Part shown: piece by piece, positions 1 through 64,000 of the stretch
How positions within the stretch are numbered: the first letter of the stretch is position 1
Layout of the letters: every line of letters begins with the position of its first letter
DNA from: Lindgomyces ingoldianus
Taxonomy: Eukaryota; Ascomycota; Dothideomycetes; Pleosporales; Lindgomycetaceae
DNA length: 64,000 nucleotides
Assembly (NCBI RefSeq): GCF_010093535.1
Contig: NW_022985162.1
Span: forward strand, 2,268,637-2,332,636
Direction: 5' to 3'
Position numbers and translations under genes: made by a program
Notes under the pieces: generated by a model
Seen by the model: only the letters and a program-made list of their open reading frames with translations
What the model was told of the DNA's origin: nothing
Database searches by the model: none

Positions 1-381
1 TATAGTCTCCCAGATCGTCAAGAGGCTCCCTTTACAGCTATGTGCAACCACGCCAGGCCATGCATCATCCTCCGACGCCTTCAAAAACTTTGCCTCTACC
101 AGAGAAAAAACGCTAGACAGAATTATGGGAGATATTGTAAAGCTGACAAAAGAAGGCAAATGCGAACTGGAAAAAAATTTTGCCTCCAATACCGCCCATG
201 CTCAAGAAGCATGCCTGCCCGATGCAACCCGGAAACCTGATTTGAATACGCCGATTTGACATAGAAGATGGAGTTCAAGCAACCCTTGGAATATAGATCC
301 ATGTCAACTCCGAAAATTCGTGATCGAAAGCCGTCTATCCATTTACTAAACGGTGTGCGCAACGTAAACGCATGCTTTCTT
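1..381. other. Window edge, 3' flank of the transcription factor gene
   Basis: No gene can be supported here. The short open frames on both strands lack recognisable motifs. The stretch is downstream of the minus-strand transcription factor and probably holds its 3' untranslated region. Confidence 0.5.
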
Positions 382-2185
382 TCAAGTCGCGAGGAAATCC
401 CATCCTTTGGTGTTGATGATTTTCTCCCAGTCCCATGATTCGGCGTCGTCGGCGTCCATTAACTCCCAGATTTTGTCAACGACTTCTTTCGCAAATCCAA
501 TGTTTCCAAGTCCAGTACATGCTGTTAAACCCATAAAGGCTCTGTTGATCTCAACGCGCTGCTCTTCTTCAAACGCAGCGCATCCAATTAGAAACAACGG
601 TAGTAGTACATTGCTCTGTACCCAACCCTCAGCGGGTAGCTCGTTGATATACTTGATTCCGTCGTCAACGGCGTCTTTGATATATGGATGTGGGCGGGAC
701 TCCTTTGTAGTTCGATACAAATAAACCCATGTGGCTTGTCTGTATAACATGGAAATGGTGTATCGAGGAGTACCTGGCGTCTGCGGACATACCCAGCTGC
801 GTAAACCAGAGTCGATCGCGTGCGTGGCAAGCAATGCTTCGTAGTCCATAGTCGGATCCAGATGATTGTCTATACGAGCCCGAATCTTGCGTCGCAAATT
901 ACTAATCTTCGAGATAAATCCGAACAAGCCGTCAGATACCCCAATCAGCGCCGCTGTTTCCGGGTTGATCTGGAAAGGAAGTTGGAAGTCCTCCATCATC
1001 GGAACCTCATGGCCATCCAGAGATGTGATCTGACTCGCAATCCAGTGATAGTAGAAGAACTCGTCGAAAAGACTCTGAAATTCCGGATTCTTCGACTTTT
1101 GCGTCATCGATATTCTCTTCGCGGCTAGCATATGCATCCTGTATTCACCAGACGTGTTCCCATCGCAAATCGAATGCAGCAAATGTAGCAATATCTGAGC
1201 AACGTTAGAATCCTCATAAATCATAGAACCTCCTTGGCCGGCTTTGTGTCGTTCTAGATCCTGGTTGAGCAAATGTAGTGCCTTCCCCCTGTGGTGCGTT
1301 TGTCTGTCCTCGTATTCTTGCGACGGATTTAGCGAACATAGATGTGATGCGGACAGACACAGCACAGAGTGCATTAGCCCTTCATGTCGAAGTGCCATTG
1401 GCAGAAGGATCCTGGTGAAAGGATTGGTTGACTGATCGCCGTGCAAGCTGAGAACGCAACTCGCTCTGCTAACGAAATGTTGTAAGAGAAGACGATCTAG
1501 GTCGTTCTCTACGCCTTCCATGAGAGGAGGGAGCTCAAATTTGATATCGACGGAGGTTCTCCGGGCTTGAATATGAATTAGCTAAGCCCTTTTTGTAAGC
1601 ATAGATTCACACCTTCTGCTGCCCGCTCTTTTCCACTCTTCCATATTTCTACGGGCTTGTAGCCTTCGCAGTGAATATTATTCTTCTGGCAAGACAAGCC
1701 TATATCATGTTAATTCGCCGGCTAGGGGATAGGGTGGTAGGATGATTACAGAATGGTTTTGTCTCATCACACTTCTTCTTCCGTCTGCGACAAGTTGCGC
1801 ATCCAGTCTTTGACCGCGCCTTTGTATTCTTCGACGACGTGGTCGGGGAACGAGGAGGATATATGCGAGGGCGCCCGCGTCGTTTTCGCACTTGTTGGGG
1901 TTCCGTAGGTGAAATAGGTGGTTCCTCTGCGCCTGGCTCTTCCTTTACATCTGCCAAATCTACTTCACATTCCTCGATTTTGGGTACAATATCGTCTGAG
2001 GCGGTCCGTGATTCCGACCGTGAGTCGGTGCGTGCATCTGAGAATGGTAGCATGTTTGCGTCGAATATGGGCGTGTTTATCGGGGAGTCGCTGCTGGATG
2101 ACATGGAGGGCTGTGGAGATGAGCTAATGCTCAGGCGAGCGTGCGCTCGAGGCGGCGGTTGCCCGAAAGAGAGGGTCGAGATCAT
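382..2185 (-). CDS. Zn2Cys6 transcription factor with AT-hook
   Basis: This is a fungal binuclear zinc-cluster regulator, expected to act in the nucleus; its target genes cannot be told from sequence. I build three exons: 2185-1750, 1699-1613 and 1565-382, with introns of 50 and 47 nt, giving 568 aa in an unbroken frame. The zinc cluster starts in exon 1 (GCATCRRRKKKCDETKPFC) and is completed by exon 2 (SCQKNNIHCEGY), giving the six cysteines in the usual spacing. Just before the cluster is an AT-hook-like RKRRGRPR core. The first ~90 residues are Ser/Pro-rich and acidic. Exon 3 carries the C-terminal fungal-specific regulatory region (a segment near MALRHEGLMHSVLCLSASHL is typical). The ATG at 2185 is the first in frame. 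The second intron boundary was chosen by phase and is less certain than the first. Confidence 0.85.
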
Positions 2186-5100
2186 TCGGCCTAACCGTCG
2201 TGAGAGTTCGAAGTTTTACAGGCTGATGGCGGCACACATTGGACGTCGCGGTCCCGCGGGTAGGAAGGCGATCGGCAATGGCCTGCTTCCGGTGCGAACC
2301 CTCTACCTCTCGGCCAGTATGAGAATACAGGCGAGGATAGGAGATTCGAATGGAGAAATTTCAAGACAGACAGAATGAAGTGCCGCGAGTCAAAGGCGTT
2401 GCCCGTGCTCCGAGAGAACGTGGAGTTGTTGACAGGAAAATTGGGGAGAGGGTTCAAGGTCTGGGTCTGACGCCTCGAGCGATCGCACGACGGCAGCGTT
2501 GCGAGGAGCGGGGGACGCCTCCTTAGCGAAGGGTGGGGCGCAAGGGCCAATTAGAGGAGGGTGGATGGACGGGAATGAGGTCGCAAAATAATGCACCTGC
2601 ACACGCACCGCGGCGACGGCTGAGGAGCGATGAGCTGGAAGCAGAAAAGGGTGGCGAGCGTTGTGGCAGGGGAGTTGGTTGTAAGCGGTAGGTGGCAGGT
2701 GGTAGGTGGACAGGCGGACCGAGAGGAGGGGAGACTCAACGTGTGCAGCCAGCCGTGCACAGAGGAAGATGTGTGAGAGGGCGATCTGCTGAGCGGGGAG
2801 GGGATACGACTTTAACGACTAGGAAGACAGAGCTAAAGTGCCGGGGCAGGGTGCAAGAGCGCTCCAACTCCTCCTTAGCTCAAGTCGCACAGCAAGGTAG
2901 GGAAGAAGGTATATAGTGAACCGAGTAAGTTAATGTATAGATCCTGCCGTGCTCGGCGGAGACGTCCAATTCGACTCAGACACACCTCTGAAGTGGTTGA
3001 AATGGGTGACCCTAGAAGCTGGCCCGAGTTGCTGGGCCACCTCTTTTAAACTTAAAGCAGGGTGCAGGCCAAAGGTTGGAGAGGTGCACTGCGCGCAAGT
3101 GGGACTGTGGGAGGTCGGACTGGTGTGGGAATGAAGGCCTGCACCGTGGCTTCGTAAAAGACGACGCCAGTGTCAAAAGGCGCCTGTCTGTGAGCACTAG
3201 GTGCTGCGGACGCTGCCACCTCGTCGATGGCTTGTTGTATATAACGTATTTGCAGTACGGCCATGCGTATTGTATCGTGTCATTACTCGTTGCGCCCTAG
3301 ACCCATCATCCTTTTCCTCACTTGGCCAGTGTGCCCACGCACATCTCTGCAATATTGTTGGCTGATAGGCCTCAGCAACGGCGGGCCATGATGATGGTGG
3401 TTCCATGATGGGACAGCGGGGAAGGATGCAAAACCAGTGAACGCTGCTGCAGCTATTTGCAGCATCAAACACCTGATTAGCCCTGATGTCTAGCCAATGC
3501 TAGATTGGCAGCGTCGGCCTTTTGATATGCTGCTGCTGAGTATTTGTCCCAAACGCCATCAAACGATGGCTGCGCGCTCCAGCAGTTAGTGACGACGCGA
3601 CACTTTGGTCTAGACTGCAACACAACCTTGGAAGATTGGTCCTGTGGAGAGTGAGGCCTGCTGTACCACGGTCCATTGCCATCTTGTACAACAAGTGACA
3701 GCGTTTCCGTCTTTTCGCGAATTTAGATCATTTCCATCCCGCATTTGTCAATGCTTCTGGCATGAACATTGATGACGAAGCTGACTCCAGCCGCGTCGAA
3801 CGTTTGGAGCTTCAAGCCGCAGGAAAGCAAGGACCACGATGCGCCTCTTGGTGCGTAGATCCTGGGGAATTCGGCCATCCTAGGTCACGTTGGGCTAGGC
3901 TAGCTGCCGGTCCAAAGTTTGAACAGTAGTTTTACGCAGACGCGGGCAGCCCCCGCATGAGACGACTTTCATGTGGGCAGTGAGCTCGACAGCAAAAAGG
4001 AATCTACACCCCGCTATCTGGGCCTCCTTGTGGGATAGTCTTTGCGCAGCACGTCATGTCGCTGCCCAGTCGGAGAAAAGCCGATTCCCTTTCATTTGAT
4101 ACTTATTGACGAACTCGGATTTGGATGAGCTGGTATCGCGTATCTGTGCCGAAATTTGAGACTTCAAATTTTAGCATTTAGCGGGCGGGAGACGGAGCGC
4201 AGCGGGTTTGAGAGCACGCTCCAGCAGCTGGCTCCAGACTCGTTTCCTTGAGAGCCGCCTAACCTTGAATCGGGATATTCCCTTGACAAGACGAGGTTGG
4301 GGGAAACGGAATCTCTTGTGCTCCAAACCCTGTGTACTGTGGTACTGGGTAGTAATTTGCTCATAACGCTAACGAAACCTTGAAAGTGCGGAGACAACGA
4401 CAGCTTCACATCTGTTTTCGGTGCATGGTCACAACGCCAGATTGAGCTCGCTGCAGCTGCGTCAGCCCTCGGACAAACTGTACCGCATTGTTTTGCCCTG
4501 CAAGTATTGAAAGGGCCGAGGAAGCATCAACCTGGCATCCGTTGGCAGGACTCTGTTGGGCGCTGGTGGACGCCGTGATGTGCCGGTAACACGCTAGCTT
4601 GCAGAATCTCGATCAACAAAGTTTCGAGTGAGCAGCCAGTGATCGTCGGGAGTTCATGGCTGCATTAGGCCCGCGAAGTTCCCGCGAATCCGATTTTCAG
4701 CTCTCCGCAAACTTGGAGTCTGATGAACGACTTCCTGAATGCTCGTCCCTGCAGAAGGTAGCGAGCGCCGTCAACAAGATGACTTACATTAGTTCATTAT
4801 TGCTTGGAAGGTAACGGACGCAAGGAGCCGACGAGGTGGTGTGGTAGTCTCTGTGGAGGAGGAAGCGAAGGATAAATGCGTGACGTGCATATTTTAGCGG
4901 CATGGCTGACGCGGGGTTGGCTTGGTTGGCTGACACGTCTCGAGGACTGAGAGGGGCTGCAAGTCACCCTGCGAAAAACATATTGTCGATGGGAAATGCA
5001 GCTGAAGCCTCAATATTCCCTCCTGTTAAGCTTCGATGAATTACCAAGGAGACGGTACTGTGTGTGGGACATCCGGGACGTCCGCCCAAGCGGGAGGCGT

Positions 5101-5769
5101 CAACAGAGGCTGCATGTTATGACAATATATCAGAGAAAATTCTAACGAGGGAAATGCGGGAGCCTGAACAGAGCGGACAACCCCAAAGATTGCAGAGATG
5201 ATTAGCGATTTGTGATCGGTACTTCGAGCCTGAGGGTATATGGTGGATAAGTGGTGAGCTGGAGATGCTTTTCTAGCTAAGCTGCTCTCGGTAACCCGAC
5301 AAGCAAAGCTGTTTCGAGAATAGGAACTCAGCAAACACTTCAGATCCAATCACAGAGTAAACAGTATCCAGTTGTGAGCAACATCAAAGGCCAGACATCG
5401 ATGAATCTGCCTCAAGCGAGCAACGGTGGTGTCGTTCTAGAAAGGGATATCCTTGTTGGTGAGTAACCGAAGGTAAAGAAACTCGATGGAGGAACAACAG
5501 ACGACACAGGAGAAGAAAATATTTAACGTGAAGCTTTCAGGGATAATCGTTGCCGGATATGGTGATGCTCAACATTACTAAGTTTCGTGCAGCTGGGTTC
5601 CGGATAAACTATTATTCCGTGCCAAGATAGATTCCCGACCGCGTCGTCGCTCGAACCTCATTCACTCCAAGCAGGCAAGCCAAAGCAATCACTACCGTGC
5701 CACCCCGCCGCCCAGCATGCGCGCTAGCTTGTGGTGTCGCAATCTTCCAGATAACTAAACGCGTCTACC
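2186..5769. other. 3.6 kb spacer between divergent genes
   Basis: This spacer lies between the 5' ends of the transcription factor (minus) and CFT2 (plus), so it contains both promoters. Open frames are all under about 105 codons, overlap on both strands and show no family motif. I see no transposon ends, RNA gene or long repeat. The stretch is unusually long compared with the other spacers in the window and could hold a long leader of the transcription factor gene or a non-coding transcript, but nothing in the sequence proves this. Confidence 0.4.
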
Positions 5770-8709
5770 ATGTTCAACTTCACTCCGCTTCTGGGCGCGC
5801 AATCCGCCTCGGCGGCGTCACAGTCTCTACTCGAATTCGATGGCGGCATAAAAGTGCTCATCGACGCGGGCTGGGACGAGAGTTTCGACGTGGAGAAGCT
5901 GAAGAACATCGAGAAACATATTCCCACGCTCTCGTTCATCCTGCTGACCCACGCAACAACCTCCCATCTCGGAGCTTTCGCACACTGCTGCAAGCACTTC
6001 CCTTTGTTCACGCGTATACCCGTCTATGCCACCACTCCCGTCATCTCCCTCGGGCGAACCCTGCTCCAGGACTTGTACGCCTCGACGCCGCTGGCTTCCT
6101 CGGTAATACCCCAGGACGCGCTCAATGAGTCAGCCTTCGCTTTTCCCTCGTCCAAGGACGGAAGTAATCCGAACATATTGCTTCAGGCGCCGACCGTCGA
6201 TGAAATCGGCAACTATTTCTCCCTCATCAACCCTCTCAAATACTCCCAACCGCATCAGCCGCTCCCGTCACCTTTCTCTCCACCCCTTGGTGGCCTCACG
6301 ATTACCGCTTATAGCGCCGGGCACACCCTCGGAGGCACAATATGGCATATACAGCACAATATGGAATCGGTGGTTTATGCAGTAGACTGGAATCAAGCAA
6401 GGGAGCACGTTCTCTCGGGCGCTGCCTGGCTCGGGGGTCCCGGGACCAGTGGCTCAGAGGTTCTCGAGCAGCTCCGCCGACCAACTGCAATGATTTGTAG
6501 CAGTAAAGGGGCTGGTATGGTGACAATAGGGGGGCAAAGACACAAACGAGACGACGCTCTCCTTTCAATGATTCGAGAAACAGTGGCGAACGGCGGATCT
6601 GTGCTTATTCCTTCGGATTCAAGCGCTCGCATCCTCGAGCTTGCCTATCTCCTAGAAGAAACATGGCAGGCGGAGACAACAAAGGCGGACGGAGATAGCC
6701 CGTTAAGGCGCGCTAGGCCCTTCCTTGCCAGCAGAACCAGCGGAGCTACGATGAGATATGTACGGAGCATGCTGGAGTGGATGGAAGAGGGTATTGTGAA
6801 GGAATTTGAAACCGCCACCGGGGCCCAAGAATCCCAAAATCTAAGACGTGGCCGGGGACAGCAGAGTAGCCATGATAAAGCAGACGAGGACAAGGTAGCA
6901 AAGGCGCCTTTTGACTTCAGACACATCACCCTATTGGAACGAAGATCCCAAGTAAATAGGATGCTAGGCTCTGCTGAGCCTTGTGTGATTCTCGCAAGCG
7001 ACACTTCTTTCGAATGGGGGTTTTCCAAGGATGCCATCAAAGTCATGGCGTCAGATCCTCGCAATCTTATAATCCTCACGCAGCGCGCGGGTGAGAAATC
7101 CGGGCAGGAGAAGGGTCTCGGTAGATATCTTTGGGAGCTATGGAACGAACAGAATGCCTCATCAGGACAAGATGCGCCCTCTACCGCTGTCATTAACTCA
7201 GCCGGTATTGAAGCACTTATACCATCCATGCAAAGGGTTTCGCTTGAAGGCAACGAGCTCCATTTGTATCAACAGTACCTAGCCCGCCAACGGCAGCTAC
7301 AAAACACGATTCAAGGAGACTCTGGAGCAACATTAGAAGCGTCCGCGGACGTGGTAGATGACCGCTCTTCCTCGACCTCTACAACTTCCGAGGACTCGGA
7401 TATAGAGCATCAAGGCAAGGCGCTCAACACAGCAACGACATTACAACACGCTCGACACAAACTTGGGCTCAGCGATGCGGAGTTGGGCATCAATATCTTG
7501 ATTCGACGCCACAACGTCTTTGACTATCAAGTTCAGGGGAAGAAGGGTCGGGAGAAATCGTTCCCTTATGTTGCAAAGAGAAGACGGGCGGATGATATGG
7601 GAGAGCTGATTAGACCGGAGGAGTTTATCCGCGCTGATGAGAGGGATCAAGTTGAAACAGAAGGTTTGCTCGAAGGTGCGGGTAAAAAGGAGAATGCGGT
7701 TGGGATGAAGAGGAAGTGGGATGATCCAGCTATTCGCCCTGGTGATGGAGCGCGACGCATACCAAACGGCGCCGGGAAACGACGAAGGACAGATGGAGCC
7801 GGAGGGAGTACTTCAGGCACTGGTATTGAGGACGCCGAGTCCTCAGACAGCGAACCTGAGGATGAAGCAGACAAGATCGAAGGCCCGTCCAAGCTCATCT
7901 TCGGAACTGAAACCCTCCAACTCAACTGCCAGATCTCCTTCGTCGACTACTCCGGCCTCCACGACCGCCGCGCTATCCAAATGTTAGTCCCTCTCATCAA
8001 GCCGCGCAAACTCATCTTCATCGCCGGCGAAGCAGCAGAAACTAATGACCTCGCCTCCGAATGTCGCCAACTTCTAAACGCAAGCTCCAGCGACTCTACC
8101 AGCAGCGTCGACGTCTTTGCTCCCGCCATTGGCACCACAATTGACGCCAGCGTCGACACCAACGCTTGGACCGTCAAGCTTAGCCGCGACCTTGTCCGCA
8201 AACTTCAGTGGCAAAACGTCCGCGGCCTCGGCGTCGTTGCTATTACCGGTCTCCTACGGCCCGCCTCCCTCTCCCTCCCTATCCGACAAACCGACGGCAC
8301 CGCGAAGAAGAAAGTTAGACTGCAAGACCCCGCCTCCGACGTCCCCATTCAGAAAGCTGGAGAGAAAGAAGAGCAACCACAGATAAACCTCACGCCCATC
8401 CTCGACATCGTCCCCGCGAACCTCGCATCTGCCACCCGCTCCGTCGCCCAGCCCTTCCATGTCGGCGATCTCAGACTCGCAGATCTCCGCAAAACCATGC
8501 AGGCTTCAGGTATGACGGCCGAGTTCCGGGGCGAGGGTGTGTTGGTCATCAATGGCACTGTTGCGATTCGGAAGAGTGGAACTGGCAAGATTGAAATCGA
8601 TGGCGGAGCATATAGTTTCGCGGATCCGAAGAATGGGGATGCGGGGACCTTTTTTAGGGTAAGGAGACTGGTTTATGGAGGCTTAGCTGTGGTGTCGGGG
8701 GTAAATTGA
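5770..8709 (+). CDS. CFT2: Cleavage and polyadenylation factor subunit 2 (CPSF100)
   Basis: Intronless, 979 aa. The product is the CPSF100/Cft2 subunit of the nuclear pre-mRNA cleavage and polyadenylation factor, which pairs with the endonuclease Ysh1/CPSF73. The N-terminus is a metallo-beta-lactamase fold: the LLEFDGGIKVLIDAGWDE strand region at residues 18-40, then FILLTHATTSHLGAF, where active enzymes have HxHxDH. Here that motif is degenerate (HATTSH), as is typical of the non-catalytic CPSF100 family. A beta-CASP region follows (RPTAMICSSKGAG, then AEPCVILASDTSFEWGFS). Residues ~530-720 are an acidic and basic low-complexity linker with KRRR-type stretches. The C-terminus (LIFGTETLQLNCQISFVDYSGLHDRRA onward, cited from two adjoining parts) matches the Cft2 C-terminal domain. 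Length agrees with the family. The ATG follows TCTACC and is the first in frame. Confidence 0.93.
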   Translation: MFNFTPLLGAQSASAASQSLLEFDGGIKVLIDAGWDESFDVEKLKNIEKHIPTLSFILLTHATTSHLGAFAHCCKHFPLFTRIPVYATTPVISLGRTLLQDLYASTPLASSVIPQDALNESAFAFPSSKDGSNPNILLQAPTVDEIGNYFSLINPLKYSQPHQPLPSPFSPPLGGLTITAYSAGHTLGGTIWHIQHNMESVVYAVDWNQAREHVLSGAAWLGGPGTSGSEVLEQLRRPTAMICSSKGAGMVTIGGQRHKRDDALLSMIRETVANGGSVLIPSDSSARILELAYLLEETWQAETTKADGDSPLRRARPFLASRTSGATMRYVRSMLEWMEEGIVKEFETATGAQESQNLRRGRGQQSSHDKADEDKVAKAPFDFRHITLLERRSQVNRMLGSAEPCVILASDTSFEWGFSKDAIKVMASDPRNLIILTQRAGEKSGQEKGLGRYLWELWNEQNASSGQDAPSTAVINSAGIEALIPSMQRVSLEGNELHLYQQYLARQRQLQNTIQGDSGATLEASADVVDDRSSSTSTTSEDSDIEHQGKALNTATTLQHARHKLGLSDAELGINILIRRHNVFDYQVQGKKGREKSFPYVAKRRRADDMGELIRPEEFIRADERDQVETEGLLEGAGKKENAVGMKRKWDDPAIRPGDGARRIPNGAGKRRRTDGAGGSTSGTGIEDAESSDSEPEDEADKIEGPSKLIFGTETLQLNCQISFVDYSGLHDRRAIQMLVPLIKPRKLIFIAGEAAETNDLASECRQLLNASSSDSTSSVDVFAPAIGTTIDASVDTNAWTVKLSRDLVRKLQWQNVRGLGVVAITGLLRPASLSLPIRQTDGTAKKKVRLQDPASDVPIQKAGEKEEQPQINLTPILDIVPANLASATRSVAQPFHVGDLRLADLRKTMQASGMTAEFRGEGVLVINGTVAIRKSGTGKIEIDGGAYSFADPKNGDAGTFFRVRRLVYGGLAVVSGVN

Positions 8710-10453
8710 GGCGGGCGAAGAGGGAGTAGAGGGTGTGTGTAAGATTATGATGGTGAGAGGGAGAGTTTTGGGCTTTCTGGATTTTGTGTTTTTGGGAGCG
8801 GTTTGATGCTCCGACAAGATTGGGGGCAGCATTGAGCGAGTGATGAGCCGTGAACACTCTGCATGGAAGCTATTCGAACACGTCCCATCTAGCTACTGAT
8901 CGCAGGCGGGACTAGGACGAGCTAAATGTAAGAATAGTCACAATTTCTTCCGTGCACAGTGCTCTCATAAACATGCAGGTAGTCGGATAGATGGGGGAGA
9001 AATGCGTAATAGAAAAATGAATCAAATCAGGTGGGAGCTACATTACATGATGTCTTAGTCTAGTGCCTAGGCAAAATACGCGTGAATTAATTCTACTTCA
9101 CTTCCACTCAACGTTGTTTTTCTGGGTTCTGTTATGATGGAGACAGTTGAGGTCAACAGTGAGCAGAAAATAGCAAATAATGAAGGCGAAGGATGGGCGT
9201 GAAGGGTGGACATGCATATTAGAGGGAAATAGTGAATGTGAGGGGGGTGACGTGAGAGGTAATCGTGAAGAGTGATTGTGAAAAGTGAACGTGAGAGAGC
9301 ATGGTGCCCCGAGTAGTTCTACTCTCACAAACATCAAATCCCAACATCACGCAAACCCATCAACAATACAGTTATACTCACACTAGCATAAAGACCAAAC
9401 ATAGTCTATCCATTCATCATGCTATCTCAGTTCATCTCATATACCAATAAGCATACAATATCCATAACCATATCCCCTCAAACCAACCCCCTACTCCAAC
9501 CTACTTCATTCACATCCCATGACATCAGCCATCCCCTCCACTTAGTTCATCCACCCTATTCTGATCTATAGAGCAGCTGTGCAGGGCTACATCCACCCCT
9601 AGCAACGCAAAAGTGCAATGGTCTTGAGTCGAAAGTAGGGGAAAGAAAATAGAGAAGCTGGAACAAGCAAGCCATGCATGCATCGAAAGCCATTGAAAGG
9701 AGAGCCACTGGGGTAACAAATCGAAGTGAACAGTGGTGTTTTGTGTGCTTGGTTACCTCGGAAAATGGGTTCCACCCAGAACAAAGGGGAGAGAAATGCT
9801 ATCCATGCCTCGCCTTATGCCTCGAAGGTGAGTGAGAGATATCGAGAAGTTGAAGCCGAAGAAATTCTTTGGAAATTTGGTGTCGTAGATCCGGGCAGAA
9901 AATGCTAGAAACAGAGTCTTATTGGGTGGCGAAGGTTAGCTCAAGGGAAGGGTTAAGCCATATCAATGTCGAGAATATTGGGTACCAATCATACATAACC
10001 GGGCCGGAATCGCAGCTGAGGGAAGAATTTCGAGGAGCCATTGTAGAAGAAAGAAGGAGAGGAACGCTCAATATGCAAACCCCGAACCCCGATGTGCTTT
10101 TCAAAACCGTTCCAAGACTAAAGTCGTTGCTCAGTTGGTTGGCTAGAATGAAAATAACGTAGAAGCATCGAAGTTGATTGTTTTGATTGTAGATGGCCGC
10201 GCCATCGAAAAGGACTCCTGAACACCGGTTCATAGGGTATTTTGCTATTTTCGTGTTAATGGTACCGCTTTATCGCTTGTGGTCGTGTAACTTCATCGTG
10301 GGTCATGTATTGAATATCTTCTCTCGTGAGGACACGGTGGCAGATAGGTTCAAGAGCAAGTGACGAGGCTGGATGTTCTCCGGTTGTCCGCAAGGAAGTA
10401 GTGATGCGCCGAGTCTTAAGTTTAACCACCCAATCTTGCCTCTTTCATTGCCT
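8710..10453. other. Convergent intergenic spacer
   Basis: This lies between the 3' ends of CFT2 (plus) and the CCCH protein gene (minus). It should contain both 3' untranslated regions. It includes purine-rich runs of GTGAxxGTGA type around 9190-9300. Small open frames (under 105 codons) show no motif. No gene supported. Confidence 0.45.
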
Positions 10454-12591
10454 TCACGAAGCACTTCCCCAAGGCCCTGCCTCCTTTCCTAAACCCGACA
10501 TCGTTCCCACTGGACCCTGCGCCCTATGTCCTCCAATAGGTGCCAAACTTGGACTCGCTTTCCCGCCACTTCCCCAACTCAAACCACTAAATCGCTTATT
10601 GCTCGAAGTCGTAGAAGTTGTAGAGGCCGCATCTTTGTTCTTACCCCGCTCTATCTCATCTTCCTCTTCCATACTGAACAATCCCTGCTCTTCCTCGATC
10701 CTTTCACGGCCAATGCTGCTAGTGCTTACGGCGCGATCCATGCCGAGCCTCCCGCTAGAACTAACGATACTCGAACCGGAGGTTACGCGATTGATTCCAG
10801 GGTGCAGAGGATTACTGCCAAGGCCGGCGGCTTCCGGGCCCTCCGAAGCACGTGATGAGAGGCGGGTACGTTGGAGCTGTTGGCTGATCATGCTCATGGA
10901 CGCCTGTCGTGGAGGGGAGGAGACAAACGGGCTGGATTCTCCGGATGTAGCACGGGCGCGCATGGATGGGCTTGCACTGGGGTGAAGGCTAGAATTTCGG
11001 AGCGGAGATCCCACATGGCCGAACGCTGAGACTCCCGGCAACGAACCAGATTCGACGCCACCATCGTTCGTCTGGCGAGACTTGCCCCAAAGTGACTGAA
11101 ATCGAGACGGAGAAGAAGTGGCTGCTGAGGGCGAACCGACTTTCACATCAGATGCGGTTGGCGAAGCCCCTAGCCTTGAGAGCGAATGCCGATGCGAGAG
11201 TGAATTTCCGTCATTGTCACCATGGTCTCGAGACAGGTGGCGCCTCTTTTCTTGCTCTGTAAACAAGTCCTCGTGGAGAGAGCTAGGAATCATGTCCTCC
11301 TCGAATTTTCCGATAAGCTCACTATCATCCCATTCGTCGTTAATGGTCATCGGAGCCCGTGCTCCAACGCTCGCAGAGAAATTCATCCCTCTCGGTCTTG
11401 ACGCACCCATTTCGGAGTGCATGATGCGCCTTCCCACCGGCTGCTCAATCGAATCCGGCGGAGAAGAAGCGAGAGCCCTGCTACGCGAGTCGTCGCCAAA
11501 CGCGGAGTTGTGAAGATTTCGGACTGCAGGTGAATCGTTTTGATAGGAAGATGGTGGTGAGCTGCCTAAGAACTTGGCCGGCACAGACGACGCAATTGGG
11601 CCGTACCGGGCCATATGAGAGATTCCCTGACTGTCAAATGATGCTGGTAGCTGCACGTCCATAACCGTAAGGCCTTTCTGGACTGGAGAGATTGGCAGAC
11701 GTCCGCCTTCGTTTGGAGGTGAGCCGTATTGCGAACCTGGATGGGAGGAGAAGGTGGTGTCGATAGTAGGAATCATGTCGTATTGTGACTTCTGAGCTCC
11801 AAAATACTCGTCCTGCATCTGGTAGGGGTAGTTTGGCTGCATAGGTGCCATGTGCGCCTGCATGGTGAGAAGAGAGCTTCCTGGACCAGGATCAGGGTGA
11901 GGAGGAAGGTGCACACGCCCAAACTGGCCTCCGCCGCCGAGATTGTTGCGATTGACTACATGGCCGTTTGGGAGAATATGGGCGAGGGCGCATTTGGCAC
12001 CAAACTTGCAGTTTCCCTACGACGAAATTTAGACCAAGCAGCGGCAGAGCTTATCACGAAGGAGCCTACCTTGGTGAAGTACTTGCAGGGGGCCCGCTCC
12101 GCCAGAGGCTCATCCGAATGCAAGAACGGACAAGCTTTGCCCGCCTGACACGCGCCTTGTCGGTAGAACTTGCACGGGACATGCGAGGTACCTAGTCACA
12201 GTAAGCCGTACCCACTAACGACGAGAGGAAAGCTCTTACTCTTATTGTTCGGCGGACTCCGTTGCCCCTCGAATCCCAAGCCGCGCAAGTTTGCCGCTCC
12301 ATGCCCGTGTCCGTTGCCCATGCGACTATGCGGCCCGCCTGGGACGGGCACGGGACCGTTGCCGTTTGCGCCAGCCATGTTGCCGTTCGCAGACGGAAGT
12401 CTCAGGTCCTGGGAGGCACGATGCGAAACTCTTTGAGGATTCGGTTTGGCGAGCGCGGAGAAAGATGGACTCGGCGAGGTCAACTGGTGAGAGAAGGGGC
12501 CTTGCTGGCGGTGCCGTGGTGGAGAAAGGTCGTGGTGGGGGTTGTCGACGAGCTCGGGAGCTAGGTGACTGCTCGGCGGGAACGCGGTCAT
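10454..12591 (-). CDS. Tandem CCCH zinc-finger RNA-binding protein
   Basis: I join three exons: 12591-12240, 12191-12070 and 12016-10454, with introns of 48 and 53 nt, giving 678 aa. Two CCCH fingers with identical C-x7-C-x5-C-x3-H spacing lie at about residues 124-142 (CKFYRQGACQAGKACPFLH) and 153-171 (CKYFTKGNCKFGAKCALAH). The second is only complete after splicing of intron 2. The fingers are followed by ILPNGHVVNRNN and then a long Ser/Pro/Gln-rich, probably disordered tail (residues ~180-678). Tandem CCCH fingers of this kind usually bind single-stranded RNA. The arrangement resembles the fungal Lee1/Cps3-like group, but I cannot confirm orthology. The ATG at 12591 begins an N-terminal Pro/Asn/Gly-rich region of about 117 residues. 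Confidence 0.85.
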
Positions 12592-13767
12592 GGTTGAGCG
12601 TCAACGGGGGGCGAGGCTCGGGGCGTGAGCAGAGCGACGAGGAGGACAGGATGGGTGAATGCCTCGAGGGCGAGGAATTTGGGCAGAGGAAAGAGAGAAG
12701 TAGTGGTTTGTGTCCCCAGGTAGGACAAGAGCAGAAGAAGAAGCTAGGCTGGAGTCGGCATAGGCAGAAGAGAAGCCGTTCGCTTATGGCGGGCGATGCG
12801 ACGATTTTGCAAGGCGGACAGCACGCAACCCAGCATCGGTGCCGCGCCTCAACACGCTGCTCGCTCACAGCACGGCAGCAAGCGAAACAAACGAAAAAGC
12901 GCGGCGCTGATTGGGGGGGCTCGTCGAAAATCAAAAGAAATGAAGAAGGGTTTGCAGCACGTACCTTGAGGCAAGATGAGCAAAGTCACTCCGGATATAT
13001 TAGGCCCTGTCCTCCCCACCAGGGAAGGCTGATATCGCGTCACGCGCAGCCAAGCATCATCACGCGCGAGCTTCACCGGGGCAGGATACTGATAGACGGC
13101 CCTGGAGAAGAAGCTGTCGATGATAAGACCTGCAGACCTGCTGCGGAGAGCGTGGAGAGCGCAGAGGGGTGGGAACGCCTCACGCTGGACCTCTCACGGC
13201 CGCCGACTGGGAAGTCACTGCCAGGCACACCGCGGTCAGAGCCACCGCCACAGCCATCACCCTCCACTTCCACCCCGCGACATCGAGCCAAGATGGACGG
13301 CTGTGGAGGTGGCTGGAGCTCGAACCATTGACATGTCCTCCCAAGTAAGACACTAAGCCATGTGAAGGATGCGCGGAATGGCTCCTATCCAACGAAAATG
13401 CATAGCCCAGGGACTTCTCAGACATCGCAGCACCAGACAACGCTGATCCATGCTTCGAAGACCATGAGTCGAGTCTGAGACCGCCACTCCATTCTTTTCT
13501 CAGCTAATTACTACTGCTGCATCGTTAATTACATATTTTCTGAAACATACGAAAAGCCATCTCATCCACTATTTGTGTTTGTGTTATCATGCTCTCCCCG
13601 TCTTGACTTGGTATCCTTTCATATCCCCGCAAGCAAGCAAGCAAACCTCTCGTCGTAGCAGATGGCAGCAACTTTTTTGTTCATCGGACGCTTCCCTCAC
13701 GGTGGACCCCAGTCTACCACCCCGAGTTAGCACAGCTTGCCGCAACGACGACTGTGCCGCTGCAATA
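12592..13767. other. Promoter side of the CCCH gene, 3' side of the mucin-like gene
   Basis: This 1.2 kb stretch lies upstream of the CCCH gene (minus) and downstream of the next minus-strand gene. A 346-codon plus-strand frame crosses it but runs antisense through CCCH exon 1, is rich in Arg/Ser/Gly and has no motif, so I treat it as chance in GC-rich DNA. No gene supported. Confidence 0.45.
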
Positions 13768-16700
13768 CTAACGATGACCGATACGCAGGATGCCCGCTGA
13801 ACACGTATTGTTATACCACTCCATCTGTAGGTTATCCATCATGAAGACCTGTGGGACTCCGAGGCCATCGATGTACGCCGCGAACTGAATCCCTGACAAA
13901 GCGCGAAAGCTATCGTTGAAGCTGACCTGTGTGAACCGACACCCGATGTATCCCCAGCACGCAGGAATCGACACGTTTTGCTCGGCTGCCAGCACTTCCT
14001 GCTTGAGTGTTGCATCATACCGGTAGCCCGAGATTTGCAGCGTGCAGGGGACGATGCCGTTGAGAGCGCACCCAAAGAAGCCGCTGTATGCGTTGAACCA
14101 GTATGCGTCTACTCCAGCACGTGGCCCCGCACCGATCTCCCCTGGAAGCATCGTCCCCGCAAACGGCGTGTTAGGAAGGAGTCTGCCCCCGATCGGAAAG
14201 AACATTGCAACGTTAGGCTGCGAGATCGCCGGATATGGCTCCCATGAATCTGGGATATACGCGAACCCATTCGCGTAGAATAGGTGGTGGTAAGGGTTGG
14301 TCATACCATTGACTGGCAGGATGCCGTGGTCATCTGGCACAACCGTCGTGTCGTCGAATGTGAGTGTAAAGTTGCCATATTCGCCGCAAAGTATCGGAGA
14401 CGGCTCTGCTGCTGCTGCGGCGACGGCGGCGGCGGCGGCGGCGGTTGTCGTTGTGCTCTCTACTGCAACGCTAGTAAATGTACTCACAATTGTTGTAAAC
14501 CCCGTTGCCGCCCTCTTCACTGGCGTGAAGAAACGAAATGAAGGCAAGCTTGAAAGAGGCGTTACCCGAGCCGTCCTAGTTGTGAGAGGGAGCGGTGAGG
14601 TTTCCGTGCCTGTTATCGTGGGGTACGTGCCTGTCCAGTACGACACTGTGGTGGTGATATCTGGTGTGGGAAAAACAAAGCTGATCGCCGTGTCGCCATA
14701 TGAAATCACTCTCGTTTGAGCCCCAATCACACCGGTCGGGGTAACGCTGACACATCCGGTAAAGAACGCTGAGGCTGAACAGCTAGGCGTCGATATTGTT
14801 CCATTCCAGCCTGAAGGAGGAACCCGCGATAATGACAAGCTAGGAGGACTCGTGCTCGGTAAGATTGAGATGGTCGGCGTGTTGGGTGTGGTGAAAACAA
14901 TGGAGCTGGGGTTAAGCGAACTTGTGCTGCTCGTTACACTCGGGTTGAAAGTGGTACTCGGGGTTGGCCTTGAGAGACTTCCACTTGATGCAAAACTCAC
15001 AGCCAAACTGCTCCTAATGCTAGTGGTGAACGATCCTGAAGAGGTCCCAGTTGATATGGAGCTGGCAGAAGAGGACGCTGATGAGCTAACAAGGGTTGAG
15101 GTAATTGCACTCGTCGACGTTGACCTAGACCCGGATGAAGGAGAAGTCAAAGAGCTTCGTGAGTTAATTGGGATGGAGATAGTTACACTCGCGGATATAG
15201 ACGCTAATCCAGAGGAAGATGATATTACAGGGCTTGCCGAGGTAATTACTAACCTAGATGATGTACCAGAGAACGTTACGTTCGCAAAACTCGTCAAAGT
15301 AATGACGGGCCGCGACAAGGAGGTGAACACGCTCGGGTTGCTAGCAGTGGTCAGGCCGGGCCTAGATGAGGAGGAAAGTAATCCGCTGGACGAGATCGAT
15401 GGCATTCCAGACAAGGAAGTCGGCTTAGATGACCCACTCGAGAAGCTCGATGGCAATCCGGGAGCAATTGAAGGACGGATAACTGGGCTACTTGAGCTAC
15501 TTCTTATTGACCCAGATGGGGTTGCCGACGGACTGGGAGAAGCTGATATTCCAGAACTCGAGCTCGCAGATACTGATAGTGTAAAGGTCCCAGATAAAGT
15601 AAATGGAACTGACATTGAAGATCCAACAGGAACCGAAGACTGCCCACTACTGCGCGAGGCTGTACTTGAGCCAGGCGACGCTTGATTACTTGAGGTAGCT
15701 ATCGCTGGGCCTGTAGACGAACCGGGTGAAGTTCCGAACGGAGATGTTATCGTTACAGTGGTTACGGGAATGCTCGAGGATGGCGGCTGTGAAGCGCCAG
15801 GTAGTGATTCGCTGGAGCTGGGAGTTGGTGGGAACAATGAGGAATCCAGAGTGAACCCAGGGAGCGAACTCAAGGAAAGTGTCGTGATCGCTGGTAGACC
15901 GCTAGAGGCTGGAACCGATGTGCCAGGGACTGGCGAAGTGATCGACGACAAGGGCGAAAGGGTTGACACCCCATTAGACACTCCCGGCGGCACATTTGAA
16001 GAGAGCGACAGTGGAACGCTGAAAGTTGAGGGTATCTGGGAAACTGTACCAACAAACGAACCAACGGTGGTTGTGGTCGGTCCAATAGAGAGTGAAGACA
16101 AAAAGAGCGTAGACAACGATGACAGTGGGCTAGTCGGAGCACTTGGAACCAAGGCGGAAGACAGAAGCAAGGTGGTCCCACCTGACGGGCTCGATATCAA
16201 GCCTGAGTTTGGTGGTGGACTCTGTCCCGTACTGGCCGTTACAGTTGGTGTGACTATGGTGGTTGTTCCGTTAGGCATTGGCAGAGTAATCGATGGCAAA
16301 TTGGTAGGGAATCCAGACGACGACGCGGGGGTACCAGAGCTCAACACAAGAGAGGGTAGTTGGGATGGACCCCCAGTCGAAACAATGAATGTCAAACTTG
16401 AACTTCCAGAAGGAGTTGAAACCGGGCCGCTTGGTCCAGCAGAAGTTGAAGGCACCAGGCTACTCCCATTCGCAGTGTTCAACGTCGTCATCGAAACCCC
16501 CAGGGAGCTCGGCATGGTGAGTGTCGAGAGAGGTGGTGCCAAAGATGTAATCGTCATCGTTCCAGGGTTCAAAGAGCTCCCTATCCCTGAACTCAAAGTA
16601 ATGGGAGGTTTAGATCCAGGAGCAGTGGGCTGTACCGGCGAAGGCTGGACTGTAACCTCGAAAGTCTGTGTCACAAAGGAAGTAAGATGCGTTGGTGGTG

Positions 16701-17304
16701 CATGACTGTTTAGCCACTCCGTGGTCCCATGTACAACCGAATAGTAGTATGTTCCATGATTTGGATCGCTCGCCGTTTGGTCGATAAGGGACACCGTAAT
16801 AATCGGTCCAGGAACTGTGACATAGACAATGCTGCAGTCGGCTTCACTACTTGAAGTGTCTTGAGCAGAAACTCCACTAAATATCATCAGTAACCCTTCC
16901 ATGGCTACCCAGCAAGCGAAAAGGAATAATCCCAGCAACATCGGAAACAAGACCTTGTCGTCAGAAGTTAGACGGCGAAGCGCTCCAGGGACGGCCGCAA
17001 CAAAGTTCTTGATCCAACGACAGGCTCGACAGGGCCACCAGTAGCATGGTCGGATTCTCCATCGCCATCGACGCCGACGAGGTGGCTGGGTCTTCAAGAC
17101 TTCGACTTCCTGTTCGCTGACGGCACTGTCTTTTCTGAGTTTTTCCTCGTCTTGAGCCCAGTCGTGAACTGAGGTCCATTCGGAAGACTTGCGAGATGGC
17201 GCTGGCGTTGATGACACTGTAGATCCGTTGCTAGGATTCCTGGCGTTCTGATTTGCTCTCTTACTAGACGTTTGTCGGTTTCTGGCTTTGCCCTTTGGCC
17301 CCAT
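13768..17304 (-). CDS. Mucin-like Ser/Thr-rich membrane-anchored wall protein
   Basis: A single 1178-aa open frame. Residues 1-117 are polar and basic and carry a Trp/Arg/Cys-rich patch (about 75-98, e.g. RRRRWRWRIRPCYWW). Residues ~118-142 form one hydrophobic segment (VLFPMLLGLFLFACWVAMEG), so the topology is probably type II with an external C-terminus. Residues ~150-930 are Ser/Thr/Pro-rich mucin-like sequence, expected to be heavily O-glycosylated. An alanine tract encoded by a GCC/GCT repeat lies near 14403-14447. The last ~208 residues are a folded, Cys-containing domain (ILCGEYGNFTLTFDD, then NPYHHLFY and GEIGAGPR). This looks like the fungal DUF7371 C-terminal domain, identified from memory of the family. 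A role at the cell wall or surface is inferred. Two long plus-strand frames inside this gene are shadows of its codon bias. Confidence 0.8.
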   Translation of the reverse strand: MGPKGKARNRQTSSKRANQNARNPSNGSTVSSTPAPSRKSSEWTSVHDWAQDEEKLRKDSAVSEQEVEVLKTQPPRRRRWRWRIRPCYWWPCRACRWIKNFVAAVPGALRRLTSDDKVLFPMLLGLFLFACWVAMEGLLMIFSGVSAQDTSSSEADCSIVYVTVPGPIITVSLIDQTASDPNHGTYYYSVVHGTTEWLNSHAPPTHLTSFVTQTFEVTVQPSPVQPTAPGSKPPITLSSGIGSSLNPGTMTITSLAPPLSTLTMPSSLGVSMTTLNTANGSSLVPSTSAGPSGPVSTPSGSSSLTFIVSTGGPSQLPSLVLSSGTPASSSGFPTNLPSITLPMPNGTTTIVTPTVTASTGQSPPPNSGLISSPSGGTTLLLSSALVPSAPTSPLSSLSTLFLSSLSIGPTTTTVGSFVGTVSQIPSTFSVPLSLSSNVPPGVSNGVSTLSPLSSITSPVPGTSVPASSGLPAITTLSLSSLPGFTLDSSLFPPTPSSSESLPGASQPPSSSIPVTTVTITSPFGTSPGSSTGPAIATSSNQASPGSSTASRSSGQSSVPVGSSMSVPFTLSGTFTLSVSASSSSGISASPSPSATPSGSIRSSSSSPVIRPSIAPGLPSSFSSGSSKPTSLSGMPSISSSGLLSSSSRPGLTTASNPSVFTSLSRPVITLTSFANVTFSGTSSRLVITSASPVISSSSGLASISASVTISIPINSRSSLTSPSSGSRSTSTSAITSTLVSSSASSSASSISTGTSSGSFTTSIRSSLAVSFASSGSLSRPTPSTTFNPSVTSSTSSLNPSSIVFTTPNTPTISILPSTSPPSLSLSRVPPSGWNGTISTPSCSASAFFTGCVSVTPTGVIGAQTRVISYGDTAISFVFPTPDITTTVSYWTGTYPTITGTETSPLPLTTRTARVTPLSSLPSFRFFTPVKRAATGFTTIVSTFTSVAVESTTTTAAAAAAVAAAAAEPSPILCGEYGNFTLTFDDTTVVPDDHGILPVNGMTNPYHHLFYANGFAYIPDSWEPYPAISQPNVAMFFPIGGRLLPNTPFAGTMLPGEIGAGPRAGVDAYWFNAYSGFFGCALNGIVPCTLQISGYRYDATLKQEVLAAEQNVSIPACWGYIGCRFTQVSFNDSFRALSGIQFAAYIDGLGVPQVFMMDNLQMEWYNNTCSAGILRIGHR
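14403..14447. repeat. GCN-type trinucleotide tract coding for alanines
   Basis: A run of GCT/GCG/GGC-type triplets on the plus strand reads as a polyalanine tract with one Val on the minus strand, inside the mucin-like gene just before its C-terminal domain. Such tracts often vary in length between strains. Confidence 0.6.
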
Positions 17305-17974
17305 TTTGAAAGTCGAATACGGTGTATATGTTGCACCTATCGTATATCAAGGCTTCAAGATATTCGTTGAAGAGTGTTGTACAGCAATTGTGGTGATGCT
17401 TGTCCAAGGATTGAATAAAGATCGAGGAACGCAACAAACACAGATAGTATTGTTTGTCGAAGCCAGGGAATTGCCTTCCTCATTGTGATGTTTCGGCAAG
17501 ATCGTTGGGGAGTGAACTAAAGGAGGAGTGGTCTCGAAGTTCATCCAGGTTGGGATCCAGCGCCAGATCCAGGAAACTGTGGCCGGTGGATGGGTACGAA
17601 AGAGAAGTCGCAACTTACCTGAGGGCGCAAGCAATCCCATCAGCGAGACCTTTTCCTATCATGAAACAGCCAGCGAGCAGGGTTTTGGGGCCCATCGTGT
17701 TCGTATTCCTAACGACCGGAAGGTGCTACTTAGAGAAGAGAATATAGAATGAAGGACTAAAGCTGGTGGAAAAGAGTGTGATGGGTTTGGGCGACAAAGG
17801 AGTAAATGCGAGGACTTGTTTGTTTAGATCCCCCAGGTGAGACGGTGAAGGCCCGCCATCTTTGACAAACGGGAAAAGGACCTACTTTCATATCACCGAT
17901 AATTGATCGTCGCAACTCTCACTCTAGCACTTGGCACGTCATACTCCATGTCATTATACACAGTTCCCCAACTC
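17305..17974. other. Intergenic spacer upstream of the mucin-like gene
   Basis: This 670-bp stretch holds the presumed promoter of the mucin-like gene (minus) and the 3' end of UTP18 (minus). Open frames are under 100 codons, with no motif. No other feature seen. Confidence 0.4.
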
Positions 17975-19982
17975 TCAAGCCCGAATCTCCCACAGCTTAA
18001 CTCTCCCCGTCTCACTCCCCACCGCCAACAGGACCAAACATCCTTCTCTCTCCTCCGCCTCACTCGGCCTCCCCCACGCCACCGCACTAATCCTTCCTAG
18101 CGGCGTCTTGTCTGTAGGCCAATTCTTGAACACCGTTGCCGTTGGCAAATGCACCAGCCTCAGCGCATTATGCTTCCACCGGCTCGCCATCGCTAAGATC
18201 TGCCCATCCGAAGAAAAGGCAAGATGTGAGGTCGGTGTTGTGAGGTGATCCAGAGCGCGGACTGGTTTTGGGGTACTGGGTATGCCGTTATTTGTGTCTT
18301 CTTGAGTCAAAGTATCGTTAGTTGAGGGGTTGTTTCCGAGCCAAGCTCGCCGGTCGTAGATGTTGACCACACCGCTGGAACTACCGACAGCAACCCATCT
18401 ATCGCCACCGAGCCATCCATCTCGTCCACTCTTCCCGCCGACTGCAATGACGGTCGTCCCTATGGCGCCCTCGTCGTTCCATCGACCTATGACACCATCT
18501 CGAACACTCCATTCCGTTATTTCTCCATTCTTGCCGGCGATACAGAGCCCACTTCCATCGCCCCACCACACGAAATCTGCAACTCCGCCTCGTGACTCGA
18601 TTCGGGCCTGTGTTACCCATTGGAGCGTCGTGGCGTCGAGGATGTTAACCACGCCTCCGCCTTTCTTGGAGGAGCCTCGTAGGGCCATGTACTTCCCGTC
18701 AGGGGAGAGCGAGAAATTCTCCATAGTACGCTGTTCGTGCTGGTGTCCATAGACGCGCGTGACCTTCTCTATAGACCCAGTTGTGAGATTCCAGACATGG
18801 AAGTAACGGCGGCGAGCACTGAGGAAAATGCGAGAGTCGGAAGGGGAAGGATGGAAGGCGGTAGTTGCGAGAGGCGTATGTTTGATGTGGAGAGAAGTGA
18901 GGAGGGGGTTTGGATTAGGAGGATTTGGGTTGACGTGGTGGAGGTAGAGCGTGGAGCTGGGTCCGGAGGAGAGGAGGAGGGGATATTTTGGGTGGAAGGA
19001 GAGTGAGGTTATTGCAGACTGTTTGACTGATTAGCGCATATGTATGCTGTTGCAAGGAGTGGGTACGTACTGGGCCTGCCTTGGCCACATCCTTCAGTCT
19101 CTGAATATCAACCGTCCCTGCCTGTAGCTTCCTTCTCTTCACAGGCCCTCTGCCTGTCCTCGAGAGTATATCTGCATCTTTCAATAGCCTGGCTAGCGGT
19201 TGTGCAGACAAGTCATCCTCTTCATCCACATCCATCTCACTCGCCGACTCCTCCCCACTCTCACCGTCCTCGATTGTGCGTCTCCTCTTCTTCTTCGTCG
19301 ATTTCTCCGTAGCTTGTATCGCCCACTCTGGCGTCGGGTATAGTCTCTGATACTGTTTCCTCAATCTGCGCACATATTCCTTCCCACTAACCACATCGTC
19401 TTCCTCCGTCTCTCTTAGCTTCCTAAGCCGCGGCACAGAAGCCAGGCTCACGGCCAATCGCTCATCATCGCTATCCTCCCACGCCGGCTTATCCCCATCA
19501 TCCTCCTTGTCCCGCGCATTCCCAGCAACCAACGATCCCAGCGGAAGAACCCCAGGTCCCGAATCAAAGAAAAACAAATCTCGATCCGCGACGTCCCCCA
19601 AGTCTACCTCACCCTTCTCTTCTTCTTCAGACTCCTCTCCAATTCCACGCGCCAACCGATGGAGCGCGAAAGATTTTATCCCGTCCTTGAAGCCCGCAGG
19701 GTCGCCGAAGACCAGTCGCTCAAGCTCCTCTTCGGACTCATCCTTATCAGGAATATCTTCTTCCTTATCCAAAACAACTTCCCCACTCTCATCCTCACTT
19801 TCACTGTCCCCATCCTTGTCCTCGAAGCCTTCCCACTCAGGTTCCTCCTGCTGCACGTTCACAGTCTGCAATTCTGCATTACTGGGTTCCGCGTCGAGTC
19901 CGTCTTGATCGAAATTCCGTACTTTCAACGGCATGACGCTCTTCCGCTCATTCACCCTCTCAGCTGTTTTGTTCGGCGCCAT
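17975..19982 (-). CDS. UTP18: U3 snoRNA-associated protein 18 (WD40)
   Basis: Component of the small-subunit processome that acts on 18S pre-rRNA in the nucleolus. Two exons, 19982-19071 and 19018-17975, with a 52-nt intron in phase 0, give 651 aa, close to the family length. The N-terminal third is highly acidic with basic patches (e.g. KSTKKKRRRTIEDG). The WD40 propeller begins at the splice junction with SAITSLSFHPKYPLLLSSG. It continues through RRRYFHVWNLTTGSIEKV, MENFSLSPDGKYMALRG and the last repeat, ending RVKLWEIRA. The LSSGPSSTLYLHHVN and GHQHEQRTMENF segments are characteristic of Utp18. Splicing is required: the unspliced frame ends shortly after the donor. Confidence 0.93.
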
Positions 19983-20394
19983 TGTCGCGATTCGTCGGGA
20001 GCGAGGGGTTCATGGGTTGTCGCAAAAAACCGCCGACAAAAAAAGTTGCAGGGGTCTGAAACAAACTTTTGGCAACAACAAGCAAGGGCGAGCGACTGTG
20101 ATCGACGATTTTCCCACCTCCTACCACAATAGGAAGGATAATGTGTGATTGATGGTGATTGAAAATTTCGGCGTGCTTGTGAATTGGCGATTTGTTGTTT
20201 TATTCGGTGTTCAGTGCGGTTTCGAGGGCGACATAACAGTTAACAGTTAGCACTTCCCCGCTCTAGTTAGTGCCAAGCATTGAAGATCTGCCAAAAAAAA
20301 TTTTGAAAAAAGGTGAGTAGAACTAGAACAAGAGGTGGATGTCTTAGAGACACGTAGAAATGTGATAAGAATTTGTAAAAAGAAGCAAAATGGA
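19983..20394. other. Spacer between UTP18 and the tRNA gene
   Basis: This is the presumed UTP18 promoter (minus strand) and the 3' side of the tRNA. On the minus strand a short T run lies near 20285-20310 (TTTTTTTGGCAG-type context), about 90 nt past the tRNA end and too far to be its first Pol III stop. No gene seen. Confidence 0.35.
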
Positions 20395-20481
20395 AGGGCC
20401 GATCCGGGATCGAACCGGAGACTTCGGGATAGTTGCTGTGGTAAACTGCAATCCTACACTCTACCACTGAGTTACCGGCCC
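20395..20481 (-). tRNA. tRNA-Cys(GCA) with intron
   Basis: The 87-nt transcript starts GGGCCGG and ends TCGGCCC plus discriminator T, so the acceptor stem has seven pairs including one G-T. The D arm is ACTC/GAGT with AGTGGTA in the loop. The T arm is TCCGG-TTCGATC-CCGGA. The anticodon loop reads TTGCAG before an intron of about 15 nt (TTTACCACAGCAACT), which places GCA at positions 34-36. A U73 discriminator is a known identity element of tRNA-Cys and supports the call. The anticodon stem TAGGA/TCCCG contains one A-C mismatch and one T-G pair, so the exact intron ends are slightly uncertain. Confidence 0.85.
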
Positions 20482-21047
20482 ATTTTAGCATTTGAGAAAA
20501 ATCTATGATATATATAGTATATTACTTTAGAACTAATTTTTTTTATAAGGCCGGCTTGGACTGGTTGAGAAGAGAGTAGTAGCCTGGCCATTCAGGAAGC
20601 GAGGGTGCAGAGTTTTAACATGACTCATTCCTTACGTGTCATGGTGCCGACAGGAATGAGTGTACGGATTAGTTCGTATCTAAAACCACAAATTTAAAAT
20701 TAATCTAAAACGTGGCCCTCTTAGCCTAACTATCTCTCTTTACATCTCTACTGGATTCGAGATTAATTCACACTGTGCTTAGGAATATGTAGAAACTCAA
20801 AAACCAATACATATATCCCCGGGCCCAAGACTTACCTCGTCGTTCGGACCCTCTCTTACCTTCTAGAATTATTTGAATGATCTCGTTCTGCATCTAATTA
20901 TTCGTTATTGCATCTCACTACGTTTTAGTATCATGACCAAAAATCCCGTTCCTCGCTCTTTCAACTGTCCGATCTTCCATTCCAGAAGTGCCCCAAGTAC
21001 AAATTGTGCCACATACCATGCCCAACCCGAATCCCGACTCTACATAT
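20482..21047. other. AT-rich spacer next to the tRNA
   Basis: The DNA just 5' of the tRNA is AT-rich (TATATATAG repeats and an eight-T run near 20537). A 10-bp perfect inverted repeat lies at 20623-20632 and 20652-20661. No protein gene seen. The right part holds the 3' untranslated region of the tyrosinase gene. Confidence 0.4.
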
Positions 21048-23307
21048 CTAAAGCGTATCGCCTCTTTGAAACCCTCCCGGCCGTCCATCCGTCGCTTCCA
21101 TCAGGATGTGACAATCCCCCACCACTTTCGGAAACTCGGACGCCGATTTCGCAGGCTCAACTTCTGACCACAGAATTGAAAGCTGAAAACCAGGTGCATT
21201 CTCTACCAATATTTCTTTGCCGTCAAGCTAGAGGTTGTTAATAAGTACGGCGAGAAATGCGTGCTCGCTAAGAGAGAGGGTCAAGCTTACAGTCGAGATC
21301 CTCCATCGCAGGTTATTTTTCAAATACTTCCCCACAACACCTTCCTTCAAGCTCTGAAGCTGGGAAGTCCCCACTTTTGTTTCTAGAATGGGAGTAAGCG
21401 GCACAACGCCATTTGCCTCGATCTTTAGTTTCCTAGAATCCGGATTTGCGGCCGCAAAGATACCACTCATTCCAACGAACGACGATTCACTAATCCACTT
21501 TCTAGGATCAGAACCCGGTTTCTCACCCAAGAATACATACACGTTGAACGATCCGTCAAGGCCGAACTTGCGAACTTTGATATTCGCAGTGTACTGTCGT
21601 CCTAATGAAAAGCTGGCGGCTCCTGCAATGCCTCGAGACTTCAAAGTGGACCGTTCCACCAGCTCACCATCGGTTAGTAAAATTGTACGCTTCTGGGGAG
21701 TAGCGTTAGGACCGTAGAGGGTGTTGATCCTATTGATGAGGCCTGGTGTGTCGTTTCCGTTTAGTCCGACGAGTTCTGTATAGGTGTAACCGAATGCTAT
21801 AGTTGAGCGAGTGGTCTCCGACGTCCAGAAATCCCCCATGTCATTTCGATGGAAGGGCTGCAATGCTAGGTTGTATTAGTAACAGTCTAAAGAAAGATTA
21901 AATCTACTCACGTGAATTCACGTCTTTGACAACCTGTGGCGGACTTGAGAATGTGGAGTAAGGTTGTGCCATCGGCGTGACATAGCTATCAGGATTAAGC
22001 GCTTGCCATATCGCTAGCATGCGGTCAATGTTACTGCACTAAAATTAGTATTGTCTCTTCCTGTACTCCTTTGCAAAACGCACGTATGGTGAAGCCAGAA
22101 GATTGGATCAAATGCCGAAAATGGTACTTCACCCATATGCCCGCCCGAACCTACGGTGTTGTGTATCGCATCGTGAACTGATTCCAAGCTATCGCCTGGA
22201 GAACCGTCATTGCTGATACTGCCGTAGTCATGATGCATTGAGAGGATATTGAAGACTCGAGATTGTAGATTAGGTCGAGCTGAATCCATCTGGTTGGCTA
22301 CCAAATCGATCCGACTTGCCGCATTCACGTCATTTGAGCTAGGATTGCGGATTGTAGATGGCCAGGTGGCGAAATTACCTGAACCGCCCTATCGTTCGTT
22401 AGCATCGGACGACATTGATTCTAGAGTTCAGGCATACCATATCATTCTTATTCAAAGGATGGAACGTATACGAGAACAGTGGGTTCGGAATTGTAGCTGT
22501 GCCACTCGGAAGCGTAACCTCTACTGTAGGTCTCCGTAAGCTGAACGGTAAGGTGCCTTGGTCTGAAGGGGGAACTGCTGCCCAGTCCCAATAAGGCATT
22601 CTGAGAGTCGAAAGGGCATTCGTAAATCGGTCCTTGATTGGTCCACTAGGGAATTCTGAGACAACTTGACGAGCGTTTAGGTACAATATCTCCTACATAC
22701 TTCTTAGTAACGAGGATTCAATTAGGCTGCCATGAGAATTACCTCAAATAATGCAAGATATGGCCTGTGCCAGGTGGGGAAAATGTTCGAGCCATGGATA
22801 CAGTAGCCACCAAAACCGCCAGCCACCTGCTGGACGCCATCCCATGCGATGTATGGCCGCCCATGAATTCCTGTTAAACAAGATTAATAAACGATATCGG
22901 CAGAATAGTGAAGACTTGAGACGGTCAAATCAGGGGGCAGGCAACATGTCGAAATGGGAGACTTGTGCTAGCATAAGAGAATCACGCATACCCGCGATTT
23001 GATAGTACGATAACTTGTCGGATTGACTCATATTCTGGAATCGGCGTAGCCCAAGAAGGTACACATTCCACTGGTCAGCATTTTGCTCTAGTTCACGAAT
23101 CTCTAAACGCGGATGTGTTGAACCATCTCCAAGTCCCCCAATTCCGAGAACCGAGAAAAAGCTATTTCCGCTTTGTCGCTCTTGTAAGTTCCCAAGCTCC
23201 TCGAGGCCACCATCTCTCTGAGAGGTGATCGGAGAACAAACTGAAATAGAGAGCTGTAAACCGAGAAGGAGAAAATGGAGAATACTGGGAGAAATTTCTA
23301 GAACCAT
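21048..23307 (-). CDS. Secreted tyrosinase (type 3 copper oxidase)
   Basis: Oxidises monophenols and o-diphenols to quinones, as in melanin formation. I rebuild seven exons: 23307-22992, 22870-22743, 22692-22438, 22388-22084, 22033-21912, 21865-21291 and 21227-21048, with all phases consistent, giving 626 aa. The chosen ATG starts a signal peptide (MVLEISPSILHFLLLGLQLS); an in-frame ATG at 23517 also exists. The CuA region (exon 2) has GIHGRPY, YCIHG and FPTWHRPYLALFE. The Cys-x-His pair is the thioether motif of fungal tyrosinases. The CuB region (exon 4) has SVHDAIHN at ~303-310, then FDPIFWLHHTNIDR across the exon 4/5 junction. After CuB, PFHRNDMGDFWTSE and FGYTYTEL mark the C-terminal domain that normally covers the active site until cleavage. 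No biosynthetic partner genes are adjacent. Confidence 0.92.
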
Positions 23308-25041
23308 GGTTCCTGTTAAGTGTGGAGTTGCGGAATTTTGAAGCCTTGTATATAGCGTAAAATGTGAGTTGCGAGATTGAACAAGTCTCAGGGTGGAAAG
23401 ATAATGTCTAAGACTCATTGTATGACGACCAGCGAGTGTGAGAGCAATTGCACTGAAAACGAGAGAATGTGCAACCACAAAGCTAGCTTGGGCAAAACAG
23501 GAGCGAGAGTTCGCCATCTCGATTGAAAGATATCGTGAAATATATCAAGGCATGAATTAAAAAAACAGTACTCAACACCGAGAAAAACTTTACAGGGATT
23601 GTATGAACAGTGACGATCCTCGAGAAACCTTCATATTATGTCAGGAACAGTTCCGATGTACGGTCTTGTTAGGTTCAGCCCCCCCATCCTTCACTGGAAG
23701 AGCGCGACGTGCTAGCTTCTCGTATGCCGAATCTTGAAAAGCTCCTCTGTATGGATGCTATGTTTAGCTGTTCATCAGCTTTAGGGCCCGGTCAGCCGGT
23801 GGGATCGCCAACGCCCCAGCATCATGGCGTGCATGCTCCTTGAGGGTGGATTGATGCATGATTCCGAAGAAAGTCGAGTCGGTGAGAGCAAGGCGCAAGG
23901 CTAACAATCGAATTGTCTAGCGAGTGCGCGGGCGAGGAGACACAGGTGGGCTTCGTGTGTGATGTTGTGTGAGAATGATGCAGAGGAGAACAGTTGAAGT
24001 TTTTGTCACCAAGCTTTGGACTAACACATGACGCAATATGATTAGCTAGCATAATCTTAATTGAAATAGAAATACGCAAAAGAGATCGATCAGCGCCAAT
24101 CTCTGAGCACTTAGTTAATTCAAAGGTAAAGTCTACCCAAAATTTACCAACTTGAAATAAGAACAATGGGTCACCTCGTACAAATCGGACCAGCCTCTGC
24201 TCGACCATACCAGTGAACTCCATATATTTCGTAGTTATTCTGTCACACAGCAGTTCACCGCTTAGACATCATGATCATCGTGGCTGGGAAACAGCGGGAG
24301 CCTTAACGCCATGCAGCCGGGGTTACAAGAACGATTCGATCCAGAGATGTGGAAATGTAACCCTGCCCAGGTGCGCATCATATGTTCAGAAAATGCCGAC
24401 ATAGCAACAAAGCGATGCGGTCCTCCGATACAAGGTCCTTCGAAGCACCGCCGTACATTCTTGAAAATGAAAGGTGGTCATGTCTACCCTCCTTGCCGAT
24501 CCTATGTAGGTAGGGCTGGCGTGATTCTTAGAACGCGGGAACTCTAGACATTAAAACCGCCAGTGTGCGTTCATCGTGCATCCTTGGGGAACCTCGTTGC
24601 TCTTCGTGAGTCTCAATGTAACGCAAGGGCGGCCCAGAGTCGAAAGATTCGAGCACCACGAGAACTTATTGACCACAAACACAGCATATCCGAGATGGAA
24701 TGTCGTGGATCAAGCTGGTAGAGATAAAGAGTACAAGAGGGTGATAATATGACTACTGAAGTTAACAACCCCACTATCCCAGCCAGCCTTTGATGCCTGG
24801 TTTTCATTGACGCACGGGTCGCTACAACCACAAGGCAGGAAGCTGAAAACCCAGACTCCAAACCGAAGTTTCCGGAAACAATATGCTCATTCTCTGAGCT
24901 TCCAGGCCAGCGATCTATATATCAAGTCCCATATATTCGACGGCAAGGGCCTACCCATCGCTCGAGACACCACGCTTGCAGATAATGGGAATGGGTCCAA
25001 TACACACTTGTGTCACGAAGCAATCTTCGTCAAATTAATGC
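23308..25041. other. 1.7 kb spacer upstream of tyrosinase
   Basis: This contains the presumed tyrosinase promoter and, at the right end, the 3' region of SSR4. The largest frame (133 codons, minus, 23822-24223) has no recognisable motif and a composition unlike its neighbours. No gene supported. Confidence 0.4.
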
Positions 25042-27222
25042 TCACGCGTTATCTCCATCCACAGTCTCACCGTGATGCGTCTCGGTCCCGTGGAAGGCAT
25101 CACCGAAAGCTGAATCATCCACTAGGTCGAGTCCCATCTCATCATCGGCATTCGTGTAGGCTGCCAACGCATCCCCGGCAGTGTCTAGATTGTCGAAGCT
25201 TCCAAAGTCGGCAGCGTCGAATATGCCTGTCGTGGGTTCTGAGTCTCCACCGGATGTTGGCAACGTGTTCTGATCGGCCAATTCTGCTGAGCCTCCAACG
25301 CTGATGGTGGGTTGGTCATTACTGCCGGTCTGCTGCCCGCTTTCCATGGTCTGATTAACCATGACCCAGTCCCCTTCCCCGCCTTTCTCTTCTACGTTGG
25401 TCATGCCTGACATTTCCACGTCGAGGTCTACCAAGTCGTTGGTACCACTAATGGTATCAATGTTGGCTTGCTCTTCGAAAGAAGTACCCTGGATGGAGTC
25501 GGCCATAGTAACAATGGGAGTAGCTACAGCGGATTGGGCTTGGCTCTGAGGTTGAGAGATATGTGGTACGGATAGGCTGGCCCCGGGAGTTCCAGCCATA
25601 GAGTTCGAGCCGTATTGATCTAGAAGGCTTGCTGCACTGTTATCAGCATCCAATGCACCCTCGTCAATTAAGCCGTTCAACGCTCCGTCTCCGGTAACGG
25701 AATTAGCTTGAGTCGCTCCATTGCCGTTAACCTGTTGAGGTGGGGGACGTGGTGGTTGCTGCTCTTCAATGAAGCCCCCTTTATCCACACAGACCACGTG
25801 CTTCTTCGTGTCGAATGTAACTCCGAGTGATTTTTCTAGCTCGTGCACCACTCCGTCAGAAGGATCGATTGGAGACATGACATCTTTATCCTTTGCGCCG
25901 TCACGAGAGCGTGACAAGTCTGGGACAGCTGACAACCGACGTTCAGCTCTAATGTACGTTCGTGATCGCTTTAAGTCAGCCATCTTCTTCGCATGAACAG
26001 CTTTCATTTGCTCCAACGCAGCCTCCTCTTTCGCCATATAGTCCGCTACGCGCTTCTCGAAGTCTGCCAGCTTCTCAGGGGCAAGTTGTTGATAACTCTT
26101 AACCGCATAAGCGTCCGAGCCGACCGGTGCAGTTAACGCCGCAGGAGCGTCCAGGATTCCGCTGGTCAGCGGAGCCAATTCACCCATCAGACCCAATCCA
26201 AGGTCAACAGGGAAAATTTGCGCTGTGCCGTAAGGCGATGAAAAGATTTCCTCCATCCACACATGGTGCTGCCTATACCTCATGCTGCTTATTTGACGGG
26301 GAGTCAGAAAGTCAAATGAATCCTGTGCCGCATTTTCTTCATCTTCAAGGGGATCCGGTATCGTCGGTCGGATCTGCTGTGGGGTGCGGTCAAGTGGTGT
26401 CACGCGCGGTCGTTTAGAAGGTGGCGGGCCCGGCGGATTAACTCGCATTCCCATTTGCTGGTTCATTGGATTATAGAAAGCTGCCGGCTGTGCTGGTCTT
26501 TGCTGCTGTCCGAATTCCACCTTAGGCCAATTGGGCCGGTCCTTTAGCATGAATTCCTTGCGCAACAACTGTCCTGCCCTATCAAGCTGTCCGCGATGTG
26601 CCATCTTCATGTGAACTTCGGGTGTCATCTGTATAACACTAGAGGGCATCCTGTGACCGCTATCGGCGGTGCCGTAGTGGACTATCCAGAGGTTGGGATC
26701 TATCATTCCTGGTCCTTTAACAATCCGGAAACGTAATCGAGAGTGGGTAGTAGTAGGCTCATTCGGATACTGGAAACCGCTTTGGTGGATGAGGATTTGA
26801 AGGGTCTACTCAAGGTTAGCTAGGTCGAAAGAAGAAAACAGTTGCTTACATAGCCTCGCAGTTCCGTATTATAGCTCATCTCAGGATCTGCCCATACTAT
26901 GCCATCGGATGCATACTGCGTCTGCATGCGAGGCGGTTGCCATGTCAAGAGAACAGTACCCCTTGGCGGCGGAACTTGGAAATAGGTCCAGGCAACGGGT
27001 GAAGTATCGTTGACGATCTGGGGGCCTCTGATGAGGTACTCGAGGGCTTGCGCATGGTGTAGTTGCGGAAAGTTCGGGAACTTGTAGGAGGAGACCAGAT
27101 GCACGTGGGGAAGCTGTTCGGGTTAGCCGCGTCAATCATCGAGGTGAAGGGCGCGAAGAACTCACGAGGTTGTTGGGGACTAGTGCGCTAGGGTCCTGCG
27201 CCATTTGACCTTGGTTCATCAT
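25042..27222 (-). CDS. ssr4: SWI/SNF and RSC complex subunit Ssr4
   Basis: Subunit of the ATP-dependent chromatin remodellers SWI/SNF and RSC, known in fission yeast and filamentous fungi. Three exons: 27222-27166, 27113-26850 and 26805-25042, with introns of 52 and 44 nt, giving 694 aa. The start MMNQGQMAQDPSALVPNNL is encoded by the first 57-nt exon. The conserved N-terminal domain (DUF1750) follows: PHVHLVSSYKFPNFPQ, GPQIVNDTSPVAWTYFQVP and GTVLLTWQPPRMQ, then IDPNLWIVHYGTADSGHRMP. A middle region has a Lys/Glu-rich probable coiled coil (EKLADFEKRVADYMAKEEAA). The last ~250 residues are acidic, Gly/Ser/Asn-rich and probably disordered. Confidence 0.9.
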
Positions 27223-27917
27223 GGCGACGTAGTATGCGACAACGGCGCAGTTGCGGAGGGGGTTTGGTCGATGGTGGTTGAGATGCGCGGCGGGTTTGGA
27301 GTGTGAGGTGCCCCCGAATCTTCAAGTCGCGTTGCAGGCGCGGTTTGCCAAGAGGACAGAATACAGTCACGTGATTTCGCCTCAGCCGAAGATTTTAGCG
27401 ATTCCAGGAACAGTGCTGCTGGGTAGTGGCTATCATCCAAGCAGAATTTTAATTGTATTATCGCAGAGCACTTGATCAGCAGTAAGATCAACGCTTGCAT
27501 TTTTACATAATCGTTCCCCAATGAAACTGCCTTCTGCAGTCCGAATGCCTATGTATCTACCAGTGTCCGCGACTTCGCCTCCTTAGGGCATGATCTTAAG
27601 CCATCACTCTATTCCGATCTATACACTCCTGAGGTGGAGACTCTCGACTCTGCCCTTGGACTGTGGATGCCAGTCTGACCAGATTTAACGCCATCCCACG
27701 ATTGAAGGGAAGAAGATATGCTACACATAGAAAATTGATAGGGAAGGGGAGGTTGATAGGAACAGAGTCTACACACCTTGGAATCTTGATTTTTCCAACC
27801 CAGTAATTGTCGCGGCTTTCTTCAGGAGCTTTAGCAACTCCTCTAACGGGCAGCTTCGTCATTCAGAACATCCCGCAACCGAAATGTGAAGATGGATCGA
27901 TGAGTGATGATCTTAGC
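27223..27917. other. Spacer between SSR4 and the RNA-binding protein gene
   Basis: This holds the SSR4 promoter (minus) and the 3' region of the RBM42-like gene (minus). Small overlapping frames have no motif. No other feature seen. Confidence 0.4.
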
Positions 27918-28970
27918 TCAGCCAAGCAGCTTGGGGCCGAGAGACTTGTGGCCCTTTTGTGTCTTTTGCACTCCGTTTCCCCCAAAGCTCCCGCCACCCC
28001 CTCCGCCACCCTTCTTGTTGTTCTTTCCATGCTTTCCATGCTTGTCGTCTCGTTTGTTGGTTGCAGTGACCTCGGCAGTTGCGCGTTTGATTCTGACGGG
28101 GTGGCTGCCAATGTATTTTCCTTCCATCTCCTTTGCGGCACGGAAAAAGTCGTCCGTCTCTGCGAAACTTACGAAGCCATAGCTCTTGCTTTTCGTCGTC
28201 CTCTTGTCTCGGATGACTCGGGCCTTTGATACTGAGGGATATTTCGAGAAAGCTTTGAGTAAGGACTCATCAGTGACTTCGCCAGCGAGGTTCCCGACAA
28301 ATAGTCGGGGATGCAGAGGGTTCCATTCCAGGAGAGAAGAGTCTTCCCAGACCTTTCCTCCGCCTTGGCGGACGACAGTCTTCTGCTTTCCTCCCGCCGC
28401 AGACCCTGCTTCAGTATCGGGAGTTGTTTTGGCATCTCCAGGCGCGGTAGAAGCTGGGCGGGTACCGAGGGGCGTCACGTTCGCATTGCCCATGCCACTC
28501 TGTCCAGCTTTGTTATCCTTGGGAGCGTATGCACTGCTCCATTCTGCGATTCGGGCTTCCTCTTCTGGGTCATAGCCACCGCTTCTCCCAGTCCCAGTGG
28601 TTTGATTAGGGAGGGGGTAGGGGTTGATTATTTGCGGAGGTGTGGCCGTGGCGTAAGTCGGTTGCTGCTGGTAGTATGAGGTAGCTGCTGGGTATGGACT
28701 TGGTTGGTACCCACCACCGTTGAAAGATGCCTGTGAATTCATGACCGGCGCACCAGACACAACGGCGCGAGACGCGTAACCACCATAGCTCGCATTGTTG
28801 GCTGGATAGCCTCTCGCGCCAGGAAGGTTATGGGGGTAGGGTGGCGGCGACTGAGCGGAGGGGGGTGGACGTGCGGGGAGAGACGGGTGTGGCTGGAGCT
28901 TGTTGGCAGCCATCTTGTCTCCAATGCTGTCTCTGCTGCCGAGGCCCGGGGGAGGGGGTGGGAGTGCCAT
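27918..28970 (-). CDS. RBM42-like RNA-binding protein (one RRM)
   Basis: A 350-aa protein encoded without introns. I chose the ATG at 28970 (MALPPPPPGLGSRDS) because the frame upstream, though open to 29414, is not conserved-looking and is Arg/Pro-rich, typical of untranslated leader. Residues 1-190 are Pro/Ala/Tyr-rich. A short conserved-type block, YDPEEEARIAEWSSAYAP, precedes the RRM. The RRM (about residues 225-305) has RNP2 LFVGNL and RNP1 KSYGFVSF, and starts after WNPLHPR, the layout of RBM42 homologs. The C-terminus is Lys/Gly-rich (KNNKKGGGGGGG). A role in mRNA binding or splicing is inferred from the family. The gene is divergent from the 6PGD gene, with about 1 kb between starts. 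Confidence 0.87.
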   Translation of the reverse strand: MALPPPPPGLGSRDSIGDKMAANKLQPHPSLPARPPPSAQSPPPYPHNLPGARGYPANNASYGGYASRAVVSGAPVMNSQASFNGGGYQPSPYPAATSYYQQQPTYATATPPQIINPYPLPNQTTGTGRSGGYDPEEEARIAEWSSAYAPKDNKAGQSGMGNANVTPLGTRPASTAPGDAKTTPDTEAGSAAGGKQKTVVRQGGGKVWEDSSLLEWNPLHPRLFVGNLAGEVTDESLLKAFSKYPSVSKARVIRDKRTTKSKSYGFVSFAETDDFFRAAKEMEGKYIGSHPVRIKRATAEVTATNKRDDKHGKHGKNNKKGGGGGGGSFGGNGVQKTQKGHKSLGPKLLG

Positions 28971-29949
28971 GTCAGCTATTCGGTGGTGTAGCTTCCTTGG
29001 ATGGAGATTTTGAAGGTTGGGCAAGGCGACGAGTATTCGGCCGTGGGGAGTGGATGCTATCTGGAGGAGCCGTTCGAGGGCGTCAAATATTACCGCGCCT
29101 GTGGTTCGTGTAGTGCGGTTACAGGTTGCTGAGGTTGTCGCTACCTGACTGACCTTCCAATCCGCCAAGTCTTTCCCAGTTGCGCGGAAGTGGCAAGTTG
29201 GATTTGCGGGTAAAAGCCAGGCCCTGTTGGGCGTTGAGAATGCGACTGCCTTGGGCTGCAGGGACGCTCTCTCGGGCCGCGCAGATGGGAATAGATGTGG
29301 TAATCTGCTGCGCGGGTGCGTGAATTGTTGACAATTTGTTGGACGTGGGACAGCGACGGAGTTTTTGGCCGCGAGAGGAAAAGCGGCTGTCTTCGGCAGG
29401 GTGAATGAACCCACTGCGCAGATTCCACGTGATCAGCCACACCCTCAAGCCTCACAACCAGCCTCCTCTCGGACCAGGTACAGCGATGGAGGGGTGGAAG
29501 CTATGAAGGCGTCGCGCATGCTACTATTTTCCGCGGCGACGCTCGGAGGTGCACAGCGCGTTTGCAAAAGGAACTGACAACAGCGGAGTGAAGTCGCAGC
29601 GCTACCGCCGCGGCCGAAGCATTCTCCGTGGATTATGAAGAACTGTAGGGATCATTTGGGGCGTGCTTCATCTCAGCCGCCGCGCTCTCATTGATGCAGA
29701 CGTGCCCCGCCCACGCAGCCGCTACCACTACCACCAGACTCCAAACTCTTCCGGTCGGAAAGGCTGGGGACTACTTATTATCCACAGACACCCCCACTAT
29801 CTGCTGTCAACAATCTTCATCTCTCATCCATCTCCCTCTGTAAATTGCTCTTGTTGCGCCGTCGTGCTCTCATCGTCTGCGCATTACCCCGCCATCCCAC
29901 CTCTGACTTTACACAGCCTCCATTGCTCGACAGTTAGTTGTTCGTCACC
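28971..29949. other. Divergent promoter region, RBM42-like / 6PGD
   Basis: This is shared upstream DNA of two divergent housekeeping genes. A CT-rich stretch near 29760-29940 runs up to the 6PGD ATG, which is common before highly expressed fungal genes. No gene or RNA seen. The open minus-strand frame to 29414 is discussed under the RBM42-like gene. Confidence 0.4.
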
Positions 29950-31978
29950 ATGACTGAAGCAGTTGGCGACTTCGGCCTCATCGGCCTTGCTGTAGGTTCT
30001 GCTGCCCGCCCTGAGAAGATCAGGAAAAGACGTCGAACTCACCATCAATCTCCAGGTCATGGGTCAGAACCTGATCCTGAATGCGTAAGCAATTACTCAA
30101 GTCTGCGTTGTTTTCATAAGCATAACTGACAGGAGCCAGTGCCGATCATGGATTCACCGTATGCGCCCATTCTAAACCGAACACTGGATTCGAATACTGA
30201 CAGACGTTTAGGTTGTTGCATTCAACCGAACGTGAGACCTACCACGTCTGCAATTTCTAATCAGTGTACTGACCGCTGTGGCAGTGTTTCCAAAGTTGAC
30301 CGATTCCTTAATGATGGTACATGCCACAGGAGGCTACGTGAAAACTTTGTAATGAGGCTAACCAAGAGGCAGAGGCGAAGGGCAAGTCAATTGTTGGCGC
30401 ACACTCCATCAAGGAGTTCGTCCAGAAGCTCAAGAAGCCGCGACGAATGATGATGCTCGTCATGGCTGGCAAGCCCGTCGACGATTTCATCGAGCTCCTG
30501 CTTACCGAGGGTGGTGTCGAGGAGGGTGATATCATCATCGATGGTGGCAACTCCCACTACCCTGATACAAACCGCCGAACGAAATACTTGGCTACGAAAG
30601 GCATCCGCTTCGTCGGATCCGGTGTGTCTGGAGGAGAGGAGGGTGCCCGTTATGGTCCAAGTATCATGCCAGGTGGAAATGAAGAGGCATGGCCATATAT
30701 CAAAGTAGGCACGTCCTTAGTCAATTTATCGAACGTAAGCTCTGACAAACATATAGGACGTTCTCCAATCTATCTCCGCGAAATCTGACGGCGAGCCCTG
30801 TTGTCAATGGGTCGGTGACGAGGGTGCTGGCCACTACGTCAAGATGGTCCACAACGGTATTGAATATGGTGACATGCAGCTGATTTGCGAGGTCGGTGCT
30901 TCCCAGACAGTAAAACTAGAGGCGCTGTGGCTGACACATTGCTAGGCCTACGACATTATGAAACGTGGTCTCGGAATGAAGGATAAGGAAATTGGCGATG
31001 TTTTCACCAAGTGGAACAACGGCGTTCTCGACTCCTTCCTCATCGAAATCACCCGCGACATCATGTACAAGGACGATGAGAAAGACGGCCAGCCCATTGT
31101 CGAGAAGATCCTTGACTCGGCTGGCCAGAAGGGTACCGGAAAGTGGACCGCCATCAACGCGCTCGACCTTGGCATGCCTGTCACTTTGATTGGAGAGGCT
31201 GTGTTCGCTCGATGCTTGAGTTCGCTCAAGGCTGAGCGTGGCCGCGCCGCCAAAGTCCTCGACGGACCTACCCCAAGCTTTTCTGGCGACAAGGAAGCTT
31301 TCATCGAAAACCTCGAGCAGGCCCTCTACGCGTCAAAGATCATCTCTTATGCGCAAGGTTTCATGCTGATCCAGAATGTGAGGCTCACTACAATTATGAA
31401 GTGGACCAGTAGCTAATGAATGAATAGGCCGCCAAGGAGTACAAGTGGAAGCTGAACAAGCCAGAAATTGCCCTGATGTGGCGTGGTGGTTGCATTATTC
31501 GATCTGTCTTCCTGAAGGATATCACCAAAGCGTAAGTGTCTGGACCACAAAGATTGTAAGGGATCTCACTAACCTTACCATAGCTACCGAGCAAATCCAG
31601 ACCTTGAGAACTTGCTGTTCGATGACTTCTTCAACAAGGCTATCCACAAGGCTCAATCTGGGTGGAGAGAGTGAGTCTCTTTTCGTTGTCAGCCTTCCGG
31701 GATAGGACAGTGAACTGATTTCTGCTAGTGTTGTCTCCAAGGGAGCTCTGTGGGGTATCCCCACTCCTGCATTCAGCACCGCCCTTAGTTTCTACGACGG
31801 CTACCGCTCCAAGGACTTGCCCGCGAACCTTCTGCAGGCACAACGTGACTATTTCGGCGCGCACACCTTCAGGGTCAAGCCTGAATGCGCCAGCACGGAC
31901 TACCCCGAGGGCAAGGACATCCACGTCAACTGGACCGGAAGGGGAGGAAATGTGTCTGCCTCGACATACACTGCATAG
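29950..31978 (+). CDS. gnd1: 6-phosphogluconate dehydrogenase, decarboxylating
   Basis: Converts 6-phosphogluconate to ribulose 5-phosphate with NADPH production in the cytosolic pentose phosphate pathway. I rebuild eleven exons: 29950-29991, 30056-30084, 30140-30158, 30212-30231, 30285-30316, 30373-30704, 30757-30891, 30946-31377, 31428-31531, 31584-31670 and 31729-31978. Phases are consistent and the protein has 493 aa, the family norm. The NADP fold is assembled from the first small exons ([20 protein letters not shown], then VVAFNRT). [20 protein letters not shown] is the substrate-binding signature. [20 protein letters not shown] carries the catalytic Lys and neighbouring residues. [15 protein letters not shown] and the short tail [14 protein letters not shown] complete the dimer arm. 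Introns are 50-64 nt. Intron 7 has a slightly unusual GTCGGT donor. Confidence 0.95.
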
Positions 31979-32709
31979 GGAACAGGAGATGTTAGTAGGC
32001 TGGTTAGACGACAGCAGAGAGTTGCATCAGATGTGCCTGTGAAAAAATAATGCATATATAAGATGAATCAGAGTGCATCAACAGAGAGGCAGTATCAATT
32101 GCATGTCTTCAATAGAGAGGGACGTGACATTACATGCCAGCGTGACGATCGCGGAGGGCATGATGTTGCAGATTGGCAGGGCGCGCTAGTCCTAACGTAA
32201 GAGGCACTAAACCGGTTGCAGATTCGTGTGAGGAGGGCAGTGATGAAATGTTTAAAAGAAAACGAGTCCACGAGCTGTTGCAGCCCGTTGTCGTCCGCGT
32301 ATTTGCCCTTGAGACTTAGTAGTTACCGTTGACGCAGGGTTAAGATTTATCGCAGCGTTCCAACAAGCAAAACGTGATCGGCGCGGCAGCAGGCGCCCCG
32401 GAAACTTTTGTTGGACCCAAGGCTTGTTTGACCGAAACGACTGGCCGTCTCTCTTGCGCAAGCACCGCAGGTACTCCACCACCTGCATTCGCCCGGCGTC
32501 TCTCCCCCTACAGTCGCGTGCGCTCTTGTTCTTGCCCTCTCTTCTTCTTGTCGCTCTTTTGCATTGGGCTTTCTTCTGCTTGCATGACTCTCCGGCGTTG
32601 GGCTTCTGGGAGTCTTTGGCGAGCTTCGGGATCAGAGGAGTAGCAAAGTTATCGTGTGAGACGGCACCACGCACCCGCGAGCGTCGGATTCTAGCCAAAC
32701 AGAGCAAAC
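31979..32709. other. Spacer between 6PGD and LSM12 genes
   Basis: This holds the 3' region of the 6PGD gene and the promoter of LSM12. The frames seen on both strands (under 155 codons) have no motif. No other feature. Confidence 0.4.
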
Positions 32710-33579
32710 ATGGCGGAGAGCAAGAGACAGAGCATTGTGGGCAAGATTGCGACGCCCAAGGTCGGCGGTGGGCCGACGAAGGATGTCATTGATGGAGACT
32801 CGGTCTTGTATAAGGCGGTTGGGGCGCGGTAAGTCTCTGTCTCTCTTCCTACAGGACAGATTCTCTGGGTCGCATTATCTGAGCCTGGAGTGAGACTGAC
32901 GGCGGGGGCCTGCAGCATTAAGATTACATGCGCTCCCCACAATAACATCCTCGAGGGCACGCTGTTCACCACGTGCAACATCACCAACGCGATTGCCATC
33001 AACACCGCGCCTGCCCCGCCGAACCCTTCCGCTCCGCTCGCGAGCCAGCCCGGCGACTACCACATCATCCCGTTCGCACACATCCTTAGTTTCGACCTGG
33101 TCGGCCCCGGTGAGCGTGTTCCTGAGTCAGGACCCGGGTTTGATGGCGCGCTCCCGAGCATCTCCAAGGTAGATCTGGAGGCACTGAAGGCACGAGAAGA
33201 GCGCACAATCCGGGAGATGAAGCAGAAGGATGCAATGCGGGGCAAGAACGTGACGAGAGAGGCACAGGACATTTTCGACTTTATTGCCCGGACGTAAGTC
33301 TGCCCTCTGCAGCCCCCTTGCCCTTACCGCAGAGGAGCTCCCAACTGACAATCCTCGCCCAGTCTCCCCACCCGCTGGGCGGAACCCAGCATCGTCGTCA
33401 ATGACTCTGTGATGATCGACCCGCCGTACACCGTCGAGAACCTCCGAGCAAACAAGGACAAAGCCCAGAGCCTCGCCCATGTCCGCAAGATCCTCGAGAG
33501 CTACTACCAGCGCAAGAAGAGCTCCGCTCCCAACCGCGCCCCAGTAGCCACGCCGATTGCGCCGAGAAAAGGGGGTTGA
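32710..33579 (+). CDS. LSM12: LSM12 homolog (Lsm-like and anticodon-binding domain)
   Basis: Three exons, 32710-32828, 32916-33293 and 33363-33579, with introns of 87 and 69 nt, give 237 aa. The N-terminal Lsm-like fold comes from exons 1-2: SVLYKAVGARIKITCAPHNN, then LEGTLFTTCNITNAIAINTA, HIIPFAHILSFDLV. The second half is the anticodon-binding-like domain: LEALKAREERTIREMKQKDA, NVTREAQDIFDFIARTLPTR, then SIVVNDSVMIDPPYTVENLR and VRKILESYYQRKK. LSM12 associates with ribosome- and Pbp1-containing complexes in yeast, and this family-level role is the likely one here. Both introns fall so that codons (Arg, Thr) are split, and the frame closes only after splicing. Confidence 0.9.
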
Positions 33580-34620
33580 ATCAATCCTCCAGAGAGTGGA
33601 CAAGGAAGGATATCTTGGACATGGGGAGGCGCGGCAAGGCGAAGAAAGGGATTCTATGAACTTTTCTCTCGAAGATGGACAATCTCCTTGGTTGGCACAT
33701 ATGTAGCTCGCGTGGTGTGCTTTGTTGCCAATGCTTTCGGGCAAAATATGTAAGCCAGTTGATAGTCAAAAGGAGACAAGCAGAGCTAGGCGGCTGTTAA
33801 TATGGAATGGGGGAGTCTGAAAGGTCTCTCTCTTCTCGGTGGCATTTGTGCACTACACTAAAATGAACTGTACCTAGTTACCTAAAGAAACCAACCCTTT
33901 TGTCCGAAGGTTAGGATTAATCGAAACTGCTAGATACCCGTTGTGACTGCACTGACAGAGGTTATTTTCGGGCTCTTGCAAACACTGTGTCTGTGCAGCG
34001 CTTCAATCCTCCTAAACAGAAAGCCCAGAAGTTTTAGCGGCCAGACAACACCTCAGCTATCCTTCAAAGGCGGATATCTATACTCAGGCCATTTTTCAAC
34101 ATCAAGCCCGCCCACAGTCACCCTTCCTTGCTTGCATAGTCCATCATTCAACTACACGACCCACTTCAAAGTCATGGGTAGGTCAATATCTACTCAAATA
34201 TCGCTTCGGAAAAATTCATGAATCTCATATTCCAAATTTCCCAAGCAGGAACTTTTTTATCTATTACACCAAATACCGAGCAAACGGCCCTTTTGAACTA
34301 AGAAAGGAGATGGCAGAGACACCATACCATCTGTGGTATGAAGAAAATATAGGGGTATCGTCAAGTCTGGGCAGAGACCCAACACCGAGCGCCTACCGAA
34401 GAAACATAAACAGGAAATGAAATCTAGATGCGCCCCAGTTTACCAGAAGCCGAAGTGAAGTGAAGTGACTCCAACCGCTCAGTCCTGATACACAGTGGCT
34501 GTTGTAGAAACAACCTATGGTTCCACCTGGTCAAGCTTTTTCAATCGTCTTGATGGAGCTCCACAACCTCTTTCCTCCCCCCCCCCCCCCCCCTTACACC
34601 CACCCAGATTTCCCACCTCT
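33580..34620. other. Convergent intergenic spacer with a poly-C tract
   Basis: This is the 3' side of both LSM12 (plus) and the phosphatase gene (minus). It includes a run of 17 C at 34577-34593, listed separately. No gene seen; small frames lack motifs. Confidence 0.45.
34577..34593. repeat. Poly-C homopolymer tract
   Basis: Seventeen consecutive C on the plus strand, preceded by TTTCCT, lying about 30 bp beyond the stop codon of the minus-strand phosphatase gene, so it would be a G run in its 3' untranslated region. Confidence 0.9.
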
Positions 34621-35664
34621 TCAGAACACAAACCGCCTCTTCCCCATCAGCCCCCACAACTCTCTCACAACGCTCTCCTGCTCTTCCCTCATCGCTCCCC
34701 TCACAGCCAAATAACACCTGCCCTCCAACTCCGGTCTCCAATCACCAGGATTCGCACTCGCCACCATTCCGCCAGCCTCTTCCAGAATGCACCAGCCCGC
34801 GCAAACATCCCAAATCCAGCATCCGCCCTCCCAGAATAGGTCCATCTGGCCCGCAGCCACGTAACAAAAGTCGAGGGCAGCGGAGCCGGAGGACCGGATC
34901 GAGTGCACCATAGCGCCGCCGGTTGAGCGGGACGACAAAAGCGTCTGTGACATCGAGGTTCGGAGATCCCAGTTCGGACCTTGGCGCTCGGAGCCCCATT
35001 CTAGAGCTACGAGGCAGCCGTTTAGTGAGGGAAGAGCAGCAGGTGTGGACCGAATGGGGAGGTTGTGAGTTCGGCCGGAGGCTGTGGTGAGGTAGGCGCC
35101 TTGGCCTTTGACAGCAGTATACAGATCCCCGCGGAAGGGATTGTAGATGACGCCTACAACCGGCTTTTTTGCCACCGTGAGAGCGAGAGAGACGGCTGTG
35201 TTGGGGAATCCGTGGATGAAGTTCAGAGTGCCGTCAATGGGGTCACAGACGAATGTTGGCTTGTCGGACAGCTTTTGACCGACTTTGAATGTCTCCTCGC
35301 CTAGGAAGTCAATGTTGGGGTACGCGGATTGGAGGCGCGAGTGCACCATTTTCTCAATGGCTTTGTCAGTCTCGGTGACGCGGTCGCTGGTGTTTTTCTT
35401 CGTGTCCGAGGTGCACACGGAGGGGTCAGCGTTGATCATCATTTGCCCGGCGTTGCGAGCAATATCGACAAGGGAGTCTCGGATTTCGCGGAGCGTTTTC
35501 TCGCTCATCAAGTATTTCGCAAGGATAACTTTGAGGTCGTTAGGGGTCGGGTTGGGTGTCATTGTGTCAGGAGTGGGTGCAGTAGAGACGTCAGATCCGT
35601 CAGGGCTGTCAAAGTCCCTGAAGGATAGATACTGCTTCTGTCCAGACCGCATATCTGTTCGCAT
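34621..35664 (-). CDS. Inositol monophosphatase family enzyme (QutG-like)
   Basis: Intronless, 347 aa. Mg2+-dependent, Li+-sensitive phosphatase family. The metal-binding motifs are intact: FLGEETF (Glu ligands), then CDPIDGTLNFIHGFPNTAVS, the WxDPxDGT-type signature, and near the C-terminus GGCWIWDVCAGWCILEEAGG with the last Asp ligand. An N-terminal extension of ~60 residues before YLMSEKTLREIRDSLVDIA is rich in Asp/Pro/Thr. Internal Met codons (for example MTPNPTPNDL) are alternative starts. Candidate substrates are inositol monophosphate or, as for fungal QutG, an unknown phosphate in quinate growth. No quinate genes are adjacent, so inositol phosphate is the safer guess. Confidence 0.9.
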   Translation of the reverse strand: MRTDMRSGQKQYLSFRDFDSPDGSDVSTAPTPDTMTPNPTPNDLKVILAKYLMSEKTLREIRDSLVDIARNAGQMMINADPSVCTSDTKKNTSDRVTETDKAIEKMVHSRLQSAYPNIDFLGEETFKVGQKLSDKPTFVCDPIDGTLNFIHGFPNTAVSLALTVAKKPVVGVIYNPFRGDLYTAVKGQGAYLTTASGRTHNLPIRSTPAALPSLNGCLVALEWGSERQGPNWDLRTSMSQTLLSSRSTGGAMVHSIRSSGSAALDFCYVAAGQMDLFWEGGCWIWDVCAGWCILEEAGGMVASANPGDWRPELEGRCYLAVRGAMREEQESVVRELWGLMGKRRFVF

Positions 35665-37170
35665 TCTGAATAAGAGATGAAGTGGGAGGTGAGTATAGGT
35701 GGGCTGAGAGTGTCCAGTCCAACCTGGTAGGTTGATGGGAGACGAGAAGACTTTTGGGAAGAAGGTTTTGAGTAATGTGAGGTCCTGGTTGTAGTGGACG
35801 ACGTCTAATAAGCCGAGTAAGTTGAAAGAATCGGAATTCCGGAATTGGTGAGGGAGATAGCCGGCTTATATATATGGCTGACAGAAACGCATAAAACACA
35901 AGAAACCCCTTGGCTAGAAAAGTCTGACAAGGCTAGGGTACCCTTATCTTTAAGGAAGAACTCGGTGAATGATAGGGTCACACGGGAGAGAGAACGGTGA
36001 ATATGTGACGGTTACGCAGACGTGTTTTATGATGCGATGGAAGAGGAGCGTCCTCCTCTTTCTTACCGGCAAGGTTGGTGGCTGATGATGAAATTGGAGC
36101 TTATGCAGGTCGCAAAGAAGCCTTAGCTCGAAGACACTGATAAGCTAGGCAAAACCCTGTTGCTCGTGCATTGGAGGCTACTGAAAATATCGACTCCGTT
36201 CTGTCGGACCTCAAGGAGCTCTGCCGTGATTAGTGGTGAGATGCACATTGGTCCAAACGGATATATCTCTTTCCCTTAAGACGACGACTGCAAAAGCTTA
36301 TCGCCCAATTGAGCTTTCATAAACCTTATCAAGGCCGAAGTCTTAAGCAATGACAGCAGCAGGCGGGATTTTACACATGTTGAGGTGTTCATTGCAGAGA
36401 GGATCTCGGACCGCTCCAATTGAACGGTTAGCGCCATGCACGACTAGGTCGATGGTTCCCTTTCCTCCTCTCTCCGTACGTTGTTCCAGATTCACATGAA
36501 AGCTTCATCCTCGTTGTTTTCCTTGAACACGAACGTTGCTGTAGACGTTTGAAGCATAGCGGTATGCGTTGACCCGGCTATTTCCGATCGGAAAACCCAA
36601 GCCTCGGGCGAGAGCTGACTCTCTCGGCGCGAGGGCTTGCTCGGAGATTTCGGATGCATGAATCAAAATGGGTGCAGAATCATCTACAGGATTTCTTGGG
36701 CTAGAACAAACGGTTCGGTCTTCTGGAGAAAGCTGTCAAACTACTTGTCGTTGGCCCGAAAGGCTAGGCTCTGAAAGATCGTCCGACTCTTGAAGCTAAA
36801 TTAAAGCTCACTGGCTTTGTAATGATTCCTGACAAGCGATTACAACCACAATCTCATAAGACGACGTCTAAATGGCGGTTGGCTAAGGTTGGCTAAGGTT
36901 GGTGGTGAAGAAAGATCGACGGCGCGGACAAGCGATTCCGAGCGAGAACGTGGTTGTGGGTCGGGTATACTTTCCTTGTCTCGCCACCTCCCCCTTCGGA
37001 CCGCGAATGAACAAACTGTCTGTAAACACTACCCATCATAAGTTCTTCGGAAATAGGGGTGCCTGACTCGAAATCCAATTTCGAAGGCTTGGACCGGCCG
37101 CAGGACCGTATCGGGAATGTCTCCACATTACAATCAGTCTTCCGATTGAAACCGTGATCAATGTAGGTCC
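35665..37170. other. 1.5 kb spacer between divergent genes
   Basis: This holds the presumed promoters of the phosphatase (minus) and the DUF7730-like gene (plus). A short direct repeat GGTTGGCTAAGGTTGGCTAA lies near 36886-36905. An upstream exon of the next gene may be hidden at the right end, but I could not fix it. No other gene seen. Confidence 0.4.
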
Positions 37171-38214
37171 TTGCTCAGCTTGATAGCAATCATACCCTAT
37201 CGTTCTGAATACCAAGATCCTAGTAGGGGCAACGATATAAAATCTCAGCATAAGTCTCGCCACCAGCGAGCAAATGGTGCCCGAGCACTCCGGCGTTCTA
37301 TTCAAGAAATTACCCCCGAGAACTCGCATCAACAAACCCAGAGTCCACTTTTCTCAACTCTCCCAAGCGAAATCCGAAATCTGATATTTGAATATGCCCT
37401 CTGCGAATGCCAAGACGAAACAGACCCGGTAGACTCTCAATCCCGCCACTTCCGCCCCGGCCATGAATACAAGACGAGAATCGAAACTGCACTCCTTCAA
37501 ACATGTCGACTGATATACTACGAAGCGCAGGCTATACCACTACGGAGCGCTACCCACCATCTATTTGCGTTTACCGGGACTGGTTCAAAAATTGATTGGG
37601 ATCACTACATATTTCATCTAACCAAGCAGCAAGGCCAGAACCTTTATCATCTCCATGATATTATGGGCATGATTGGGTTCGCGCGTCTAAGCAAATATCT
37701 CAAGCACACGCATCTTCAATGGAGGAAGATTACTTGGACCATCCGCACGAGCCTTTGGGGCCCATTATTAGCACCCCCTTCTGCGTACCTTGAGCTTGAT
37801 GGCAGTCTTCGAGCTCTCAGATTCCCGGTCTCCTGCCAAGAAGTAAACATTGAGCTAGAAACTTTAGAAAACGGCGCCACCGAGCTACGCACGGCAGTCG
37901 AGGATTTTGCTGCGATGTGTCGGAAAATCAAAATGCGGAGGAGAGATGATACATATATCCCATTTGACTCGGCAGGTTCTTTTGAGTACACATGGACTGG
38001 ATTCTCTCCATCACCTACTCAGCATGGAACGTATGATGAGCTTGCACATACAGGCCCGCCGTTGACGGTTACGTATCATGTTATTCGGCTACGTTGGCAT
38101 TCTGGTGTACCGACTCGAGAGTATGCGAATTACGACAACTTAAATTGTCTCTCCAGTCGGTTAGCCAAGGTGGTTACGCGGCAAAGCACAGAAAGCGCAG
38201 CTCAATCTCGATAA
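37171..38214 (+). CDS. DUF7730-like protein, 5' end unresolved
   Basis: The open frame of about 347 codons contains SPLFSTLPSEIRNLIFEYAL, the hallmark start of a large family of fungal proteins (DUF7730-type, F-box-like N-terminus) of unknown function. Further family-like parts are ALLQTCRLIYYEAQAIPLRS and the segment around ITWTIRTSLW. The frame has no ATG before the family motif: position 37171 is a TTG and a stop lies just upstream. So a small 5' exon joined by an intron is likely, or the gene has lost its start. Candidate ATGs are at 37006 and 37116, but no donor/acceptor pair is convincing. The stop at 38212-38214 is clear. Confidence 0.6.
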   Translation: MLSLIAIIPYRSEYQDPSRGNDIKSQHKSRHQRANGARALRRSIQEITPENSHQQTQSPLFSTLPSEIRNLIFEYALCECQDETDPVDSQSRHFRPGHEYKTRIETALLQTCRLIYYEAQAIPLRSATHHLFAFTGTGSKIDWDHYIFHLTKQQGQNLYHLHDIMGMIGFARLSKYLKHTHLQWRKITWTIRTSLWGPLLAPPSAYLELDGSLRALRFPVSCQEVNIELETLENGATELRTAVEDFAAMCRKIKMRRRDDTYIPFDSAGSFEYTWTGFSPSPTQHGTYDELAHTGPPLTVTYHVIRLRWHSGVPTREYANYDNLNCLSSRLAKVVTRQSTESAAQSR

Positions 38215-39539
38215 TATCAAGTTCGATTCAACTTTCTGACTGGAACATGCTAACTTTAGAGAAAAATTTAAGCCTACCCTTTTTGTACCGTACGCAATAA
38301 CATTCAACTAATGAAGCTCTTCGCGAAACACAAACTCAAGCGCTGTTAACCATGTAGCTCCCACTGCTGAATACCCAATACTAATTCCCCAGAGATTGAG
38401 AGGTCCGTAAGTGCTAAGGGTGGGGACTTTATGTGAAGCTTTTGGTAGCACCAGAGGCATGAGGAACTGAGTTGATTGCTAAAGGAGTGTACCTAAGGGT
38501 CTATATATACAGAAGGGTGGACTAGGCAGCATGCTGCTTGGCAGGCAGCAAGTAACTATAGTAGACAGCAGTGGTTTCATGGCGGTGGGGGCTCTCTGAG
38601 CTCTATAACTGCAAACACTTGATCCTTAGCTTCTAACCCTTCTAGAGGGCCTCAGTCTCCACCTGAATCCACACCACTGATTCATTATGTCGAGAAAAAA
38701 ATTGTCGATTATCTTTGATCTACAAGCCTAGAGGCTTGATTATAAGCGGCTTGTGGATCGAAGACGCCTCTAGGCCTGCGATTCCTCCTACAGCTTATCC
38801 AACACCCCCCTAACCAAATTGGGGCCGTTTTAGAACATACACACTGGGATAAGCCTACCGTTATACCAACAAGTGCAACAGCCCTAGTACTAAGGCCTAG
38901 GCCCAAGACTATCTTGTCTGATGTGCTCAATCCTGGGGTTTGTTTGGCGATCACTATGATCCCACAGTTGAAGTGGTTAAGGATAGTTACGTACAGATCC
39001 GTGTACAAGCAACCATATTTACCAACTGGCTTATTCAGTTTGTTTTGCGATAATAAATTCCGAATTTAGGGTATTGAAACGCAATTGCGTTTATTTATGC
39101 CTCGTTCTCCTACGAAAAATCATCTGACTGGTGGCCGCAAAGTCGGTTGTCTTACTCGCGCAAACCCCAGCCTCCAATAGCCCTTTGAATAAGATTCAGG
39201 ATACAATTACCTCGTGATGCTGTGACCTTTCTGATCAACTAGCACTGCCTCCCTCTGATATTTCGAAGTTCCCAGTTCTGTAGTAGGCGTGGGAGGTTGT
39301 AACAAGTAGGATGACAGACTGTTTATGCTGCCCTATTTCTGCCATACTGCACCACGGAGGTAGACGGGGCTCTGAGTGTGACCAAAGCTGCTCTATATTC
39401 AAGCAATACTTGTCCTAATAAATACGCCGTTGAGAAATACAAAATAAACACAAAGGAGCGCATGACTCCACGAATATAAGAACCCTCTGTGTTGAGATCA
39501 TACTTTCCGGGTTATTAATGGAGAGGAGAAAACTGATGA
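38215..39539. other. 1.3 kb spacer with a possible LTR remnant
   Basis: No protein gene supported. It contains a sequence on the minus strand that resembles one end of an LTR element (38350-38804, listed separately) and a 16-bp perfect palindrome at 39077-39092. The 99-codon minus-strand frame (38709-39008) lacks motifs. Confidence 0.4.
38350..38804 (-). mobile_element. Possible solo or degraded LTR (Copia-like)
   Basis: On the minus strand, a G run (TTAGGGGGG) is followed directly by TGTTGGATAAGC. This is the arrangement expected of a polypurine tract followed by a Copia-type 3' LTR start. Farther in the same direction come a TATATATA box (near 38500) and CAATCAACTCAGTTCCTC, which is like the ends of fungal Copia LTRs. 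I cannot find a matching target duplication, a second LTR or reverse transcriptase, and the left limit is a guess. Confidence 0.3.
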
Positions 39540-41060
39540 CTAAGATTCCAAAATGCCCCATAGAGTAGCCGGGTTTGCCATCTCGTCGTCCCCAGCAAAA
39601 GGCATCAATCCCCATAAAGAGTCCGAGTCTATGTCTTGAACGTCTTGTTCAATGTCCTCCTCATCACTATTGTCATCGTCCCCATCACTATTACCAGTTG
39701 GACGGCTCTCAATAATCGTTAATTCTCTCTTGTCAGGAGCAGAAAACTCGATGCCGGCCAAGGCAAAATCCCGGTGAAGGCTCTCCCAACCTGGTTCAGA
39801 ATCTTTATGAAGTATTGCTTTTCCAACGACGACCTTCTTAAGCTGGGGAACTTTCTCGTTTGCGTGTTGTGCTATAACTTCAAGGGCGTGCGTGAAGTCT
39901 GCGTCGAATCGACAATCATGGAGTTGAACAGTGAGTTGCAATTCTTCTAGACCGGAGGGTAAAAGATCCAGCACTGCTGGTGTTATGTCCAGATCCTTTA
40001 AAAAGGCCTTGGTAGGAACGAGAGCGGTCAACGGTATGTGGAGGATTTTCAAATTAGTGAAGTCCACCAGAGATTCGAGCACACGACACGGACCGGGATC
40101 ACTCCAGTTGTGTGAAAGCCAAAGCTCTTCTAGCGATTGACGGTGGTGACGTAAAGAGGATGTTAACAATGCGTAATCTATCTTAGCAGCTTCCCACCAG
40201 TGACCTTGGCCGTATTCGAAGTATTTCAAGGCCCGTGGTACTCGGATGAGGGCTGCTAGGACCTTTGACTCAACAAGGGAATTTCCAACACGAAAATGTT
40301 CGACAGTCGAGGATCCGAACGGCAGAGATGTGTAATAAGAGCTGGTTGGCATATCCCACTTGCGGGCCGTTCCGTTCTCCGTCAACTCCATAAGCTCTAA
40401 TTTCTTTATCGATGGGAGGAAGAGGAAGGTGGACGCGCCCTCCAGTCGCATGCAAGCGATATGGACATACACTGACTTAAGGTGTTGAAAGCTATGTGGA
40501 AAGCCAAGCTTCATAGACGCAGTCCAGGGTCGCTTTTGTTTCTCTGGCTGGTATTTGCCCCAAACCACCAGATCCTCGATGTTAGGGGTAAACATTAAAA
40601 TTGCCTCAATGACTGGGTCGTCTCGGTACAATACATTATCGAAATCCACGCGCCCATTGTCCTCGAACGGTAAAGTCTCAAAGTTCGCGGCAAAATCCAT
40701 GGCAGACGGCGTGCCCATCTGTAAGAATTTCTGAGAGATGATCCGACGGTCGGCTGTGTCATGAAGACGGTGCAGCCAGCCGTCGCATTGCCACTCCATC
40801 TTCTTCACATACTCCCCTAGGGTTGGGTTTTCAACCAATGTTCTCAGAAAGTATTCAGGGTCTCCTCGGAACGGACAATCGTACTCCTTGTAGAGGAAAG
40901 GAGTAGCGAAGCGGTAGAATCGACGGCATGTAAGGGTAAGATCGAGGTAACAGTAAACCCCATTTCGGCAGCATAAGTGATCCTCACATAGAGAGAGAAG
41001 TTCCAGGATTTCCAGAATGAGTTCGTCGGGGAGTCGATCTAAGTACGGTCCCAGAGACAT
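39540..41060 (-). CDS. F-box / leucine-rich repeat-like protein
   Basis: Intronless, 506 aa from the ATG at 41060. The N-terminus LGPYLDRLPDELILEILELL and the following LDLTLTCRRFYRFATPFLYK form an F-box, which binds Skp1 in SCF ubiquitin ligases. The body has irregular Leu-rich segments (SFQHLKSVYVH, LEELWLSHNW, FTNLKILHIPLTALV, GLEELQLTVQL) consistent with a repeat solenoid that would bind a substrate. The last ~50 residues are very acidic (DGDDDNSDEEDIEQ). Fungal genomes carry many such orphan F-box genes and the target cannot be inferred. Cys residues CEDHLCCRNGVYCYLD lie within the F-box. Confidence 0.8.
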   Translation of the reverse strand: MSLGPYLDRLPDELILEILELLSLCEDHLCCRNGVYCYLDLTLTCRRFYRFATPFLYKEYDCPFRGDPEYFLRTLVENPTLGEYVKKMEWQCDGWLHRLHDTADRRIISQKFLQMGTPSAMDFAANFETLPFEDNGRVDFDNVLYRDDPVIEAILMFTPNIEDLVVWGKYQPEKQKRPWTASMKLGFPHSFQHLKSVYVHIACMRLEGASTFLFLPSIKKLELMELTENGTARKWDMPTSSYYTSLPFGSSTVEHFRVGNSLVESKVLAALIRVPRALKYFEYGQGHWWEAAKIDYALLTSSLRHHRQSLEELWLSHNWSDPGPCRVLESLVDFTNLKILHIPLTALVPTKAFLKDLDITPAVLDLLPSGLEELQLTVQLHDCRFDADFTHALEVIAQHANEKVPQLKKVVVGKAILHKDSEPGWESLHRDFALAGIEFSAPDKRELTIIESRPTGNSDGDDDNSDEEDIEQDVQDIDSDSLWGLMPFAGDDEMANPATLWGILES

Positions 41061-42201
41061 GTTGGGTGACAAAAGTGTTGAGGTGAGGGTACCCAGGGGA
41101 GCAATGAGGCAACCTTGAATGGAATTAAAAGGACGTGAATGCAGCGGAACAAGTATGAAGGGACCTGAAAACTGCGCAAACAGCTGAAGAAGCTTGGAAG
41201 CTGGAGCTGAGCTGTTGTTAGAAGAATGGCTACAGTACTAACCTATATTGGACTAGCGTTCGCTATAATCAGGGTTCAAAAGAAAGTAAAATAAAGACAA
41301 CTCCTTGTCACTCAAAGTCGAAGGTGGGAGTTTAAGACTAAAACTAATGAATAGGACCATTTTAAGAGCGAATAGGTGATATTAGTGGGTGCTCATTGGT
41401 ATTTGTTCGGAGGGGTCTATTCTGCCTTTTCACTGAGTTGCTTTGTCTCAAATTAGGAGGGCGACCTGAATGGATACATCTGGAGACTTGCCGCTTGCCA
41501 ACCAGGGGTTTTTCAAGTTATATCAGCTGCGTATGCCTTGGGAGATCTGCCTTGACTATTCAGGGCACTCGCGGAAGCAGTGGAGGCAGGCTCTTCATGG
41601 TTGCTAGAGCACCCTACCATATAACCTGGAACATGACTAGGATAGAGAAAGTATACCAAACTTCTTGCCGTAATCAAGGAAGACATCAATAGGGTTCTAG
41701 TTTTCGTCCCGGCCACCTTCCTGTCATATGCCACCTTTGGTTATGACTTATAGTGCAGGTCTAGCCGAATAGCCTATCAGAGAATGCTCGTCTACACATA
41801 CTCTCGTTGCGAGAACGACCGGTAAAAGGACGCCAGCAAACCTGGCTATCAAGCTCTTAACTGCATGGTGAACATGAACAAAAGCCAAATTGTGAGGTTA
41901 AGGTGTTCAGAGATGAGAGGTGAGACTTGGAGCTACCCCACCTCACGTCACTCCTTCCAAATCTAAGCTACCCCGCGATTCTCTTTTCTTACCTAGGTTG
42001 ACAAACAGCCTCTAGATTTGTAAGGCGTGGAACTCCACAGATGAGAATGCATTCGAAAGATGCTTCATCTCTATACTCTATCTCCAACTCCAGCCTCACC
42101 ACTTCCTCTTCTTCTTCAAGAAAAAGCTCCCAACATTGGAGAAAATAACCATACACTATACACCTCGTATTCAGATCGATAATCTATAAACACAGCAAAA
42201 T
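41061..42201. other. Spacer between the F-box and CinA-like genes
   Basis: This holds the divergent promoters of the F-box gene (minus) and the CinA-like gene (plus). A CT-rich run (CTTCCTCTTCTTCTTC, near 42101-42116) lies ~90 bp before the CinA-like ATG. Frames are under 100 codons. No other feature. Confidence 0.4.
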
Positions 42202-42720
42202 ATGACCACCTTCCCACCCCCATCCCTCTACTCCCTCCTCCTCGAGATCGCTCCCCTCCTCCAATCCCGCAAAGAAACCATCTCCGTCGCCGAAACCGCC
42301 GCTGGGGGTCTAATCTCCGCAACACTCCTTTCTTACCCCGGCGCCTCGGGCTTCTATAAAGGCGGCCTCACACTCTATACGCTGGAATCGCGTATCGCAT
42401 TCGCTGGTTGGACCGACGCTACGATCAAAGACTACAAAGGCCCAACACCGGAGATCGTCGCAGGGCTGGCTGAGCACACGCGGAAGCAGCTGGGGAGTAC
42501 GTATACGATTAGTGAGAGTGGTACGGCAGGGCCCACGGGAGGGACGACGAAGAATAGGACGCCGGGGTATGTGGCGTTGGCGGTTGCAAGTGAGAAGGGG
42601 ACTGTGACGAGGGAAGTGGAGACGGGGTTAGGGACAGATAGGGAGGCGAACATGGTGCAGTTTGCGGTTGAGGGGTTGAAGTTGGTTAGGGATGTTATCA
42701 AGGAAGAGGGAAAGCTGTGA
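42202..42720 (+). CDS. CinA C-terminal / PncC-type nicotinamide-nucleotide amidase
   Basis: Intronless, 172 aa: the whole protein is one CinA-C (COG1546) domain. In bacteria this domain (PncC) deamidates nicotinamide mononucleotide to nicotinic acid mononucleotide in NAD recycling. The N-terminal motif ISVAETAAGGLISATLLSYP is the SxAESCTGG-type site; here ETAAGG replaces ESCTGG, as is common in fungal copies. Other family segments are GASGFYKGGLTLYTLESR, SGTAGPTGGTTKNRTPGYVA and the tail RDVIKEEGKL. The substrate is inferred from bacteria; fungal members are poorly characterised. The ATG follows AAAAT and is the first in frame. Confidence 0.88.
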   Translation: MTTFPPPSLYSLLLEIAPLLQSRKETISVAETAAGGLISATLLSYPGASGFYKGGLTLYTLESRIAFAGWTDATIKDYKGPTPEIVAGLAEHTRKQLGSTYTISESGTAGPTGGTTKNRTPGYVALAVASEKGTVTREVETGLGTDREANMVQFAVEGLKLVRDVIKEEGKL

Positions 42721-43288
42721 GTATATAGGAGTGGAAGGGAGATGGAACTGCAGGTTATCAACCCCTGCTTCCTGTTGACACCCTCCCTGATTTCAGCAGG
42801 AGATATAAACATATTGAACCCACTCTGGTTGTATTCCATGTTAAGTAATAGCATGTGGTGAGAAGAGCGGCTGGGTGAGATATTAGTATTGGTAGCTAAC
42901 GATACATGATTGTTGATAGAAATGGTATCTCTGTCGTCGCTCGAGAATCCAAAATGATCCATAATAATATACATATCCAAACCAAAACGCCAACGAAAAA
43001 AGAGCCTTTTTGAGGAGGTGTAGACGCCGTGCCGATGCATGCTCCGCTATGCTATGCTCCGTGAAATGCGTAGTGACAAACACCTTGGCTGTGAACAAGT
43101 TGACTTCGTAGAGGGAGAATATGGACAGTGAAACAAGAAGTAGGACGAGATTGGCCAACCAGGGTGATGTTCCAAGACACCAGGCGCCACACTTCTGACT
43201 GTTCTCGTGACTCTAGCAAGAGGTGGGAGGAGAGATCTCCTTTCTTGGTACTGTGAGTGTGTCAACATCCTGAACGAGCAAGGTGGTA
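42721..43288. other. Convergent spacer
   Basis: This is between the 3' ends of the CinA-like gene (plus) and the first patatin-like gene (minus). No feature seen beyond presumed untranslated regions. Confidence 0.4.
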
Positions 43289-45024
43289 TCAAGGCTTTGA
43301 TCCTTTCCTCTCCTCAACTACTATCATCGTGTCCTCTTCCTTTAAGCTTCCGGTAAGCCACTGGCCCATGTGCGTCTGCCACCTCCTCAAGTCCTCTTGT
43401 TTAGTAGCTTCCCTCATCCTCCTGTGCCGCACCAACCTCTCGGCAACCTGTTGCAACATAACTTTTGGCGGGGCATATTCGTGAACGGACTTGTTTACTT
43501 CGTCTCGATCCAGATAGGTTTTGGTGACCGTCTCCATCTTCGATAGCGTTTTTCCGCCGGAAACTTGCTTCGTTTCTCCTGTGTGGGGATTTTTCCATAA
43601 CCCTTTTTCCCAGCTATCTAGTGGCATATCTTCCAAGCCTTTGTCAACATTCAGCCGCTTGTACCACCGATGCTCTCCTCGCGCAATTGTCTGCATTGTC
43701 TTGTGCCGATTTTCTCCTTCGGTGTACTTGATTAAAACGTTCTTAAAAACTGCGATTTTTTCCGACCACTTCTTGACCAGCGGAACCTTGCCAAAAGGGC
43801 CTGGCCAAACTGCTGCGAAACCATCGTGCTGAGTATCTGGGCGTCCAGTCCCAACCGACAGCAGTATGGCTGGTTCGTGGTCTTCGCCTCGGAGGGAAAG
43901 ATGTTCTGTATAGGCGGCATACGAGGGATTGTTCTCACGAATCCCACCATCTTTGAACCCTATCTTCCCCCTTGTGCCTCCAAAGTCAGCTTCGAGCATC
44001 TTGAAAAAGAATGGTGCGGCAGAAGTGGCCCTGGTGACCTGCCATATCCTCAGCTTGTCTGCGCCTGTGTTGTATGGCGTCACCCACGGCGGCGCGATGT
44101 CAGGGTCGTAACGGTGGTCGTACGTGCGCAGAAGGTAAGCCTCCGATATTTGCCCGGAATGTGTTGCAGTAAGGCAGATTGATTGACATATGCGCTCTGT
44201 TTGCCCGTCAGTGCTCGACGATGAAGAACCACCTTCGTCTTTTGCGTCTTCGTCAACGTTCCATGGGTGCCAATCGTTTCCATTGCAGCTATCGCCATGG
44301 TGTTTGCAATATTGTTTGACGATCCTCTGCACAGCTTTCTCTAACGGCTTGTGGTGGTATTTAGTCGCTAGTGGGAGGATGTTCCTACGATGGCCGAAGA
44401 GATCGTTCCCAACTGCACGGTACAACTCCAAGCACTGGGGAACTGTCATGCGCAGTCGCGCAAGCAGTACGGATATTAGGCCACCAGTGCTTGTGCCGTA
44501 TATGTAATCGAAGTAGTGACATGGTAGGAGCTCGTCTTCGTTGAAGGTGCGCCGTTGGCTGTTTGCGACCGGACCTTCCTCGTCCTGTAATCGCTTTTCG
44601 CATTCGGCGATCTCGTGCATAAGCCGTTGAAGGATGAGTAGGCTGGCGTAGCCTCGAATACCTCCGCCATCTAGATAGAATCTTCAAGTCAGCAAGGCGA
44701 TCGGTAGTCTGGGACCGGAGTTTGCATCCTGGCGGCGTTCTCCTTGCTTCTAACAAGAGATTTAACAGATCAACCCCACTCTAACCATGTCGCGCAATAT
44801 CTAGAAATGCGACAGCATGCTGTCAGTGGTACGGTTGGCTCCGCGCCCGTCGGAGCTTGAACTGTTGGCACCACTGGAAGGCTGTCGCTAAAAAGAAGGG
44901 ATCAGGAGATGGGGTACAAACCGAGGGTCAAGATCAGGTCCTCCCAGGCGTTTTCTTCGTTCACGCTCTTCGACCACGTCACACCTGACTTATCCTGGGC
45001 TGAGGCAGATGTGGCCGTGGTCAT
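43289..45024 (-). CDS. Patatin-like phospholipase, catalytic dyad intact
   Basis: Two exons, 45024-44922 and 44670-43289, give 494 aa. The intron is long for this window (251 nt, donor GTTTGT) but has a good branch site (GCTGAC) 25-30 nt before its acceptor. It splits the Asp codon of LDGGGIRGY, the oxyanion-hole motif. The nucleophile elbow is YGTSTGGLISVLLARL with Ser present. The dyad Asp is in GFKDGGIRENNPSY. So the protein is probably an active serine acyl hydrolase acting on phospholipids or other acyl lipids. The WQVTRATSAAPFFFKMLE segment is typical of the family. The C-terminal ~150 residues are Lys/Arg/Glu-rich helices (VNKSVHEYAPPKVMLQQVAE). No signal peptide, so cytosolic or membrane-peripheral. 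A second patatin-like gene lies 11.7 kb away. Confidence 0.85.
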
Positions 45025-46317
45025 GATACTAAGTGGCCTCCGGGGCGAGTCGACCGGAGGTTGAAGCATCTTGATGGATCAGTTCTGGTTTTGTATCTGG
45101 TAGGAAAATAGACAGGGGAGGTAGCATAAAACAGAACAGTCTTCAGGCATAGGGGACAGCCAACCGATAATAAGGCAGTCAAACATCAGCGCCTCATGTG
45201 CAAAGTCGCGGAGACTCATGGGGGCAGAAGGGCGAGGTGTGTAGTGGGCGGAAGCGGGAGTGGCTGGTCGCGCTCCGATCATGACGCCGAAACGAGTCAA
45301 GTGCCTCACCTGGGAATAGACTTGCTCCTATTGGTACGCCGACGGTGAATTGCCCTGGCGGTGCACGAGGATTGTGTGGTGCTCCGCCCCCTGCACTCTG
45401 CGGGCGTCCTCAATGCCTGCCATGCCGTCGACTCATCAGTTTGCGGGAGATCACTCAGGAGTTCCATTCCTTTGACGGGGGTTTTGTGTGACAAGGCGAT
45501 TAAAGTGATGAGATCATCTTGCGATCCGCATCCTCATCCGCCGTCTGGGGAATCATTTGGATCCGGACATTCGCAGTTGGAAAACAAGGCCCACAGGCAG
45601 CAGAGAGCCTTGCGCTGCGACTTCGCAAGCAGTGGTGGCCTGCAGCAAACAGTGGTCGCGGTCCAGATGACGCCTCCCTTGTGATGGAGGGCAGCAAACC
45701 TGAACAAACTCATCAGCAGGCCTGCGCAGGGCAGGGCCGGGACACAGCCGAAACAGTTAGTCAGCTGTGCGAAGGGTCTCGGTTTCTGTTACGTGACACC
45801 GAGAATCTTCACCCTCTTCATGTTTCCATTTCATAAGGCCTTGAAACAAGGGAGAAGGATGAAGAAGCAAAGTGTGAAGAGTTTCACTGACCTGGACTGA
45901 AGAAGTGCTCAGCAAATCAAACCTAAAGCCACTAACTGCTGCACCGCCCGCAACCCTTAAAACATCAGCCAATCGGGCGAGCCTAGATATTGCCGCCGCA
46001 GTGAACGCAGTGGTACCGTGACTTGTCGCCACACTCACCAGCCACCTCACCGTTGGGCCTGAATCCGGATAGTTTGCGGCGCAGCTATTGTGACGCTGTC
46101 TCTTTGATCCAGACGCTCACTCCACCTGCTCACTCCGCAACTCGACTCAAATCACCGGGCCTGCCCTGCCTCTCTGCCTCTCTGCCTCTTCTACTCATTA
46201 CAAAAGCACGAACACGTTCAACGAACCATAGACTGACCGCCGATACATGTTAAGTTGACCGCTGCTCAACGTCCTACGTAACTCAGTCTCAGCCTCACTT
46301 TGTCCGCAACCGCTGCT
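45025..46317. other. Divergent spacer upstream of the patatin-like gene
   Basis: This holds the presumed promoters of the patatin-like gene (minus) and the small unknown gene (plus). Near 46160-46190 is a short imperfect CTGCCTCT repeat. Overlapping small frames on both strands lack motifs. No gene supported. Confidence 0.4.
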
Positions 46318-46900
46318 ATGACGTGGAAGAGTACATCGACGACTGGCACGAGCTCCTCGAAGAGCAGCGACCTCTTTGGCCTAGATGAGAACGACACGTC
46401 GAATATCCTCGTCTACAAGTACCGTTCGGGGTGCAAGTCTCTACAAGTTTCGTCGCAACATGACCTTTGTCAAACTTTGGATTCCGGTAAGTTGTTTCTC
46501 CATATCCGCCTCATTCCTGGATTTTGAATCTCGCTAACAAAGGGCGGCCTCTGTAGATCCCGATCTACCTTTTATGCGCGTCACGAAGAAGAAGATCCCC
46601 CGAGGCAACAGTCGGTTAGAAGTTCGCGCCGAAGACCTGCTTTTGCCTGAAGATCTGGAGAAGTATAAGGACAAGCCTACGCTTCAGTCGTCGCTCGCAA
46701 ACGTTGGACTTCCCTCCAGTGCATACTGGAAACGACTTCTATTCAACTCGTTCCCAGAGCTATACATCGTATCCCGCTCTATCACTCCTAGTCCCCTAAG
46801 CTCCACCAACAACTCTCCTGAGAGCTCGCAGCACGTTTCGCCTTCGGCCACAATTCCCGTAGACACACCACATCCCTTACAGGATCGTCAAGCAAATTAG
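46318..46900 (+). CDS. Small protein of unknown function, spliced
   Basis: Two exons, 46318-46486 and 46557-46900, joined by a 70-nt GT-AG intron with a clear CTAAC branch site and consistent phase (Asp codon split G/AT), give 170 aa. The N-terminus is Ser/Thr-rich. The middle, YKYRSGCKSLQVSSQHDL and KKKIPRGNSRLEVRAEDLLL, is basic then acidic. SSAYWKRLLFNSFPELYIVS looks like an amphipathic helix pair, and the tail is Ser/Pro-rich. I recognise no family. Good intron signals argue that it is a real gene; whether it is conserved elsewhere is unknown. No signal peptide or membrane segment. Confidence 0.55.
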
Positions 46901-47971
46901 CCTTGCTGTACCCGTTGCCCTGGGTTGGAACGAAACGCTCACATTTGAGTGACGAGGATAGTCGAACCCTTTTGGGTTGCATGTGTCACCTGCTTGAGTC
47001 GCCACATATCCCCATAATGCCTCAGCACTGTGACGAGTCACTCGAAGTCACAATCCCTGCGCCTCAGCCGCCCAGCAAGCCGTGCGACTCAGACCTCGAA
47101 TACGTATTTATAGCTCCATCAACGATACCCTATGACCTGCGAACCTGCTTCTTCAGCGAAAGGCGCCGGCTGGCGTACAAGGCGTTTATTGTCCCACCCT
47201 CTCTTAGAATTTCTTTGTCTCTGGGTTCGGTCTCTTGGCTTTCCTCACAGCCAGCTTGGCAGGCGGAGTCTTGGTTGCATGACAGAGCGATCGAGGACCA
47301 CTCTCGCTTGTCGGTATTTCTGTATGTTAATTTATGTACTCAATCCATATATTTCCTGAATTTCTTACTCGCCATATCCTCATGTGATACAATTCGAAAA
47401 TAACAAATGGGTGCATGTATGTTTATCTTATTGGCCGAGCACTGGAACCCAGCAGCGACCGTGGAGAACTTATCCTCCATGTATATACAGCAGCACCTGT
47501 CATGAAGTCCCAGCAGCGAAAATCCAGTAACGTGCTTCATCTGAACAACTAATCCCCCTCTGAACCCTCTCCGTGTCGCCTCCTCATCTCTTCAATTTGC
47601 TGGCAAGCGTAGACCGCCCTCTTCCTTTTCCCCCTAGTTTTTTTTCTAAGACCCTCTGCTTCTCCTGCATTTAAGACCCTCTCTTAACCTCTCCCCCAGC
47701 CCCTTCCACATCTTTCTTCAACAGGAAGGAGTGGCGTGTCGACGTACTTGACCGTACTCCAAATTAGGCTAATTATCTATGGATGAGAGCTGTAGTCCTG
47801 CGTTTAGGCCTCAAAATCCGCGCCATGCGCGTGTCCGCCGCACACGAATTTGGCGACATAACGCTGGTGATGGTACTATTAAAAGGACCTATAGTTTACG
47901 TTAGTCCTTCCTGCACTGTATTCAGGTTTTCATCCTTGAATCGCAATAGAATAATACCTCCTAGCTGGTGG
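46901..47971. other. Spacer left of the first transposon
   Basis: This carries an ATG-initiated frame of 140 codons (46981-47403, plus) without family motif, which I do not call. A pyrimidine-rich stretch (near 47560-47720) follows. The right end is the 8-bp target duplication of the element described next. Confidence 0.35.
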
Positions 47972-47979
47972 CTTCTACT
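47972..47979. repeat. Left target-site duplication of hAT element 1
   Basis: CTTCTACT, identical to 48890-48897 on the other side of the element and in the same orientation. Confidence 0.85.
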
Positions 47980-48889
47980 CATGGTGTTTAATAGAACGTA
48001 ACTGTTACTGTCAGTAGTATTTTTGAGGCGTTACTAGCAGCAATAGGGTTTTGTCCTTACAGAAAGAGTGAATTAAAACAGCCTTACAGGCAGTAACAGT
48101 TACTGCTAAGTTAATTAATAGTAAAGTTACTGTTTAGTGCAGTTACTGCAGTAACTAGTGTTTCTAGAGGCTCCAGAGGGCTTAATTTTAACGCAATTTT
48201 GCTGATATAGTCGCAGAGATTGTTTAACTCTAAGATTATAGGAGGCAATAGCTGTAATTAAGTTCTTTATATAATATCTTAGACCCCTAGGTTTTACCTA
48301 GCAACCTCTAGTCTAGATATTGTCCCACTTAATGTTAAAATTTAGGCTGTTGTTAAGGCAAAAGTCCTTAGGAAACTTGTAAGAATAAAAACACTAGAGG
48401 ATAAGGCCCTAATTATAGAGCTTTAAGAGCTCTTAGAGGCAGCCCTTAACTTTTTAAGGTATTAAAAGCTTGTAAAGTAAGGCTCTAGAGTACTTAGGCA
48501 AGTAAAGTTTAAACTAGTGCTATAAGCTTTAACTGCTACGTGAAGTTTAGCATGCTTATAGTAATGATAGAAGCAATATTAGAAGCAAGAAGTAGGTAAA
48601 TTAAGGAGTCACTTTAATATTCTATACTGGCAATAGATAGGATAGTTAAAAAAGTATAAAATCTAGTGTATTAGTGCGCGTTTAGCCCTTGTACTACTAC
48701 GCGCTAAAACGTCCTCTGCGAACGCGTTAACAAAACACTAAGAAATTAATTAGTATAGGCAGTTACTGCAGTAACTACAGCCTCATTAACTGTACAGTAA
48801 CAGAAGGCAATTCACTTTTGTTCTAACTGCTAAGAGATTGTTACTAGTAGTAACAGTAGGAACAGTACTACGTTCTATTAAACACCATG
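47980..48889. mobile_element. Non-autonomous hAT-type DNA transposon, 910 bp
   Basis: The ends are 21-bp perfect terminal inverted repeats starting CATGGTGTTTAATAGAACGT (47980-48000 and 48869-48889), with weaker matching beyond. The element is flanked by an exact 8-bp direct repeat CTTCTACT (47972-47979 and 48890-48897). Eight-base target duplications and a CA...TG end are hallmarks of the hAT superfamily. The interior is AT-rich and has no frame over 60 codons, so it cannot encode transposase and would need one supplied in trans. GTTACTG/CAGTAAC motifs cluster in the outer ~170 bp at both ends. The intact ends and duplication suggest a fairly recent insertion. Confidence 0.85.
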
Positions 48890-48897
48890 CTTCTACT
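48890..48897. repeat. Right target-site duplication of hAT element 1
   Basis: CTTCTACT directly follows the CACCATG end of the element. Confidence 0.85.
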
Positions 48898-49506
48898 TCG
48901 CTGCTCTAGAGATTTGAAATCCGGTGTTGATTTCAGAGCACTGTGGGGTGACTAGGGAGGCATTGGTTTGTATGTTTTTTGTAGGAGGGGGGAAGGATTG
49001 GTTTATTTGAAGGTGTGGTGGGAAACTGTGGAGAGGAGTTCTAGCGGAAGAGCGGAGCTTCTATCTCTTAAAATCTCACTAATAATTGGAACTTCCTTAC
49101 TTCCATACTTATCATTATGATTCGCAGCGTAATAAGAAATGTGGCTGTGCTAGTTTGTGTATAATCCTCGGTTTGACTACAAAATCAGACGAGCAATGAA
49201 AATATCACCATGCAAACACAGGTAATACCACTATTCTCGGAGCGTTTTTGGTAACAATTTCAGGATTGGTCCCAGAGCTCTAACGTAACTCCTATTGACG
49301 AGGAGAGAATTGAGAATGGCTGGGCTGTGAAAGAACATAATGCACAGGCTTGGAATGGAGAACCCATTATGCTCAATCTTGGTGGAGAGTACAACCTTGA
49401 TTCAGTTTAATTTCCTAGAGTAGTAGTCCAGGCTGTCCTTCTATTCTAACGAATTCTAACTTAAATCTATAAATCAGCCCATATCCTCGAACAGTTTCCC
49501 TGTTGT
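48898..49506. other. Spacer between the two transposons
   Basis: About 600 bp of moderately AT-rich DNA. No frame over 60 codons, no RNA gene, no further inverted repeat found. It ends at the target duplication of the second element. Confidence 0.4.
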
Positions 49507-49514
49507 CACCTCCT
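49507..49514. repeat. Left target-site duplication of hAT element 2
   Basis: CACCTCCT, identical to 50119-50126 and directly abutting the CAGGG end. Confidence 0.8.
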
Positions 49515-50118
49515 CAGGGCTTCCAACGGGCCGTACTACGGTCCGTACAAAGTGAACCGTAACGGTCACGTGTTCAGTACGAACGTACCGAGTTCGTGAG
49601 CCGTACCGTACGTTTAATGATGCCCTAGGTACGGTACGTAGTACAGATCGTATTACCTTTTTAGGAAGTTTGTATAGGTGTTCTGGAGGGGTATAAGGGC
49701 TCTAGCGAGCAGGAGGCCTGCGGACGCTTAAATCTCTTTCTAAGGGTTTTAATCTATCTATCTGTCTGTCGTCTTAAAAATGCCTATTACAGACTATTTT
49801 CTATTGCAGAGTTATCTATCTACGCCTCTTGCAGCCTTACAGGCCTCATCTAGTCCTATCTGCTCTTGTTACTAGGGAGAACTAATTAATTAGACCTTAA
49901 TCTTGCGTCTCTAGAGACCCATAGTCTTAGCTGTTTTAACTAGAGTACAGCGTACTTTAATTAAATCGCACTACTTGTACAGATCACGTGAGCCGTAACA
50001 GTTACGATACGTACACCTACCTCTCCTCCTCCCTGTTGTACGAACGTACACAAAATCTCACCCGTACAGGCCTCAAAATCGCCCAATCGTACAGTACTAC
50101 GCCTCGTTGGAAGCTCTG
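49515..50118. mobile_element. Second non-autonomous hAT-type element, 604 bp
   Basis: The ends are imperfect inverted repeats: the left begins CAGGGCTTCCAACGGGCCGT and the right, read inward on the minus strand, begins CAGAGCTTCCAACGAGGCGT. Seventeen of these 20 bases match. CAG(G/A)G is the usual start of hAT ends. An exact 8-bp direct repeat CACCTCCT flanks it (49507-49514 and 50119-50126). Both end regions are densely filled with GTAC-containing motifs, including the 12-mer GTACGAACGTAC at 49577-49588 and again at 50038-50049. The interior has no transposase-like frame. Its ends differ from those of element 1, so it is a separate family. Confidence 0.8.
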
Positions 50119-50126
50119 CACCTCCT
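50119..50126. repeat. Right target-site duplication of hAT element 2
   Basis: CACCTCCT directly after the ...AAGCTCTG end of the element. Confidence 0.8.
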
Positions 50127-50822
50127 ATCCACCTTGGCCGGAATGGTTCAGTCCGGGAATTTGTTGGCTGCCAGCTCGTTTGCAATGCTTGAGATGGTGT
50201 GCTGTTGGGCATTTTGTCGGCCCTACCGTTGGGAATTTCGCGCCGTCTCGTCACGCGTGTCTGTATGGCTATGTGTGAGGTTCACTTATCATAACGTCGC
50301 CTAAATCTTGATTTGAATGCCGCAGCGTGTTTTCCGGTACCGGTTTCACGATGTCTCTTGCTGAGCAGAGGCGGCAGTATCGATATTGTGGGTTTTGCGG
50401 GACGATACGGGTGCGGAGACCACCCGGAGGAAGTAACTGCTCGCATACTTGCCCCGATATCCAGATTCTGCCAGCTCAACTCTCTGCACACTGGAGGAAC
50501 GCGAGCATAGGTAAGTAACTGGATAGGAAGCCAAGCCTAGCCTGCTGTGGACGTTCGTTCGGGTGTGGAGAGAGACATGCCGTGCGGGTGTCACAAGAAA
50601 CGTTGTTTGGATTGTAGCAAACACTTCGGGGTATTCGCCTATAGTTGTGTTAGTCGACGACCTCTGGGCAGGATGTCTTATTATGCTCGGCCATGGAGCC
50701 GTCATAGGGTGTAGATATAAGAATCCTCAGGGTCTTACAGCATTGAGGGTTTTCGTTGAAGTACTAAACTTCAAGTTTCCGAACCTCTCGGCCACGAATT
50801 TACACATTGAAAATTTCCTAAC
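50127..50822. other. Spacer right of the second transposon
   Basis: This is the presumed promoter of the following gene. Small frames on both strands have no motif. No feature supported. Confidence 0.4.
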
Positions 50823-51587
50823 ATGCAGTCACCTCGATCTGGCAGAATGCCGTCGTATAGGGGCTACATCGACGGAGGTATCCCATTTAGAGCATCACCT
50901 ATGCGCTCTCAATCGTCCCGAGATATGACTAGATATGGAGAAGGCGAATTTGATGGGATGGGGGAGAAGGAAAGACTTCGACGTGCCCAGCGTTTGCCAG
51001 GGACGAGAGCACTCTGCTTCGACGAGGGCATTGCAGAGCTAGTCGGTTCCATCGCTGCGGCACACGAGCACCTTGAGCCTTTGAAAGGAATATTCGAAGA
51101 AGAGATCCAACACATTAGACCGTATACGGACCAAGCGATCATCGACGCGTTGTGGGAGATGCGATTCGAACTAAAACGGAAGCCCAATCGCCGCGTTTCG
51201 AAACGAAACGATGAAAAAGATGACGTTGGTCGTTGGAAGGAGTTCGCAAAATCAAACAGGAAAGTCAAGCAGACGTCAGCCAGACTTGAGAACGCTCTAG
51301 TGGCTGCTGCTAATGGGTTTAAGCCTACAATTAGTCAACCTAGAAAGAAAATTAAAGAAGCTGAAGACAAGGCCTGGATTGAAAGAACAGTTTCGAAGCT
51401 CAATATCTCAGGAACTCAGTGCTTGGAGCTCCTCCGAGTGTCGAGAAAGAAGTACTCGCAATTCGACCCATTACTAGAAGAGCTCAGATTTATAGAGAGA
51501 ATCCTTGAACCTTGGAAGGCATTTGCTGATGGGGCGGGAGAAGGCGAGGGTGACGAAGACAATCCTGACTTTGATGAAGGATACTAG
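50823..51587 (+). CDS. Unknown protein, helical and charged
   Basis: A 254-aa intronless frame with ATG at 50823. I recognise no family. The first ~45 residues are Arg/Ser/Gly-rich. The core is a run of charged helices (EGIAELVGSIAAAHEHLEPL, QAIIDALWEMRFELKRKPNR, GRWKEFAKSNRKVKQTSARL, WIERTVSKLNISGTQCLELL). The C-terminus is acidic (GEGEGDEDNPDFDEGY). There is no signal peptide or membrane segment. Composition and codon use look like genuine coding sequence rather than chance. The gene sits 0.7 kb from a transposon in an otherwise gene-poor stretch, so it may be lineage-specific. Confidence 0.6.
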   Translation: MQSPRSGRMPSYRGYIDGGIPFRASPMRSQSSRDMTRYGEGEFDGMGEKERLRRAQRLPGTRALCFDEGIAELVGSIAAAHEHLEPLKGIFEEEIQHIRPYTDQAIIDALWEMRFELKRKPNRRVSKRNDEKDDVGRWKEFAKSNRKVKQTSARLENALVAAANGFKPTISQPRKKIKEAEDKAWIERTVSKLNISGTQCLELLRVSRKKYSQFDPLLEELRFIERILEPWKAFADGAGEGEGDEDNPDFDEGY

Positions 51588-52348
51588 ATGCAATATGGCT
51601 AGTACTGTATGGTAGAACAGGAGGGCACGATAGCCTTTCCCCACGTAGGTCGTTTAGTTTGAACTATTTCCGCAAAAACGTCCCTCCCTGTATAGCGAGA
51701 AACCCATCGTGCCAAGAACAATTCGTTACTTAGGCATCTCAAATCTCTCCCTCGCGGATTTATGGGGTGATGGTCGATGTGCGACTTCTATTCAACCATT
51801 TCTATACAAGGAACAATGAGACAGCAGGAAAAATACCGCGGTCTTGGTCATGCCGTCGATCGTTCTGTTCATTGTATCATTCACCACTTTATCTATTCCC
51901 CCTTGCTGTATCACAATTATCTACATTTTTCTTTTCTAATTTAGGAGCTATATCATGAGAACCTCAAAACCATACATTACGGGAGTTTCGCTGTGCGAAG
52001 GGGCAAAGGATGACAGCCTTGCATCTTGGCACAAGACTCAGCTTGAATTAGCGTGCTTCTATTACTTTGTATCGAAACTGCATCATATTTACCCACCATC
52101 CCGAATTCAAAGTGAGTGTGGTGCGCTGCGGTGTGTTTTTAGAAGCTTCCATGAGCACCCACATGCACGCATTGGCTCTTGCATACCACTGATCTGTGCT
52201 TGTTTGATACCATAGAGACATGCGCAAGTATAAGGCGGATCTGATTTTATATTGCCAACTAACCTCCTTTTATCTCAAGCACTTTCCAGGCGGCAACGAA
52301 TGTCCTGCGCATAGTGCGCATCCCAATGTCCCTCCAGTGTCTTAACTA
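51588..52348. other. Convergent spacer
   Basis: This is between the 3' ends of the 254-aa protein gene (plus) and the secreted protein gene (minus). Small frames only. No feature supported. Confidence 0.4.
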
Positions 52349-53336
52349 TCAACACTCAGAAGGCGCACACCTTTCTCCTCTATGAAGAGGGTTTCCAAAT
52401 GCCATCGAAAGGTCATAGTCAGCATTGAAAAGGGGCCGGAGGGATATGCTATTTACGCGTGATGGCAAGACTTGGCAGAATTTACGTGTATCTTTCATAC
52501 CAAGTTTAGCCAGTGGCTCACCCAAGCAGTCATTTGTGCTCCATAAGGACAATTCATAACCGTCATTAAGGGCAATCGACCAACCCCGATTCTCAACGCC
52601 GGTGTCATTGAGAGTTTCAACCGGTTTACATTTGACGGGAGCGGAAAAGTCCTGCGGTTGAAAGGGGGAAGAGCAGTTGGTGCGTTCAAGATAGAATCCA
52701 ATCTGGAAGAACAAGGGCACCGGGACGTTGCTGCTGGCAGCAGGCACCATAGGGGTTTTTGTGAAATTCGAGATTAGAAAGCCGTTATAATTGTCGATAT
52801 GCGTCGCTGTTTAGGTCTTGTTAGACACTTCTTGCTTGGATATAGTAAGGGGGGTGTTAAACCTAAATCGAGGGTTGTTCTGATTGTTGTATGATTCCCG
52901 CCTGCGACCACACAATCGCCAAACAAGATTCCGTTCTCCACACCAAGGGCTTCACAGCTGTCGTCGTAGCCACCACTGTATCATGTTAACCATTGACCTG
53001 CTCTCTACCCGCAGAATCTGTTGCGCTTATGGCAGAGCGTACTTTCGACTCCACTAGATCGGTATTTAGCTTAAATCTTGGAGAGTAGAGCAGCTTCGAG
53101 AAGGGGAAAGAGTTACGTACAATGAATTGAGACTGTTTGTTCACAGACACTATCTGATTCAGCAAGAGCGAGCTCTCCACCTGGATGGGAGGGTTTGCGT
53201 CATTCGGGCAAGTCGCAACCAACCAACCGAACCTTACACTCCATTTTGTACATAGCGATAGGCGATTTCCGAGTGAGGTAGACGCCAACATAAGAAGGCT
53301 GAAAGTGAAAGCGACGTTATGAGTTGAAAAGATCAT
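52349..53336 (-). CDS. Secreted Cys-containing protein with micro-exon
   Basis: I rebuild four exons: 53336-53121, 53053-53043 (11 nt), 52975-52863 and 52806-52349, with introns of 67, 67 and 56 nt, giving 265 aa. The micro-exon is needed because exon 1 ends in phase 0 while exon 3 must be entered in phase 2; it adds WSR plus two bases. Residues 1-23 (MIFSTHNVAFTFSLLMLAST) are a signal peptide. The mature protein has scattered cysteines (CTKW, ATCPND, GGYDDSCEALG, FGDCVV, RTNCSS, VKCKPV, TNDCLGE, KFCQV, GERCAPSEC), suggesting disulfides and an extracellular fate. I recognise no family. It could be a secreted effector-like or wall protein; this is inference. Confidence 0.65.
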
Positions 53337-54549
53337 CTTAAGAGAGCTAGGTCATTTAGGTGGATGTTGGTGCAGGGTTAGGGTGGGATCTAGCAAAACC
53401 TCTTCCTATTATATATTCCCCTTGATAGCATACATTCAACTAATTATAGATTTAATTTGCAGCTGTTTAAACACCCTTGTCAACGTTTACTGGCCTAGGA
53501 ATGCGGGAGATGGAAGGATTTTCATGATTGTTCGGGATTGCGAACAACTCCTAGAAGGATTCGTATCACTAACTTCAGCCTATGTATTGCCTACTTTACG
53601 GCAATTTTATTTATATGACCAATTTCTTCCGCTGGGTCGGTCTTGAGATCTTCGTTCATGCAAAGCCTTACATGGTCGGCGCAAATTCAACATTATGATT
53701 AACTTTAGCTGAACCAGCCCGTGGGATATAAGTGTACCGATATGAAAGCGAGCACCACGGGATGAGGGGACTGGCTCCCTAACGAGTAATTAAACCTGCA
53801 GCGTGTAATATATCTTGTATCTATCAAGTCCATCGCAGCAGAAATTTGGCTCCTATGTTCTGCTACAAGCATACTTGTGCGGTCCAGGAGAGGTTAGACT
53901 GGGGCCAGCCACAAGACTACCAGCCACAAGCTTGGAATTGTGTTATGCAAGTTAGATAACCGGTAATCGTTATATGAAACTTTCGCTCTAACCAGGATAG
54001 TCACCCTCTTTGACTGGCGGTACCGAGCAGTGGCAATCCTGGGGAAAATTTTGCGCACTACTGTAGACACTTGGCTGATGACAACTTACTAGCATTACTG
54101 TGCAACTCCAAGAATCGGATATGAGTGTTTTATAAATTCTGACAATGGTATAAGCTTGATGGTGTTGCTGTGGAGAAAGAATTCTGTTACACCATAGAGG
54201 GAAGCTCTCCGCAAATTAGGCGCCATGACGGCGACGCGAAAATAATTCTCTAAATGGGAAGGGTTCGAATGCCTAGGAGTAGCCGTAGCATATGGCTTAT
54301 ACAGAAGTATGGGAAATGTCCATGTGTGCACGGAGTTAGTGTTACTTGAAGTCAAAGTACCCATAGTTTCTCGGAACAGAGGGTTTCTCGCTACGGAGGG
54401 ACGGACACTACGTCCTTCAGTTGTGTACAATTAGCAATAAACCGTTGTATTCATGACTATGTGGTGTGTACATTTCTACACGAAGGGTTTAGTGGTAACA
54501 AGAAGCCGATTGAGAGTTGGGTAACTCCAATCGTAGTATGAGCTTGCAT
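53337..54549. other. Spacer between secreted-protein and MOSC genes
   Basis: This is the promoter side of the secreted-protein gene (minus) and the 3' side of the MOSC gene (minus). AT-rich. The 111-codon minus frame 54095-54430 shows no motif. No gene supported. Confidence 0.4.
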
Positions 54550-55710
54550 TTATCCTAAACCTTTCCAGCCTATTTCTTGTTAGTATTGAGGTGTGTAGAG
54601 GAGTGGTGAATTGCTGCTTACTCCAAACCGTCCGCTCTGGATTCAATTGCGTGACACTAACCTCATCCCCGACTCGGAGCACGACATTGCCGTTCTTAGA
54701 ATTAAGGAAGGAATATCGCCCAAACACCGGGCTCCATCTCGCACCAGTGTCGACCCTTCTGTCTTTTTGTAGCTTCTTCAGTACGGAGCCGGATTCGCCT
54801 GTGCCAGGCTGTCCCGTGTTGTAGTCAACATTGATGCTCTTACATCGTACGCAGTTATGTGCAAGTGTGAACTCGACATTGTTAACCTTGACTTTACCCC
54901 AGAAGTCCTCTTCCCACGCTTTCTCTGCGCCGTCAAGCACGATATTTGGCCTGAACTTCGTCATGTCCATTTCCTCGCCATCAGGGAGTCGGGAAGAGAC
55001 GTCTCCCAGCGAAGTCTTAGACACAATGAGGTAAGGGGAACAGTCGGCGAATGTGATCTGTTCCCTACTGTTGGAACCACCCAAGATACTGCTCGAAAGT
55101 GTTGATAGCCAGGAATTTCCTTTTGCTGGCTTCATCTCTTCCCACAAAACATCCCGCAGATTACCTCCCAGGTACGCGAAGACGACTTCATAACCAAAGC
55201 GCGAGGAAAACCACGAGCTGTACTGAGATGGCATTTTGAAGGCTTTGGTGGGACTGTCATGCATATGGACTTCGAACATTTCCAGATCCTGGGTGTCAGG
55301 ATGCAGAGGAATCCTCAATATGTCCTTGGGCTCAGTATCGGCGCTTCCTGGAGTCTTGTATCTCACCGAGAGGGTCCCTCCGCTTTTATCGTCGTCTTCA
55401 GGGTATGAGATGTCCGTCAGGAAGAGCACCATTTCAGGAAAGCTGGATACGGCCATGTTCTCGCATCCTCCGGGGATGACTTTCAACAGCATGAATATGC
55501 CTGCAAAAGTTCAGACAAATGCCATTAATGGAGCAAGCACTATAACTAAACCTACGGTCATATCTAAAGCCATGCCGCGTAGCTAGGGCTTCCGAGAGAG
55601 CCGTCCCTCGCAAAGACTTGACGGGATAGACGTAGAGCTTCAACAAGGACGTCAGCAAGTGACATATTGAGCTTGAAGGGAGCCTCGAAACTTGCCCCGC
55701 TTATCTTCAT
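54550..55710 (-). CDS. MOSC-domain molybdenum cofactor protein (mARC-like)
   Basis: Four exons: 55710-55696 (15 nt), 55637-55556, 55500-54622 and 54569-54550, giving 331 aa in consistent phase. The N-terminus MKISGLYVYPVKSLRGTALS is the MOSC N-terminal beta-barrel start, followed by HGFRYDRIFMLLKV. The MOSC core has FADCSPYLIVSKTSLGDVSS, MTKFRPNIVLDGAEKAWEED and FTLAHNCVRCKSINVDYNTG, the last holding the Cys expected to bind the cofactor. The family includes mitochondrial amidoxime-reducing component and related sulfur-transfer proteins; no heme or flavin partner is nearby. The first intron appears to use a GC donor (GCAAGT) with a GCTGAC branch site. The last exon encodes only the short tail SWKGLG. 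Confidence 0.82.
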
Positions 55711-56755
55711 GGCTGGTGCAATTGCTAGTAGGAGCGTGTGCAGGCACGCAGATAGTTGATCCGGGACAGCAGCTGTAGGGGTTCTGAATGGGGCCCAAAG
55801 GATGAACGGTCACTTAGATAATGATAAGAGCCATTGCGGGATCCTATTCCCTCTAAGGCTTAAGCGGGGTCAGGACAAGCACCTTGAGCATCTTTGGAGC
55901 TAGAGTCTGGTCCTTCGTCTAATTCAACCCAATCCAATCTTCCATAGTTCCACTCTGGATGCACATTGCGCGCATTTGTTGGACCGAGGGATCCAATGGA
56001 CACAGCAAGTCGATGAGCAGAGGTCACGGGTTGGTTAAAAACGTTGTGGATGGGGCACATTGAGGGAGGTTCCTGGAGGCAAAAGCGGGACAGCACATAG
56101 CCGCTGCAGGGGGGGTTGATCTGTCGTTGCAAGGCCGAATCGAAGGAACGACAAGGGTTTTCTCACAAAGCAGCGTACAAGGATGGGTAGTGGTGGTGTC
56201 TCAGGCCCAGCCGTCAGTGGTCGAGATGCAGGACGCGGCGCGTGGCTGTGCACGTTCACCGCGCTGGTCCGGCAGGCTGAGAGGGGCTTGGCGTGACGTT
56301 TTTGCAAGGTGAGATACAAAGTTTGCCTTCAGAGTGAATGTGCCAGATCTAGCGGGAGGCCGGGGAAAGTCCTGCTTTGCATCTACATCGGCTCTGTCTA
56401 CTCTCCCGGTGAGTCTTCTCTCTTCACTCCCTGATTCTCTCCTGATCTGTATTTGCGACCCATACGACGGTTCTAGGCGCATTGTTAATCATCTCAGTCA
56501 GCCTCGCCGAACTCGACAAGCCACACCTCACTGCTGAGTAGTTCCCCACTGGCACTCCAACCTGCGAGCGTTACGCAACCACTCATCTGCCTTAAGAGTC
56601 GCTGAGAGAAATCCATTCAACAGCAGTCGGCGGTCAGGAACTGAGTTTCGCACGCGCGCATTTTTCGAGCATCTGATCTTGCCTCACGAGGCAGCTGTTA
56701 CTCCAGCAGCTCAACATTTCCACGTCTTAGCCGCCCCGCTACGCCTTCATACTCG
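55711..56755. other. Divergent promoter region
   Basis: This is upstream DNA of the MOSC gene (minus) and the second patatin-like gene (plus). CT-rich tracts lie near 56395-56450. Small frames only. No gene supported. Confidence 0.4.
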
Positions 56756-58681
56756 ATGGCAAACAACAACGGCATCCGGCGGAAGGACACCACCAAGGGG
56801 CCGCCCTTGCGCATTCTCTCACTAGGTACGTCCGCATATCCCATCTTGAGCATTCAGGCGCTGACGCGGGGCTGCAGATGGCGGGGGAGTCCGCGGCTAC
56901 TCGATGCTCATCATACTCCAAGAGCTCATGCACAGAACGTTTGTCGAAGTGGAAGGCAGGGCGCCGAAACGACACGAAATACCGAAGCCATGCGACCACT
57001 TCGATCTCATTGCCGGTACGGGCACCGGAGGACTTATCGCCATCATGCTAGGACGGCTGCGGCTAGATGTCGATACTTGCAAGGAGGTCTACGTGCGGAT
57101 GACGAAGAGGGTGTTTGAGACCGACAAGACCTTCGCCGGCATACCTTATCGATCAACACTGTTCAAAGCCTCAAAGCTCGAGGAAGCAATTATGGAGTGT
57201 GTCCGGGAACACACCATCTACGAAGATGAAGGAAACGACGCCCATGACGCAGCCTCGTCCTCCCCCGACGTCCGGTCGCCAATAACGCCCGGAAGCACGG
57301 TAGGCAGTGTCCAAAGAAGCCCCAGTACTGCAAGCAGATATAGTCAGATCGGCACGACTCCCGTAAACCTACGGATAGCGGCCCTAAAATGGGGCAACCC
57401 GAATGCACAGCTTTACGATACAAGGGAAAATCGTACGAAGACGTAAGCTAGCCTGACTCCCGTGCACAACTGTGGCTAATTCTATGTAGAGCTGTCACTG
57501 CTGTTTATAAGGGCACAAAGAAAGCCGGCACTGGCCAAATTCTCCTTCGCTCATATGACTCCCGCAAGGAGACTGCCGTCGAACCCAACTCGACAATCTG
57601 GCAGGCCGGCCGTGCAACATGCGCGACTGCCCTCGCCTTCAAGCCCATTCAAATTGGTCAGTCCGTCTTTCTTGACGAAGGCGCGGGGAAATACAACCCC
57701 GCCCCTCAAATTCTTGACGAAGCCGTCTGCAATGAGTGGCCTGGTCGAGAAGTTGGCGTCTTCATTAGCATTGGGACTGGAAAACGGCCCGAAGGTACAA
57801 ACCAGCAACAGCATCTGTGGTGGGAGTCGTATGTGTCAAGTGGAATGGGTGATTTCGCGGAGGCAAGGCGCAAACTGGTTGGTAAGATCGAGGACTGCGA
57901 AAAGATCCACCAGTCTATGAAGAACCACTTGGCAAAGCGGCAGGTCAACCCCGAGAATTATTACCGTCTGAACGTCAATGTCGGCGTTGGAGAGTTCGGC
58001 ATGAACGAATGGAATCGCCTTGCGGAAATCAGCACGAATACGCGAATGTACCTTGCAGAAAGCGAGGTTCAATCGAACAACTTAGACGCAGCGGCCAAGC
58101 TTGCGAGGATTTACCGCGCGAAACAGAGATGGGAGCGTGCGGAGAAAAGTGGAGCTCAGTACGGTACTTCGGCGCCTTCGTCAAACGCTTGGGAACCTCT
58201 TCCTACCGTCCCAGATGCTTCTCCCACCGCCATTGAACTTCCGGCAGAAGAGGTGATCCCTCATTACTACCAACAAAATCACTCTAATCTCCTGGCTCCG
58301 TCCTCCTTCCATCACCGTCCTTTAGACAACGATAAGTACATCATGTCGGCAGACGATTACCCCCAGCCTGTCTCTTCCGAGATCCCTCCCCGCCACTCTG
58401 GAGAACTTGTCTCTCCTTACCGCCGGTCAGGCGAACAATTTACCCATGAGCGGGCTAGCTCGCATAGTTCTCCGCGGTTAAGCTTTGACGAGCCGCCGCC
58501 TCGACCACCGAAAACGCCTCTTCAGGGTGAGACGAAGCCGATGAGACTGAATAGTCCACCCACCATACCACCTGCGGGCTCAACACTATCGAGGCCATTA
58601 CAGGGTGTCCTGCCCTACCCAGATACTGATGGGCCACCTCCTGTAGTGAATAAGGCGAGGAAACCCGAGTTGAGGAAGTAA
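56756..58681 (+). CDS. Patatin-like protein lacking the catalytic serine
   Basis: Three exons, 56756-56825, 56878-57442 and 57490-58681, with introns of 52 and 47 nt, give 608 aa. The oxyanion motif LDGGGVRGY is intact, and intron 1 splits its Asp codon exactly as in the other patatin-like gene of this window. The elbow reads AGTGTGGLIAIMLGRL: Gly stands where the nucleophile Ser (GxSxG) should be. The usual DG(G/A) is replaced by FLDEGAGKYNPAP. So classical hydrolase activity is doubtful. The patatin domain ends by ~residue 400 (EVGVFISIGTGKRPEG, RLNVNVGVGEFGMNEW). The last ~170 residues are Pro/Ser-rich and probably disordered (DEPPPRPPKTPLQGE). From memory this GTGTGG form is widespread in fungi, so it is likely a stable subfamily. 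Confidence 0.85.
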
Positions 58682-61476
58682 TGCGTTCAGTGCTCGAATG
58701 TAACAGCTATGATTAGCGCACACGAATCTCTTTCCTGTTTAGTTAAGTTTTTTGCGGTTCATGAGGTCTGGTATGGTCTTTCTCATGGTGAGTTTTGGGT
58801 CTCGGGTTGGTCGGATGTCGATAATACACCTGGATGATGGAGTAGATCGACATAAACACGTAGTATTTAAGATACCCATTCGTCATTTATTGCAGCACAT
58901 GGAATGAATATTTGGCAATCTTGCCTCGGATTTGTGTTTGTTGGCTTTGCTGTCCACGTTTCGCTACTCTATGCTTCTTGTTTGCATTGATGTGTGCTTT
59001 CATTCACACATACGCTTCAAGCATAGGGAATATTCCCAGTCACTTTATCAGTCACACGACCTTGGTGTAAACTCATGCACTTCACAGTGCCACGAAGTAA
59101 GCGTAATCAACCTACTTCTTCCTTCCACTTCCTTCCCACAGGTATATAAACCCCCTCTCTACCTTGATTTTCCGACTCTCTATCTTCAGCACCATACCAC
59201 AGGCCCTCCGAAGAAACATCAAGGTATACATAATCAGCAGCCGAGGCAAGTTCGAGTCTTCTACAAAGCTCTGGCCTAATGGTCCATGGTTGGACTCCTG
59301 GATGAAAGAATCACCGCCTTACCAAGTATGTCTGGCAATAAACCACTACCACCCGAATCGATGGATCAGTCTGGGTCCGCCTAAAAAGAGGTACAGCCAG
59401 CGTTCAAGGAGCACTAAAATCTCGGCTCCAAGACTCTATGCGAGCCACCCTCTTCAAATCCTGGGTCAAAAAACGGATATCATATGAGCGTGCCATTCTA
59501 CTGGAGTCTCTAAAATATGCTAGCGCTATCGACAATGGTTGGGCTAGAATCAGCATTTGAGGCAATTCATTTCCGGTACTACCAGTCAATGCGCTCTCAC
59601 CTAATGATCAACTGGTACAGTTTAATTATTTAAATGGTGTGCACTGAGCATAGTGTTCGCGACGACTCAGAACACGGACCGTACTACCGTCATGGTGTCG
59701 GCACCAAAACCTGAAGTTGCTCGTATCACGGATGGACTGAAAACTTTCTCCGCGGCAGAGTATACTTAGTTCTTTAAAATTGCTGCACTTGGGATTAATG
59801 ACCACGTGCCGGAGTCGAATCGTTTAAAATGGACCCCACCATCGAGAATCGTGTATAAATCACCCCCCAAAAAGCCCAACATGCTGCTGTCGCCACATCA
59901 GCAATAAAGGCTGTCAACGCCTGCTTATATCGCCCTGTGGTAATCCCAATAAAAACATATCAACAAAAACTACATGACTGGACGAGTTGAAATAGATACA
60001 ATAGGTTGACAATAAAAGTGCAAGACTATCAAACGTAGCCTTATCTAGTTGTCGTCGTCGCGTCCTCAATAAAAATATGCGGGTCATTTGCTCATGATCT
60101 TCCAGCAATCTCTAAAAGATGTGATGACCATGGCTGGACGAAAAATACTCTGGAAACTTCGGCACGGTCTGGCAAAAAAACCGCACTCCTTACCAAGTAT
60201 GAGTCGGACTTTGTTTGTTTGCTTCGACAGGTTAAAGCATTTCACAATATGGATTTAAAATGGGGAGCCGGTTGTATATATAGGGTTCTAAAAGGTGAGT
60301 CTCGGAGGTGCTCTGGTGTTGCTGGCAGTGAGCTAGTAATTTTTCAGAAAGATTATGTTCAAGGATGTGACGGCGGGTTTCTCCTGTAGGTGGTCTAAAA
60401 TGAGGATGAAGGACGCATAATAGCTGTGTCTCTGTGGCTTGGGCTAGGTGTCACCCTCCCTGCCCAAAAAAAACCCTTTTACATTTGCATGTGGGTTCTT
60501 GGACATAAAACAGTCTCCATATTGCAAAATGCGTCCGTAGAGTGGAGCGTCTAGTCTATAGATAATGATACGGAGATTGATATTTGCAGTGTGACTTTTA
60601 ATTTCGCAATTGGGTATGGAAATTGGGACCAAGAGTTTTTTTGGCTCTACAAGTTGAGTATATTTTTTATTCGAAAGCCGTTATGTTTGAGTTGAAAGCA
60701 TGAGTGAAAGGGCACCCATAAGGACGCAAGAAAAAGGTATATGCCTTGTTGGGGAATCAGTGTTTGCAAGCTCAGATGTTGTGTTGCCGCGTGGCTAGGG
60801 TTCTGCTGTGGAAGGAGATTTAGGTGAAATGAAAGAAACTGTATTTGGGAAGCGTAAACACCGGAGACGTTGCATGTCCTTGCGGCGAGACTAGTCACCA
60901 GCTAGTCTCACCATCACTCAAGCTCCAAGGTATGAAATTCATGAAGACAAACCTAAGTGAAATCTCTTTCATCTCGCTCCATCGCCATTTACACCTAAAC
61001 TCCCAAATTCCTCGTTTTGAAATCCTCCCTCACCTATATAACACCTCTAATTCCAAAGATCATAAGGGTCTGAAAACCAATGTATTATCTGAGCAGGGGA
61101 AGGCAAGGTCCTTCGACTTAAGTGTCATTCTAGAGATCGCGGTGGTTCCATTCCAGGCGGGTTAGAAGCCAGATGTAGAATTTTATAACCATATCAGACA
61201 CCGTAAACCAGTAAATCCCGGGATTTATTGGCTAGCATGGCTTCTTTTTGGCTCAGACTTTGAGAACATGAGGAGATTGGAGAACTTTTTTGGTGGGGAA
61301 GAGTGTGGGTTGAATTGATATTTCTGGACCGGAGAAGTTTTGTTTACTGGGTGTTGTGGTTAAAGGAACCTGGGATCTGGGGAACGACAAATGGGGATAG
61401 GATGGGTAAACGAATAAAGACAAGGACACCGTTACGATGGAACAGCTAGATTCGCTTCTACCTACCTCATTTCCGA
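58682..61476. other. 2.8 kb gene-poor spacer
   Basis: This lies between the 3' ends of the second patatin-like gene (plus) and the quinone oxidoreductase gene (minus). It is AT-rich with homopolymer runs. The largest frames (106-115 codons) lack motifs. A 16-bp perfect palindrome TAAATCCCGGGATTTA lies at 61212-61227. A 14-mer CCTTACCAAGTATG occurs both near 59317 and near 60194. No paired terminal repeats or target duplication were found, so any mobile-element remnant is unproven. Confidence 0.4.
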
Positions 61477-62628
61477 CTACGAAATTGTACAAATAACTTT
61501 CCCTTTCGTCTTATTTTCCTCCAACAAAGCATGTGCATCCTGAATCTGCTCCCAAGGTAATACCTTGTCAAGATGAATCGTAAATCTCCCATCCTTGAAC
61601 CTTGGCAACGCATGGTCTACCAGTTGATCTCTCAGTCGTCCCTGATACTCCTCATCCCTACTCCTCAGACTACTCCCCACAAACGTACACCTCTTCCTTA
61701 TAAACGCGCTAATATCCGTACCCGTGGGTACCTTCGTGCCACCCATGAATCCTAGGTTCACAATGACGCCGTCGCGGGCGACAGCGTCGAGATTCTGCTG
61801 GAAGTACTCCCCACCAATGAAGTCGATGATAATGTCGACGCCTTTCCCATTCGTGGCCTTCATTACCTCGGCAACCCAGTCTTGCGTTTTGGTGTTGAAG
61901 GCCGCGGTCGCGCCGAGGGTGTTCACGGCGAAGGCGCATTTTTCGTCTTGACGAGCAGTTGCGTATATGGCGGACGCGGAATCGGCGCCGCTGAGTTGGA
62001 TGCCGGCGATGGAGACAGAGGATGCGCCGGCGTGCCAGAGGATCGACTTTCCAGGAGTGAAGTTGGCGATGAGGTACATGGCTTGAGTGGCTGTTATCCA
62101 TGTCTGTTCGCCTGTCAACTTTCGCGGTTTAGAAGGAGACCATTTCGCCCTTCGAATATGGAAAAAGAAGGGGCGAAGCATGAATAAGAATACCTCAGGA
62201 ATACCAGCACACTGCTCCCAGCTCAACTCTTTCGGCTTGTGCACAAGCAGATGCGTGCTGACGGCAATATATTCTGCATACGCGCCTCCATATGCAAGTC
62301 CAAACACCTCATCTCCAACTTTGAACCCCTTCTCAGGGCTCTCGCCTACTGCTTCAATTACCCCAGAGAACTCTACGCCTAATGTCTTCGGCGCTCCGGG
62401 AGGAACAGGGTATTGTCCCTCACGCTGTGAAAGGTCCATGCGGTTCAGACCGAATGCCTTTATTTTTACGAGGGCTTGTGCGCCGGTTGGTTTAGGTTTC
62501 GGAATTTCGGTGATGTGGAGAGCGGATATCGGACCCATACCGCCTTTAATATATGGGAGGGGGTCAGAAGGAGGATAGTAAACTCGAAGTGTAGGTTACT
62601 GACCAACTGCTCGCATTGTTTCGGACAT
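61477..62628 (-). CDS. NADPH:quinone oxidoreductase (zeta-crystallin type)
   Basis: Three exons, 62628-62604, 62543-62194 and 62103-61477, with introns of 60 and 90 nt, give 333 aa, the usual length of this medium-chain dehydrogenase/reductase group. The start is MSETMRAVGGMGPISALHI, and the short first exon is supported by phase. Family segments: ALVKIKAFGLNRMDLSQREG, TLGVEFSGVIEAVGE, GDEVFGLAYGGAYAEYIAVS, then ETWITATQAMYLIANFTPGK. The nucleotide-binding region is ILWHAGASSVSIAGIQLS, followed by GKGVDIIIDFIGGEYFQQNL. No zinc-ligand Cys cluster is present, as expected for the quinone reductase branch. The second intron is 90 nt with no stop in frame, so retained-intron transcripts would insert 30 residues. 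The fold uses NADPH to reduce quinones or enones; the physiological substrate is unknown. Confidence 0.9.
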
Positions 62629-63199
62629 GGCGAAAGTGAATTGGAAGAGTTGAAGAAGTCTCTAGCTGCAAAAGTTTGGCTCAAAACAAAATGGGAAGTT
62701 CAATTGAATTGTAATAGCATTAGGAGAGGAGGATTAGTGCAGAAGAGAAGGTAGCAATTGGGAAGTTTAAAGGGTGGAACGAAGGAACGTGATGACAAAA
62801 GTCGGCCTCGGAGCATTAGAAATGACGTTAGCGGGGCTGCTACGTGCGTTAATGGAGCTTAACTCCGCAATCTCTGCGGGGTCATGGTTCATCCGAATTG
62901 ATTGGACTGACAAACCTGGACACTATCTTGAAGCTGGATGCAAAGACATAACTGAGCAGAAGATAGACGGTACAAAGGTCCAATATGCCCGGCCTTCTAC
63001 CCTGCTATGCTGACCTGCATCCCTTTCAGCAAGATGCTATTTATCCTTGTCATACATGTCCTATGAGCATCCCAACTTGAACCGTGTAAGAAACCCAAAA
63101 GCTGAAAGTGTACACCCGGAATCCCGTAAAGCATGAAGGCTTCATCTTAGGCAGAGGGAGACCTTCATTGGTGAGCAAAGGACGATCATATGAATCATC
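62629..63199. other. Spacer upstream of the oxidoreductase gene
   Basis: This is the presumed promoter of the quinone oxidoreductase (minus) and the 3' region of RPA1 (minus). No other feature. Confidence 0.4.
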
Positions 63200-64000
63200 C
63201 TACTGAACGAACAAGCTGTCGGACTCGTTTAGGTCGTACTGCTTCAGGAGCTGGGACAGCTTATGGCACTCCTGGGCATAGTTGAGGGTAGAGATACTCT
63301 GAACCTGATAGCGGGGCCTTCAGAAAGTGTCAGCAATGAACCTCACAGTCTTGGATACGACTTACTTGGGTTGATCTTGATAGGTCTCCATCTTCGCCCT
63401 AACCCTGAAATTGAACGTCTTGCAGGTAGCTTCCTGCAGCGCATCTTTGTAAAGTTGGGTTCCATTGTTGTCATCCTGATCTTTCATGTCCATCAAATCA
63501 TTTCCAGGCATACCAACAATTATTCGTCCAGCGTCATCGAAGCAGCTCAACCAAAGCTGACCAGTATGGTCAGCAACGTTGACGCTGAGAACATATCGAT
63601 ATTCAGGTTTTGGCCACTTTCGCTGGCATTTCTCGCACCACCATTCGTTTGGGTTCTCTTCGATCACCTTCTTGTTGCAGTTTGATGTTGAGCAAGCCGG
63701 ATACGCCACCACGGTGTTCTTGACAAAGACGACGGAGGCTTTGAGGTTGAAATATGACGGTGTATCGTTTAGATAACTCTCTTCCTCAACTATTTGAGAG
63801 ATGAGTTTGCCATCATTTCTTGCGCCACCGCCTACGTTGCTCGACAGACTTTGATGCGTAGCGAATTGAGCATTTTGACCAGCCGCATTGTACCATCCTC
63901 TCAGTTTGTGTGCGTCATCGATATCGGGGTCCACGGATATCGAACCTGAGCTGAGAAGGCTCAAACTCTTGCCTCCAAAGTCAGAGACTTTCACACCCTT
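63200..64000 (-). CDS. RFA1: Replication protein A large subunit, C-terminal part (partial)
   Basis: The single-stranded DNA-binding RPA large subunit, needed in replication, repair and recombination. Only the 3' part is here: the gene continues beyond the right window edge, where the frame is still open (KGVKVSDFGGKSLSLLSSGS). Exons seen are the one entering at 64000 and ending at 63366, then 63317-63200 after a 48-nt intron. The DNA-binding domain C zinc ribbon is present: YPACSTSNCNKKVIEENP then WWCEKCQRKWPKPEYRY, giving a C-x4-C...C-x2-C site. Further family segments are SVNVADHTGQLWLSCFDDAG and the last exon PRYQVQSISTLNYAQECHKL. It ends ...SDSLFVQ, close to the usual end of the protein. 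Confidence 0.93.

What the first reader, a model, noticed from the sequence alone, without database searches (positions are those of the whole stretch)
47972..48897. Intact non-autonomous hAT-type transposon with perfect ends and exact 8-bp duplication
Seen: 21-bp perfect inverted terminal repeats (CATGGTGTTTAATAGAACGT...) 910 bp apart, flanked by identical CTTCTACT. Known: hAT elements make 8-bp target duplications. Inference: a recently moved element that needs a transposase in trans, possibly an undescribed family.
Basis: partly seen in the sequence, partly recalled or inferred. Interest (0 to 1): 0.75.

Follow-up and report, generated by a model that had tools for sequence, protein, structure and literature searches.

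The report
Deletion-derived hAT transposon in a fungus
A short "jumping gene" in a fungal genome that lost its own engine but kept the ends needed to be moved; it is a clear, well-preserved member of a known kind of mobile DNA, with longer coding relatives and many sister copies in the same genome.

Summary
In detail: window 47980-48889 is a 910-bp element with perfect 21-bp inverted ends and an exact 8-bp duplication. It belongs to a family: the terminal 21-mer occurs 131 times, a reversed control 4 times; 28 of 32 copies examined have duplications matching at 7 or 8 of 8 bases. A 3083-bp relative encodes a hAT dimerisation domain. The window element is that form minus two internal stretches, with a junction shared by 11 of 35 copies. 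All 26 short copies examined keep both end regions, where a GTTACTG motif clusters. The long copies carry the marks of repeat-induced point mutation, and the transposase frames seen are broken. Empty sites exist for sister copies, two within this window, but none was found for the window copy. "Recently moved" is not supported: the window copy has diverged more from its class than 594-bp copies have from theirs. Host: a Pleosporales-like fungus. New family member of a known kind (Ds-like hAT derivative); modest interest.

The parts
47972..47979 (.). left target-site duplication CTTCTACT
47980..48000 (+). left terminal inverted repeat, 21 bp
47980..48234 (+). left end, corresponds to positions 1-255 of the 3083-bp relative L011; holds the left cluster of GTTACTG/CAGTAAC motifs and, by the L011 frame coordinates, the antisense tail of the transposase frame
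   Evidence: (88% identity over 1-251)
48235..48257 (+). 23-bp junction: about 20 bp correspond to L011 positions 304-323, then 3 unmatched bases; found in 11 of 35 copies, this one included
48258..48889 (+). right part, corresponds to L011 positions 2393-3083; holds the right motif cluster and probably the antisense start of the transposase frame
   Evidence: (79% identity)
48869..48889 (-). right terminal inverted repeat, 21 bp
48890..48897 (.). right target-site duplication CTTCTACT
49828..49835 (+). empty target site (one copy of CTTGCAGC) matching the flanks of sister element L038, inside a second repeat
49972..49979 (+). empty target site (TACTTGTA here, TACATGTA at the filled locus) matching the flanks of sister element L032, inside the same second repeat

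Best explanation
It is a Ds-like, internally deleted hAT transposon. A 3083-bp type of hAT element in this fungus lost most of its transposase gene in two internal stretches (positions about 256-303 and 324-2392). The deleted form kept both inverted ends and both motif-rich regions next to them, so a hAT transposase made elsewhere could cut it out and paste it into new sites, leaving 8-bp duplications. It multiplied and was trimmed further into classes of about 720, 635 and 594 bp. Shown: the anatomy, the shared junction, family-wide duplications, empty sites for sisters, a hAT transposase gene in the long form, C-to-T damage. Inferred: mobilisation in trans, binding of the motif by the transposase, the order of the deletions, present inactivity.
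For: 75 matching pieces in the genome, several per copy, with 40 of 93 candidates scored. 28 of 32 copies with 7 or 8 of 8 duplication bases, 25 with 8. Terminal 21-mer 131 times against 4 for the reversed control. L011 (C3, 3083 bp) matches the window element at both ends and has PF05699 at E 1.1e-17 in a 205-aa open stretch. The two-deletion junction is in 11 of 35 copies. Of 26 short copies, 26 keep L011 positions 2946-3083 and 24 to 26 keep each position of 2-201; BLAST matched none at 256-367 or 566-2392, though it is blind to the 20-bp island at 304-323. GTTACTG or its complement occurs 9 times in the terminal 400 bp and 0 times in the other 510 bp, single-base shuffle mean 0.05, maximum 2 of 2000 (the motif was picked by eye from this sequence). 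Empty sites with one copy of the target.
Against: No unbroken transposase frame of this family was seen: the L011 frame has about ten stops, and its closest relatives have 13 to 16 in the 302-aa stretch searched, with 130 of 249 candidates scored. The interior of L017, whose ends match L011 at 98-100%, reads N over 2605 bases, so a live helper is neither shown nor excluded. Two of the three open stretches of L011 have no Pfam match. No empty site for the window copy. 4 of 32 copies lack a clear duplication; L025 has 3 of 8.
Confidence: 0.94

Rival explanations
1. The short copies are independent leftovers of coding elements that each decayed in place, not a mobile non-autonomous family.
For: L014 has its own pattern of loss; the 613-bp class (L073, L074) joins other breakpoints.
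Against: 11 of 35 copies share one two-deletion junction; 9 of those 11 have their own 8-bp duplications at 7 or 8 of 8 bases, with different target sequences. L036-L042 are all 594 bp, six of them at different target sites.
Confidence: 0.04
2. A recently moved, possibly still mobile copy.
For: Perfect ends and duplication. The count of private changes has a bias: the window copy was compared with more distant relatives than the 594-bp copies were, and only part of the family was fetched, so a closer sister may exist.
Against: Against class consensus the window copy has 11 transversions in 721 columns, its three class mates 3 to 8, and seven 594-bp copies 0 or 1 each. 26 private changes in 719 columns, 6 transversions. 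No unbroken helper seen.
Confidence: 0.15
3. A chance pair of inverted repeats or a host palindrome.
For: None found.
Against: A family of copies with duplications and the shuffle comparison.
Confidence: 0.005

Closest known systems
Maize Ac/Ds: Ds-del and Ds2 elements (PMC3260210; abstract and passages seen)
   Same: Non-coding forms keep the inverted ends; Ds2 forms keep about 200 bp at each end with repeated transposase-binding motifs; 8-bp duplications.
   Different: Here the perfect ends are 21 bp and begin CATGG, not the 11-bp Ac ends; the motif is GTTACTG, not AAACGG; the host is a fungus; copies carry repeat-induced point mutation; there are uniform size classes.
hAT elements of Pyrenophora tritici-repentis, 5.6-kb and 2.3-kb forms (PMC3538342; passages seen)
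   Same: Also a Pleosporales fungus; a hAT element with inverted ends and a shorter non-autonomous form made by internal loss.
   Different: That short form still encodes a chimeric protein with the dimerisation domain, and the element carries a histone-H3-like gene; this one has no such gene and is much shorter.
L063 (C6) and L064 (C24), other hAT elements in this genome
   Same: 8-bp duplications (CCAGTTTT, CGAAGATC) and transposase frames 53% and 50% identical to parts of the L011 frame.
   Different: Ends begin CAGCGTGGCCAACA and CAG(C/G)GTTCCCAACC, so not the same family.

Membership tests
hAT superfamily | 8-bp target-site duplication | tested here: met
   28 of 32 copies match at 7 or 8 of 8 bases, 25 at 8; L073 and L074 8/8, L072 6/8
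hAT superfamily | Short inverted ends with A at position 2 and G at position 5 (rule recalled) | tested here: met
   CATGGTGTTT at both ends of the window copy
hAT superfamily | Same-ended relative encoding a transposase with the hAT dimerisation domain | tested here: met
   L011: PF05699 E 1.1e-17 inside the 3083-bp element; PF05699 matches also inside L010, L009 and L014 (which rang in 0 of 14 control genomes)
hAT superfamily | Catalytic acidic residues and CxxH / RW motifs (assignment recalled) | tested here: inconclusive
   Stretches of the expected look (ADVWESPN, VGDNASNND, RCAGHIINL, RWNSTY, SCECERCFS) are in the L011 frame; judged by eye only
hAT superfamily | Precise empty sites | tested here: met
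   For sisters L038 and L032, aligned inside the window; for L009 and L042 by an uninterrupted search match only; none found for the window copy
Ds-like internal-deletion derivative | Both ends collinear with a longer coding element, interior missing | tested here: met
   Positions 1-251 and 279-910 match L011 1-251 and 2393-3083; island of L011 304-323 between them
Ds-like internal-deletion derivative | Moves when the transposase is supplied | not testable with these tools
   needs an excision assay
Buster group of hAT | Target consensus nnnTAnnn (PMC10512250, passage) | tested here: not met
   0 of 29 distinct target sites have TA at positions 4-5; 17 of 29 have purine then pyrimidine there (list)

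The most novel reading that the evidence does not exclude
The genome preserves, in one family, the stepwise birth of a miniature transposon: a 3083-bp coding form, one founding double deletion (the 910-bp type, kept here nearly whole), then repeated trimming to 720, 635 and 594 bp that stops at the motif-bearing ends, with repeat-induced point mutation silencing the coding parents while the shortest form spread last, perhaps on a helper that still exists in a masked or unsampled copy.
Probability: 0.5. Interest if true: 0.4.

Novelty: new member of a known kind. Interest (0 to 1): 0.27.

Why it matters
It gives a well-documented fungal case of a non-autonomous hAT family with its coding relatives, deletion intermediates, target sites and empty sites in one assembly, and it predicts the transposase-binding motif (GTTACTG) and the minimal ends (about 200 bp and 138 bp). 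The biology is the expected one, so the value is mainly as a clean annotated example and as a caution that intact ends plus a perfect duplication do not by themselves mean a recent jump.

Tried and rejected
Recency of the window copy: not supported, with the bias stated under that rival. Filler DNA at the junction: first read as filler, then found to correspond to a 20-bp island of the parent, positions 304-323. Idea that short elements shrank to escape repeat-induced point mutation: GC of the shared ends does not track length among 24 copies under 1500 bp (Spearman -0.12, p 0.57; all 29 copies tested -0.30, p 0.11), so not supported. L063 as the same family: its ends differ from the 21-mer at 7 of 21 positions. 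Empty site for the window copy: the left flank 47700-47979 has only its own match; the right flank alone was not searched. Partner of the second repeat (49515-50118): only a weak 58-bp, 74% match to one end of L064; not pursued. A tree of the copies was not built, because parallel C-to-T damage would mislead it. Loci L016, L018 and L019 were fetched but left out of the 32-copy set because one end or none was found. Fold prediction was not used.

Full report
What is there. The window lies at G000:C1:2268637-2332636 in a 68.4-Mb, 99-contig genome. The CPSF2-type protein at 5770-8709 has its best named match, 81% identity, in Clohesyomyces aquaticus, followed by Corynespora, Zopfia and others (120 of 1569 hits listed), which I recall as Pleosporales; no species name is claimed for the host. 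Element 47980-48889 is 910 bp, has 21-bp perfect inverted ends and is flanked by CTTCTACT on both sides. A scan of the whole window for this kind of structure returns this element and one other, at 49515-50118; 20 shuffles gave 6 structures in all and never exceeded 11 of 14 matching end bases.

It is a family. The element has 75 matching pieces in its own genome, several per copy, with 40 of 93 candidates scored. The terminal 21-mer (up to 3 mismatches) occurs 131 times, the reversed control 4 times (not all places were listed). I took 32 copies: the window copy and 31 of the 34 loci fetched (L016, L018 and L019 dropped). Of these 32, 25 have an identical 8-bp duplication and 3 more differ at one base; L014, L020, L025 and L031 do not qualify (6 of 8 in L020, 3 of 8 in L025; L031 borders Ns; the end of L014 is unclear). 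L038 and L042 sit at the same target and are both counted there. Two further copies, L073 and L074, have 8/8, and L072 has 6/8.

The coding form. L011 and L010 are 3083 bp with nearly the same ends (one base differs in one arm) and 8-bp duplications. L011 carries a transposase frame on the strand opposite to the window orientation, with open pieces of 302, 82 and 205 aa in one frame; the last holds Dimer_Tnp_hAT (PF05699, E 1.1e-17), the other two have no Pfam match. About ten in-frame stops interrupt it; its closest relatives have 13 to 16 stops within the 302-aa stretch. That stretch matched 19 proteins in a public protein set, the best at 51% identity; one distant hit is named a hAT dimerisation protein of Paraphaeosphaeria sporulosa. 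The last piece of a related transposase in this genome (L063) matches Hermes transposase chains over its dimerisation region at E 6e-9.

Descent by deletion. Window-element positions 1-251 and 279-910 match L011 1-251 and 2393-3083; L010 and L009 match through 255. The 23 bp between begin with about 20 bp corresponding to L011 304-323, so two internal stretches are gone. The same junction is in 11 of 35 copies: the window copy, L015 and L020-L028. L029-L042 share or nearly share the right breakpoint (2393 or 2394) but have lost the island, as expected of later deletions; independent events at a favoured breakpoint are not excluded. L073 and L074 (about 613 bp) and L014 come from other deletions.

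What is kept. Of 26 short copies (L014, L031 and the long ones left out), 26 keep L011 2946-3083 and 24 to 26 keep each position of 2-201; BLAST matched none at 256-367 or 566-2392, but it cannot see the 20-bp island. GTTACTG or its complement occurs 9 times in the terminal 400 bp of the window element and 0 times in its other 510 bp; in L011 10 and 0; 4 times in the rest of the window; shuffle mean 0.05, maximum 2 in 2000. The motif was picked by eye from this sequence, so the shuffle figure is after the fact. By analogy with the AAACGG repeats of Ac (PMC3260210, passages) I read these as transposase-binding sites; this is inference.

Damage and age. L009 differs from L011 by 499 C>T/G>A changes, 2 reverse transitions and no transversion; L010 by 278, 7 and 4, mostly at CpA and CpG: the mark of repeat-induced point mutation. 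The window element has TpA/ApT 2.37, where a paper on Cochliobolus heterostrophus gives above 0.89 as the sign of this process (PMC4112212, passages). The window copy differs from L011 by 80 such changes, 17 reverse and 17 transversions over 886 columns. Against the consensus of its class it has 11 transversions in 721 columns, its three class mates 3 to 8, and each of seven 594-bp copies 0 or 1 against theirs. Private changes point the same way: 10 C>T/G>A, 10 reverse and 6 transversions in 719 columns, against 1 transversion in all for the seven 594-bp copies, but the two sets were compared with relatives at different distances, and not all of the family was fetched. I conclude that the 594-bp class spread later and that recency of the window copy is unsupported, not disproved. 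No absolute date is given.

Empty sites. Joined flanks of 29 copies were searched in the genome (40 of 493 candidates scored, so a miss says little). The L038/L042, L032 and L009 sites have uninterrupted matches. Two lie in this window: the L038 site, 184 of 192 flank bases identical and one copy of CTTGCAGC, at 49828-49835; the L032 site, 166 of 192, at 49972-49979. These are empty sites in other copies of a repeat, not in another strain. The left flank of the window copy is single-copy, so the same test cannot be made for it here, and no relatives of this genome are held.

Verdict. A Ds-like, internally deleted hAT transposon, member of a family of this genome. Searches of held papers for the terminal 19-mer and for hAT miniature elements in fungi listed no paper that I recognised as describing it; I looked at listings, and at passages of four papers. 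The nearest is the hAT pair of Pyrenophora tritici-repentis (PMC3538342, passages). Curated repeat libraries were not available, so 'undescribed' is unproven.

Noticed in passing
window 49515-50118: A second hAT-like miniature element, 604 bp, 8-bp duplication CACCTCCT, ends CAG(G/A)GCTTCCAACG (31-bp arms 81% complementary); 35 other near-full-length copies at 84-98% identity were listed, with 40 of 276 candidates scored. Copies of it elsewhere host L038 and L042, and a copy or close relative hosts L032.
   Followed up: partly
L063 2587-5662 (G000:C6): A 3076-bp hAT element with 21-bp perfect ends, duplication CCAGTTTT and a largely open transposase frame (two short breaks, perhaps introns); reading frames on either side look, by eye, like two parts of a short-chain dehydrogenase gene, so it may interrupt a gene.
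   Followed up: partly
L064 2138-4332 (G000:C24): A 2195-bp hAT element with duplication CGAAGATC and ends CAG(C/G)GTTCCCAACC.
   Followed up: no
L015, about 1058-1238 (element positions 109-289): A 1483-bp family member with extra sequence near its left end and more in its interior, not matched in L011.
   Followed up: no
L017 5390-8506 (G000:C8:1165889-1169005): A 3117-bp copy whose ends match L011 at 98-100% but whose interior reads N over 2605 bases; withheld or an assembly gap, not pursued.
   Followed up: no
G000 whole genome: 147 matches to the hAT dimerisation domain (150 of 203 candidates scored), many with TAA or TAG stops inside, so hAT elements are abundant and largely broken here.
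   Followed up: partly
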